A stretch of 64,000 bases of DNA from Tubulanus polymorphus (taxonomy: Eukaryota > Nemertea > Palaeonemertea > Tubulaniformes > Tubulanidae), in NCBI RefSeq assembly GCF_964204645.1, contig NC_134032.1:12580275-12644274 (forward strand), read 5' to 3'. The position numbers and the translations under genes were made by a program. Position 1 is the first letter of the stretch. Each line of letters begins with the position of its first letter. A model generated the notes under the pieces. It was not told the origin of the DNA, did no database searches, and was given only the letters and a program-made list of their open reading frames with translations. Of this stretch, positions 1 to 64,000 are shown piece after piece.

Positions 1-3000
1 GTCCTTGAACGCGTCGACCCACGGCAAATAATGCCCCTTTTATTTCGATTTATGCGTTAATTCTAAATCAAAATTGTCAACTGCTGACCCGTATTGTAAA
101 CAGAAAGGGGCAGGGTTCGAGACCGTGACTTTTTTCTAACCCGGGTCGCGCCGCCGGTTACCTAACAACGGAAAACAAAAATAAACTTAACAACAAGGTG
201 ATGACGTCATCATCTGTTTTTTAATGGCTTCACAGAAAGAATCCATAAAGAACTTTCTCAAGGTTTCGGGTTCTTTAGATAATTTTTTAGAGTCAAACGT
301 AGTTCAATTCTTTCGCTTTCTCACTTCGTTGGCCGCAGTCGATGGAATGCTGGCAAGCGAGGATGAATGAATCGTTTGCCATCGTTGTGACAGTATAATC
401 ATGACGATATCGATTTTGTCTCAGTGCGACTCCGTTGCAGACGAACGTTTAGATGCTGATCACGTGACTGCTGGAGGTCAACACTGGCTGTCGTAGCGAT
501 AATTTCTTTGTCTAAAATCCACGAAACTTTCAATCGCCAAATACAACGCGTAAAATGATGTGTATATGTGTATGTATGTGTGGCGAATCCTTTGTGTTGT
601 GAATTAACGTTGCCATTGAGACCTTGACCTAGCATATATATATTTAAACTAACGAGAAAATGCGAGAGAAAGAGAATTCTAGGTATTTTATGTTTACACC
701 CTTGACCACATGCGTGCCCCCTTTCCGCGCACAGTTCCAGAAACCTGAATAATATCAGTGTAAATATTATCTTCGACCCGATGAGAAATTCCGATTGACC
801 TTTCCATGGATGTAAGTCAAGGTCGCACCGTGATACGCAAACGATTTTCGCCCAGTTTCCGAGTAAAAATGAAATGCCAAAATGCAAAGAAAAACTCTAA
901 GTATCTTAGAAATGATGAACAGTTTGGCTATCTTGGCTATCATAATGTTATGAACTTCCCTTGAAACTGGATAGGGCATAAATCATCTCAAAAATAACTT
1001 TTTTTCTCATTTTTCGAGTCTCAGTTTGTCATCATTAACTAATTGAAAATTATGTGAATTTATGTTTAGAAAATCCCCATTTTGCATCAAATCGAATGAC
1101 CACGGGCGCTTCACAGTTCACAGATTCCAAAGGTGACATGAGCTTCCTTCAAATTTATCATTGAGATATCTACTGACACTTGAAGTTATGTCCGCCAGCA
1201 TCAGACATACTGCGGCGCGCGAGGACCGCGGGATGACGCGCACTGATAAAAACGACTGGTAGACCAGGCTCTGATAGCCAGCCCGTTGGGAAAAGCGCCC
1301 GTTCGATAGATCTTGATCAGTCTGGTAAAAATTCGCTCTCAATTATCCGCTAGATGGCGGATGCGTTGGCCACGACGGCGAAGAAAGCATAGATGGCTTG
1401 GTCCAAAATAAGATCGGGGATGGCGCGCATGATGATTTGATTGCTGTGACATAAACCTACACTTGGGGCGTGATAATGGACTCTTCCAAATCCATTTTTC
1501 ATCCCATTCATTTATGTCATCTGGCGCTCCTTAAATCCCTGGCACTCGACACTAAGTCTTTTCCTGTATTGACTGATTGATAAATCTCTTAACATACTAC
1601 GTTATATAGTATTTCTATACGGCCCATACGGCCATAGAGATTCCATCTCTCTAGCAACATCTGCCATCATTCGTGTGCATTGTTCCGCCAGCCTAAATCC
1701 ACCACCACGATCACTGTTTACACCGTGATTCCACTGTTTGAGATCAATTGTAATTTTATCGCGCATTCAAACAGAATGCGTGTGTTTGAGTTCTAATGCT
1801 TACTTAAATTAGCGCTCATATACTAGATACGAGATTTACTGTATTGGAATTATTGGCCTCTCGAACACGAGGGGGAATATTACGGCTTTCCTTTAGGCAA
1901 TAAATGGTAGATGAGACTTGTTTTTCTGCAATATCGTGAACAATTTCGGGATTACATGCTTTTTACCTCAATTACGTCTTAACAATTTAGGTCTTAACTT
2001 AGGCGATGTCCGCAATGCTTTTGCGCTAACTTAGGAATATCGAAAAAACTAATCTTATCATTAAAGCTGTGTGGTACATTGAATATTGAATCAAATATCC
2101 ATACTATAAAATATTGCGATGGTCTATTTCGAAACGTCGTGTCGTTTTTTGATATTTGATGAATAATTATTATTTTGAACGTTAAAGCTTTTAAATCTTG
2201 TAATCTATTCTCCACGCCTGCTTGAACCGGTACGAACCGTTTAACCGAGTTTAGCCCAGAGTGTCGATCGATATGGATCATCGATATAAGCTGGAAATAA
2301 AAAAAAGATTAAAGTAATTTCATTCAACCGGTCGGCGGACTTCAAGAGCCAATATGAACGACCAGCTAAAAGTCCAACGTCTACAACGGCGTGAGTGAGA
2401 CTATTACCAAGCCACGAGTCTGCGGCGGTCTCGCGGATTTTAGTGCCGGGGAAGGCAGCATTAAAATGTGTTGTTCCGAAAACATCATTCCCCGTTATGT
2501 AACTGTCATTTCTATAAAAACTCACAGAGCATAGTAACGGGATGTGGAGGAAGCGCGGGAACTGGTCGTCAGGCCGGGTAGTATCGAAGTCGTCTGCATC
2601 TAACCCTTAGCAACGGATGCACGGCCGCCCGAACGTCTGCCTTGTGCATGGCAACGCGACCGCCGCATCCCGGTGGCTGCTGAGGTTGGCAAAACGCCTA
2701 GAAACGCAGAGCCTACATCATCACTCGGCCCACGGTTACGGCAGTCGAGTCATCGTCAAAAACCATCAAAGCACTCGCTCATTCCCAGAATCAAGGCGGC
2801 AACGACGATTCAAATCAGTCAAAAGTTAATTGACTTGTTTCTACGTCGTGAATAGACATAATTGGGTAATTAACCCGTCCGACACCAGGTGGCATAAATA
2901 TTTGAAATATTGAAGTGGGGGTGAATTGTTACGTAATTATGATTCAATTATTATCATTTCGATGACAACCGTAGAATTAGCTTGTAGCACGCATAGTAAT

Positions 3001-6000
3001 TATCGGTGACGTCATTTATTTCGGTCTAGATGTGTGGATGTTTGATTTTCAAATCATGCAAATATGTGATTGGGGCAAATATATAAACCGCAGGTTCAAA
3101 CACGAACGAACTAACGTTTGCATTCTTGGCGAGTTTGACAAAATTTTACAAAATTAAACCCGTACTGGGGATGGCCATTTTGACTTATGGGAACCTTAGT
3201 TTTTCATATATTTATATCGTAATATTTTTTTTAAACTTTGAATTTTCTCGGTAAACTTTTCCTTTAAATGTCTCCGGAACCTTTTGCTGGAACCGTATTT
3301 TGAAATGGAGCAGGCGAAGAATATGCTATTTTCCACATGTTTGTAGCATAGATGCCTCTATGCCTATCCCCGACCCCTTCTGCGTAGCTGTGTCGGAGGC
3401 TGCAACCTAGATGAAATTGTTGTAAAGTTTGGAAAAGAATATATTCTTGAATCAGGAACCGAGAAATCTTTTTAACTGGCAACTTGAGTGTGACGCCGGA
3501 ATTGCGTGACGCCGTCGCAGACGAATTCTCCACTCAAATGGATGAGTGTGGATCTAGTCATGAATGTTAGTATTTGAAAACATGGACTAGACCTACAATC
3601 ATTCACTGAAGTAGACATGTATTAAAGTGCGGCAGACATTATCGAACCAATCCCTGTTTTTCGATGTTAAGAAAAAAAGACGACGACAACCTTCGCGAAT
3701 ATGGAACGAAATCCTTCCTGTCGGTTTCGGTGCGACGAATCCGGGTTTTTATATCGCGGAATGGCAAGAGTGGGTCGAAAAACCAACAATACGAAATCGA
3801 TACAACGACAAGTTAACAATACAAACAATCTTGTCCCAAATTCGAGAGTAGTCTAACCATGTACATGAGAGAAAATAATGCATACGGTTTTAAACGTTGC
3901 ATAGTAAACCGGTTCAAACGGATGAACCTAGATTTGAGACCCAAATCGAAAAGATACCGCGTGAATTGATCTAAGACTCTCGAAGAATGGTGAAAAGATT
4001 CTAAAGCAGAAATGTTGCGAATGAAAAAGACCGCTCGAAATTGATATTCGGAGACAAATTCACACAAACACCAATTCAGCTCTGAATCTGTTCAGATTTG
4101 GAAAAAAGATTCCGCACGAAAACGATATCAGATCTAAACCCCTCAATCCGCTGATCTTGTGGTGAGATAGGTGTATTTGTTGAGTCCTCTCTGTCCGAAT
4201 TTGAAGTGTAAATCCACGGAAATCCTTCGCCGAAAATTCATCAGCGCTAAGCCCGCAAACTGGTCCCTTTTCGCGGCGTCTGATCACTAACTGCTAGCGT
4301 ATATGGCCGAGCGGTGGGATTGGAAGCCCATTAAATCACCTAGCATTCCTCAACACAGAACAAAACCAACTCATTGAAACCCACAGTTCCGGAAACTTTC
4401 AACGCACTGCGCATGCGTTACCGTATTGTTCCCATTGTGACCGTCCGACAATGCGAGTCGTTAAACTCGCGAAATACGTTTTCAAAAGGCGTCCAACAGG
4501 GCCGGTATAGTTACAATAGGCAAGAGCTATTTTTGAATGAAGTCCTTTTCGAATTTGTGTTCATGCATACAAACTACTACTCTGTATAAATGAAGACAAT
4601 TAATTTTGACGGGACGCGACTGTGGTCTAAAGGTTTGACTATATCTCTACGTAAAAGTTTTGTGGGATTATATTGAATGCTTTGCAATACACCGCCATGA
4701 CAGTTTGCGCACAACACTGAAAGCCAGTAGCTTATCATAGTGCTATTTAAAGAAATTGATTCAAGCGTGGGTTTTTTAATTGAATAGAAATAAATATCAA
4801 ACGCATAGATTTATAAAAAAAGAATCGTGCTCTGAATAGCGAAGAATGATAGAATGCGAACAAGATGTGACCTGTCCCCCGGGAGAATTGTCGGTAGGCC
4901 TAAGGCAATTACTGACAAAAATGTATAGGGAACAAGATTTCGCAGACGTTTTATCGCTTTCTGATTTTATCACTCATTTATTTATCATGTGATGTTCTAT
5001 GCAAAGGTGGCCGTTTTAGTAGAAGGAGGCTTCAGGGTCGTATACCGGGGACCAAAATCCAAGCGCCAGGATATTCCCTGCACGAACATTCAGGCACAAT
5101 ATTCCGCGGTTTGTGGTCGGTGGCCGACCAGATATCAATTCCTAAAGTCCAACAGCCGCTGACTCCAGCAGACGTTTATCATTTTAACTCCCCTGAACAC
5201 CGTCGACGCCTCGCCTAGTAATTCGGACTTCGGAGTAATCATTCTGGTTACTCCAAGTTCGGACGAACTAGTCCCTACGAAATTAGTCCGAGGTATAAGC
5301 GAAGTCCGAGTTAAGCATCGGGAAGATAAGATGGACATTTTGAAAAGAAATATATTTTGGTCTCTGTCCAAGTTGGTCATATCCGAATATAAAGCGTTGT
5401 TTATGGTAGAACCAAAAATATTTTAACTTAGAATATATATATTTTTTTCAAAACGGACAGTTTCAACGTCCTTTTAGTCGAGGGTTTCAGCGCCCATTAA
5501 AATGAGAAAGTTTTCAGCGCCCATTAAAATGAGAAGGTTTTAGCGTCCATTAAAAGAAAAAACCTGAACAATCTAGTTCTACATGTTATCTACATAGAAC
5601 TAAAAACTTACAAAAGACATTTCCTTTTGTAATAAACTTCCAGGTCTCGCGATATTCTGTCGTTGACGATTCAAATATATCTATTGACAAAATAAATCTA
5701 TTGACGAAGATGAAAAAAAAACCCCGATGAATAAAACTAGATATTCGCCCCCTAATTCTTACACCGTGAAATCTAACATTTCTATAGACCGGTTTTCATA
5801 CTGTGTATAAAGAAAAAAGTTGTAACTACGCCACAAGACGATATACGAATATCTATAGTAAAAAAAAAAACTGGATTAGAAAATGCCCGAGGGTTCAACC
5901 GAACTAACGCCGGACCCCCTGGCGCGATTATACCTATCTCTCCCAGATTATTACTAAAGATGAATTCTATATCAAAACCGCCAACCTTCGCGGTAATTGT

Positions 6001-6340
6001 TTGGAGGCAAAAGAACATGTTTCGAAGATCTTTGACAAGAATTTTTGTTCTATTTATGAATGACGTTATATACGTTTTCTAGGTGTGTCGCAATTAAAAT
6101 CTTCATGGAATCGAATGAATTCAACAAGTTACTTCTTGTGGAGGTGCGAACGAGTTTCCTGACGATTAGAAATAAAAAGATAACGAATTTGGAGCATGCA
6201 GTTGAATGTATAAACACCGATCCAAAATGGTAAAATCCCAAACAATAAAACGACTTTTAAGAATCATTCCAACAATTAACCACCGTTAATGACTGTGTTA
6301 TACCTACGAGCAATTATCTGATAATGCTCGTAGGTTATAC
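1..6340. other. Gene-free repeat-poor region
   Basis: I see no exon set, no recognisable domain and no paired splice signals here on either strand. Open frames are short and read as random. A short tandem repeat lies near 5.48-5.56 kb and is listed separately. A minus-strand open frame at 2241-2525 looks somewhat protein-like but has no recognised motif. Confidence 0.55.
5483..5562. repeat. Short tandem repeat, about 27 bp x 3
   Basis: Three consecutive imperfect copies of a unit with the core cagcgcccattaaaatgaga. The third copy has drifted (tagcgtccattaaaa). No coding potential. Confidence 0.7.
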
Positions 6341-6375
6341 GCACATATTACAAGCTAACCACTGGTCAAGGGAAC

Positions 6376-6830
6376 TAGTTCTATTGGTCTAGCAATTCTT
6401 GCTTTCTCCGTGCGAGACCCGAGTTCGTTCCCCGGGGATTGCTCGTTATTTCACTGTCACTGTTAATCGTTTATACAACTATTCACTAGACTAATCAACC
6501 GTCATCAGTAAAATAACCAGAACTCACAAGTATTAGTCTAGTTCTATGGTCTACTGGTTAGCACGTTCCACGAACTGGACCCGGGTTCGATCCCCGGTGA
6601 GTGCGTAGAATTTCACGCTGATCATTCTTTCATTCTGATCATCAGCCGTCATTAGTAATAGCTACAAACCGAAACTATGTCTCTAAGTTTATTGGTCAAC
6701 TGGTTAACACGCTCGCTTTCGTACGAGACCCGGGTTCGATCCCCGGTGGGTGCGCATTATTTCACACTGTCACTCTTAATCGTTACCGGTACGCTGTTCA
6801 CAAGGCTTATCAACAGTCGTAACTATAATG
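6376..6830 (+). repeat. Tandem tRNA-like (tRNA-derived) repeat, three copies
   Basis: Three degenerate units spaced about 150-160 bp apart, at roughly 6384-6446, 6541-6606 and 6689-6756. Units 2 and 3 keep a good box A (tggtctactgg, tggtcaactgg) followed by the D-loop-like ggtta. Both also keep a box B/T-arm (ccgggttcgatccccgg, a perfect 5-bp T stem). Unit 1 has lost part of the D arm (tggtctagcaa). The acceptor stems do not pair, so none looks like a functional tRNA. Shared flanking text (ttatttcac..tgtcact..taatcgtt) after units 1 and 3 shows that the whole unit, not just the tRNA part, was duplicated. Best read as a tRNA-derived SINE head or tandem tRNA pseudogenes. Confidence 0.65.
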
Positions 6831-7301
6831 ACATTTTAGTGAATAAGCAACTGGCAATTCTGGCTAATTGGCCATATTTCAGTAGCCCAACAAAATCCAG
6901 GCATCAATATGCTGCCATGGGCACCCCTGCGACATTCGTCATTTTCAGCATGAAGTCTGGACGATCACTTTTTGTAAGTGCGCTAATAAAATGACCAATG
7001 TCCAGCGTTCGTTCGTGCCTCAGGTGAAATCCTGAACACATGTCTGAAATCTAGGCGATCAAAAGGGCAGCATCGCACGCTGATTTGTATAAATTAACTA
7101 CCGCCGATGGAAGTGTGTCAGTCAACGAGATGACACTCATTCGCGAAATAATCCTTGAAAAAACAAGCAATTGTGAAGAAGAAAAACTATAAGAGAGTAC
7201 AGTGACGTTGGTTTTGACACAATTCTAAGGGCCATTTGTTAAGCTACTGAATTACTAAGTAGAAAGTCATACTCGGAAACCAGAACTCTTGATTACTCTG
7301 T

Positions 7302-7357
7302 TGATATCCTACAGAATATCATCGATAATTGATATCCTACAGAATATCATCGATAAT
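7302..7357. repeat. 28-bp perfect direct duplication
   Basis: The unit beginning tgatatcctacagaatatca and ending tcgataat occurs twice in a row without mismatch. Confidence 0.9.
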
Positions 7358-7910
7358 TTCCATGTCTAGATTTTTTTTTTGAGGACCCGTTAACCCGGTT
7401 GTACTAGTGACACAGCAAGATGATACATATACGAATTCATATCCCACGCCGGATTGCGACAAGTTTTTGCTAGAAAACTTGTTTTCCATGAGCAAACTCA
7501 AAACTAGTTCAGGCAAATAATGTCATTTCGTACTATTGTTTTTGCTGCTACCGAGAAACCATGAAATTACGCCTCTTTTAAATGATTCAACGCACACAGT
7601 TTTTACGCTCAATTTTGTATTTCTGGCAATTTTATGATTACGATGATTGTCAAAAGCTATTCTATTTTCGCAACTTTGTAGGGTATTCATTCTGAGACTC
7701 AAAGAATGAGAAAAGCGCCGGGAACATTTTTGAATTCTTGAAAAAATGGATGCAGGGTGATATATACTAGACTTTTGATGGTGATGGATTTAAGGTCTTT
7801 TTCAATTTCTTTTTGGCTAAAAGTTTAAAAAAACTGGTTGGAATATTCTAGCAAATTCATTGAATCATTTTCGTTGTATAAAAGTCGGTAAAACCATTTG
7901 TAGGCTTCCA

Positions 7911-7990
7911 GGGCCCGGTTCCACATTTTTTTTAGTTAAAAAAAACTATGGAGTCAAATTCAACTCACTGCAATGGATGGAACTGGACCC
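7911..7990. repeat. Small inverted-repeat element, GGGCCC/GGACC type ends
   Basis: The left end gggcccggttccaca is mirrored by the right end tggaactggaccc, with AT-rich sequence between. It belongs to the same loose family as 23778-23936 and 27968-28070. It is probably a degenerate MITE. Confidence 0.4.
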
Positions 7991-10900
7991 AGAATCGCAC
8001 GTCTAAAATCGGTCACTACACTTTAACTTTCTGACCCCTTTCTCATTTTATTAGATATACTGGATAAATCTTTTGTCAAGTCGAAGTTTGCCAACAATAG
8101 AAAACAATTGAAGAAAAACTTATTAAATCTATTTAGTTATTTCCGACGCCGGATTCGAACGTATATTTTATTTCCCTTTTCTGTTTCAATCTAAGAGCTG
8201 GCGATCGAGTCCTACTATATACACGCCTTTCTCTTCGTATATCGTCAGCGCAAAAAACCGGTTTACTAAGTCTATTGTCCACAATTGGGAAGGGTGTGGC
8301 AAACCATTGCGCATGATTACAAATCCATTACTACTAGCGCCGCCGGCGGACAACAGTTCAACTACAGATTTGTTTGACACCGATTTTCGGGCGATTCGGT
8401 CATACTGTGGCGAGAACGACGAGTACGCCATCTATACGAAGTCTTTTCTCTTACTAATATGGCCAGAACGCCTTCGATCGCTGGATGACTTATTATTATC
8501 CTGGCAAAATAATTGTTCGATTTATTCTAGAACATTTACAACGCTCAGCGAGCCCCATTGAAGGGAAATAAGAAATAACGTTCCAAATAAAGAAGTGAAA
8601 TGCAAAACCCCCATATACGATTTCAAAGAGATTAATCACACAAATTAACAAGACTCTACTGACAATCTCTTATTTTACGGAAAAATCAAAGACAAGAGTA
8701 AAAGAAACTATTTTTATAAATTGGGACGACACGGCATATCTATGAGTAAGGAAGGTGTACAGGCCATGTCTCGGCTTACATCGCTGTTGCGAAAGTAGTT
8801 TTAAAGCAGAAATGGCATGAGACATGAAGAAATTTCTGTCTGACACCACAGCGTTTCAGCTTACCAGTATACTCCGGACATTCTGTATGCCTATATACCG
8901 GTCAATTCGGTTATATCAATTCTATAATGGGAATCTTTATAAAAATCTATTCGGAAAGCCTTTCCCGACACGGCATCTAGTCAACTCGGTGAACTTACAG
9001 CGCGAACGCTACCGAATGAGGCGGAGTAAAACTACTGTTGAATGCTCTGACGTGAGAAGTTAGACTCAATCGACGCAATCAGGTGTCTATTAAAAATAAA
9101 CTGTACCTAAGGTCATAGATATGGTACAAGGATACTACAGTTGCTACTAAAGTTTGAAAATGCCACCGAGAGGGCAGGGGTCGTTAAGCAGGGCACTGCG
9201 GGTTCAGTTCACCGATATTATAGGTCACATCAATCGGAATGAGCTCACGGCGAGTTCAGTGAAGTCAGCCGCAGCTCGCTGAAAGGTCGCCCAGAGTTTC
9301 CGAATCTTTGATTTTTTGTCAGCGCGCGCGCGTTCGTACATCACGCATGCGTATTGGGGTATCGGCGGGTCCTCCGCGGTTCAGATCTAGGGCAGACGAC
9401 GATGAATGAAGGTCAAGATTTCACCCCGATTCAGATCAATTTTGGAACGGTATCATAGACTCCTCTCAAATCAGGTGTGTCCGAGTTGGATGGTACAGTG
9501 TTGACCCAGCTCGAGTTAGATATTAATGGACTAAAAAGAGAGAAAGTAATATCTGAGTTGGAGATGTGAGCTCAACCTGAGCGAGACTCTGAGTGGATAT
9601 CTGAGTTGGAGGGTTACAGAAAATTTTTCCAATGTTTCAGTTGAGCGGCCATCCTATGAAACGAGTATTTTCTACCGCAGGTTAAGGAAAATTAATTTCC
9701 GCAGTATCAATTATTGGGATTCACAAATATTTCTAAGTATTTTTTTCATAATCTTCTATTAAAATGATTTTTTCATCTTTCGGATTATTTTTTGGTTATT
9801 GGAAAATAATGCGGACAAATTCTTGTCACAATAGGTCAACGCTTCTATAATAACACTTCACGTCAACTCAAGAGATCGGAATATTACGCGTGTTTCAAGG
9901 GCAAAAGGTGGCTGTGCTGGTTTTACTAAACTGATTAATCCCGATTTATATACGTTTTACCTACAATTGAACCCTTGCAGAAAGGTATAAAGTTCGATAT
10001 ACCCAGCGCGTGACAGTTAATGAGTTTTTTTATTTTACTTCGCGCGGATAATGGCCTGGCCGTTTAGACGTGACCTTTGACGCCGAGAACTGACCGATCG
10101 GGCAGACGAACTTGCGTTTTAGAGCCGTGTCGGTTGATGTCAGGCGGCGGTCAGTAGAGACAAGGTACTCCCGCAGTGAACATGCCTTTGAGGCAACAAC
10201 CGCTTGCTGGGTTGAACTATTATTTTTATGATCAGATTTAGTATTTTCACACTGCAAAATATAACGATACCTATACCACCCTATAATCAAAGGAATAACA
10301 TTGAAATATTGACCAATTTTACTGTGGAATTTACTGTGAAATCAGTCTGTAGATATCGGAACCAGGAATCAGTTTCATAAAGAGGTTGATTCCTATATCG
10401 ATTTAGTTTTTTTTAGTCTTGAATCGAGTTAGAGTTTAGTTAAACCTTTTACGAAGTCGGGCCAAAAATGACTCATGCATGGAATCTACAATAATCATTT
10501 CTGACTCCAATGGTCATCGAAAACAATAAGATATCAGCTTCAAATATTTTCAAAATGTCATAAGAAGGTATCACTATACATTTGAAAAAGCAAATCAAAG
10601 AATCATTTTTGAACTGGGAATATATTTCAATACGTTCGTTCAAAGATTCTTGACAATGTTGTTGTCATTCTGTTTGCCATAAATACCAAGTGCTGAGGTG
10701 AAACGGTGTTTTGGTACTTGCGCCCTCAATAAAAATCCAACAGATTTGTGTCAAGTTTTCGTCAACACTAGTCTTTCCGAACTCTAGAATGACCGATCAG
10801 AACTTTTCAGTGACCGGGCTGCACTTTCTCGCACTCGTTATTTACAAGAGCCGGTCACACCGGTGTCGTGTGGCACTTTTAAGGTATATGCGACATCTTA

Positions 10901-11309
10901 AAGTACCGCGGTCATCATGGCGGTCGCTTTATGACGGCATAACTTCAAAGTTCAACGATCGAAAAACGAGGTGAATATTATGTAGTCCACCGATGGCTCA
11001 CGGCTGCTTTTTCTCTAAAAGGTTTCCGATGATTCGTTTTTTTAACGAACGGTTACGCAGTTCACCGAGCGGTCATCGCGGACGTTCGTCTGCCGCTTTG
11101 TTAAGGTCACGTGACCCGGACTGGTCTACACTATACTCCGCTCGGAAAACGATACTGACGTGAACTTTGCCGCCGGAAACTCGGTCAAAATCTGGAGGAG
11201 GCGGCGACACGGTTTTTTACGTATAAAAATGGCGAGTTCACGGATCGGTCGAAACAGAATCTTTTTATTTCCTTTGTTTTCAAACATCGCTCGCTCTCCA
11301 GTCGTCTAC

Positions 11310-11520
11310 CAGTCGTTCCTTCTCATTTTCTATTGTTTCATCTCTGCTTTCCCTCTCGTCGCAGCCTCATTTTCTCTCTCGGTTTCCTGTATCTCATCTA
11401 CATCACTTTTCCTCTTCCTTTCCTCTTTCTCTATACCTCGTCTTCTTATAGACTATCCCCAGTCTCTCCACTTTCTATCTCCCTTCCCCTCTTTCTCAAC
11501 ACTTTCTGTATCATCAGTCA
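11310..11520 (+). repeat. Pyrimidine-rich low-complexity tract
   Basis: About 200 bp consist mostly of C and T on the plus strand (many ttcctctt and tctctc words). The long open frames over it (11160-11537, 11333-11527) are Ser/Leu/Phe runs caused by this composition, not genes. Confidence 0.75.
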
Positions 11521-12668
11521 GCCTTGACACCCAATGACCAGTTGTTGGCAAATATAGAGGTTATGCACGGTCACAACGCGTCATATTGGACGTTACACCA
11601 TGCAAGCGGCGAACTGATTTTCAAATCACAATGACTGTTTTGCATAAGCTCTGTATATGATGACCAGGACACGACCCCGATTTCGCCGCCTGCTGCACAG
11701 TCTTCAAGATGAAATCCGTTTCAAGGTCACGACGTGAAGTTTGTCATCAAAACATTCACGGTTTCTGGTGTTGGTGGCGTTGGCGTCTACTGCAGCCAAA
11801 TTTAGACACAGTGGCCTAGAAATTTAAAGTCTTTGTTTCGCTTGGTTTTTAGTTTCCATTTTGTCAGGCCAATGGACAGGCGTCAAGTTACGGACAATCA
11901 TCCTTTTTCTAAGACAAGGCAAATGCGTCGCCTCACGTTTTTGAGGCATATAGCGAAATAAATTCAAGGATTTAGTTCGTCTATTTCAATGTCGTAAAGA
12001 TGTGGATTATGCGTTTCTAATTGATAAATAATGAACGAAATGGATTCAAATTTCAGGACGTTTGATAAATCAACCAACTCCGTAAATAGAATATCAACGC
12101 GACTGTATATAGTTTAAAAAGGGGCGAAGCTTTTTAAGGATAATTTTGTGCTGTTTTTACGTATATATAATGGATTCTAATGGATGAGATATGTTGAAAC
12201 ACCTCGATGTTACCTGAACCACACGGATGAAACGTTACATTGAATGGAAAGTATAGTTGGTATTTATTCAATAACGGATTTATCCAACGGAATCATTCAT
12301 GCTTAGAATGTATGGTTGTTCTATTTTCGGTTAGCAGTTTAGTATAGCTGATACGTCCTGGTGATTTATAGTGTATAGATTTTTCAAAAATTACCCTACC
12401 TCGACGCAGGTAAATCTATAACCCGGTAGAGTTTTACCAGTCGGAAAAGAACTGATTTAGACGACACAAACCAAAAATTCATACAGACTAGATTTTATGA
12501 ATTTTTGGTCCAATTCATATAGATGTAAAAGATCGCATTGTAGTTCAGAACTATTTTTCTATTTCCGGGTATGACTTTTTCTGCCGTTCAAGGCACATAC
12601 CCACATACAATAATCCAGCGCCCCCTTCCTTCCGCGAGGCCTCTACACCGTGGGACTGGATCTTAGTA

Positions 12669-12839
12669 CATGGTAACCTCGTCACAACGAACTTCAGGGA
12701 CCAAGAAATATGTTCGCCATAACCGATATTTTGTTATATCCAGTGTGTAATTTTTATAGTATTTTCATATTTGGGACCGAAATTCTAGGTTTGTTAATAA
12801 CTTGTAAATCGTTATACATGTAGTAGTAAGGTTCCACTG
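12669..12839 (-). mobile_element. Pogo/Tigger-like MITE, TA-flanked, 171 bp
   Basis: Flanked by TA on both sides (12667-12668 and 12840-12841). Read on the minus strand it starts cagtggaacct and ends aggttaccatg. It aligns along its whole length with the element at 22562-22733 in the opposite orientation: shared words are tataacgat, aacctagaa, tatcggttat, acatattt and ggtccc. TA target sites and CAGTGGAACC ends are typical of non-autonomous pogo/Tigger (Tc1-mariner) elements. It has no coding capacity. Confidence 0.7.
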
Positions 12840-12841
12840 TA

Positions 12842-15789
12842 ATGTGTTGCGATGACTTTTTTGGGAGCTGATTCCTTAAGTACAAACCTTGGAGAATTTA
12901 TGAACTGAAATATTTTCGGGGTCAAGAAAACACGTTTTTCTAGAAATATGAAAATGTTTGTGATCTTTAATATGGAATGCTTATATTTTTGCACATATTT
13001 CGTTGTAACGAAGTTCCACTGAACTACGTAATATTGCGTTGAGAAAATATTTTTCGAGGCCAAAAACAAAACATATTTCTAGCTATGAAAATAACTTTGC
13101 GATTTGAAGTAATTGAATGCTTATATTTTTGAAAATATATATTCCGTATTTCATAGCGACCAGAGGCCCTTTTTAAAGATCAATTTTGATTAACCTTTCG
13201 ACCCGTTTTTACGAAATCAACTTTCTGAACCACAGAACTTTTACTCGAGGTTCTTGGGTTAAATTGATTTGAATACAGAGTTTAAATTTTTTCAGTTTAC
13301 GAGAATTATGAAAATGGATTCTGTCTGAAAAATGCCAAGGTTTTAGTCCCACCTCTTCTATATAAAAAAATTCAAAACTCAAAGTGCAACTGCCTACATT
13401 TTGATTATATTTTCTTTGAATCTAACGAAACTACAAATGTTCTTTCTTCGTCAAAGGATCAGGTGAACTTACGTTCCCCATTTCAAATCCATACAAAAAA
13501 GTTTGATAGAAGAAACCATACTTTTGATGGAAAAGATTTTGTTCCTGGGATTTTCGTGGTAATCAGATTCAATTGACTTTTCCTGACCAGCAGGGCCTGC
13601 TACTTTTTTCGAGCATAACTTTTTTTAACCGCTGAAGTTCATCGTTCATCTTACATATACTTGATAGTTTTAAAGTAATCATGGAAATTTCAAAAAGCTC
13701 CTATCCGAGATTCCTTTGTGTAGCGGAAAACATAGCAAACAACTACGTAACATATCGAATAACATCGATATCTCGTAAACTGTTTGTCGGACAAACGGTT
13801 AAGTGAACATTCTGAACATTTGAACAGCGGAACATTCTGAATGCGTAAAAATAGGCCATAGTCTTTTGTGCGTTAGTGAACGCGCGGGTCATGGCAAACG
13901 ATCAATACCCCACTGCTCTAGTAAAAGTTCTGCTTAATTTATGCTAAAACTATTAAAATTTATGCTACGTCCTCCCTAAAATACGCGCTTTCATAATCCC
14001 CTTGCAGTTTGCCGTTTAGATATATTATGCAAATGAGCCTCGACTATATGGAAAGTAAGTTAAAAGTTCGCAGATGTAGGGCAAATTCGCGATCAACAAC
14101 GAAAGTTATTTGAAAGGGAAGAAAATGTAATTCGGGGGTGTCGTTCGAGTTCTGATTTGTTGCTAAACTTCGGATACAAATAACACCGAATTAGGACATT
14201 GAATTGATGTGAAAATGTTTCGGTTGGAATTTGGTTCAGAAGAGTTGAATTTATATATCGATGATAAATTTTGCATACGCGACAATATTGTGATAATTCA
14301 GTCTGCCCGACTGATTAATGATTTGTTTGATGTACATAGCTTTTATCAAATATCTGCTCTATCAACTTGTCGATAAATTTTTCCTAGTTCGGAATTCTAA
14401 GTTTCTAATCAAACTGTGGAACTGCCGCCCTTATAGTCAAATTAACCCACAACTGTGGAACTGGGTCTTGAGTCGAATAAACCCCACACATCTAGAGCTA
14501 AATCATACCCACTCAACTGTGGAACTGGGTACTGAGTCAAATAAAATCCAGTCAACTGTGGAACTGAGCCCCGAGTGAAATAAAGCCCATACAAGTATGG
14601 CACAGGGTCCAGAATCAAGTGAAATCATGGAATCAGTCCTTGATCAAACCCACAACTATTCGTAGAACATAAATTTTTCTTACTGTTTATTCCCTTCTGA
14701 AAAATCAGAGGTTTCTGCCGCATACCTGAACAAGGTATGCACATATTATATACACAAACACGAAAATATGGTGAATATTTCATCGTTCTTGTAATTATTC
14801 TAACCTGGATAAGAAGCATTTGACCCAATATTGCAAAGAATCAAAACTACCCTACATTTCTGACAAGGTTTTTGCGCGTTACTTTTGTTACTATCATTGG
14901 GATATGTTTTTAGGCCAGGGGTTCACCGCACGGTCAAACAGTTGGCTTACATTATGTAGAATCTGTATTTTCTATTTCTAGAAATACTCACAGAGATGTG
15001 TTTTATGTGAATATATTGTGCGCGTACGCACGTATCAGGTTTTGTACGTAGATATTTCTGGTTCATTCACGAGCTCGAAAAATTGATTTACTTTTCCTCC
15101 GTGAATGAAAATTATTGGTAGGTATATTACTTGCCGCGGGCTGGTTTCGGAAATAAATGAAATACCACCAGATTGTGAACGTGATAACTGCTCGAGGGAT
15201 CAGTCTTAATTTCTCTAGTATTTTATAACATGCATGTTTTACATATATACATATAAAAAAACTTTGCCTTACCAGTGCCGAGGCCATAAATTTCACAAAG
15301 TTGAGAATCAGGGAATTCGGTAGAGCGCTGGGACCATAAATACATCTCAAGAGTTGAGGTTTTGCATACGCCAACGTCACTTGCACTTCGAACATAAACA
15401 CTTCAAAAATTAAGCAACTTATCTTCAAGGGGCTTCGCTGATCTACAAGTATAGGGCTTCTGTTAAAACCTGGAATCAACAACATAAAAGGGGTGAATTA
15501 GAATAACTCACTGTTGAAGGCGAAAAGCAAAGGTCGAGCCAGAAAATGTTTGAGGTATTCTACAACTTTATAGTCGGCATCGTTTCCACCACACATATTC
15601 CAATGAGTTGCCGAAACAGAGTTGAGAATTTGGAGAAAACAACAGTAGCGTTGGAGAACGTAAATAATATTTCACCGTATAGAAATTCGAAGTAGAATCT
15701 CTGCGCGATTGTGGAGAATATGAAAAAAATAGATATCTATTTTGATGTGGAAAACTTAAGGAATGGTTAGTTCAAATATCCGGATGTCC
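12842..15789. other. No gene recognised; degenerate repeats
   Basis: Two diverged direct copies of an AT-rich sequence occur at about 12930-13030 and 13070-13140; both contain aatgcttatatttttg. A further pogo-like terminus (gttccactgaa) sits at 13012-13022. A short tandem repeat lies at 14440-14600. No exon chain is visible. Confidence 0.5.
14440..14600 (+). repeat. Degenerate tandem repeat around aactgtggaactg
   Basis: The word aactgtggaactg recurs about every 40-60 bp, followed by gggt/gagc..gagtc or gagtg..aataaa. The open frame at 14318-14578 over it (with repeated Pro/Thr/Val/Glu/Leu words) is repeat-derived. Confidence 0.6.
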
Positions 15790-15919
15790 GGGGGCCAGTT
15801 GCTCAAAAGTTGGTTAGAGTTAACCAGTGGATAGTTGACATAGTGACAATTAAAAGTTCATTGTTACTATGGTATTTATCTGCTGGTTATCTTTAACCAA
15901 CTTTTGAGCTGGTGCCCTC
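15790..15919. mobile_element. Palindromic MITE, about 130 bp
   Basis: The left arm (ggggccagttgctcaaaagt followed by tggtta) is mirrored by the right arm (taaccaacttttgagctggt followed by gccc). Terminal inverted repeats are about 35-40 bp with a short centre. No open frame. The arm motif (taaccaacttttga) is one I associate with small MITEs of marine invertebrates. Confidence 0.65.
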
Positions 15920-16049
15920 GATGCTAAAATCGCGGCAAAATCGGGCGAGATTAAGAATCTGATACTTTTTCGCCACTTTATTCTGCATCGAATATTGATA
16001 TTGCATATATTTAAAAATCACGAATACTTTGGTGAAATCACAAATATAC

Positions 16050-16329
16050 GTACAGCGCACGATTGCATTTTCTCTTCAATTCATCGAAAATTTAACTTTT
16101 AAAAGGCATAATGGAAAATAACCGATGAAATATCTAAGTTAAATTCTCGATGAATTGAAGAGAAAATGCAATCGTGTACTGTGAAGGTGCAGATGTTGAA
16201 TTTATTTCTGATCTGGAAAAATTGGATTTGAAAATAAATAGGCATAATGGAAAATAACCGATGAAATATCTATTTATTTTCAAATCCAATTTTTCCAGAT
16301 CAGAAATAAATTCAACATCTGCACCTTCA
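16050..16329. repeat. Two adjacent hairpins with an identical 31-nt spacer
   Basis: Hairpin 1 has arms at about 16050-16098 and 16136-16181, nearly perfect. Hairpin 2 has arms at 16182-16240 and 16271-16329, a perfect 59-bp inverted repeat. The two arm sequences are unrelated, but both loops hold the same 31 nt in the same orientation (16105-16135 and 16241-16271, beginning ggcataatggaaaataaccg). There is no space between the hairpins. No gene is seen. See the finding for possible origins. Confidence 0.9.
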
Positions 16330-17676
16330 CACCAATGTAAATTCCACAGCATGACTGCGATGAGATTTGGAATCTTGAGTTAGTAATACATGTTATGGCA
16401 CACGTAAGCTTAGAAAGATTTTTTTCCAGATATTCAACTTTGCGTAAAAGCTTTAACGGCACGTTTTACTATGAATTTTGATGAATTTGGCAAAGTGAAT
16501 TGGCTCAACTCGGAACTAGCGTCCAGGGCTTTGAGTGAAAGTGGCCTATCGTTAGTCAGATTTAATTCTACATTACTAGAACCATTAATTTCCAAATACT
16601 TCGAACGTAGACCAAAATTAAACCCGCATCGTGGAATCGGGTCAACAGAGAGTCCAAACACCGGAACTACGTCCAGGGTTGTGAGTCAGCGTATGATCCC
16701 TAGTCAAATTTACCTCTACGTTTAGAATCTGTTCATTTTAGAATATCTCAACTCGAATACAAATCGTAACCCAGTTCTGCAGAAATTGGGTCAGGATAGA
16801 TTGAACTTTGGCTAAAATTATCACGTTTTCAAACATCTAACCCTCAGATTAAAATCCGCGTTTATGGAACTAGTTTCCGGATATTTCGCCGTTCGTTAAG
16901 ATCGTTTATTTCCGTTTTTCCTCGAAAATTTCCGACACGTAGAAACGACGCAATAATCGACGCCGTTATTTCCTTCGCGGAAAGACCCACGGTTTGCTCG
17001 GAGAGGCATAAAAGACTTCGACGCACCGGTACTGCGCAGTACACGAGAACGAAATAATTAATTGTCCCATTGGAGGCAACAATGTATTTTAGTTTCGTGG
17101 AAAGCACTCGGTAGCGACTCAGATAAATCAAAAAGATTTACAGTTATGCGTTGATAAACTGGAATAGCAGTGCAAACGGCCGCGTTTTACAAAGAACTGC
17201 GGCCCTCGCGATCGCTTTGTTATAGGTGCTCACACGAGGTCGTTAAGTCCTTGATAATTAGTCATATATCGACTACTAAAGGTCTAAAACGTATAAAACC
17301 GCGACCCAGATTCATAAATCAATAAACATCGTTTTGCTGAATTTTCCGTCGCCGCGTCGAGAATAAGATCGTCACGCAACGTGACTTATCATTCATTTTG
17401 CTAAATCATTATTGCACTCTTTCTGAAAGTCGTTCGGAATGAGATTAAGCAGTTCGTTTTGAGTAACTGGATCAGAATTTTGATGAATCATCGGCGCCAT
17501 TGAAATCGAGAGAGTCGTCGTTAGTAACTTATCATTACAATTTTGCTGAATCGTCATTGTTAACGAGGTCGTATCTAATCATAATTTGCATCGCATCATG
17601 AAATTGGACGATGAAAAGGTCGTCATTAGTAACTACTCAATATTTTGCTGAAGGTTCATCGAGATTGAGATATATA
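16330..17676. other. No gene recognised
   Basis: Short open frames only, with no exon chain or domain. The sequence around 17.2-17.65 kb is rich in the words gtcgt, tcatt and ttttgctgaa, which repeat irregularly every 60-120 bp as an eroded tandem repeat. Confidence 0.45.
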
Positions 17677-17898
17677 TGTAGAGAGAATCCCACAATAATA
17701 ACGAAAAAACAGTCCGAAAATGTAACTTTGAACTCGTTTAGTTTATTCAACGTTTCGACTATATCCTAATAGTCATCTTCAGGAATAGAAGATGACTATG
17801 ATAGTCGAAGATGACTATGATAGTCGAAACGTTGAATAAACTACACTAGCTAGCTCAAAGTAACATTTTTAACTTACTATTGTCGGATTCTCTCTACA
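17677..17898. mobile_element. Palindromic element with hammerhead-like core, copy 1
   Basis: Terminal inverted repeats begin tgtagagagaatcc and extend, with gaps, to the centre. The minus strand of the left arm reads cctgaagatgac, a short stem-loop, then tagtcgaaacgttg. The right arm carries a duplicated gatgactat..atagtcga block. It shares ends (gagagaatcccacaat) with 61825-62092 and loosely with 54448-54617. No coding capacity. Confidence 0.75.
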
Positions 17899-19106
17899 TC
17901 GCTTCAACGCACGGATTATAGTGTTTAATCAATCGTGATGAGATATATATAATCATTAGCTTATCGAAGTTATCGAGTAATTCTAATAATAAAATTTGTC
18001 TTTGATTTTGGAAAATTGGAACAACTTATGATCTAAAAATTAAGTTTACTCACTTCATTGTTTCCTCTTACAACATTTCCCCTAGAATCTTAAATCCAAT
18101 GCAACAACAAGGGCAGATCCAGGATAAGACAATGGGCGGGGGATTCCAAGGTTAAGATTAATCAGCAGTTTAGTGAATGCAAAGCACCACATTCCTTTTC
18201 TAAAATAAACCTCCAAATGCATTTTCCTCTATCTAACCAGTGAAATTGAACATTCTTTAGTGACGTAGGAGTTACTACTAATTTTTTCAGAATCATTTGG
18301 AATAGCAGTGTTATTTAGGAAAATAAATTTTCATCCAGGGGACCCTGAAATCCCCACGGATGCGCCCCTGATCGGCGTATAGGCTGAAGGTGCCTGGTGA
18401 CCGATAGTTTTCAAAATATGCTATACCATAGTAGTACAACGAGTTGGAATGTCGATTTTGAACTGGGTGTAACATAGCCGGTCGGTGAGCTGTGAAATGT
18501 CACCCCTCGAATGATTTTCTGTGAGACGTTAGCAATAACACATAGTAAATGAATAGCAGCAAATAAAATCAAACATAAAATCATTTTACGAAAGCGAATT
18601 TTCAGAGAAAAAGAAACAAGCTATATTTTTTCAGTCTAATATCGTATAGTAGATTGCAGGTTCAAAAACCAGAGAGGGATCGGTCTAAGATAGGAGTTGG
18701 CGATCTCGTATACCATGTTCGGACAATATTTGAAATGTAACCACTATCGAGGATGGAGGTGTTTACGGCACAGGGCGGCCTCAATGATATAATTGAATAT
18801 GAATATAGGACCACCGGGGAATAAGATTTGACCCAGTAATTTAAACTGGGTCACGTACGTAGTGTATTTTTTAGCGTGGATTTTTTTCCACAACGCGCGG
18901 GGCGGTGTCAGATGAAATACGAGGTCATCTTTTGTCAGATCCAAAGCAATTTTATAAGGCACCAATGTATTGATACATGTGATGTGCTTTTCAAGTCACC
19001 ATTCTCATATTCGTGTAAGCTTGGAGTAATACTGCAAGGTGACAATTGGTAATTCGCATGTAAGCGGTTAGGACCAAAAAATTTGACTATATGAAGCTAT
19101 TTAAAC

Positions 19107-19137
<31 letters not shown>

Positions 19138-20356
19138 GAACATTGCATCTTTTTATTGTGTACATTTTTCTAATAAAATGAGTAAAAGTACTGAACGATG
19201 GTCTTACTGTTAATGACGTAAGCCGGGCGTGTGAAGGTCACAGTTAAGCGAAGTCTGCTACATGTAATTAGTTTGTCGCTAATGGCTGTACTTTTATTCT
19301 TCATCTATTTTTTTTCGAAATCATTTTCGGAGCTGCATTTTTTTTCGCGGAGTGCTGTTCTAGCAGTAGACAAAATGGATTTTTTGATGCGATAACAGAA
19401 TCCGGGGACTTGCGTAGAGAGCAAACGGAACCCCATCACGATCGAGTAACTTCCGTGCAGACTCCGATTTTAGCTAAAAGAATTAATCAAAATACTTTTA
19501 CATAAGACCGGGGGTCAGGGCGGATTTAGGGAGCCGCATGGGCAACCTATTTTTGGTCAAGATAGCATGGTGATAATGTCTTAGAATCACTCAAATAGAT
19601 TTTTCAAATTGACTCAGGGAGGGTTCGGCTCCCAAAACTATCTAAAAGGCGGTCGCTATCGATGCAACGGTCCTAATGTATTTACAACTATATAGGTCTT
19701 GAAAGTTCTGGGTCCTGTATTCGAAATCAATGGTGATGATAACGTTCGTGCATTGTAGCTAATCTTTCTTGGATAAAAACCAAAAACTCAGCCCCTTGAA
19801 TTAAAACTGACATGTACACAATCGTTAAGGATCTGTTTTGAAATTCCCTGAAGTAAATCGATTTGAGAAAAATCATTACTTTTTAATGTTACACCGAATC
19901 AATGACCAGCCGTTTGAGGTTTTTCCAAAACGGTCCATTTTTAAAATTTGAGGCTGACAATACACAGTCATTTTCACGATTTGCGGCGGAAATAACGATC
20001 TCAACAAATTGATGTCGGAACCATGAAATAAAATAAAGCAAAGATTGATCCGATTCTTTAGGGTTCATCAGACGTAAACTAACCCGAAAAAACCGCAGAG
20101 TTGAAACTCCGGTCTGGCCGTCTCCTCCGGCTTCAGACCTTTGGAGGCTTTTAGATTGAAGTGACCCCGATAAAAATTGCACAGACATAAAAGACCGCAA
20201 TCGTAATATGAGCGAGCGCATCGTGACGAAAAATGACTTCCAGGGTTAAAGTGATACGCCGGGATGCTTGCAGCATCCCGTGCAAACCACTGCTGCAGCC
20301 CGCTCCGGTGCAGAGAGAAACAGCTGATCGGGGAGAGGTGAACTTTAACGACTTAC
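17899..20356. other. No gene recognised
   Basis: Holds a (TA)n microsatellite at about 19105-19137. Fragments such as the gatgcgcccctgat text near 18360 recall the edges of dispersed repeats. No exon chain is visible. Confidence 0.45.
19105..19137. repeat. (TA)n microsatellite
   Basis: An almost pure run of alternating T and A. Confidence 0.9.
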
Positions 20357-20423
20357 CTGGGAATAATCTAACAGCGGATTTTGCGCGGGACATTTCCACA
20401 TCGCCAACAACGATATCGGACAT
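20357..20423 (-). CDS. Candidate first coding exon of an unidentified gene
   Basis: On the minus strand an ATG at 20423 opens a frame (MSDIVVGDVEMSRAKSAVRL, then FPG) that ends at a consensus donor, CAG|GTAAGT, at 20357. The frame stays open upstream to 20519. The higher-coordinate side is relatively CpG-rich and holds cacgtgacg and atgcaaat words near 20.84-20.87 kb, as a promoter might. I recognise neither the peptide nor a following exon downstream (lower coordinates), so this is a hint rather than a gene model. Confidence 0.3.
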
Positions 20424-22160
20424 ACTTTCCACGCGATCTTCTACATCCAACCGGCTCCGGAATAAAGGATAACTCCGTAAAAATCGGACCGAATGCATCG
20501 ATTTAAACGCAACTCTCAATTTTATGACACAAGTTTTCCAGGAATTCCCTGCGAAATCGGGTCAAGGCCGACAAAATGGCGGCGCCTACGGATACAAAAA
20601 GCCGGGTTTGATTTTTCAGTGCGGAATGCGGCGTGAAGGTTGCATATTTGTCTACAGCAGTAATGCATGGAGCACGCGTATTTTGTGTTGGTTTTGTGTA
20701 TTCAAAAAAAGAATTAGGTTACGACGCTTACAACTGAGGTTCACGACATTATAAAGACCTGATTAATAATTCCGTAGGAAAGTGCGTCAGAAGATTCGAA
20801 AAAAACGTGCGCGGATTTAAAAAAAAGCATCCCGCCGTCACGTGACGCAATCGGACGAATTACGTCGATATGCAAATGAGGGGGCGTAGCCAGCGGAGGG
20901 GATATCGTCTGGTGGTTTGCGATGATTTGAATCCTGGGCCTCGCGATGACAGAAATTAATGATAATTTTCTCTCGTCTTCGGAAAAAAATGTGTCTGGAA
21001 TCTCGAACTCGAACGAACGAAGAATTCCCTGTCCGATTATCTGTCTTTCGTGTGCAGAAAACTCGGGATCAGTTGAATCCGCATTTTTTATCTCATCTGA
21101 ATTTACAAGAGATTATGATTCTAATCAAGATTAAGTCTTATAAATCGGACGAATCTTTTACCAACTGATCCAGATAATCGAAATTTGTGTCCGAATTTTC
21201 AGTTTTTTTCCGTCGTACCATGTCGAGTTTTGTATTTTCCGCCGAGTCGGTCACATCCTAAATTCTTCCGAGAAAAGAATTGTTTTGTTCGAAAAAAATA
21301 CTCGGTATTTTTTATTTGGGGAACGAAACTATGTAGCATCGAAAAAATTGAATTAATAAATCATTCGATCTGAATTTTCCAAAAAGGATGATTCGCGTGA
21401 GTGAGTCAAGTCAAAATAAAGAAATAAATTCGAAAACAATTGTAGATGTACCGAAAACAAAATAGATGTATTGATTTTGATCATCTGTGATGAACTCGGT
21501 CTGAAGAATATACATCCATGCAAACTGTGACCGAGTGACGACTTCCCAAACACTCATAGTTCGCGATGAAACTATGCGCAACTTCCTGATTAAAACACGA
21601 ATGATTCTAATCATCGACTATGTGTGAAAAATATTCACTTCGAAACTGTGACCAACTGACGACTTTCACTCTAATAGTTTTACTTAAAACATTGCAATCC
21701 AAGTTAGGATCGATTGTAAAGATAATTGAACCGATGATACTGCCTTAAAGGTCAAGTGTCCTCTAATTCCTACTAGAGATTTACCTTTCAAATGATACAT
21801 GAGTGTATAAATAACGACCTGGGATTTGAAGCAAAACGTTTTATAATCCATGTTTGAACACAACTGATCTTAAACCATCTACTAACTCGGTTTGAAGAAT
21901 ACTTCGGCTATATCCCTTGTCGACGATCCACCAAATGATTTAGATAAAATAAGCATTTTTCTCCCGAGCAGTACCATACATACAATGTAGTCAGTGCCCG
22001 AGAGACGCGTCTTCGAAAAGCTAAGGACTTATAAACCATTACTCCGAATTCTGACGTCAAAATAAATACTTTTATTCATCAAGATATTTCCATCTGTTAT
22101 TTACATCTATAACACACGACATTAAGATTATGGTACGTACGTATATTTTCTAAATGAATA
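20424..22160. other. No gene assembled; possible promoter region
   Basis: The first 500 bases could be the promoter of the candidate exon at 20357-20423. Beyond that there are only short unrecognised frames. Confidence 0.35.
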
Positions 22161-22298
22161 CAGTCGAACCCGCTTAATCCGGATCGGCTTATTCCGGATT
22201 TTCATTAATATACAAGAAAATTACCGTTAATCCGAATTTCCCGTAAACCGGATGAATTTTGTTGGTCCCAAACGATCCGAATTAAGCGGATTCTACTG
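22161..22298. mobile_element. Pogo/Tigger-like MITE, TA-flanked, 138 bp
   Basis: Ends are cagtcgaacccgcttaatcc on the left and ggattctactg on the right. About 24 bp of imperfect terminal inverted repeat pairs cgcttaatccgga with tccgaattaagcg. TA dinucleotides flank both sides (22159-22160 and 22299-22300). It is a different family from 22562-22733. No coding capacity. Confidence 0.8.
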
Positions 22299-22561
22299 TA
22301 TTCAAACGCAAGTTCTATTAATCATACGAGGAATAAATGCAGCCCTTCGACATGTGGAATGTGGTTTTCTACGAATTCTGCCTCTACATCGATTTCGAAA
22401 TGAAAATCGCGAACATTGAGATTATCAATTGAATAGGAAGGTTACAAACACCTTACAGATCAAACAAAATTAGACAAACAGTCCAGGTATTCACATTGCG
22501 ATACATGAGCAAAAACCAAAACACAGCTTCACGCTATCCAGAAGATACATTAACATTAATA

Positions 22562-22733
22562 CAGTGGAACCTGGTCAAAACTACCTCGGATATAACGATA
22601 AATGTATACATCGCAAACCTAGAAATTCGTCCCTAATAGGATGATTTCAATAATCTCATACTTGATGTAACGAACTATCGGTTATACATAACATATTTGT
22701 CGGTCCCTTGAATTTCGTTGTTCCATTGTACTG
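22562..22733 (+). mobile_element. Pogo/Tigger-like MITE, TA-flanked, 172 bp
   Basis: Starts cagtggaacctgg and ends gttccattgtactg, with TA on each side (22560-22561 and 22734-22735). It aligns end to end with the minus-oriented element at 12669-12839. Confidence 0.75.
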
Positions 22734-23193
22734 TATAAATAAATCTACGAACTGGGTTTGAAGAATATCCAATAGTACAAACGATGACCTGCATTCGATA
22801 GTTTCGACATATTTTGAACGAGAACTAACGAAATAGTGTTACCATTCAATGGGCGAATTAGTTAGAATTTATTCTCAAAATTTTCCTGACGCTGGCATCA
22901 AGAGGTGTGACCTTTATAGTCGTCATCGTTCAGATAAATTCAGTGCACATACAAAGTTTAGCTTCGAACACGGGACACAACAAAAACACTTCGATATCAT
23001 GTAAATGTATATATATATACCTAACAGAACCTTTTATCTATAACTTAAAAGAATCAGGAGCCACGACCAATGTGGCTATAATTTACATGGAGTTCATTTT
23101 ATGGAAATCAGCTGCATGTCTCTAACTAAATGCTCGGAATACACAAAATCCCCATTTTTTGTTTGTTCACAAGTTAAAACCTTTTGTATGAAT

Positions 23194-23368
23194 AAATTCA
23201 ACAATTGTTGAAAGACTAAAAAGTCAGTTTACTTAAAATACTAGAAACATTTTGGTTGGTGGCTACCACCCTTCTTAGTTTTCAGAACTGAAGAAGAGTG
23301 GTAGCAACCACCGGAAATATTTCAAATATTTTGAATCAACTTTTTAGTCTTTCAACAATTGTGGAATT
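23194..23368. mobile_element. Palindromic element with hammerhead-like core, copy 2
   Basis: The outer arms share caattgttgaaagactaaaa followed by agt on each side. The inner arms share a ggtggnnnctaccac block. The right arm reads ctgaaga (23288-23294), then a stem gtggt/accac with loop agca, then ggaaat. This is the same order of parts as in the copies at 54448 and 61825. No open frame. Confidence 0.7.
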
Positions 23369-23777
23369 TTTCCATTCATTGTTTCATCGTGGATATTATG
23401 ATCTACTGATTCATTTGTGATAAGAATTATTTACGAAATTCATGATTCAATATTATGTTTCGTTTTCTAATTGAAGCCATTACATGACGACTTGAATATC
23501 CACAATGGCGATTTAATTTTCTAACTATCGTTTCCTTATTTCTCCATCGTACGTCGTTTTATGTTAGTAAAAACAGCAATTGACGTTTAGGATTAAGTAC
23601 AAAATTCCTCATAGTTTAACTACTAAATATCAAATTAAATGTAAAACTAGTTGTTAATACTCGTACGAAAAAGACCCCAAAAACCTCGGAAAAACGTTAC
23701 AGCATAGATCCAACAAAAAACAATTTACTCATATAGAATTTACAGAATTTCATGCACAAACATATCACTTAACAACA

Positions 23778-23936
23778 GGGCCCAATTTCACAGTTGTTGA
23801 TTTAAAGCTTGATCGAGTTAAGATTTAGTATACCGTACGACTGACTCCCGGACTCAGTTCAACAGTTGTTAGATTTAACGCAGAACTTCGTAAATTTTGG
23901 AATTAATTTTTCGCCAACAACTTTGGAACCGGGCCC
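23778..23936. mobile_element. MITE-like inverted repeat, GGGCCC ends
   Basis: The left end gggcccaatttcacagttgt is mirrored by the right end caacaactttggaaccgggc followed by cc. The interior is partly self-complementary and contains a repeated cagttgtt word. Confidence 0.5.
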
Positions 23937-24180
23937 GCAAAATTATCACAAGAATGACTAGTAGGTACTCTTCCGATCATGGTCGCCATTTCAATTCATT
24001 TTCATTCTATCCCTGGAATGTTACTTTTCTCAAAAACCGGAAAAAAATCTGGAACGCAATCTCTTCATGAGATGGCCTACAAATATCATTACCGACTCAA
24101 TACTACTCTGAAATCTACCGTAACTTAGTTGTGAGCTGACCATCAGAAGAGGAGCAGCTCGTTCAACCAGTCAGGCGGAG

Positions 24181-24186
24181 TTTATT
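24181..24186 (-). terminator. Polyadenylation signal of the GGT7-like gene
   Basis: AATAAA on the minus strand, 46 nt past the stop codon of the gene at 24232-30775. Confidence 0.6.
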
Positions 24187-24231
24187 TGTACCTGACTAAT
24201 GATAACGATAAACGAAGTGTGGAGAGTTAAA

Positions 24232-27200
24232 CTAATATTTAACGGCTTTTCCGCCCTTCCTGGCGTCGGCGTAAGCGTCGATCGTTTCGTTACTTTTCGA
24301 GACGGCGTTTATGATATTTATCCCCTCGGTAACTTTCTCTAACTTGTGGCCTCTTTGTTGTAGAAACGTGATCACATTAGCCGGAATTCCATCTGAAAAT
24401 TTAATAAACCAGAAAAAATAGTGAGGCTACTGCAGCAATTGAGTCAAGTGAAGATCCACCCAGGATACCCCCATCGATAACGTTTGTTCTGTTTTAAAAT
24501 ACTTTTATTTATGTTTTTGTAATTTATAATTGTAAATGCTCTTTTTCCTCCATATACCATGGAAATAGTTGGAGTGTAATAAATATTTGTATATTCAATG
24601 CTGGATTTTTTCAAGAAAGTTCTTGAGAGTCTGCATTTAACAATTCAACAAAATCTCGACGGATTAGAACAAATAGATAAAGAGACATTACCTTCATATT
24701 CGACTATATCTGGGTATAATTGATTGTGAATTCTGGGTTTATCGATGGCTGTTTTTAGACTCTCTCCTCCCAGCATATAGTTCATAGCCACCTCAAATAT
24801 TCCTGCAGTTAGAAAATACACCATTCAAAATAAGCTAAATACGTAGTTGAGCTGTGGAATTCCGTTTAAGAGTCCAGTTTAGAAAGCTACTTCACAATTT
24901 CAACCACATAAGGCATTTTAGGGTACTTTTGTACAACAAATTATTCTAGAATTTTTTACCTGTTAGTATTTTGGTACCGTTACTGCCACCGAGTGCGAGC
25001 CTCGAACCACATTTATGATTCTCGTTATGTATGAGCGTTGGCGTCATCGCTGATAAGGGGCGCTTCCCTCCTTCTATATAATTTGCCTTTGGATTTATTG
25101 AAGAAAACGAAAAATAATCATTTTTTGAAAACCGGAGAAAAATTAATCATTCTGAAATGTGACAATCAAGGATTCTACAAGTGGCAAGTTGGGATCTACA
25201 AGATGTGCCAGTGTGTTGTAAGACATCATCTATTGTGATGATAAAGGACTCTACCAGGTGTCACTAGTGCGCAGTAGGACATCAACTACTGCGGCAATAG
25301 AGGATTCGACTTGGCGAGTGAGGATCCACCAGATGTCGCTAGTGGGCAGTAGGATATCAATTACTGTGACGATTGTGAAGTAAGTTGTATTCTCAGTGAA
25401 ACCATGCAGGTGGTTAGCTTGTCGAAGAGCTCATGAAACAAATACATAATCCGACTAGTACAATGGATAAATTACCTTTGCAGGAGGCATTCCAAACATC
25501 GAATTCTGTCCAGGTATCGAAAAATCTGCCATTTCGTTATTCAACAGGATTCCACTTTTCGTCATGATCTTCGAACCGAACCAGTAATTTACAGTTCTGT
25601 AAAATAACGAACATCGAAATACAATCGCTTAAACAACTTGTCGATGAAATTCGAGACCATCATTTGAAAATACCGCTCGGAACGAACCCCGAGGCCCTCT
25701 AGTGAGAGAATAATGAACACTTACGATGTGACGGACACGAATACTTCGTCGTTATCAATCACCGATATTTGCGATGTTCCCCTGGAAATCGGCGTCTCGT
25801 AAAATTTCACGTCCTTATTCACAGATTGGTCGCTGATTTTTGCACGGAGCTCGTCGGCGGTCTTCTTACTGAAATTATCAAAAAAGAAATCTAATGGGGG
25901 ATTGTGGCTAGCGAGAGGATCCACCAGGTGTCGCTAGTGTCCAGTAGGACATCAACTACTTTGACAATAGATAATTCCACTTGTGGCATGCGAGGATCCA
26001 CCAGGAGTGACTAGTGTGCAGTAGGATATCAACTACTGCGGCAATAGAGGATTCACCAGGTGCGCTATATACAAACCTAATTATGTAGTCAGTTATATTT
26101 TTCATATTTGAATTGAACGCTGGATCCGCGATTTCAGTTCGCAGACCGTATGAAAACTTGAATGACTGAAACCGAATAATAGAAAATAAATATCTGTACC
26201 GATAATCACCGACAATTTTTCCATTTTTAAACTTTATATGACTAGAAACACAACAAAATAATGCGTGAAAATACCTCAATCATCCTGTGATAGTATAGCG
26301 GATCGGTCAGATCAGAGAGCGTTACGTTAAATCCTTCCATGATATTGAACATAGTTAACATCGCTGCCCCGCTACTCGGAGGGGGTAGGGTATAGATTAT
26401 CTTATCTGTAAAATGAAGATTTCACATGTTTATGAATTTCCAACAATCGACAAATTCTTCCAAGCTACAGGGGCAGGCTTTATTGACAGGGGTTTGTATT
26501 GTGACATCAGATGTCATCAGACTGAAATCACTGCTCAGGGAAGAAGTGTGTAAGGGGCAGGAGACTGGCAGAGTCTCGCTATGTATTCAGGTTCAAATTC
26601 CTGTAAACGACGATGTGTCTCCTAGGGGAGGGATTTGTACTGCGACAGAGTCTCATGTCCGACAAACTATTACCGGCCGCTATTCAAAAAAAGCATATTC
26701 TGGTCGAAACAAACGTGCCAGAAGAGAACTCCAGAATCAGTGAAGACCAATCGAAACCAGCTAAACTTAACCGGCTACTTGAAACAGATTACGCTATTCC
26801 GGACAGGCAGAGTCGATTCATTTCGAGGGGATCAGAAAAGAATCCCTGAATCAGTAGAGACCAGGACGATCAGGACCAGCTGATCAGGATCTTTCCCACG
26901 ACTGAAAACTCACCTTGGAATTTAGTCTGAATCGCTTCTCTTTCGACGACTTTATATTTGACGAGATCGTCGGCGGTCATAGCTCCGTTATCGTTCGTGA
27001 CGGCCGAGACGATATCGTCGGCTAGCGGGCCGACGTAGAACGCGTCGACGCCCTCCGTCGCGATTATCGACAACGTACCGGCCAGGTCGTCACGTCGGAT
27101 GAAATCGCCCTCGCGTACGAAACGATTGTTGTCGCGTATGTAATGTTTCGCCAGCGTCGGGTTCGCGGCGACGTCGCTGAATTTCACGTGACGTTCCAGA

Positions 27201-30200
27201 GAATCGGCTGTAAAATTTTCGATAAAATGAATGCTTCGCGGCGATGATTATCGGCGATATGAGGCGGAATTCGAATCTTTTTTCAGCCGAAATTTGAACG
27301 AGGTAGAAGCAACATCGCAGGTGGATCTAGGAACATTGGACGGCCGCAAGAAAAGGGTCCGGAAGAAAAGGCGTTTCTTGGATAAAGCATATTTCTAAAG
27401 ATTAAAGATTTTCTAAAGATTTCGCAAGGACTCACCGATTTCTTTCGTTACTGTGAAACCGTTCCTCGCGATCTCGATAGACGGTTGAACTAGTTCATTC
27501 CAAGTTAGTCTGTTCGACAAGAAAAAGAATTTAACCAATTTTCACAGAATAAGTCGATGCGATGTGCGAACATGTTCTACATTAGTTGGTAAATTTTGTC
27601 CTCAACAGTTGAAAATGAATCAAGGTCCTGATTGATGAACTCTCAAATTTTCACATTTTTTCATAACTTTTAAACTGGCTCTTTTAATGATTTTTCATAT
27701 TTTTTTTCGCAATTGTTTTAAGCAGGCATCCATATTTCACAGTTTTCAAGCCAATCTGACCCAGGAGAGACCATTCCAATAGCATCATGAGAGTCAGGTT
27801 TAGTCGGGTGCAAACTGTGGATTTATAACAAGTTGTTCTATTATTACTCACTTGCCATATTTCTTGTGAGCCACTTCCATACCTCGTAATTCACCCGGTA
27901 CAGCCACTGAGCCACCGCCCTGAAAAAATAACTATTACTTCAAACACCCATGAAAACTTGAGGTTATGAGGTAAGATCCACTTCCACAGTTCCGAGTTAG
28001 ACTTTAGAGAATAGACTAATTCTAATTCTATTTGTAGTTCATCCCTCGCAACTATGGAACGGGATCCGATCTCCGAGTCCCTACAGATCAGTCGGTGGTT
28101 TTGTTTTTTTATCTCTTTTACACTTCAAGCCTTGGTTTCTATTTTCGTTACCAACTAAATGGGTAAAAAATCCTGGTCCCAACTGTACCGATTTAGGGGT
28201 AATCTACTCTACATCTAGAGACTAGACAAAAATTTCCAATTGCCTATTTCTCAAAACTGGAGGAGCTTCAAAAATCTTGCCCAAATCAAAGGAGATTCAA
28301 GCGCCTGTAAAAGCATTTTCCGTTAAGGAGTTCTAAAGGCGTCGTAGGGACCCGAAGTCTACTGGTATAAACGATGGAGTTCTCACTATAGGTATACTGG
28401 TCAACTTACGCTTTCAGCCAGTTTAGGATTCGCGACATATTTCGAAACGTCGACGTTCAATGGAGCCGTCTCCCTCGCGTCGATCGTACGAGTAGCACCA
28501 GTTTTGTGGTCGTGAACCAACATGAAATGACCCCTGAAACGAATGAATTCATTTAGATCGATATATTCATGCCGCATAAAATGTAAGCTAAAAGTGAGTT
28601 TGACTGTAGTTTTTAAGTAAAATAATCATTTCTCGATTCATTTAAATCAAGTTTGATTCAATGAATTATCGGTTTTGAATACTTTTAATCCGTAAAAAGT
28701 GGTTTTTCATTATATCGTCTTCGCTCCACGTGTGATAGTAGCTATTCTACCATTCACTATAGTTTAGACTATAGTATAGACTAAGTAAAATAATCAATTG
28801 TGGATCGTGAGGTTTTGCTGGAGAAATTCCGATTACGTGAATATGATATGAAGAAAGTTACCCTCCGATTCCTGAACTGTGAGCGTTAATCACTCCGATA
28901 CAGAACATGGCCGCTATGGCAGCATCGACGGCGGAGCCTCCTTTTTGTAAAATATTACGACCGGTTTTCGAACATTGCAACACGCTGGTCGATACAGCTC
29001 CGTGCGGGGGCACCTGAAAAACAGAATAATCAGAATTTAGAATGCAGTAGACACAGTCTCTTACTGCAGTAAAGTTGAAACTGATAAAATTCTAGCCCGA
29101 ATTGGCGCCAAATATTGAGTAAGAGTTTGTAAAATACAGTAGACTCTGTCTCTTGCTGCAGTATAGTTGAGACTTATAAAATTCTAGCCTGAGTTGCTGT
29201 CAAATATTGAGTAAGAGTTTGGAAAATACAGTAGACTCTGTATCTTGCTGCAGTAGAGTTGAGACTTATAAAATTCTAACCTGAGTTGCAGTCAAATACT
29301 GACTAAGAGTTTGTGTAAATACAGAAGACTCTGTCTCTTACTGCGGTTAAGTTGAGACTAGTCAAATTCTACCCTGAGTCGGATGGAGACAAATACTGAA
29401 TAAGAGTTAAACTCACCTGAGGAGGTCCTAGATAGATCTGCAGTATCAGCGCCGTCGTGACGCCCAGTGAGAAAACTAAAGCTGAAATCACTATAACTCG
29501 AAGACCTTGACCTTTCTTCACACATCTAAAAATAGGACGTACACAAAAAAATATTCAAATCTGCAAAATTATAATCCAGACCGCTTTTCAAATGTAGGTA
29601 TCATCTTGCAGTCCCATTCCCTACAGACATTCACTTATATAATGAGAATAATAAGAATGGATGTTCACTTTTTGAAAGTTTGCTGGAAAAATTTTCTTGC
29701 AACAAAATCAGTGTCAATCTTCTGTTAATTTGTGTAGGCCTAGTTCATATTCAATTAAAATTGTCCGAGATAAAATATTGAACACGTGAAATGTGGGCAA
29801 TCAGATTTTGAAAGTGTCCTGATAAAAGTGTCTAATATCTGGTTTTTGTAGTTAATTTTCATTTAAAAATATCTCAGATGAAGTACTGAACACATGTGAA
29901 GTGTGGATGATCACAAATGAGTAAAGAATCAGCCAAAAATCTAAGTAAAGATTTACAATTAAGATTATGAATTAATTAATGTAACCTGGCAGTTTCTTCA
30001 TCATTTTGTTGTTCAGCGTTGGAGGGGGATGTCGAACCACTGCTGGCCCCCGGTCCCGTAGCTGATTTTCGAGCCTGTTCTTTTTGTAACGGTGAGGCTT
30101 CATTTGATAAGCTATCGTTGCTGTTAGATTGAAAATCATTACCAATCAAACCGGCTTTATCATCTAAAATTCAAAACGAACAAACTCAGCATTACTGACC

Positions 30201-30775
30201 AGAACCAATTGACATTCCACCTGTACCATGGCCCCAGAAAGCTGTGAATTGAGTATTCTTGGGGTGATACCTATTGGATTCAATACTTGAAAATATTACT
30301 TTGCTCAATTATAATGTTTCACTTAAAAAATTGATTTGGAAGACAATTGATGATACTGCGTAACTTTCTTGTTTAAACACAAATGATTTTAACAATCTAC
30401 AAACTGGGTATGAAGAATATTCACATCGGTACAGACTGCAGGCGCAGTGGTGGAGCTCCAGGAAGTAATTTTATTTTTGTGCCAACTTTCTACAAACACC
30501 ACTCTTTCTTTCCCCTACTTATTAATAATAGTTTCACTTTAAACCATGTTGGGATATTATCAATTAAACTGACGATAACATATAACGATAGATGGGCTTC
30601 ATTTTGTCACGAGAAGCGTTTTATTGCAACTAAACGTAGATCATACAGACTACATGTAAAAAATCCCGACTCCAAAACCATGCATTTTGTGGCCATTTAC
30701 GGTAGTGATCTTCTTACTAGATTTTAGTGTTGCGTCTACTGTTGCAATTCCATTCGGAGATTCCTTCAAATCCAT
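24232..30775 (-). CDS. GGT7: Gamma-glutamyltransferase 7-like type II membrane protein
   Basis: Coding exons from the 5' end: 30718-30775, 29986-30163, 29417-29525, 28862-29013, 28410-28533, 27852-27919, 27436-27509, 26914-27207, 26275-26405, 26077-26165, 25725-25868, 25486-25597, 24960-25086, 24692-24802, 24232-24392. They join in frame to 643 residues. Residues 1-86 are a Ser/Gln-rich cytoplasmic tail. Residues 87-110 are a membrane anchor ([20 protein letters not shown]). GGT landmarks follow: [36 protein letters not shown] with substrate-binding Arg185, VPGELRG, candidate nucleophile Thr457 (RGTSQISV) and [10 protein letters not shown] (523-524). The C-terminus is [11 protein letters not shown]. 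The long tail, anchor sequence and HSSG/LALGG(S)NG motifs fit GGT7 better than GGT1. GGT enzymes cleave gamma-glutamyl bonds of glutathione outside the cell; activity of GGT7 members is uncertain. Ser/Ala at 523/524 replaces the usual Ser-Ser pair, and Asn547 replaces the first Gly of the oxyanion Gly-Gly. The zinc-finger gene lies upstream in the same orientation. The least certain junctions are the donor gttaca at 29986 and the weak acceptor at 25086. Confidence 0.92.
24476..24600 (+). repeat. Retroposon 3' tail in a GGT7 intron
   Basis: Matches 34455-34600 across ataacgtttgtt..ttttgtaa..aattgtaaat..tttcctccatataccatgg followed by aaat.gttggagtgtaataaatatt. It ends in a short degenerate ATTTGT run. 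It lies in the intron between the last two GGT7 exons, opposite to the gene. The form fits a LINE/SINE 3' end. Confidence 0.6.
25180..25400 (-). repeat. Minisatellite, ggatcctcacttgcca family, in GGT7 intron
   Basis: About 90-bp imperfect units containing (minus strand) tggatcctca, tagaggattc-like text, gttgatatcctactg and cactagcgac. The same family occurs at 25905-26065 and at 55820-56430 in ATP6V1H. Confidence 0.75.
25905..26065 (-). repeat. Minisatellite, ggatcctcacttgcca family, second block
   Basis: Two further units of the family, between GGT7 exons 26077-26165 and 25725-25868. Key words are ggatccaccagg, tagtgt.cagtaggacatc and aactact. Confidence 0.75.
26460..26880 (+). repeat. Degenerate tandem repeats in a GGT7 intron
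   Basis: Repeated ggggtttgtattgtgacatc / agggatttgtactgcgacag blocks with gagtctc words resemble the tandem unit in ATP6V1H at 57920-58170. A second pair of repeats (aga..tccagaatcagtgaagacca / aagaatccctgaatcagtag followed by agacca) follows. The open frames at 26426-26883 are repeat-derived. Confidence 0.55.
27968..28070. repeat. Small inverted-repeat element in a GGT7 intron
   Basis: The left end gatccacttccacagttccg is mirrored by the right end caactatggaacgggatcc. It belongs to the same loose family as 7911-7990 and 23778-23936. Confidence 0.45.
29035..29410. repeat. About 93-bp tandem repeat filling a GGT7 intron
   Basis: Four copies of a unit containing acagtagactctgtctcttg, ctgcagta, gttgagact, aaattctagcc and gagtaagagttt. 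Together they make up nearly all of the intron 29014-29416. Confidence 0.85.
29770..29915. repeat. Dispersed gtgtgctgataaaatgtc repeat in a GGT7 intron
   Basis: Words tgaaagtgt.ctgataaaa, gtctaatatctggtttttgt, agttaattttca and aaaaat.tctcag.tgaagta, then ctgaacacatgtgaagtgtg. The same unit occurs at 50100-50350 (SLC25A32) and 57270-57560 (ATP6V1H). Confidence 0.75.
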
Positions 30776-31612
30776 TTTCTAGGCGTCGAAACGGCTGATA
30801 TTCGAGGTTTTAGCGCTCGCAAAAAAGCAATTAACAGCGAACTGTCAATCTGTCACAGCTCAAGGCTCAACGTGAACCTGCAGATCCTGGCAACGCTCGG
30901 TTCGAATCCCATTAATCGGGAATACCAATCGGCGAATCACTGGGTTCGAACCCGTAACTTCTCGAAAAACATTGAACGAATGCAAAACCCGCAATCCGAT
31001 TTCAAAAGATGAAGTACTTAATATAACCCTTACTTTGGTCTTGATCGCTGTTTCAGGAACTGAGCACCTTATTAAGAGGAGTTCATACCCTGACTACCCA
31101 TACTCAATAAACCACAACCAACAGAATTCATATCCTTTCCATTCCTATAAAGAAATCTCCTCTACCTCACCGAGATTACACAAATAAATAGATCTTTTAA
31201 ATCAAAAAATAGTTTGTTCTTTATTCTGACTTTATGCACAGCATATGAGAAGCCATTTATTATAGAGTATTTAAGTGAAACCAATGGTGTACGACCACCT
31301 TAAATCAACACAACCCAAGTTTTAATTCCAATCAGCTATCATTGTTCCCTATGAATTAGGATCTCTCGACTCAATCAATCTCTAGAGATCATAATGAGGG
31401 GCACCAAACGAATTGAGGATCCTCTCTCTAGAGATCCCTATGAATAAGGGTCCCTTTCATTACTCAAAGATTTTTAAGGGACCTCGAAATCAAAATTCAA
31501 TACATAGTATTAATACAAAATTTGACATATCATTTGACTGCTGAATTTTCAATAGTAAAACGAAAATTCAATTGCGCATTAGTCGACGCCACTTCGCTTG
31601 AAATCCGTTCAC
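30776..31612. other. Intergenic: GGT7 promoter side and zinc-finger 3' end
   Basis: Upstream of the GGT7 start ATG and downstream of the zinc-finger stop. It contains two T-arm-like words (ggttcgaatcc near 30899, gggttcgaacccg near 30944) and, on the minus strand, an AATAAA at 31220-31225. No gene is seen. Confidence 0.5.
31220..31225 (-). terminator. Possible polyadenylation signal of the zinc-finger gene
   Basis: AATAAA on the minus strand, about 390 nt past the stop codon at 31613. It is the first clear signal I noticed there. Confidence 0.4.
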
Positions 31613-33921
31613 TCAGTGGCCTTCGTGGATCTTCAGATGACTGACCAGCGCCTCCTTCCTCGAGAACTTCCTCTCGCAGATGGAGCACGCGAACGGCTTC
31701 TCGTCGAGGTGCAAACGCATGTGACGTCGACAATGACTCTGTTGACGGAACGCCTTCGGGCACACGGGACACCGAAACGGTTTCTCGTCCGTGTGCGTCA
31801 ACATGTGCGCCTTCGCGTTCTGATTACGTTTGAACAGTTTATTGCACACCTCGCACTGATACATGAACAATGTTCCTTTCGGTTTGTGCAGATTTTGACG
31901 CAGGTGCTCCTGCAGCGTGCTCGCGCGTGAGAATCGTTTGTCGCACACGTCGCATTTGAATTCCTTGTCCATGTGCACGAGCATGTGGCGCCGGACGTGC
32001 GCCATTTGCGTGAACGCGCGGCTGCAGATTTCGCACTGGTACGGACGTTCGCCGGTGTGCGTTTTTCTGTGCTCGGTTAACGTGCTCTGTTTGCGGAAGG
32101 TTTTGTCGCACAGCGCGCACTCGTACGGCCGAGCGTCCGAGTGTGATTTCACGTGGTGTCGCAATACGTTCGACGTTTTGAAATCTTTACCGCAAATCTG
32201 AAAATAAAATACCGTTTATAGAAATACTATAGGTTTAGTTTGGTCCCACGATACCCAAAGCAGGTGGAGTCTACTGCATTATTGTTAATTTCCCGGTAAA
32301 TGAGATGACCGGTATTTCAGGAACTTACTTTGCAGACGTGGGGGCGTGGCTTATCGGTATGAGTGACACGATGATTGTCTAAATCTCGTTGAGTGCGGAA
32401 CGACTTCTCGCAATCGACGCAAGCGTGCGGTCGCGGTTGACTATGACTCGTTTGATGCGTCGTGAACGTGCGTTCGTCCGAGAACTTGCGGTTGCACAAC
32501 GCGCACCGGAACGGCTGGTCGATCTTGTTGCCGCCGTGGAGCTTCATGTGCGCGACCATCTCGGCGTAGTCGGAGAAACCGTCGGCGCACTTTGCGCACG
32601 AGATCGGATTGGAAATGACGTGAGTGTTCATGTGCGCGCGAAGCTGTTCGGTCGAATCGAACGACACGCGACACTTTTTACAAGTGAACGGAACCGACTC
32701 CGTTTCGACGCTATCCGCACCTGCAAAATAAACAAGTTTAAAATCAGTGAAATTTTGGGGAGATTTTTGCCGCGATTTTTGGTTTTAACTTATCTCACTG
32801 AAAACTGGACCCGAATCAGGTTTTAACTTCTGGGAATCGTTGTCCTCATTGAAACCATGAAGTAATCAATAGTAATTAATTTTGAATCCTCAATGAGGAC
32901 AACAATTCAAACTTAGGTACACAGTTCCTGATTGGCTGGCAATTATGTGAACAACCCCTGCTTCATTCTCAATGCTCATTGGTCAATTTTGAGCAAAACC
33001 TGACTATGTAACAGCTCCAGTGCCAACCTAAGAGTATAATCGTAATAGCAATTGGGAGGCGGCCCCATTATTATTGCGGTGGCAGCCAATATGTTAAAGA
33101 GATTCATAAAACAGTACTCAGGTATCAGAGTACCACCTACAGCCCGAGTAGACACTTTCTCCCTCAGCAGGGATTTCAGTCTGACGGAAACTGGGCCAGG
33201 ACTGACGTGTAACCATTTTACATTAAAACTATTATGAGACTATTATGTCCCGAAGCCCGGAGCGTTCAAAGAGTTAAACATGATACCACGGAGGTTTAGG
33301 GCCTTCGTCGAATTGCACAGCTAACCGGAGAAGGTTTCAACTCAAAAAACGAAAATATGCAATTATGGAGTTCGGCAACGTCGTATTCCAAGCATATAGC
33401 CATTAACAAACCTGAAGTAAAAAAGTGCGCGGTTACAGAGAACTGGTAGAGGATATTGAGAGTGATAAAGACACGATACTGATTGAGTACTTAACCAGCT
33501 CGGGAGTTCGTTCCAAACTCCAGTTTCATAAATATATGTGTTAAGAAGATTCAACTGTTGACGCTATAAGCCCACCTGATGTAACTATATCACTATCCGC
33601 GTCCATTAGTACAATTTTTGGAGTTTCACCGTTTGAATCGGACTGCGTCAGGTGACCTTCGGCATCGTCCGTCCTGATAACGACCTCATTCACGGGAACG
33701 TCATCTTTATCATGAATTACCGAACATAGGACTAAAAGATTATAACAAGATTCCGTATCTTCGCTCTTCCCTTTGTCTTCCTCTTCTGTTGTTGTCGGAG
33801 GCGACGCGGGTTTTTTCGTAGTTTTTTTCGAGGCGGTCGCCTGCGATGAACGGGTCATTCGTAAGCCGAGATCTTCAAGCGTTCTCGCGGAGATCTTGTC
33901 GATAGATTTCGTCGATGTCAT
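31613..33921 (-). CDS. C2H2 zinc-finger protein, 11 fingers
   Basis: Coding exons from the 5' end: 33576-33921, 32329-32720, 31613-32197, giving 440 residues in frame. Residues 1-115 are a low-complexity, Ser/Thr/Asp-rich region with a basic patch (KKTTKKPASPP) near 33. No KRAB, BTB, SCAN or ZAD domain is seen. Residues 127 to about 437 hold 11 classical fingers of the form C-x2-C-x12-H-x3/4-H. Finger 5 is split by the second intron between its cysteines (HVCK|ICGKDF). Linkers of the TGERPYQ and DEKPF type join the last fingers. Fingers of this kind usually bind DNA, so a nuclear transcription regulator is likely; the target is unknown. An acceptor (tttcag) at 33947 shows that the first coding exon has 25 nt of upstream sequence and that a 5' exon lies further out. 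I cannot name an orthologue from the sequence. Confidence 0.9.
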
Positions 33922-33946
33922 TTTTTTCGATATGGCGCCGCGAAAT

Positions 33947-35547
33947 CTGAAATTGATATCAAAATCATCATTGAAAAAATTGATATAAAAAACAATGGTT
34001 CATTCAGCCGTGGTATTGAAACTTGAGGTATAGAGAGGTATGTTAATTAATAAAAAGGATGTAATAAAAGAATTTGGCAAAATTCCCTCCCCCCCAAAAA
34101 AATAAAAATATAAGCTCAGTCAGTGATACAAGGAGGGTCTGGCCTTATTAAAGCCAGCAAGGGGTTTATTTCAACAGACGCAGAGGGCCCAAAAAGTTTC
34201 AGACTTAGTACTAGAATTAAACAGTTTCCTCAACTATATTCATGATATGATATGGGTTAGTTCACTCTACTGAAAACAGGTGGCGCCTTACCAAGAAATT
34301 CGATTACTTACCGTATTCCGTGAAAGCTACCTAAATTCAAATACCTTTCGGAATCTTGATGTTTTAAAAAATCCAACTTTTAAACTTGCTAAATTTATCA
34401 AATTAGGTCTGGATGTATATAGATCCCTCCGGTAGTGTGTGTAAATAGTATGTTGTAAATAACGTTTGTTATGTTTCAAAGTGCTTTTATCTACTGTTTT
34501 TGTAAATAATTGTAAATACTGTTTCTTTTCCTCCATATACCATGGAAATGGTTGGAGTGTAATAAATATTCGTATTCGTATTCGTATTCGTATTCGATTG
34601 AAAAAATGTCGAAAAAACCTTTTCATGAGATGAAAATACATTTCTCTTACATAGAAATTTTGTAAAAATTCAGAACTCACTCCTTATGAAAGTTGACGGC
34701 GATGGTACTCTACAGATGTCGAGAAAAACAGCAAAACTTGGAAAAAATGACCAAATGACGGGTCAAATTTCACTTATCCGGAAACTGAAAAAAAGTACCA
34801 TGTCGCCATAAACATGAAGGAGTTCCCCAATTCAAATTATCTTTATTCTTCCTGAGATCAAATTAATTAAATTAAGCTAGTTTGTTATCGAATTTACGAA
34901 TCACTTTGCATAACAAATTCGATAAAAGTTAATTCTTTTGAGGGAAGCTGGCCATCTCTTCAATTTTCATTGGCTAAAATCGTTAACTTTCCTTTCAGTT
35001 TTACAAAGATAAGGTCTAGCGCTGTTCATTATGAGTTTTCCGGTTTGCTCGGTTTAGTCTAGAGAGGCCAATGAAAACCCCGGTTTGCTGAACTACCCCT
35101 CTTTGCGGGGATGCGGTATGATGTTGATCTGACAGTTTCAAGGTGTTTCAAGTGCTTACAACGATGCTTATTACTTCGTGGTACATGGTGGTTTAAAAAA
35201 AGATTTCATAATAACGCTCACCGCGTGGGTTTCGTAAAAAGACCACTGCCTGTGGCCTTCCCAAATTTTAATTGTCATGTCCGATTTGGTTTCGTCCAAT
35301 TGAGAGACTGCCTTTTCCAGTTATGGCATTTTTGGATCACATAACTCAGGAAATGACTTACGCTTTTGGGCCCCTTCGTCACGGTCGGTTCCACATGTTT
35401 CATTTGAGCTATAGACCACAATGGTGACACCATGATGGTCAGAAACTGACCAATTGAGATATCCCCGAGTCTGACCACTTGACTTCGAATTTCGGAAATC
35501 TTTCAAGTCATGTTTGTTTTCAAACTACTGAAGAATCATTGCAAATT
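33947..35547. other. Upstream region of the zinc-finger gene, no further gene
   Basis: Probably holds the 5' UTR exon and promoter of the zinc-finger gene, but I could not place them. A retroposon tail (34455-34600) lies within it. The open frames here are unrecognised. Confidence 0.4.
34455..34600 (+). repeat. Retroposon 3' tail with (TATTCG)n
   Basis: Same sequence as 24476-24600, ending in four to five copies of attcgt. Microsatellite-like tails of this kind are typical of some LINE/SINE 3' ends. The minus open frame 34327-34680, with its Arg-Ile run, reads through this tail and is not a gene. Confidence 0.65.
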
Positions 35548-35756
35548 CATAAACGACCATCACTGACCACTACTGACAAATTCAAACTCCTTGAATTTGA
35601 AAACTATATACCGCGTTATGGTGTCAAACTAGAAAGGATTCGCCATAAATATTGAGAATTCATAAATTGACCATCACTGACCACCACTGACCAATTCATG
35701 CTTCTCGAATATGAGAACGATACCACGTTACAGTGTCAAACTAGAAAGGATTCGCC
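35548..35756 (+). repeat. About 115-bp direct duplication
   Basis: Two copies beginning gaccatcactgaccac (35554 and 35669), each ending with gtgtcaaactagaaaggatt followed by cgcca. Confidence 0.85.
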
Positions 35757-36300
35757 ATCAGGACACCCCTGTACATCCTCTATTCAGCATCACCACTCTG
35801 AATCAGCATCAGTAATTACTGGGTTCGAACCCGGGACACCCCGGTACATCCTCCATTCAGCATCAGGGCCACTCTGAATCAGTATCAGTAATTACTGGGT
35901 TTGAACCCGGGACATCCCCGTGCATCCTCTATTCAGCATCAGTACCGCTCTGAATCAGTTATCAGTAATTACTTTTGTTTAAGATAGCAACATTTACCGT
36001 ACGGTGCTGCCTCTATGCTCATCGTTAGCGGGATTTTTATACACTAACGTTAGTTAACTCTGGCAAGCTAAGGTCACGGAGTATAACTGGACAGGACGTC
36101 GATTGCCAGAGTTGACTTTAGTTAGTGTATGAAAATCCCGCTAACGATGAGCATAGCGGCAGCACTGTACGGTCGGGATACCCCTGTGCATCCTTTATTC
36201 AGCATCAGGACAACTCTGAATCAGTATCAGTAATTACTGGGTTTGAACCCGGGACACCCCTGTACATCCTCTATTCAGCATCAGTACCACTCTGAACAAA
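35757..36300 (+). repeat. Minisatellite of about 85-95 bp with tRNA T-arm-like core
   Basis: Four to five units containing gggacaccccnntncatcctc, attcagcatca, ctctgaatca, tatcagtaattactgggtt and tgaacccg. The array is interrupted by the inverted-repeat element 35996-36173. The gggttcgaacccgg word resembles a tRNA box B, but no tRNA can be drawn. Confidence 0.85.
35996..36173. mobile_element. MITE-like palindrome inserted in a minisatellite
   Basis: Arms of about 70 bp: left accgtacggtgctgcctcta followed by tgctcatcgttagcgggatt; right ends gagcatagcggcagcactgt followed by acggt. Identity between the arms is high, with a centre of about 40 bp. It sits inside the unit of the surrounding minisatellite, which resumes after it. 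It has no open frame and no obvious target duplication. Confidence 0.8.
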
Positions 36301-36305
36301 ACTCT

Positions 36306-36862
36306 AAGCCATTTGTTAATGAGCAATTTGTCCTAGCTATATATATGATAAGTCAGTTAATCAATAATCATAGCGCAAATCAAGGCGCATAGTATGGCTA
36401 TGGGGAATGATTTGAATCAATTTAAGGTTTGTTTCATTCTAGATTTGTCAAAGTGCTGAGACGTAATCATAGTTTCTAAAAGATCCGCAGTCCATAGTTT
36501 TCCCCATATTACACCAGATCTCGATAGAGCCCTAGACACTATTTTATACATCTTTCCCCCAGAAATTCATTAATGCAATGGGTAAAGCAGCACATAATAT
36601 ATACTGTAAAGTGCCTGAATGTTTATAAATGTATCAATATACTATTTGTAAAAAAATCTATTAACTGACGATGAAGTTTAATTGATATATATCTTTACAA
36701 GTAAAGCCAGCCTAAATGTATACGGGGCCCTAAAATATCTACACCAGAAGAATTTCTCGTCAAACATTATAAGATATTGAATGATTGCTAATATCTAAGC
36801 GATTGGTTAATTAATTAGTAAATTTTCGTATCTTGATTGTCAGTTAAACAATTGTCATATGA
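36306..36862 (+). repeat. Duplicated segment, copy A
   Basis: About 550 bp matching 45650-46217 in direct orientation with few differences. Shared text includes taagccatttgttaatgagc, ttgtcaaagtgctgagacgt and aaagtgcctgaatgtttata. No open frame. It could be a dispersed element or a local duplication. Confidence 0.88.
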
Positions 36863-39800
36863 GGCCTGAAATATCTACGGTACATTCGAAAAATTTCAAA
36901 TGTCACATAAGATATTGAATTTACCTTAATTGTACATACTTAAAAAAATCTGAATTAATAACTGACCAATCTTCATTTTAATTATCAGCCAAAGTAGGCC
37001 TAAAATTGATTTTTGAATCGTAGTTAGGCCCGCTGTACTTCTGGCTGGTCATAGCGTCAACAACTGTCAACGGACCCAGTGTAACTCACAAAGTCGTATT
37101 GGTTTTTTGGCGTTGATATAATCACATAAGCATGTCTTCCGAACGCGTAAAAGCTTGTCAGCGGACCAGTTGGTGGGATCATTTATTGGATGAAGTAGAT
37201 TGCAAGAATAAAACACACAGGCTCGTATCAGAGTTGTAGGTAGTGTAAAAACGATAATCTGTTAATACAGTGCCTACATGTATAATGTATATAAAATAAC
37301 AATATACAAGCCCCTGGGGAATATAATACCATTGGGATCCTGGGTGAAACTGATTGGTCAACAACAATACCCAGGACCCAGTTTCATAACTCTTAAATCG
37401 ATTTAGGCCTCAATCCAAGAGTTGCTATATTAAACTTAACAAATTTCAAAATCAATCATATTTATTCTCATACAGCAATTATACAAAATGCCAGGAGTGC
37501 TCGAGGAATTATAATGTAAGCTCCTCAAACACGTGGACTTTCAAAAATAACTAGTCCAACCACCGTAGGCGTATAAACTATAAACGAGAGTTTATACGCT
37601 CATGGTCCAAACATAGACTCTAAAACAGAAAAGTCTATGGCCCAACCATGGACTCTTAAACTGTAAGAGTCCATGGCTCCCCGCACTAAAACCAGAGATA
37701 AACCTGGCCAAATACTCTGGAAAGCGTAGGATTAAGTAATCAATCTGATTTACATTTTTACATCATTTTATTTTCACATATCATATTATTAACTTTTAGC
37801 TTATTTTCTCAAATTTCAATAGTAATTTTATTTCTATTACTATGAATGAAATTGTAATAACTCTAAACCACAAAAGTAACATGTAAAGTATTTCGAAGTT
37901 TTAATATACAATACATTTCCACTACTACTGATTTTATATAATTTGCATCAATAGGAAAATAACAAAAATACACAAAGAATTATAAACTTTTATCCATAAA
38001 ACACAGAAAATTGGACTAGTCTGAAAGTCTAGATTATGAATTTGACAATTCATGAGGTCAATGTAACCGACACTTTGTTATATTTGATGAAATATGAATC
38101 TACCGTGTCAACTTTTCAAATGACATTTAATTATCCAGAAAAAGCTCAACTAGATTCCGTACGACCTTAATTCAGCGTTTTGAGAACAATTGACATGAAC
38201 ATTTCGTTTTTGATAACATTATTTTAAAAGATGACTAGACTTTTGCCACCTTTGCCTTGTCTTGAGATTTTCAGACATGATCAAATTGGTTATTTTCTCA
38301 AATGTTACATTTAATGCAAAGTATTTTGGAGGCATTCTCTTCTATGCATTCAGCAAGATAAATCGAGTATATAAATATTGTTCAACTGTCAATTTGAACA
38401 CAGCTAGGTCAATGACTAATAACTTATTGCTTAGATATCTACAATTAAGTTAGATTCAATAATTTTTTGAGGTGCTTCTCGTGCAGATATTTCAGGACCC
38501 ATATAGACATTGTTAAGCCATGGTTTTAGAGTCCATATATAGCTAGCACAATTTACTGATTAATACTGTTCATATATCCTCATTAATCAAGAGAATGCTC
38601 CTCTATTTTGCTCCTCCATTTTCCATAAGGACCTTAATAAAAATAGTATTTAATGAACCACTGCACCACAGTGAAAAAGTTGCAATACACGTAACTGAAC
38701 AATTGAAAAGTTTTAACATGAATGACGAACACGTATGTCGTTTTTTTAATGAGTTATTTAAAAACAGTTCAGAATAAAAACATGAATACATTACACCTAC
38801 AAAGTCACTCACACTCTGGAGAGCGTAAAGTTAACTAATTAATCTTACTTATTAAAAGAAACCAAAAAACATTGCCAAATTTTCCTTGTCTTTAAGAGAT
38901 TTCTTCAAACATTATCAACTAGCTTATTTCACAAATATTACATTTGAAATATAGCAGGGTCCGATCTAAGCACTAGTTCAATTGCCCGGGACAAGTATAT
39001 TTTCATTAGGGCATGTAGGTTATCATTATCGCTCATCCACCGGGCTTGTGTAATTCTATATCTCAAAGCTTTTATCCCACTCGATGCAAGGGATGATGTC
39101 ACAATCGGACTGCTCATGTAGGGCACGTTGAGGGGGCAAGCGATATTACATATTATGCTTGCCCTGCGGTCGAATGGCATTTATTCCTTAGATCAAACCC
39201 TGCAAACTATTATAAAGGAAATTCTTCTTGTCCAGACATTACAGGCCCCACACAGACGCGGTTAAACCGATAATCAAAACAATTAAGCTAGGACGATTGG
39301 CCAATTAGCACTGCATCCACAAGTTATCCTCTATTTTCGACAGGGCCTTAATTAAATCAGTATTTTATGAACGACTGATAAGCACCAAAGTGAAATTGTT
39401 GCTATAAAACTTAACAACTGAAAAGTTTCAACATGAATGATGAAAATGTACATTGTTTTATTCACACAACAATAATATCTTAATCGAGGAATCATCATGT
39501 AAGTTCCTAATTTACAAACACGTGAACTGTATTACAATAACAGTCTCTAACATAAAGCGTTAAAGCTAGAGATGAAACATACTGATTCACTCCAGAAATC
39601 TTGGAGTATCAATTTATCATTCTTAATTTCTTTTTCGTAAACATTACTTTAACTTGAAAACTAAAATTTTGCCAACTTTGCCCCGACTTAAAGATTTTCA
39701 AGCACCTTGGCAATAAATACTAACTATTCTGACGTTTTTTCTTCCAGTTTTGAAAACATCAACATAATCATACAATCGGTAACTAATCAATAACATCAAT

Positions 39801-41492
39801 AACTTAAGTTTATAGCTGTTTTAAATTCTTTCTAAAAAGTAAAATGTATGTACATGATTTTAGATAGTAAGTCTGCCCCGTAAGTCTACCCCAGTATAAC
39901 AATAAACAGTCACAGCAGTGATTGAGCGCAGCTAGTTCTAAGGACGGGTCGATCTTTCATCACAGTTATTCAAAGCATTCTATCATATCAGTTATTTTTT
40001 TAAGTGTATTCGATTTAGTTAAGATTTATAGTTATTTGTTTTATTAATTACAATAACTGAGTTGATAGAAGGCTAAAAACAACAACAGAAAAGATCTCGG
40101 GTTTTCGCTATACTTAGGGAAGGTTGTTCGATAAATGAGAAAACCTTATTGATAAATATTTGAAAAAATGCCTTTTCAAGTAAATAGAGTATTAATTTGT
40201 TGTTTGTTTGTATTGTTGCTTATTATTATATCTATTTTTAAAAAATATTATTCATTTATTTATGAACCTATATTTTGTATTATTTACTATCTATTATTTA
40301 TAATTTTTTATTTATTGGTTTTTCTTATTTATTCATGTACTTGTATTTTGTATCATGTATTATACTCCTCTATTTACAACTGCAGGCATTTTTTCACAGT
40401 AAAGTTCTGGGCCCATTTTAAAAAAGCACTACTAATTCACTGCCGCTTCTTAATAATCATTATACACCCGATTTGAAGCTAAGTGATTATTCACGAGCGC
40501 CATCTAGTGATATGGATTTACCCATTACAATAAAAGAAGTTCAAACAGCTATAAACAATGTTAAAACGTTCAAAATTAGTCCTAGCTATAACTTTAGCTT
40601 TACCTCTCAAAAGTAAATATGGTCTCTTTTTAGATAAAGCTTTTGCTTTCAAATACGTAGCATCGAACAGATTGATGGAGGCTCAAAGTTAAAACTCCAT
40701 CGACATATATGATTCATTTCTCAAATTGGTTACACGGACCTTCGCAAATATCAATGCCATCAAATTAGTACATCTACAATTCTGCAAATACTTATTATTT
40801 GTACATAGAACGTTATGTTCTATGTTTCCTAACCATGTGATATCTACAGGGCAAAGCCACTGTGTTGACTCTGTTGAACTATGGTAAGCACATAATAAAA
40901 CTTACAATATCATGTTGAAACTATATCTCAGTTTAGGCGTTAACTCAACAGACCTACGACTCAAAACTAGGCGCTCGACCATTTACTCCTAGTGACTAAC
41001 CAACTCGACTTATCTATCAACCTAAGATCGAAGACCAATATCGTGAATCAATGGAGCTTAGCTTTTATTAGACTCTAAGAAGGATATTTCTGTCACATTG
41101 CAAAACACATGACACATCTTTTTACAAACTCATTATAAAATAGTTTTCTCTATATTGAAATATTCAAACGTAGAGTTCCTTTCCCAGGCCAAAGGAACCT
41201 AATTATCTAACTAATTATCTAACTTTTTCCAATATTCGACTCAACAACTATTTTCATACTCCATTCCACGCAATCAGGTAAATTTCTTAAACTATGTTAC
41301 CTATCGGACTGGTCTGAAAAAGGGTGATATTAGTAAAAAAATCAATACTTTACTACAGAGGTCTTTGCCGCTGCTAGATCTCAGTGTTCATGAGATAAAC
41401 CATTGTCTTTGCTGCTTCGGTGTTTATCCTGAATCAGATTTTATAAGATAATCCATTGTCTTTGCTGCGCGAATCAGTGTTTATAAGATACA
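36863..41492. other. Repeat-derived desert
   Basis: No gene is seen. The recurring motif ctaagcgattggttaatta..gtcagttaaac, with gaggcctgaaatatctac, marks an eroded family. Diverged direct copies of longer stretches occur at about 37.48-37.76, 38.62-38.86 and 39.34-39.62 kb: accttaat.aaa..agtattt, gaaaagttt.aacatgaatga and cactctggagagcgtaaag. Small palindromes lie at 37568-37685 (tctatgg and agtccatgg words). The AT-rich frame at 40168-40476 is a Phe/Ile/Tyr run with no features of a gene. Confidence 0.5.
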
Positions 41493-41689
41493 CTATAATT
41501 TCTGCTGCTCCTGATAAAATGTTTTATAGAAATCAACCACCGATTGTAGAAGATTCCATCGTTGAGCGATTAATCCGTCGCTGGCTCCTAAACTCATCTG
41601 GGCTTCTGCAGTTTTCATCAGCAAATGGGTCAATGGGTATTTGTCTACTTGTGTCTTCTTCAGGCCATTATTTCCGGGACGTAGTTTGA
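41493..41689 (-). CDS. Candidate terminal coding exon of an unidentified gene
   Basis: On the minus strand an acceptor (tttgtttcag) at 41690 opens a 197-nt frame. It reads KLRPGNNGLKKTQVDKYPL, then THLLMKTAEAQMSLGASDGL, then IAQRWNLLQSVVDFYKTFYQ, then EQQKL and a stop. Its composition is balanced and helical, unlike the AT-rich surroundings. I do not recognise the family and could not find upstream exons, which would lie at higher coordinates. It could be the last exon of a real gene or a retained fragment. Confidence 0.4.
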
Positions 41690-42520
41690 CTGAAACAAAG
41701 TGAAGAAAGCAAAACATTTTAGACAGATTTATCATAACTTACATGTCATTTCAAATTACAAGCCACCGTGTTTTTCACTTAGTTAATATAGTTATTTCCA
41801 AAATCAGAATTAGGTTCATTGACGTCAATTGCCGATTTAAACCCCAATAAATAATTGCAGTAGTAGGACTAGTTCATCAATGTTTAAGCTTGGAGTAATC
41901 ATTTGAAAAATTTATCACTCCAAGGTGTAAAGATAAAAGTTCTAAGATCAGCCATGTGGACAGGTAAATAGATGTCGATGATAATCACTGATCAAATGAT
42001 ATTCATATGAGGCCTGAAATTTCTATATACCGGTAATTTCCATCTAATGAGTTTGATTCTTCTGTGGGTTGTTCAAATCTGTAGATTTCAGATGAGTAGT
42101 TGATTTTAAGCTGGTCTCTTTCTTATAGTTGAAACTTAGCTGCAATGAGTAAATAAATATATCCTGTAATCACGACATTTAGAAATCATCGTAATAACTC
42201 CATGTATATCAAGTTACCTATTATGATTGCTGGTTTCATCATCGACGAGGATCTCCTAAGTCGGTTGGTTTCTGTGCACTGTTTTCTCTAATTGGCAGAC
42301 TTTTTATGAGTTGTTGACCTCAAGCTCTCCTTTGACTTTTCGAGTTGGTGTCCCTTACAAGCCTACCACACCTGCCGGGAGCGATAAGGCGGTTTTTTTT
42401 TCAAAATCGGAAATCGAAGTACAGATATAGTTGCGTGATCGGCGGACGTTTTTACAGATCTTTTTTTTAAGTCCAAGAACATAATTGGTAATTCGGTTCC
42501 GGTTCATTCAAACAATCTTT
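41690..42520. other. No gene assembled
   Basis: Repeat-family words (atatgaggcctgaaatttct near 42005) and an acceptor-like site near 42155 on the minus strand, followed by a 96-nt open stretch. That stretch resembles a region near 46610 and may be part of a duplication. Confidence 0.35.
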
Positions 42521-42523
42521 TAT

Positions 42524-43320
42524 TCTGCCTAATTCTGATTTTGGAAATAACTATATTGTTGAAGATAATTTTACAATATTTGGTCTTTTTTTAATGTAAC
42601 TAGTCCGAAAGTTTACAATGTTTAATAATTTTGTCTAACTTCAATTTTTTTGGTCGTTTTCACCGTTTAAAGAGTCGAAGCACATATTAAGTGACTGATT
42701 GGGGTTAACTTTTTTTCTGCCTAATTTAATACATCGAGATTTTGGAAATAACTATATTTTACAATATTTGGTCTTGTTTTCATGTAACTAGTCCGAAAGT
42801 TTACAAGGTTGTATAATTTTATCTATTTTTTTCTGCCTAATTTAATACATCGAGATTTTGGAAATAACTATATTTTACAATATTTGGTCTTTTTTTATGT
42901 AACTAGTCCGAAAGTTTACAAGGTTGAATAATTTTATCTATTTTTTTCTGCCTAATTCAATACATCGAGATTTTGGAAATAACTATATTTTACAATATTT
43001 GGTCTTTTTTTCATGTAACTAGTCCGAAAGGTTACAAGGTTGAATAATTTTATCTATTTTTTTCTGCCTAATTGAATACATCGAGATTTTGGGAATAACT
43101 ACATTTTACAATATTTGGTCTTTTTTTCATGTAACTAGTCCGAAAGGTTACAAGGTTGAATAATTTTGTCTATTTTTTTTCTGCCTAATTGAATGCATCG
43201 AGATTGTGAAAATAACTATATTTTACAATATTTGGTCTTTTTTTCATGTAACTAGTCCGAAAGTTTACAAGGTGGGAGAATTTTGTCTAACTTTAATTTT
43301 TTTGTCATTTTCACCGTTTA
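42524..43320 (+). repeat. About 116-bp tandem array, six to seven copies
   Basis: The unit contains tttttctgcctaatt.aata, catcgagattttggaaataa, ctatattttacaatatttgg, tctttttttcatgtaactag and tccgaaag.ttacaaggt. Copies start near 42716, 42830, 42946, 43063 and 43180, with diverged end copies. The inner copies are over 90 percent alike by eye. Confidence 0.92.
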
Positions 43321-45649
43321 AATTTGTCTAATTTTTTAAAGTTTATTGTAGTTTTTCTCGAGTTTGTCTGAAATCGGAGTACATAATTGGGAAATTTGAT
43401 TCCGGTTCATTCAAACTATCTTCCAATCAGTCTGAAACGGCAAGCTGAAGAAAAGAGCAGAACCTTTTGAGCAGAAAATCCTTTCGAATATCACTGATCA
43501 TAATAATCATGTCAATTCATATATAAGATCAGCAATATGGATCGATACGTAGATTTTAATAATAGTCTTAAATGATATTTATGAAATTCAACGCATATAG
43601 TAATTCATCTATATTCTAAATATCTAAGCAATGGTTGATTATTATAGTTTAACAACAATTCAACTAAAGCATCTATAGTCATCTCTAGGAATACCAGAGT
43701 TACAACAAATTTAGTAATGCATAATCAATCTTATTAAATCGTTTTTGAACTGTTTTCTCTTCTATCTTCTTGAAATTCTTGATGTGTCTTTTATTGAAAC
43801 CCAGGCCCATCATACAGTGCAAACGTGCTAGTAATATTGGCCTATATATATTTCGATTGTCAGCTAAACCATGTTCGTATTATCAAGTTTACTTCATCGT
43901 CAGTTAATAAACTTAAGAGATGTTTTCTACCCACAGATGGCGACATCTGTACCCAGTGAATGGTATTCTAATCCATTTCATTAATTCTAAATATTGCTCC
44001 TAATATATACAATGATTTTGTAATTATGATAATATAACTAACTGAAGAGTGAGTGCGCTGCCAGCATTGAGCACACTGATCCTATAAGTAACATGGTTCT
44101 ACAGATTTAAGAAACCTCGAATCATTCCCACAACTCGACAAATCCAGAATTCTGCAAAGCCTTAAAGATTCAATAAATCCCACGCACAAGAGACAGAGTT
44201 AAAACATACCCAGTATTCTTTATATATCAATTAATATTAAATAAAACAGTTGTCTTATCAACCCCTATGGTTTAGATTTGAGCACTTTTGCCTTATATTA
44301 AGATGCTGAATTGGATACCAAATCAATTAATTAATTGATAATGTCCTTAATGTCCTAGCTATAATTGAAATTGTCTCGGACAATATTTTATATGGGGCTT
44401 GAAATTTCTACACGAGAAGAATTTCAGATCTGGTACGAATTTGAATTAATCACTATTTGAAAAGCTGATTTTGCATCAGAGCTTTTGATACCTAGCTTAA
44501 CTAACCCAGAATCATCCAAAACCTAACTGATTCAACAGATCCCACACACATGTGGCCCAGTTAGACGCAGATGACATTGCGCGATACAGTCGTCTCATCC
44601 ACTGTGCAATTTTGAATAAGTTTCACTTATATTCATTACATTGAATTAATTTTAATCAAATTCTAGGTATCTAAGCGAACCATTAATTAGTAATCATACT
44701 AGCTATATTTTAATTGTCAGTTGAACAATATTTATATGGAGCCTGAAAATCTACATGAGTAGAATTTCAGATGTGGTGAATTCGTCACTATTTGAATTCA
44801 TCAGAAATTAAAGATAAATATAGCACATTTTTAGTGGTAAATTAGAAATTCCCTTAGCCGAATGGCTATATAATCTTTATTTCCCTTATATAGTACACTG
44901 TGTATAAGGACCAAAAGACCTTGTTATGACCGGACCTCCCTGGTGCGGTGCGATTCATGATGCTAGAAAATAGTTTGAAGGAGAGGGGTTAGTAAAAGAG
45001 AGCTATTAGCAAGAGGAATAAGACCTAAGTTTAGGATATCCTGTCAGAATAAGGCTCTCAATCTGACATACACAGTGAAATTGAAATAATCCCCCTTCCA
45101 AATTCAGGAATGTATTTGTGCACAGATTTGTTTTATCTCCCTTCGATCGGAAGTAAATCTGCGTTAATACAGCTGTATGAAGACACAATAGGTTCACTAG
45201 ATACAGATAAATAAATGTGCTCAGATACACATGTATCAGCTTTAAATGTCCATGGACCTGAATTAAAAATATTTTCACATAACAATTGAATTTACCTTAA
45301 TTGTAGATATCTTAGTAATACGTTAATGAGTAATTCAAGCTATATTCTAATTGACAGTTAAACTACATCTATTATGCGTCACTCGACACACAGTGTGTCT
45401 TTTAGATATTATTTGAATCAGTTAAGTTTTGGTAAATTTTGGCAATATTGAACAGCATGACCAGTCGCCGTAAGTACGGCAGTTTGAGATGCAAGTACTG
45501 ATCAGTCGATGAAACTGATTCAGATGTGCTCATACATATATCAGCTATATTTAATGTTCAGTTTAACAACATTTATATTATGGACCTGTATTACATATAG
45601 TTTTTGATCTTACATGAAATATTGATTGTGGAATCTTAATTATGGATAT
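43321..45649. other. Repeat-derived desert
   Basis: No gene is seen. Eroded copies of the ctaagc..ttaatgagtaat..gtcagtta and gcctgaaatttctac family lie near 44400, 44690 and 45310. Confidence 0.5.
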
Positions 45650-46217
45650 CTAAGCCATTTGTTAATGAGCAATTTGTCCAAGCTATATATACGATAATTG
45701 TCAGTTAATCAATAATCATAGCGCAAAACAAGGCACAGAGTATGGCTCTGGGGAATGATTTGGATCAATTTAAGCTTTGTTTCATTCTAGATTTGTCAAA
45801 GTGCTGAGACGTAATCATAGTTTCTAAAAGATCCGCAGTCCATAGTTTTCCCCATATTACACCAGCTCTCGATAGAGCCCTAGACACTATTTTATACATC
45901 TTTCCCCCAGAAATTCATTAATGCAATGGGTAAAGCAGCATATAATATATACTGTAAAGTGCCTGAATGTTTATAAATGTATCAATATACTATTTGTAAA
46001 AAAATCTATTAACCGACGATAAAGTTTAATTGATATATATCTTTACAAGTAAAGCCAGCCTTTATGTAAACGGGGCCCTAAAATATCTAGACCAGAAAAA
46101 TTTTTTATCAAACATTATAAGTATTGAATGATTGCTAATATCTAAGCGATTGGTTAATTAGTAAATTGTCCTATCTCTATATCTTGATTGTCAGTTAAAC
46201 AATAGTCATATGAGGCT
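45650..46217 (+). repeat. Duplicated segment, copy B
   Basis: Direct repeat of 36306-36862, 9.34 kb away. Confidence 0.88.
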
Positions 46218-46673
46218 GGCCTTTATTTTAAGGGACCTCACTCATTGATTTCGTCTAATAGTGTAAATATTTAAGCAATCATTGCCCTAGTTATATTTCA
46301 TTTTACTATCAACAATATACCGGCCACAGAGCCTCAATAATAAAGTAGTGCGGAGATGCCGAGCTTGACCAGCGTCTCTATCCTTTCCAGTGCCTATGCA
46401 TTTTGCTCCAGGTATGAAAAATCAACTTAGCTTTATGTCCCGGTATGTATGCATTCCTGTTGCTTATGCAGAATGAGGTCAAGACTGTCAGGTTCGGTTG
46501 CAGCAGGTCTCTCGGTGGTTGGTTTATTCAAGGTGGAGTCTTTTGTGGTCACTTCTGGTGGGTAGATTTTAGGTTGATATCACGCTGGGCCTTTCCAGAT
46601 TTAGTTTAGCTGAAATGAGTAAAAGAACGATATTCTGTAGTTACACAATCCTTTCTGTATCATACATCGTAAT

Positions 46674-46781
46674 TTACATGTGTATCAACTTAACTTTCAA
46701 TATTGCTGAGTTCAGTGTTCTTTTTTCGGCATAGTCTTCTTTGTAGTCGCCTTCAGCATCTTCTTCTTCATCTTGGGAATC
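46674..46781 (-). CDS. Possible small acidic exon, unidentified
   Basis: An acceptor (atatttcag) at 46782 on the minus strand opens a frame DSQDEEEDAEGDYKEDYAEK, then RTLNSAILK, with a donor-like gttaag at 46695 or a stop at 46674. The exon is short, the composition low-complexity, and no partner exon joins in frame. Confidence 0.2.
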   Translation of the reverse strand, partial: DSQDEEEDAEGDYKEDYAEKRTLNSAILKVKLIHM

Positions 46782-46822
46782 CTGAAATATAAAAAAAGAG
46801 AAGAGCGATGAAAACCTGGTAC

Positions 46823-47050
46823 GGAACAAAACTAATGTCCGAAAGCTTTTAAGCTCTCCGTCGTCGGTCACATGCCGAGAACACCAGACAATGAGCCAGC
46901 CAGGAATATACTGCCCTCTACACGCCCTCACACAGAACGCGAAAACCAGGATGACAACGCCTCACATTCCCCATCTAACTGCAGGATGTACTGGGCGACG
47001 TCAGTAACGGACACACCTGTAAAATTGCACGAAACACAAATAGTGCAGTA
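46823..47050 (+). mobile_element. LINE 3' fragment, plus copy
   Basis: Nucleotide match, in opposite orientation, to 47370-47610: ggaacaaaactaatgtccga / tgggacaaaactaatgtccg, then cgcgaaaaccaggatgac and ctgggcgacgtcagtaacgg. The frame is broken (frameshifts and stops), so this is a relic. Confidence 0.6.
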
Positions 47051-47079
47051 CAACCAGCTTGACCGGGTTGAGATTCAGG

Positions 47080-47350
47080 ATCTCAACTAGCACCCAAAAG
47101 CGTGACAAGAGACTTCATCCACTGACCGAGGTTATCACAAGGACACAATGAAACTAGCACTCACAAGCCGACGAGAGACTTCATCCACTGACCGAGGTTA
47201 TCACAAGGACACAATGAAAACTAGCACTCAAACTAGAAATCAAAGAGCGTGACAGTAGAATCATCCCTCAGCCGACTCAGAATACCAGAAACAAAGAGCG
47301 TGACAGTAGAATCATCCCTCATCCGGGCGGTCACAAGGACACAATGAATG
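47080..47350 (+). repeat. Short tandem repeats between the LINE fragments
   Basis: Two copies of a roughly 60-bp unit (gagacttcatccactgaccg followed by aggttatcacaaggacacaa), then two copies of a roughly 45-bp unit (agcgtgacagtagaatcatc followed by cctca). Confidence 0.8.
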
Positions 47351-47369
47351 CTAGTAGCGTGACAATCCA

Positions 47370-47610
47370 GTATAACCACTCCATTTGTATCCCGCGCAAT
47401 CCCGCAGATATGCCCGTCATTGACATCACTCAGCACACTTTGTAGATAGGTGGGGGCAGTGAGGCCTCGTCATCCTGGTTTTCGTGTTCCGTATGAGGGC
47501 GTGCAGAGGGCAGAATTTCCTGACCGACTCTTTGTCTGACATCCTCGACACATGACCGGCGAAGGAGAGCCGACGCTTTCGGACATTAGTTTTGTCCCAG
47601 CAAACGTTGA
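47370..47610 (-). pseudogene. Non-LTR retrotransposon C-terminal fragment
   Basis: On the minus strand the frame reads RKRRLSFAGHVSRMSDKESV, then RKFCPLHALIRNTKTRMTRP and on to a stop near 47426. The RRL.FAGHV.R motif is typical of the C-terminal end of reverse transcriptases of LINE-type elements. Only this end is present; the catalytic domain is absent. It forms a roughly 230-bp imperfect inverted repeat with 46823-47050. Confidence 0.6.
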
Positions 47611-49944
47611 AATTCGACAGAGAAATCGGCCCTGAAAAATAAAACGGGTTAATTGCTGAAAAATAGAACGGATTAATTAACACGGAACAGTACACGACAG
47701 CACGGAGACGAACAGTAACACATAAAACATAAAGACGTCGTTCCTCAGGAAGCAGGAACAGGAGCAGGAGCGGGAGCGCAGCGAAGATCGCCAGGAGGAG
47801 AATCCACGGTAGCATGTTCACAGTGTGAGTAAGCTGAAGTGAATGGCCTATGCTTGTGTACACCGTGGTCAGCCGGTGACGTATTCGATAGCGCGTATAA
47901 ATGATATCAACAACTCTGAAAAACCGCAATTGTGTCTCTATTGTTGAATGGATTTACATTATGAAAGGTTCCACCGCTGGGTTGAATACGCACCAGTAGT
48001 CAGCTGAACAATATAATGGAGGAACTTTAATAAGGCCATGAAATAAATTACTTGGTTCCCAACAGCTACTTCCGAATTTATTAGCCGCCGCCTGTTTTTT
48101 TTTCTTAAATTCTAGAATAATTTATAATACCGACCGACAGCACTTCAGTTAAAGATTCACACCAACACAGGTCTTCATATCATAGAAACCGCGTAAACGT
48201 TTACTAATGAAATTAGTTTATTAGTCACAATTTCGAAAGGACAGTTCATTCACCCCGAGATAACTAACTCACACCATGCACGAGGAAAGCGGTCTATTTG
48301 AGTCATTGGTCAAAACCCACTAATACCATGTATTCACGCGGATTAATCATCATTCATGCTGTTATCACAGAATCCCGTCAATAGACAGATTTTCATTAAA
48401 AAACTCCTTGATTCAATTGAGGGGAGACATATAAGGCTTTTTTAATTACTAAGAGCACCGATCCTCTGAAACTCTGCCAAAAACTTCATGCTTACCACTC
48501 AATTTGTAAAAAAAAACAAATTGTTTTCTTTAATTTTGATACTGGATTAAACGGTACATCATCATGTAAATTTAGGAAAGTCCATATTAGAATTTCGTTT
48601 CGTTCTAATTTACTCTTATCCCATTTTTGATTTTGAGTATGGCGGTATCGCGTTCAGGGTCAGTCTGTCCATGAGGATACTAGTTGTGATAAGTCAGACA
48701 AGTCATGATTAGGCATTAAAGCAATTCACTAAGTGAAAAAGTGCCACCTGCCACTTTTTTCCGCATTAAGCGTTATATTTTGCTTAAGTCTACAAAAATC
48801 ATGTCATCATTGATGCCGGTCCTCTGATAGAAGAAAAATAAACTCAAAAGGAAAACCATTCAGTAAATGATATAATATTGAGTTTATTAATCACAATGCA
48901 ATAAAAGTGGTAATTTTCAATTTGCCTCGTCCAAATTCATACGCTCGCCGTTGTAATGTGGTCACATTTCTCTGATGAAATTAATCCCTTAAGTTCCTTA
49001 AGAAAGTATTTCTTAGTGGTTAATTATTGATAGAAAAGTCTGTAAAACATTCTTTGAACGGACTTCAGGGCACCAGGGCCCCTGTTCGAACACATGTATT
49101 TGCAAATACACTGAGCAAGAGCATGTGCACTGGGAATAAAATGGCGGAAACTCTAGTGAAAAAATCGCAAAATGGGCACCTGGACCCGCTCGGACCTGAT
49201 AATCAGAGATGAAACAAAATTTTCTATTTCATAATAAAAATTACAATTTTATTCTTTTATTCAAGTATTTAACGCTATCAATCACAGTGTACTGTTCAAT
49301 TATTGCATTGCCAATAATAACTATAATTTCATTAACTAAAAAAATCTAATTTCAAATCACCCCTGAATTCTAAAACCATTCAAAAACAATCATTTTTCAA
49401 TTAAAATGATATAAACTGTTATACATATAAATATATATATACATAAAATACCTGACATTACCGGTAACTGCAAACAGAAGAAATATGGAACTATTTTCTA
49501 ACCATGGTACATGGTTATCAATTTGAATACAATAAGTTTAAGTAGTGTAGCTACAAAAAGCCTAGAGTGAATTCCCCTGTAACCAAACAAATATGTTCAT
49601 ATAAAGCAAAAACAGCACAATCATCGCTAAATGGGGTCTTGACAGGAGCCAGTCACATAGCTGATGATCTGGTCAGTCGGTCACAACATCTCACAAGCCA
49701 GATATTTGCTAGTCTAGATGTCTACCAGTTAAGGTATTTCTAGGACTAGAACATCAGATGATCCATGTAGATGATCTGGACAAGTCTTTAGACGTCTGCC
49801 AGTCCCTAACATTTGTCATTCCCTAGACTTCTGTCAGTCACTCTTAATATCTGCAACTCTCCAGCCATCTGCCAGTTTCTTGACTTCTGCCAGTCTGCAG
49901 TCTCTAGACATCTGCCAGTCTCTTGATGCTAGTACTGGTCATCA
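47611..49944. other. No gene recognised; 3' flank of SLC25A32
   Basis: A hydrophobic minus frame (MLPWILLLAIFAALPLLLLF..., about 47.63-47.82 kb) runs into the LINE fragment and has no partner exon. Two overlapping AATAAA signals on the minus strand at 49248-49261 could end the SLC25A32 transcript, giving a 3' UTR of about 690 nt. Short ccagtc.ctagac and tgccagtct words repeat at 49.67-49.94 kb, inside the presumed UTR. Confidence 0.45.
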
Positions 49945-52789
49945 TCAGGATTTCTTCAGTAAAGAGGAAATAACGTTTTCGTAAACGACGAACGTGATAC
50001 AACAGGCCGGGGTAACACGCAATAAACTCGGCGCCAATCCCTTATAGAATCCATAAACACCTTCAAATCTGAAACAGAATCAATCCAAATGTAAATCAAA
50101 AATAGGTAGCATTGAACGTCCAGCTACAGTGTAAAGTGTGAACGATCAGTTTTTGAGAGTGTGCTGATAAAACGTTTCGATGTCTGGTGTTTGTAGTTAA
50201 TTTTCTATCAAATGTCCCAGGTGGACAAACAGCTTTCAAAAGTGTGCTGATAAAATGTCTAACATTTGCATTTCACTTATAACAACTGACCATCCAAATT
50301 TCACACGTGTTCAGGACTTCACCGGAGACATTTCAAATTGAAAATGTCTCAGGTGAAGTACGAGACACGTAAAACCTGTATGAGTGGAAGGTGGAGAGTT
50401 GAGGCCACAGGTTAAAACTTGCATCGGGGTATCAATCATTGCAAATGAACGCCATTTCATTCTGTAGTGAATCTTAACTAAATTACAACTGAGGTATTGG
50501 AGCAAGGGTCCTAACAGGCGGCATGGGGTGCATCTAATTACCTCCACGTTTCCTTGATAACGTGTAAGATACCGTTGTATCGTCGATGTTGATCCTGTAA
50601 CCGCGAACGCACGACCTGATACGGATATGTCGAGCTCGCCGCGAATATCTTCGACAACGCCGCGAATACTATATATTCAAGAGGGTTCTGAAAATATTCA
50701 GGAAAATGTTTTTCATTTTAATTTTGCACTGTGGAAATAAAATTTCCCCGTGAAACAGTGTTTACTGATACTACTGGTACGTACTAGTTTAGTATTGATA
50801 GGTGTGTTACGATAATTATTGTAGAGATTCTTCATTTCTTCGTAAGCCATGAATTGCAGCGCTCCGTGAGATACTCCGAACGCTCCCGGCAAAAATCCCT
50901 AAAAAATAAAACATATACAAAGCCCGTGATAAAAAGCCCTTTAAACTGGGATTCATGGCCAACTTAAAAAATATCCTCTTGATGCAGGTATCACTTTTAA
51001 AAGTGAGCCGAGACCAGATTTAAGCTAAAGTTTGCTGTTACACTCAAATTTTGGTTTAATTGCTTAAATCCTCTTGATTATTTCACAATTTCATCAATGA
51101 GAACAACAATCTAACTGCACTTTGATGAAATATTCCAAATGTCTTGTGTTTGTCATTCATTTTCAATTAAAAGCAAGCCTGGAAAATCAAAAATTGTGAT
51201 AAAGTATTGAATGTCTGAGGGGATGCAGGGTCCAGGCCATGGATTGATATAAATGGCTAACAAAAAGTAATTTCGATGTTATGATTATAACTTTATTCTT
51301 ACCTTATAAAGTCCGGCGATGCCCTCGGTTTTACCAATTTTCACCAGAGCGTCGAACATGCCTTTATAATAGACGCCTCGTGTGTTGGCGACTGTCTGCC
51401 CAGACGAGGTACCTGCAGTGAGTGAGCGATCGTATTGTAAACACAAACGAGTTTTCGTCACCCAAATCGGGTTCGTGATCACTAACGTCATCAAACCTGA
51501 ATCGGAGAGAGAGAAAAAGGAAAATCATGAGAATTGCTACGAGAGATTTCTAGAGAAATTCTCATTTACGATGGTCTCTAGAGAGGGTAAAAAATGTGCC
51601 TTAGGATAAATAAATATTTTTCTTGATAAATGAATTTTGATTTTTATCTTTTCATTTTGTATAGTTCTAATCATCTGTTCTCCACCTCTTGAGTGTGGCT
51701 AATCTAAAATCGGAGCTAAAAATTGATGAGAATTTCTTTTATGTTTAACGTATTTGTTAAGGTCTAATTCTTTCCTAAAAGTTACAACAAAATTTGAAAG
51801 ATATTTCTCTACGTCCGGAGTTTCAATTGGAGTCTGGAGCGCAATTTCCTACCTGAACCAGCAGCAGCGGTCATATGTTGCGACGGTCTGAGTTGATATT
51901 CTAAATCTCCACTTTGCATCCAATTTTTCCCAGCGTTATAACTATATATAACACAACACAAAGTAAGGAGATAAATTAAGATGGCTGCCTCCAGATATCC
52001 ACCTATGACATCATCAATTTGAGGATCATCATTAATAATGTGAAAGGGGGATTTCTATCTTTCACATATTTTCATTTTTTGAAGAAAGGTACTTACAAAA
52101 AGAAGTAAAATCCCCAGGCAGATCCAGCTCCCCAGACATTAGGCACGACACCGGCGTAAAGTCCACGGACTCCATCCTTTACGTAGATACTGCGCAGGGC
52201 GTGTAGCATCCCGTAATACACGGGTCGTTTAGCAGGTCCATGACCTTCATTTACTGCGAGAAACAAAAACAACTAATTTTGAATTTCCAATTTTTCGATG
52301 AAAATCTCTCGTAGGAAGGGGGGCATGACATTTATTGTCAAAAAGAACGATTTGGTTACACGACAGTGAAAGCCCTAAAGCCCAATTTTACGGACTGCAG
52401 GCGTGGTGGGGATTTAATCATTTTAAATCTAAAAAAATTGAATAAGCCCACTTGTTTAATTCATGACCGGTCTTTAAAACTGGGCCCTAATTCTCAACTA
52501 AAAACTGGTTTTGGCAAGTCAACAAAATTATGTGATTGATACAATAAACGATAGCCTAATAAGGCTAATAACCTATTTTTGATCGACTGATAAGAACATC
52601 ACACTGTCAGCGATGAAAATAAAACCTACCTTGAAATCGGACTTTCAGTAAATCTAACGGGTGTAACGCAAGAGTGGACGCCACGCCTCCTGACACTCCG
52701 GCGGCCAGATGCTCCCACTTCACATGCGAGAAAACTCCACCGCTCAAACTCCTCCGTTTTTCTATTTCAGCCGCCTGTACGCCGCTCAT
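49945..52789 (-). CDS. SLC25A32: Mitochondrial folate/FAD carrier, SLC25A32-like
   Basis: Coding exons from the 5' end: 52630-52789, 52097-52253, 51853-51941, 51303-51496, 50785-50898, 50542-50687, 49945-50068, giving 327 residues in frame (family about 315). It is a six-helix inner-membrane carrier with three Px[DE]xx[KR]-type repeats. Repeat 1 has [11 protein letters not shown] (43-53). Repeat 2 has [10 protein letters not shown] (144-153), whose Trp is characteristic of the folate/FAD/nucleotide branch. Repeat 3 has [14 protein letters not shown] (from 259). The C-terminal [14 protein letters not shown] and [15 protein letters not shown] also match SLC25A32. Members carry folate (or FAD) into the matrix. 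An insertion of about 15 residues ([17 protein letters not shown]) sits in the matrix loop after repeat 2. The start ATG at 52789 is the only in-frame one close to the first conserved helix. The gene is divergent from ATP6V1H, with 922 bp between the start codons. Confidence 0.95.
50100..50350. repeat. Dispersed gtgtgctgataaaatgtc repeat in SLC25A32 intron
   Basis: Diverged units of the family also found at 29770-29915 and 57270-57560 (gtgtgctgataaaa, gtttgtagttaatttt, tcaggtgaagtac). Part of it is inverted relative to the rest. Confidence 0.65.
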
Positions 52790-53711
52790 AGCTGCTTGTT
52801 CTACTCGATTTTCTATATCTTACTACGGTGTTTTATCGGGTTTGATCCGGTCTTATCTGCGTCGAGTTCCTGTTATCTTATCATCTTGATTCGCCGCAAA
52901 ACGTGTCGGTTTCTTTTCTTGAACGTGTTCGTTCTAGAAGAAATTCCATGGGCGCTGACATGTTTGATAGGGAAATACACAAGCTCGGGTAAACGGTCAG
53001 AGAAATCTTACCGACGCAAGGGTTTGATAAATAACAACAAACTGATAAATTAAATTTGCTATTTCATTAATCAATGTCGATTTCAGATCGATTCGAAAGT
53101 AAATTTTGTATCACATATTCAAATTCAAATGACTTTATTGAGCCTTGTAACAGAACATCATTGGTAAATACAATAAAGTAATATACGAACGAGATACATA
53201 CAAGGTATCATACAACTAAAATTTACACAGGGACTTGTCACAATTGATAGTGAATGAATAAAACCAATATCAATGACCAGGTCCACTATCCCTGTATAAT
53301 ATAAAAAACAAGGGTGGCAACAAATTTTCAATCTGACAATGACTTCTCCACTTCAATCGACTGTAATTCCAAAAATTCTCAACCGATTCACATGAAATAA
53401 GCTTTAATACAACCTAGAAGACTTTCTGCTTCCAACGAGCCTTTAACCACCACTGTTATTTTATTATACAGTTGCAGGGATACTGGTACCCCCATCATTG
53501 GTCTCATCCATTATCAGTCGTGACAAGTCCCTGTGAAAATTTAGGTGAGAGAAATTATAATAATACATTGAACGATAGAAATTATATTATTATCGCAGGC
53601 AGCAGTGATCACATGACTGTCGCCACCATTTTGTTTGTCAGCTGTCAAAAAATCGAAATAAATTCACTTTTCGGCCGAAAAATCGCCTTCACGTATTGAA
53701 AACTAATCGAA
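52790..53711. promoter_or_regulatory. Shared upstream region of SLC25A32 and ATP6V1H
   Basis: The two genes diverge from this 922-bp interval, so both promoters should lie here or in 5' exons within it. No TATA box is obvious. A retroposon-like tail (53114-53250) occupies the middle, leaving about 300 bp beside SLC25A32 and about 200 bp beside ATP6V1H as likely promoter DNA. Confidence 0.5.
53114..53550 (-). repeat. Retroposon-like tail and inverted 30-bp words
   Basis: The minus strand reads ggctcaataaagtcatttga followed by atttgaat, a common LINE 3' tail form. The word actaaaatttacacagggac followed by ttgtcac (53215-53243) recurs inverted at 53517-53547, so the element may span about 430 bp. 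Confidence 0.55.
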
Positions 53712-56700
53712 ATGAGTTCGGGACCGAATCAGACGGACGGCAAAAAGGATGACGTCGTGCCTGGAATGGAAAATATTGATAACGGAGGCGGTAAGCGCTG
53801 GAGAATGTTCGCGTTTAAATGCATAATCGCACTAATTATCGAAATAAAACGTTTTATGTTTTCGCTTTTTGTCAGGTATGCTGGCCGCTACCAGTTTGTT
53901 ACAGCAACGGGCGAACGAGATTCGAGCTAAAAGGGTCAACTGGCAGTCTTACCTACAGTGAGTAGATTTATTTGAGCGTTACAAAAATGTGGTGTTGTTC
54001 AAATAAATTTGATCGCCTGGCCCACAACAGGTGCTAAAATAATTGCACCCCTCTCTTCGACTCGATTCAGTTACTTGCTTTGCTTGTACAGAATTAATGT
54101 AGCCTTCCCAGCTGACTACCTTAAACAGTTAAGCTCACTGAAGTAGTTATCATAGCTGGGATGATCGATATATTGATGACTTAAATTCAAATGACAACTG
54201 GCCTATTACTTAGTTTTACTGCTGTAAGATTAAGATATTTTTCGTTGTGTTTCTTGGATTTTTCAATCCAATCATTTCTATATATTTCAGGGGTCAGATG
54301 ATCACTCAAGAGGATTTTAATTTCATCACGCAATTCGATAATTCTACGGCCGAGGGCAGAGTTCAGTTGTTGAGGGAAAAATCAAACCAGGTAAAAACTG
54401 TTCGACTCAGCGAGACGAGAAGATACACAAAATCCGTGTAAGATGATAACGAGAGAAATCCCACAATAACGAAGCCAAAACGAGAAACTTGAATAGAAGA
54501 CTATTCAGTACGTCTGATGATTGCTAATAGTCTTTAGCCGAAACGTTGCGCAAATATATATACTCCTCTATTCAAATTTCTCGTTTTAGCTGAATTTATT
54601 GTGGGATTTCTCTCGTTGTTTGACTCAGAATGCTTTCTTTTTCTAATATTGATGAGTTAACTCTTGATTAACCCTAACCCTTACAATTAGGTTGAGATTT
54701 TCATGTTAAGAAAAAGGAGCAAATTGACGATTAAAATTCTTGTGTTTACGTTTATCAATTTTTTTTCAGTGCGCAAAGACGTTTTTGAATTTGATGGGAC
54801 ACATTTCCAAAGATCAAACTGTACAATACATTCTCACTATGATCGATGATATGTTACAGGTAAAATAATCTTTATCAATCAAAAGTAAAGAAATTAAAAT
54901 TTGGTCGTTAAAATTCTTGTCATTAAGATTTGATCAACACAAATATTAAAATTAATTCCTCAATTTATTGATCATATTTCTTTCAAAAGTAAACCAAGAA
55001 AAATAAACGAAAAATTGAAATCTTTTAATTTTTTTTGTCAAAATTGTTAAAATTAGCGAAATGGAGAAATTTGATTATACAGAAATAATGCTCACTAAAA
55101 ATAGATTAAATTTGATCCAAAAACTATTAGATTTATCACCAAAAAAAATCGAATTTGTTGATATTTTGATGTTGCAGGAGGATAAATCACGTGTTGAAAT
55201 ATTCCGCGAATACACGAAGAAGCGAAATCGCGATTCCGTCTGGGGTCCGTTTCTGAACATGTTAAATCGGCCGGATGGGTTCATTGTCAATCAGGTAAAA
55301 AATTGTATTCATGAAAAATAAATTTGAGTGATGTCACTACATGGTCCAGTCAAATACGCTTTGTTCTTATCAGTTCAATCTGGATTTTGATGTAATCCAG
55401 ACATTTTATGGTCCGACTTTATATTATATTAATGTGTGTAAAATATGATGTTTAATCCATGAATCGGTTAAAGTTCGTCCCAAATTGTAGAAAGAAAGTA
55501 AGAAAAAGTTGAAAATTTGTGGAAATTTTTTTTTTGTTAGACCGGTCGAATAATCGCGAAGATCGCGTGTTGGGGCAAAGATCCGATGGAAGGATCGGAT
55601 TTGATTTATTACCTGACGTGGTTGAAGGATCAGATGCGTATTCCGAACAATGAATATTTACAAACGGTCGCCAGATGTTTACAGATGATGTTACGAATCG
55701 ACGTGTATCGACAAGCTTTTATAGACGTTGATGCTATTACTACGTAAGTTCGAGTGGAAATTTTAGAAATTTAAATGTCTTGAATTTCTTGATTAGTTTA
55801 AGAAATTCAAGAAACATCCGAGCCTAGTGGATCCTCACTTGCCACAAGTTGAATCCTCTATTACCACAGTCGTTGATGTCCTACTGCACACTAGCACACT
55901 TGAAATTCAAGAAAACATCCAAGCCTAGTGGATCCTCACTTGCCACAAGTAGAATCCTCTATTGCCACAGTAGTTGATGTCCTACTCCACACTAGCACAC
56001 CTGGTGGATCCTCACTTGCCACAAGTGGAATCCTCTATTGCTGCAGTAGTTGTTGTTCTACTACGCACTAGCACACCTGGTGGATCCTCACTTGCCACAA
56101 GTAGAATCCTATTACGACAGTCGTTGATGTCCTACTGCACACTAGCACACTTGAAATTCAAGAAAACATCCAAGCCTAGTGGATCCTCACTTGCCACAAG
56201 TAGAATCCTCTATTGCCACAGTAGTTGATGTCCTACTCCACACTAGCACACCTGGTGGATCCTCACTTGCCACAAGTGGAATCCTCTATTGCTGCAGTAG
56301 TTGTTGTTCTACTACGCACTAGCACACCTGGTGGATCCTCACTTGCCACAAGTAGAATCCTATTACCACAGTTGTTGATGTCCTACTGCACACTAGCGCA
56401 CCTGGTGGATCCTCACTTGCCACATTAGTTGTCATGATTTTCATTCGTATTGTTTTTCAGACTGATTGCAGTACTCGGTGATAAAGTCGGATTTCAAATT
56501 CAATATCAACTCATCTTCTGTTTATGGTGTTTAACTTTCAATCCTAAACTAACCGACAAACTGTCAGAGTAAGTGGCTTGAATCGGAAACCTGGTTACTT
56601 GGATGGATTGAATTGTTTTTCAATTATCATTTTTTTACTCTTTTCAGATATAATATCATCCCGATTTTGGCCGACATTTTGACGGAATCGATCAAAGAAA

Positions 56701-58818
56701 AAGTTATTCGAATCATTGTGGCCACTTTCCACGTAAGTGAATTAACTTGAACAAAAAATGCGGTGCCTGCTATAAGTTTGATGGTGTAGATTTTAATAGA
56801 AATATAGAAGAAATTGAAACGCAAATAACTGAGTAACTATCAGTGCATCTGGTTGATCCTCACTTGTTACATGAGTGGAATCCTCTTTTGCCACAATGAT
56901 TGATGCACTAGTTAAATTTGGTCTTGTCATGAGAGGAATTCTCACCACAGATACACTCCAAAAAGCTCATTAGAAAATAAATCGATTTTAACAGAGTTTT
57001 TGCCTTTTCGGTACTAAATGCTTAGCATTTTGTTTTATTTTGTAGAATTTATTAGAGAAATCAACTGATAAGGATATATCGCAGATGTACGCGTTATCGA
57101 TGGTTCAGTGTAAAGTATTGAAGCAGTTAGATTTATTGGAAGGCAGAAAGTTCGACGATCCCGATATCACCAACGACATGGAATACCTAAATGAATATCT
57201 ACAAGCTAGCGTCCGCGACCTCAGGTGAATATTTCATGCGATGCGAGTATGATAAAACCTCTCGTAAATGCGAATCAACCATTCGTGTGAAGTGTGGATA
57301 ATTACGTGCGCTGATAAAATATCCTATGCTTGATGTTTATTGTTAATTTTCAATTAAAAATGTCTCAGTTGAAGTACTGAACACAGGTGAAGTGTGGACG
57401 ATAAGTTTTTGAAAGTGTGCTCATAAAATGTCTAATATCTGGTGTTTGTTGTCATTTTCAATCAAAAATGTCTCAAATGTCTCAGTTGAAGTACTGAACA
57501 CATGTCACATGTGAAGTGTGGATTTTTTTGAAAGTGTGCTGATAAAATGTCTTGTTCTTTAATTAGAAACACGGTTATTTCTTCTAGTTCCTTTGATGAA
57601 TACTCAACCGAAGTGAAATCTGGACGATTAGAATGGAGCCCGGTGCATAAAACGGAGAAATTCTGGAGGGAATGCGCTCAACGCCTTAACGAGAAAAACT
57701 ACGAACTGTTAAAGTAAGTCTGTGATGACAGAATATCTTCTTGAATTTTGACTACGCTCTGCTGAGCATCGCTCATTTCATAGAATCTTGTTCTTTCGTT
57801 TATTTGTTTTAGAATATTGATAAAATTGATGGAGTCGAGTCGTGATCCGTTGATTTTGTCGGTAGCAGCTCACGATATCGGGGAATATGTGAGGCATTAT
57901 CCTCGAGGAAAACAGTAAGTATTCATCCTACAGTGTCTCACGATGCCATCAGCTTGAAATCTTTGTTAGGGAGGATATGTCTATATTAGGGTAGAGGTTT
58001 ATACTGTGACAGAGTCTCACGATGTCATCAGCTTGAAATCTTCATTATATGTCTATATTAGGGTAGAGGTTTATACTGTGACAGAGTCTCACGACGTCAT
58101 CAGCTTGACATCTAGAATGATATGTCTATATTAGGGTAGAGGTTTATACTGTGGCAGAGTCTCAGATTGTTAATCAATTTTTCCTTCACGTTATTTTTCA
58201 GCGTAATAGAACAATTAGGTGGTAAAGTTTTAGTAATGAAAATGTTATCGCATGAAGATCCGAATGTTCGCTATGAGGCACTTCTCGCTGTACAGAAAAT
58301 AATGGTTCATAACTGGTTAGTATTTAAACCTGTGTTGAAATCTGTGAATGTTTCCAGGGGCCGATCTAGGGAAATTGGAAGCAGGGGTGCAGAAGAAAAG
58401 ACTAAGGGATTTTTCAGATAAGGCAAGGCGTCATAGGCTATAAGTAGGGTTCCCACTGGGGTTTAATGATGTTTGTCTTGACATAAAGGATACCCTCAAT
58501 TGGAAAGCAAGGGTTCGGACCCCTGAGACCACCCTGGATTCTTGAGTACATTGCTTACAATGTCTTAGACATAGACTAAAGCTTTACTTTATATATATTC
58601 TTGATTGATAAATAAAGCTTTTATTGAAAAAAAAGCTAGCCATTCAAACGAAAGAGCAAACAATTTAAAAGGATCTTTGGGTGTAGGCAATCTGATGATG
58701 TCATAAAGAGATGGAATTCCTTAAACTTTCCTAAATCTTTGTTCTTCATGCTTTGTAATTTTTGTACCTTTTTCATCTTTTTTTCAGGGAATATTTGTCG
58801 CGCGCTACAGGAGTATGA
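53712..58818 (+). CDS. ATP6V1H: V-type proton ATPase subunit H
   Basis: Coding exons: 53712-53790, 53876-53957, 54291-54390, 54770-54859, 55178-55294, 55541-55743, 56461-56568, 56648-56732, 57046-57224, 57588-57713, 57813-57914, 58202-58315, 58788-58818. They give 471 residues in frame (human 483). Subunit H is the HEAT/armadillo-like regulatory part of the cytosolic V1 sector. It bridges stator and rotor, is needed for ATP hydrolysis coupled to proton pumping, and silences free V1. Matching blocks include [85 protein letters not shown] and [16 protein letters not shown], with [18 protein letters not shown] at the end. The N-terminus (about 30 residues, Asp/Gly-rich) is not conserved. The last exon codes only 10 residues (EYLSRATGV after a split Trp). 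Alternative exons known in vertebrates are not visible. All junctions are GT-AG. Confidence 0.97.
54448..54617. mobile_element. Palindromic element with hammerhead-like core, copy 3
   Basis: Lies in ATP6V1H intron 3. Terminal inverted repeats aacgagagaaatcccacaat, then a partly paired interior (aaacgagaaacttgaatag / ctattcaaatttctcgtttt). The plus strand carries ctgatga (54514-54520), a stem gctaa/ttagc with a 6-nt loop, then cgaaac (54539-54544). No open frame. Confidence 0.75.
55820..56430 (+). repeat. Minisatellite, ggatcctcacttgccaca family, in ATP6V1H intron
   Basis: About 90-bp units containing tggatcctcacttgccacaa, gtagaatcctctattgccac, agtagttgatgtcctactgc and acactagcacacctgg. Higher-order duplication is visible: a block of about 245 bp starting ttgaaattcaagaaaacatc repeats. 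A stray unit lies at 56845-56900. It is the plus-strand counterpart of the blocks in GGT7 introns. The frames at 55974-56428 are products of this repeat. Confidence 0.9.
57270..57560 (+). repeat. Dispersed gtgtgctgataaaatgtc repeat in ATP6V1H intron
   Basis: Three imperfect units of about 105 bp with gtgtgctgataaaatgtc, taatatctggtgtttgtt, ttttcaat.aaaaatgtctc and agttgaagtactgaacaca. Confidence 0.8.
57920..58170 (+). repeat. About 80-bp tandem repeat in ATP6V1H intron
   Basis: Three units containing agagtctcacgatgtcatca, gcttgaaatct, atatgtctatattagggtag and aggtttatactgtgacagag. Confidence 0.88.
58345..58635 (+). repeat. Retroposon-like sequence with A-rich tail in ATP6V1H intron
   Basis: Starts near ggggccgatctaggg and ends gataaataaagcttttattg followed by a run of A. 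It has the form of a short retroposon with its own polyadenylation word. No open frame of note. Confidence 0.35.
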
Positions 58819-60308
58819 ATAATTAGTAAACAAAATAGATGATTAAATATAGCATAAATCTTATATTCTCCATCTATAATAATAGTATGTTATCAATTAT
58901 ATTTGGGAGATGACGATATCTGGACTATCAGGGCGCGCTTGTGTGCGTGCTGTGCTGTGATGAGACCATCAAAAACGATGATGATGGTGATGATATCAAA
59001 ACCTCTCTAAAATCTAGTCATTCCATTTACATAATTCTCCATTCGGAAAAAATAGAAACACGTGTACGTTATATAGATATTAAACTTAGATGAAAATTTT
59101 ACATTGTATTCAGTTAAACCGTGGACTCGAGGCATGGTTAAATGCAGATGATAAGTTATTATGATAAATGTACGATAGATATTTGTGTCCCTGTTCGTGA
59201 TCGACCAATCGGATCGTTGGATTAAGACCATCGACCAATCGGATCGCTGGATTAGCTGGTTCCGTTGCATTTCAGTAGACTCCTCCTTACTGTAGTTCAT
59301 ATTTCACGATTTGTCGGTTGCTGAGTGAAAACCCTCAATCTTTTCATCCCTTTCGGTATTCGAACCTGATAGCAACGGGACTCGTTCACGATCAGTGTCA
59401 GGTTGGTGCGAGATTTCTCTGGTCGGTGACATCCGATTGTCAAACCACAGTCAATCCAGTAACCTAAAATCTTTACAAAGATCTTGGAATGACTTGAAAT
59501 GACTTCCAATTTTATTATCAACTCGGCGAAATATTTGCCGCTCCCCAACGCTATCTCGAGTTCCTCGATTCTATATTCCGATAAATAACTTCATCGAGTA
59601 AGGCCGAGTCCACTGTCGGCGAATGGAGCGTACTGAGAGAATTTTGTGCTAGCACCGAGCTAGAATTTTACCTGTTCTATTAGAATTATCTACAATGTGC
59701 TAAGAGAATCAAACTACAGTGTAGATGTAGCCGATACTCGTCTCGGAGATGGATTAGACTAGTGTATTGAAAGCCTGTTTATTGTATGCCTTGTATGTAT
59801 GCTATATTATGATGTATATACCTTGAATAATGATAAAAAGAAAAAACAAACATTGCTGTGAATTTGACTTGATTCTAATCTGATCGGTGACTCTGTTATC
59901 TGGACCCGGACAGTTTGCAATCATATTATAACTTCTAAATCAGCAAAGCTCCGTGACCTCATCCGTGGCATTCTGAAGAAGAGTGTCCGTCGCGGGAACG
60001 AGCATGTCCAACCATCTTACTTGAAAGGTGAAGGGATTTGAGGTCTGGGCGTGCTGGGGAGTCGGGGCGGATCTATAGGTCTGAGCGTACAGAAGAACAG
60101 GCACTTCGACTCGGCTAAACAGCACCCACGGCGAAGGTCACTAACGAGGCGCCACCCTCATTGTTAGACACGGAAGACATTGTTCTAGAACGATGCTACT
60201 TTGCGAGATGATTAGAGGTAAATAAACAGAGCCGATTTAAATGAGAACCAATCACCACAACAGGGAGATAAAAAGAACATCATGTGCCAATCAAAAGCAA
60301 TATATGGC
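58819..60308. other. 3' flank of ATP6V1H, no further gene
   Basis: Probably includes the ATP6V1H 3' UTR. I see no unambiguous AATAAA close to the stop; an ATTAAA occurs at 58841-58846. The frames at 59007-59548 and 59940-60125 have no recognised motif. A 21-bp repeat (atcgaccaatcggatcg) occurs twice near 59200-59246. Confidence 0.45.
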
Positions 60309-60314
60309 TTTAAT
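60309..60314 (-). terminator. Possible polyadenylation signal of the small gene
   Basis: ATTAAA on the minus strand, 16 nt past the stop codon at 60331-60333. Confidence 0.35.
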
Positions 60315-60330
60315 ATATGGCTTTTATGAA

Positions 60331-60704
60331 TTAATGTTGAAAGTTCGATTGTCGTCTTTCGTAACTCTCTGCCAAATCATCTTGTGTTATGTTCACTTGT
60401 TGATTTAGGTTCCCCACGTCAGGTCCACCTGCCATCTGAGCCCAGATGGAGGCAACCATCAAGCTTAGTAGAATAACGAGTTCGATAAAGTAATCTGAAA
60501 TTTTTGAACGCAAATGAGATACCATCGGAAAAAGTCGTCACAGATTATTGAACGATTTTAGAATTCCCCTGGAATTTTTCATGGCTTATGTAGATTAAGA
60601 GAACTTTTCTTGAGGAGAAATACCCTGGTTTGTCTATTTCACCGTTTTAATTTCGCTCCGGACACAGTCTTCAAAAAATTTAAAAATGACTTACTACTTA
60701 GCAT
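60331..60704 (-). CDS. Small 57-residue protein with one hydrophobic segment
   Basis: Coding exons 60695-60704 (ATG CTA AGT A, then a perfect donor GTAAGT) and 60331-60494 (acceptor tttcag). The joined frame reads MLSNYFIELVILLSLMVASI, then WAQMAGGPDVGNLNQQVNIT, then QDDLAESYERRQSNFQH and a stop. The first 23 residues are a signal peptide or membrane anchor; the rest is hydrophilic. The exon holding the start has its own acceptor (ttttccag at 60740), so a 5' exon should lie further upstream. Matching phase at the junction and good splice sites support this over an unspliced 64-residue frame from 60525. I do not recognise the family. Confidence 0.5.
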
Positions 60705-60739
60705 TTTTGATGGCGGAACGCGTAAATCCTACACCAGTC

Positions 60740-61014
60740 CTGGAAAAGGATATTTCTGAGCACATGTATAAGAAACATTACATCGTCAATAAGCGCACAC
60801 AATCATGATCACTATCATCTAATAAAGCTATATTGTTTTATGCATCGTTTTAGCGTCCGTATTTGCATCCAGGAAACCATGATTTTTTGCATGGCGTATA
60901 TTGCATGGACGATTTTTTACTTGGCCCGAATCAGCACCGAATTTCTTGAATAGCCATTAAACTAATTTCCGATAGTATTAATAATTACGCAATCAAGCCT
61001 TATGGTGATGGCAT
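60740..61014. other. Upstream of the small gene
   Basis: Nothing coding is seen; it may hold the promoter or 5' exon of the small minus-strand gene. Confidence 0.35.
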
Positions 61015-61023
61015 CCGATATCC

Positions 61024-61552
61024 ACCCCAGTGAAGTTCATTACTTGTTCCTTATTCCTTATTCGATAACTTATTGAGAATTCATCTCCCAATAAGGAACA
61101 AGGAACAAGTAACTGTTACTTGTTCCTTATTCAGATTATCTCGTCTTAACTTCATCCCAATAAGGAACAAGTAACTTATTCCTTATTCCATTACTTATTG
61201 ATAATTCATCTAATAAGGAACAAGTAACATGTTCCTTGTTCCTTATTCAGATTTTCTGGTCTTTACTTATTGATAATTCATCTAATAAGGAACAAGTAAC
61301 TTGTTTCTTATCCCTTATTCCATTACTTATTGAGAATTCATCTCCCAATAAGGAACAAGTAACATGTTACTTGTTCCTTGTTCCTTATTCAGATTTTCGT
61401 CTTTACCGGTTCAATTTTCGTTACTTATTGAGAATTCATCGCCCAATAAGGAACAAGGAACAAGTTAGGCCTACTTGTTCCTTATTGGGCGATGAATTCC
61501 GAATAAGTAATGAAATAAGGAATAAGGAACAAGTAATGAACTTCACTGGGGT
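61024..61552. mobile_element. Non-autonomous DNA transposon with TIRs and 9-bp target duplication
   Basis: 529 bp. Both ends read accccagtgaagttcattac followed by ttgttccttattcctt (36 bp perfect, continuing imperfectly to about 70 bp). The 9-bp duplication ccgatatcc flanks it exactly (61015-61023 and 61553-61561). The interior is built from repeated caataaggaacaagtaac / gttacttgttccttattc blocks that fold on themselves. The 9-bp duplication would fit Mutator-like (MULE) or Merlin-type insertion; the superfamily is not decided. The open frame 61236-61601 is repeat-derived. Confidence 0.92.
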
Positions 61553-61561
61553 CCGATATCC

Positions 61562-61811
61562 CTCCATCGTTGAGATCGGTGCAAGAGCGGAGGCGGGCTA
61601 AGTGGCCCGGGCCCCCTACTTTTTCGGCATAACAATTGTTCATTACCTGGCTTAAGAAAGTCACACATGCAGAGGCCATCTGTGTTATAGAATCGAAATA
61701 TGATCAATTTTTCGACACTCGCAGCCATGTACAAGTATATACGTACTATATACACCAATAAATCCAGGATACTTTGGCCCCCCTATTCTATATTTGGGTG
61801 CCACCCATAAG
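61562..61811. other. No gene recognised
   Basis: Short spacer between two inverted-repeat elements. The aggcgggctaagtggcccgg word is GC-rich, but no structure is clear. Confidence 0.4.
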
Positions 61812-61824
61812 ATGGTTCTTCAAT

Positions 61825-62092
61825 CACGATAGGTAGAACACAATATCCGTGTTGATGAGGAGAGAATCCCACAATGATAATAAAAAGTCCGAAAATGAAA
61901 CTTCGAGATAGTAGTTTATTTCAACGTTTCGACTATATCCTAATAGTCATCTTCAGGAATAATATTATTCCTGATTCCTATACATCTTATTCCTGAAGAT
62001 GACTATTAGGATATAGTCGAAACGTTGAAATAAACTACTATCTCGAAGTTTCATTTTCGGACTTTTTATTATCATTGTGGGATTCTCTCCTC
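61825..62092. mobile_element. Long hairpin element with hammerhead-like core, copy 4
   Basis: The 13-bp duplication atggttcttcaat lies at 61812-61824 and 62093-62105. Inside, a 30-nt left extra is followed by a near-perfect inverted repeat of about 105-bp arms (gaggagagaatcccacaatg outwards). The right arm carries ctgaaga (61993-61999), a stem gacta/tagtc with an 8-nt loop, then gaaac (62019-62023). Left-arm sequence is its complement. No open frame. Confidence 0.9.
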
Positions 62093-62105
62093 ATGGTTCT
62101 TCAAT

Positions 62106-62549
62106 ACTTACGTGAGAAGAAGTATGTTGTTCGCTTGTTAGGTCTACAATGACTGCATAGTAGAAATCATCGAGAAATATATTGGACAGCGTGAATTCGG
62201 TTTGTTTTAACAGGTTCCATCTCGATCAGGATTGAAGTGAGTTGTTGTTCACTATGGAAAGATCACACCTGTCCCCCCGAGTATGAAACGGGATTCCTCA
62301 CTGTTGTTCAAAATCAGTCGATTTTTGAATCGCTTTTTCGTGCGAAGGTCAAATTCGCTCGATATAATTCCGCGGGAAACGGCATTATTTTTTCCCTGTC
62401 AAAAGAGCACCGCCACCAGAATGCCTTCTACGTTAATCAGGTAAACCTCGAAACGAAAAAAAGTATCATTTCCTCTTTGAATCTTTTGCGGTCGATTCGA
62501 TTGTGGTGATAATAGATGATTGTCAAGCGTCAAAATTATAACTATCAGA
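62106..62549. other. No gene recognised
   Basis: A frame at 62237-62509 contains a possible donor (cag|gtaaac at 62441) but no partner exon and no known motif. Confidence 0.4.
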
Positions 62550-63970
62550 ATATGTATAGGCAAAACTTTCGAGGTTCGTGAAGTTCAATTGACGAGTGAC
62601 GAAATTCGTCAATTTTTAAGGAGAAGTTATAGTTTGACGAATTGACGAATTGACGAAATCGTATTTTGGGTTTTTTATCACTACAGGGTCCCAGGGGCCT
62701 AAAACATATAAAATGTGTGATATAAAGAGGTGACCGGGCACGGGCCCGTTGGTGATATGGCTTTATTGCAAGGTTCCTTTCGTCAATTCTTCAAGCTGAA
62801 TTGACGAAATCGTATTTTGGGTTATTTTATCACTACAGGGTCCCAGGGGCCTATAACATATAAAATGTGTGATATAAAGAGGTGACCGGGCACGGGCCCG
62901 ATGGTGATATGGCTTTATTGCAAGGTTCCTTTCGTCAATTCTTCAAGCTGAATTGACGAAATCGTATTTTGGGGTTTTTTAGGCACTACAGAGTCCGAGA
63001 GCCTATAACGATATAAAATATGTAATTTAAACGGGTGACCGGGCACGAGCCCGATTGTGATATGGCTTTATTCCAAGGTTCCTTTCGTCAATTCTTCAAG
63101 CTGAATTGACGAAATCGTATTTTGGGGGTTTTTTAGGCACTACAGAGTCCGAGAGCCTATAACGATATAAAATATGTAATTTAAACGGGTGACCGGGCAC
63201 GAGCCCGATTGTGATATGGCTTTATTCCAAGGTTCCTTTCGTCAATTCTTCAAGCTGAATTGACGAAATCGTATTTTGGGGTTTTTAGGCACTACAGAGC
63301 CCGAGAGCCTATAACGATATAAAATATGTGATTTAAACAGGTGACCGGGCACGGGCCCGATGGTGATATGGCTAGCAATAACAAAGGTTACGGCAAATTC
63401 GATGGAATTAGAAGATATAATGGTGTGCGTTGACTTCAAATCCGTTGCAAAATCAATCCATGTCATATAGGGCCCGGTCCTACTGGTGCTATGACCTATT
63501 TAAACGAATCATGACGCGGAGAATTGTTGGTCAGCCATTCACAACGCTCTTGCGAGTGATCTTATTTCGTCACAACGTTTAAACAAACTTCGTGAATTTC
63601 GTCAATTTTTTCGTCAATTCGTCAGCTACATTGACGAATTGACGAAATCGACGAAATTGACGAAATCGTATTTCGGCATTTTTTGGGTTCTACAGGGTCC
63701 CCATGGGCCTTTTAGGATATAGAATACGTGATTTAAACAGGTGACCGGATGCGGGCCCGATGGTGATATGGCAATAGATAACAAAGGTTACAGCAAAATC
63801 TATAGAATCAGGACATATAAAGGTGTGCGTTGACTTCAAATTCGTTGCAAAATCAACTATAATCAACTATAACGTCAAACTATAACTTCTCCTTAAAAAT
63901 TGACCAATTTCGTCACTCGTCAATGCGTCACTCGTCAATCTTACTTCACGAACCTAAACTTTCGCATATA
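62550..63970. mobile_element. Inverted-repeat element with internal 153-bp tandem array
   Basis: The left end (about 62561-62639: aactttcgaggttcgtgaag, then gacgagtgacgaaattcgtc, then aaggagaagttatagtttga) is mirrored by the right end (about 63872-63967). Between them lie four to five copies of a roughly 153-bp unit (cgtcaattcttcaagctgaa, ttgacgaaatcgtattttgg, gtgaccgggcacgggcccga, tggtgatatggctttatt), at 62781, 62933, 63086 and 63240, then a longer diverged copy. Words cgtcaatt and aattgacg alternate throughout, so the array is itself rich in inverted repeats. No coding capacity. Flanking duplications were not found with certainty. Confidence 0.85.
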
Positions 63971-64000
63971 TAGACGTGCATGCATATGCAGTCTACAGAT

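What the first reader, a model, noticed from the sequence alone, without database searches (positions are those of the whole stretch)
61825..62092. Hairpin element with a hammerhead-like core and a 13-bp target duplication
Seen: exact 13-bp direct repeats (atggttcttcaat) flank a 268-bp insert made mostly of a near-perfect palindrome. One arm reads CTGAAGA, 5-bp stem and loop, GAAAC, which is the order of the conserved core of a hammerhead ribozyme (CUGANGA, helix II, GAAA). Known: Penelope-like retroelements have been reported to carry degenerate hammerhead motifs and to make target duplications of variable length. Inference: this may be a non-autonomous Penelope-like derivative in an inverted arrangement. 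A helix III and cleavage site (UH) are not evident, so activity is doubtful.
Basis: partly seen in the sequence, partly recalled or inferred. Interest (0 to 1): 0.68.

Follow-up and report, generated by a model that had tools for sequence, protein, structure and literature searches.

The report
Hairpin insertions made by Penelope retroelements
The palindrome is a tiny, dead-end copy of a jumping gene of the Penelope-like family in an insect genome, and the many similar copies suggest that the element copies its RNA from both ends of a cut in the DNA, so that two half-copies meet head to head.

Summary
In detail: a 268-bp insert (61825-62092) between exact 13-bp direct repeats, made of two nearly complementary 111-nt arms. 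Each arm carries a hammerhead-like core. The Penelope-like assignment is also right, and can be made specific. The same insect-type genome (268 Mb) holds a tandem Penelope-like element with an open 833-codon frame (RT + GIY-YIG). Its pseudo-LTR and first ORF codons are the hairpin's arms. The core motif occurs about 2,260 times. The hairpin is not a self-propagating unit: 27 hairpins compared have 27 different centres, so each is an independent insertion. In 38 of 38 sampled inserts with exact duplications (9-15 bp), one end stops at RNA position +107 (A) and the other at +144 (B), never A/A or B/B. Arm tips pile up on a TCA initiator with a TATA box starting at -31. Best reading: both cut target strands prime reverse transcription, one at A and one at B; both cDNAs run off the RNA's 5' end and are joined with short filler. 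The hammerhead fold has covariation support, but no Rfam hammerhead model matches and activity is untested. Inverted pLTRs, tails and palindromic junctions are already described; the strict A+B rule and the run-off origin appear not to be.

The parts
61812..61824 (.). left copy of the 13-bp target-site duplication ATGGTTCTTCAAT
61825..61856 (-). 'tail' of the B end (first ORF codons between sites A and B; 37 nt in most copies, 32 here because of a 5-nt deletion)
61857..61963 (-). left arm: antisense copy of the pseudo-LTR/ORF start from site A (+107) to the RNA 5' end (+1)
61926..61956 (-). hammerhead core CUGAAGA-helix II-GAAAC in the left arm; predicted GUU cleavage triplet at 61923-61925
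   Evidence: cleavage site inferred
61964..61986 (.). 23-nt filler at the junction of the two arms; different in every copy and partly templated by the element
61987..62092 (+). right arm: pseudo-LTR/ORF start from +2 to site A (+107, ...TCTCCTC)
61993..62023 (+). hammerhead core CUGAAGA-helix II-GAAAC in the right arm; predicted cleavage 62026^62027 after GUU
   Evidence: cleavage site inferred
62093..62105 (.). right copy of the 13-bp target-site duplication
17666..17950 (.). second, older hairpin insert of the same family: insert 17678-17938, 12-bp duplication TGAGATATATAT; left end A, right end B
54399..54628 (.). third hairpin insert, of the second Penelope family (fam2): insert 54411-54616, duplication TGTTCGACTCAG/TGTTTGACTCAG (1 mismatch, read by eye); left end B, right end A

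Best explanation
The hairpin is a minimal, dead-end insertion of an autonomous Penelope-like retroelement (RT + GIY-YIG). SHOWN by sequence: arm identity with that element; the target duplication; one end at site A and the other at site B; arm tips at a TATA/initiator; a different filler in every copy. INFERRED: the element's protein makes staggered cuts in both target strands, about 13 bp apart. Each 3' end primes reverse transcription inside the element RNA, one at A (+107) and the other at B (+144), on either side of a small stem-loop at the start of the ORF. If the RNA begins at its own promoter, both cDNAs reach its 5' end after 107 and 144 nt. Their two free ends are then joined by end joining or template switching with 3-23 nt of filler. 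The result is a head-to-head palindrome with a 37-nt tail on one side. If the RNA is a read-through from a tandem copy, one or both cDNAs continue upstream and longer, head-to-head-flanked copies result. The hammerhead is copied along as part of the 5' leader. In a hairpin transcript it is locked in duplex and presumably inactive.
For: Element identity: tandem units of about 2.86 kb at C2:15.73 Mb have an 833-codon open frame with RVT_1 (6e-10) and GIY-YIG (1e-5); 11 full-length or nearly full-length matches (99-100% identical) read without a stop, by count from the table (rows covering at least residues 5-833, no stop inside; 10 such rows if only those are taken, 11 with the 52-833 row). Independent events: 27 hairpins compared, 27 different centres. 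Two different ends: 38 of 38 two-ended inserts with exact 9-15 bp duplications are A+B; 0.5^38 is about 4e-12 if ends were drawn at random. Run-off: 38 of 82 arm tips lie within -3..+6, with a TATA box starting at -31; the same arms could end anywhere over 2.8 kb. An insert of 145 nt runs from CATTATT to B with an 11-bp duplication and no second arm (L078). Generality: two other Penelope families (68% and 59% aa identity) make hairpins with the same layout. Orientation: the head-to-head core pattern (spacer 5-17 nt) occurs at 67 places, the opposite arrangement at 0. Biochemistry: the lizard PAc protein cleaves and extends both strands and initiates internally at two sites that bound the 'tail' (PMC11167929).
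Against: No RNA data: the 5' end of the transcript is inferred from TATA/initiator and arm tips, and a strong RT stop at that place would look the same. The sample was drawn by an exact 39-nt motif from parts of three contigs, so old copies and arms ending downstream of +45 are under-represented. Rare source alleles tend to be shared by both arms of a copy, which fits one RNA or one source locus but would also fit copying of one arm from the other. One family-3 hairpin (L120) has an end at neither A nor B. In vitro, PAc showed no difference in start site between strands, so the strict A+B rule was not seen there.
Confidence: 0.8

Rival explanations
1. Self-priming: one strand is copied first, its end folds back on a short palindrome, and the second arm is copied from the first (the explanation offered for head-to-head Penelope copies in bdelloid rotifers, on an antisense template).
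For: Head-to-head arrangement and palindromes at junctions (PMC3846280). This window's own centre has a perfect 22-nt palindrome TCAGGAATAAT/ATTATTCCTGA. Rare alleles are often shared by both arms.
Against: Copying one arm from the other should give two arms with the same outer end, yet ends are always A+B in the sample. Most junctions contain 3-23 nt of filler rather than a palindrome. The two arms of one copy often differ in inner extent by tens to thousands of nt.
Confidence: 0.12
2. A MITE-like or foldback element that moves as a unit, cut and pasted by a DNA transposase that recognises the inverted ends.
For: Short palindromic body, flanking duplications, many copies.
Against: All compared centres differ. 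The duplication is of variable length, 9-15 bp. The outer ends are not inverted repeats of each other (A versus B). The arms are pseudo-LTR/ORF sequence of a retroelement. No transposase was seen (no dedicated search was made).
Confidence: 0.03
3. A retrozyme-like non-autonomous retroelement that spreads through a circular RNA made by hammerhead self-cleavage.
For: A hammerhead-like core is conserved with covarying helices I and II.
Against: Arm tips do not pile up at the predicted cleavage site (+41/+42): only 2 of 82 tips lie at +40..+46, against 38 within -3..+6. There is no tandem array of hammerhead monomers, and the arrangement is head-to-head.
Confidence: 0.03
4. The hairpin is a functional small-RNA precursor (miRNA-like or hpRNA).
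For: Very stable hairpin; Rfam microRNA models MIR6217 and MIR7994 match below their gathering scores.
Against: The scores are far under the cut-offs and hit both strands, as any long perfect hairpin does. The structure follows from the insertion mechanism and is repeated at many unrelated places.
Confidence: 0.05

Closest known systems
Penelope-like elements with inverted pLTRs in Adineta vaga (PMC3846280)
   Same: Head-to-head pLTRs, 31-bp tail on one of the inverted pLTRs, 8-10 bp duplications, palindromic junctions, pLTR reaching into the first ORF codons
   Different: There a few long copies and a self-priming interpretation; here an abundant minimal hairpin class, 37-nt tail, mode 13-bp duplication, strict A+B ends, arm tips at a TATA/initiator
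PAc (Poseidon, Anolis carolinensis) in vitro system (PMC11167929)
   Same: Internal RT initiation at two sites bounding the tail near an AC-rich stem-loop at the ORF start; both target strands cut and extended; hammerhead overlapping the pLTR-ORF junction
   Different: In vitro no strand difference in start site was seen; here each genomic insert uses one site per end. In PAc the ORF begins in stem II; here that ATG frame meets TAG after five codons
Minimal hammerhead ribozymes of Penelope-like elements (reviewed in PMC6155905)
   Same: CUGANGA / helix II / GAAAC core, no real helix III, located in the pLTR
   Different: An extra U between CUGANGA and helix II in all families here; the proposed transcript starts only 7 nt before the core; no Rfam hammerhead model matches
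LINE-1 twin priming (own knowledge, not tested)
   Same: Two cDNAs primed from the two sides of one target break give an inversion
   Different: Here two fixed internal sites, head-to-head products and no poly(A)

Membership tests
Penelope-like element (endonuclease-containing) | Single ORF with RT and GIY-YIG in the autonomous partner | tested here: met
   833-codon frame, RVT_1 6e-10, GIY-YIG 1e-5
Penelope-like element (endonuclease-containing) | Tandem or partial-tandem units forming pLTRs | tested here: met
   L061: successive same-strand units of about 2.86 kb, one of them truncated, plus an inverted arm
Penelope-like element (endonuclease-containing) | Optional 30-40 bp tail at one end and an inverted pLTR | tested here: met
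   37-nt A-B interval at one end of each two-ended insert
Penelope-like element (endonuclease-containing) | Target duplication of variable length | tested here: met
   9-15 bp, mode 13; mismatched-flank control at most 8
Penelope-like element (endonuclease-containing) | The hairpin itself encodes RT/EN | tested here: not met
   268-bp non-autonomous derivative; arms stop at A/B. The claim is therefore 'non-autonomous copy of', not 'complete member'
Hammerhead ribozyme (Penelope type) | Conserved core CUGANGA...GAAA with NUH cleavage triplet | tested here: met
   Invariant in three families, GUU follows GAAAC
Hammerhead ribozyme (Penelope type) | Helices I and II supported by covariation | tested here: met
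   90% cells paired, covariation 0.377 vs 0.148 +/- 0.041 shuffled (0/500), slid controls at most 0.21; only 8 related sequences and helix I only 3 bp in the test
Hammerhead ribozyme (Penelope type) | Match to an Rfam hammerhead model | tested here: not met
   No hammerhead hit even at E = 10
Hammerhead ribozyme (Penelope type) | Self-cleavage | not testable with these tools
   needs in vitro transcription
MITE / foldback DNA transposon | Copies share one body, fixed-length duplication, symmetric terminal inverted repeats | tested here: not met
   27 different centres; duplication 9-15 bp; ends A versus B
Retrozyme | Monomers bounded by hammerhead cleavage sites / circular RNA | tested here: not met
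   No pile-up of ends at the cleavage site; RNA not tested

The most novel reading that the evidence does not exclude
Penelope insertion is an obligate two-site, two-strand reaction. One RNP always starts one cDNA at site A on one target strand and the other at site B on the opposite strand. Because both sites lie within about 150 nt of the RNA's 5' end, an ordinary mRNA can only give a dead-end hairpin. Full-length copies need read-through RNA from a tandem array, which would explain why these elements live as tandems.
Probability: 0.55. Interest if true: 0.72.

Novelty: new member of a known kind. Interest (0 to 1): 0.52.

Why it matters
How Penelope-like elements insert is still open: the one in vitro study I could read calls its system the first active one, and the origin of inverted pLTRs, tails and tandems is unsettled. 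This genome offers thousands of motif copies, many of them young insertions, that record both ends and the arm tips. It gives a strict rule (one end A, one end B) and a run-off point at a promoter. Both are hard to reconcile with self-priming and make a dual-primed model testable by counting and by a simple in vitro assay. It also explains why so many short palindromes with a hammerhead core litter this genome.

Tried and rejected
Rfam scan for hammerheads on the region, the whole window and one arm alone: no hit; microRNA hits judged to be hairpin artefacts.

Test of whether the two arms come from different RNAs: the family is too uniform. No site passes 8% minor allele, and at rarer sites alleles are mostly shared by both arms; several apparent discordances came from arms that do not cover the site. 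Inconclusive.

PDB sequence search with the ORF: no match.

The minimum-free-energy fold of the single family-1 hammerhead leader shows helix II and no helix I; families 2 and 3 also show a short closing helix.

Full report
OBSERVATION. The window carries the direct repeat ATGGTTCTTCAAT at 61812-61824 and 62093-62105, and between them a 268-bp insert whose arms 61855-61965 and 61984-62094 are 99% complementary over 111 nt. The single strand folds at -184 kcal/mol, z = -30 against dinucleotide shuffles. The core CTGAAGATGACTATTAGGATATAGTCGAAAC stands in both arms.

THE GENOME. The window lies in a 268-Mb assembly of 77 contigs. A mir-279 match at 3527-3617 points to an arthropod, probably an insect; the species was not identified. 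The search returned 40 best places, the window's own copy among them; the others match the insert at about 89-93% over nearly its whole length. The 39-nt core with at most 3 mismatches occurs about 2,260 times, against 0 for the reversed control.

THE AUTONOMOUS PARTNER. At C2:15.726-15.735 Mb successive same-strand units of about 2.86 kb stand next to an inverted arm. One has an open frame of 833 codons with a reverse transcriptase domain and a GIY-YIG domain. About ten full-length or nearly full-length matches, 99-100% identical, read without a stop in this genome. The arms of the hairpin are this element's pseudo-LTR end and its first codons. It is therefore a Penelope-like element, and the hairpin a non-autonomous copy of it.

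COORDINATES. I number the element from the A of CTC-A-TTATTCCTGAAGA (+1); position 0 is the base before it. Site A is +107 (...TCTCCTC|ATC) and site B is +144 (...TATCGTG|ATC). A TATATATAT box begins at -31. In the second family TATAAATA and TCAGT stand in the matching places (read). All three families have exactly 7 nt from the +1 A up to the hammerhead core.

INDEPENDENT INSERTIONS. Among the hairpins closest to the window, every centre is different. In 27 compared in detail, both arms stop between -1 and +5 and are joined by 3-23 nt of filler. Fillers of 8 nt or more match the element better than shuffled fillers do: mean longest match 8.0 versus 6.2, and never above 6.95 in 500 shuffles. 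So fillers are partly templated, as in end joining with template switching. A unit that moves as a whole would have a common centre, and this does not.

ENDS AND DUPLICATIONS. To avoid choosing by structure I took distinct inserts carrying the exact core on three contigs. Of 42 candidate pairs of outer ends, 38 are flanked by exact repeats of 9-15 bp, mode 13; flanks paired between different loci gave at most 8 bp. All 38 have one end at A and the other at B; none is A/A or B/B. One of them (L041) looks longer by BLAST, but its duplication puts the end at A. Three more A+B inserts (L064, L068, L092) have shorter exact repeats that extend with a mismatch, by eye. The two cases that the classification lists as A/A are a composite without a clean duplication (L103) and two arms that do not face outward as one insert (L044). 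About twenty further places showed only one recognisable end in the stretch fetched. The longer arm may be the A arm or the B arm.

ARM TIPS. Of 82 arms in 41 inserts, 38 tips lie within -3..+6, 20 are spread over +7..+105 and 24 lie upstream over 2.7 kb. Only 2 tips fall at +40..+46, around the predicted hammerhead cut. One insert has no second arm: it runs from CATTATT to B, 145 nt, with an 11-bp duplication (L078, with an identical second place L079). The simplest reading is that reverse transcription ran off the 5' end of an RNA that starts at the TCA initiator and had not been cut by its hammerhead.

OTHER FAMILIES. Elements 68% and 59% identical in protein have the same leader. In ten of their inverted pairs, eight have A at one end and B at the other with a duplication (one of these, L116, read by eye), one is unclear (L119), and one (L120) ends elsewhere. 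The head-to-head core pattern with a 5-17-nt spacer is found at 67 places, the opposite arrangement nowhere. The 64-kb window holds two further hairpins, at 17.7 kb and 54.5 kb.

HAMMERHEAD. Aligning eight distinct leaders, helices I (3 bp) and II (6 bp) are paired in 90% of cells. Five of nine pairs change on both sides, and the covariation score is 0.377 against 0.148 +/- 0.041 in shuffles; slid versions reach at most 0.21. GUU follows GAAAC in all. An extra U separates CUGANGA from helix II. Rfam's hammerhead models do not match, as may be expected for Penelope hammerheads without helix III (PMC6155905). Whether it cleaves is unknown. In PAc cleavage needed protein and was not needed for insertion (PMC11167929).

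MECHANISM. PAc protein cuts and extends both target strands and starts inside its RNA at two sites that bound the 'tail' (PMC11167929). If one target strand primes at A and the other at B, and both cDNAs run to the RNA 5' end, the product after joining is this hairpin, tail on one side and direct duplication outside. With read-through RNA the cDNAs extend further and give the longer copies seen. Self-priming, proposed for rotifer copies (PMC3846280), does not predict different outer ends. Steps not shown here: the RNA 5' end, the number of RNA templates, the joining enzyme, and the coordination of A and B.

LIMITS. No RNA data; one genome; sampling by an exact motif; allele sharing between arms is inconclusive. 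Literature was limited to open-access papers, so earlier statements of the A+B rule may exist in papers that I could not read; the 2014 hammerhead paper is not held.

VERDICT. A real, well-explained member of a known kind; ordinary as an element, of real value as a record of an unsettled insertion mechanism.

Noticed in passing
window 17666-17950: Second, older hairpin insert of the same Penelope family, with a 12-bp duplication and a duplicated 19-nt piece at its centre.
   Followed up: yes
window 54399-54628: Third hairpin insert, from a different Penelope family (fam2), with an imperfect 12-bp duplication.
   Followed up: partly
window 3527-3617 (-): mir-279 family microRNA above the Rfam gathering score.
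   Followed up: no
window 31613-32784 (-): Open frames that read as an array of C2H2 zinc fingers (by eye); the frame at 26870-27247 (-) looks like a gamma-glutamyltransferase exon (by eye).
   Followed up: no
window 61164-61601 (+): Low-complexity repeat (gaataaggaacaagtaatg-like units; open frame repeating 'NKEQVTC') just upstream of the hairpin.
   Followed up: no
L078 and L079: Identical 145-nt inserts with identical flanks at two places on one contig: probably a segmental duplication; the clearest single run-off copy.
   Followed up: partly
L116: Hairpin of family 2 inserted inside a family-1 element, close to its hammerhead core.
   Followed up: no
L120: Family-3 hairpin with a 12-bp duplication whose right end is at neither A nor B: an exception to the end rule.
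   Followed up: partly
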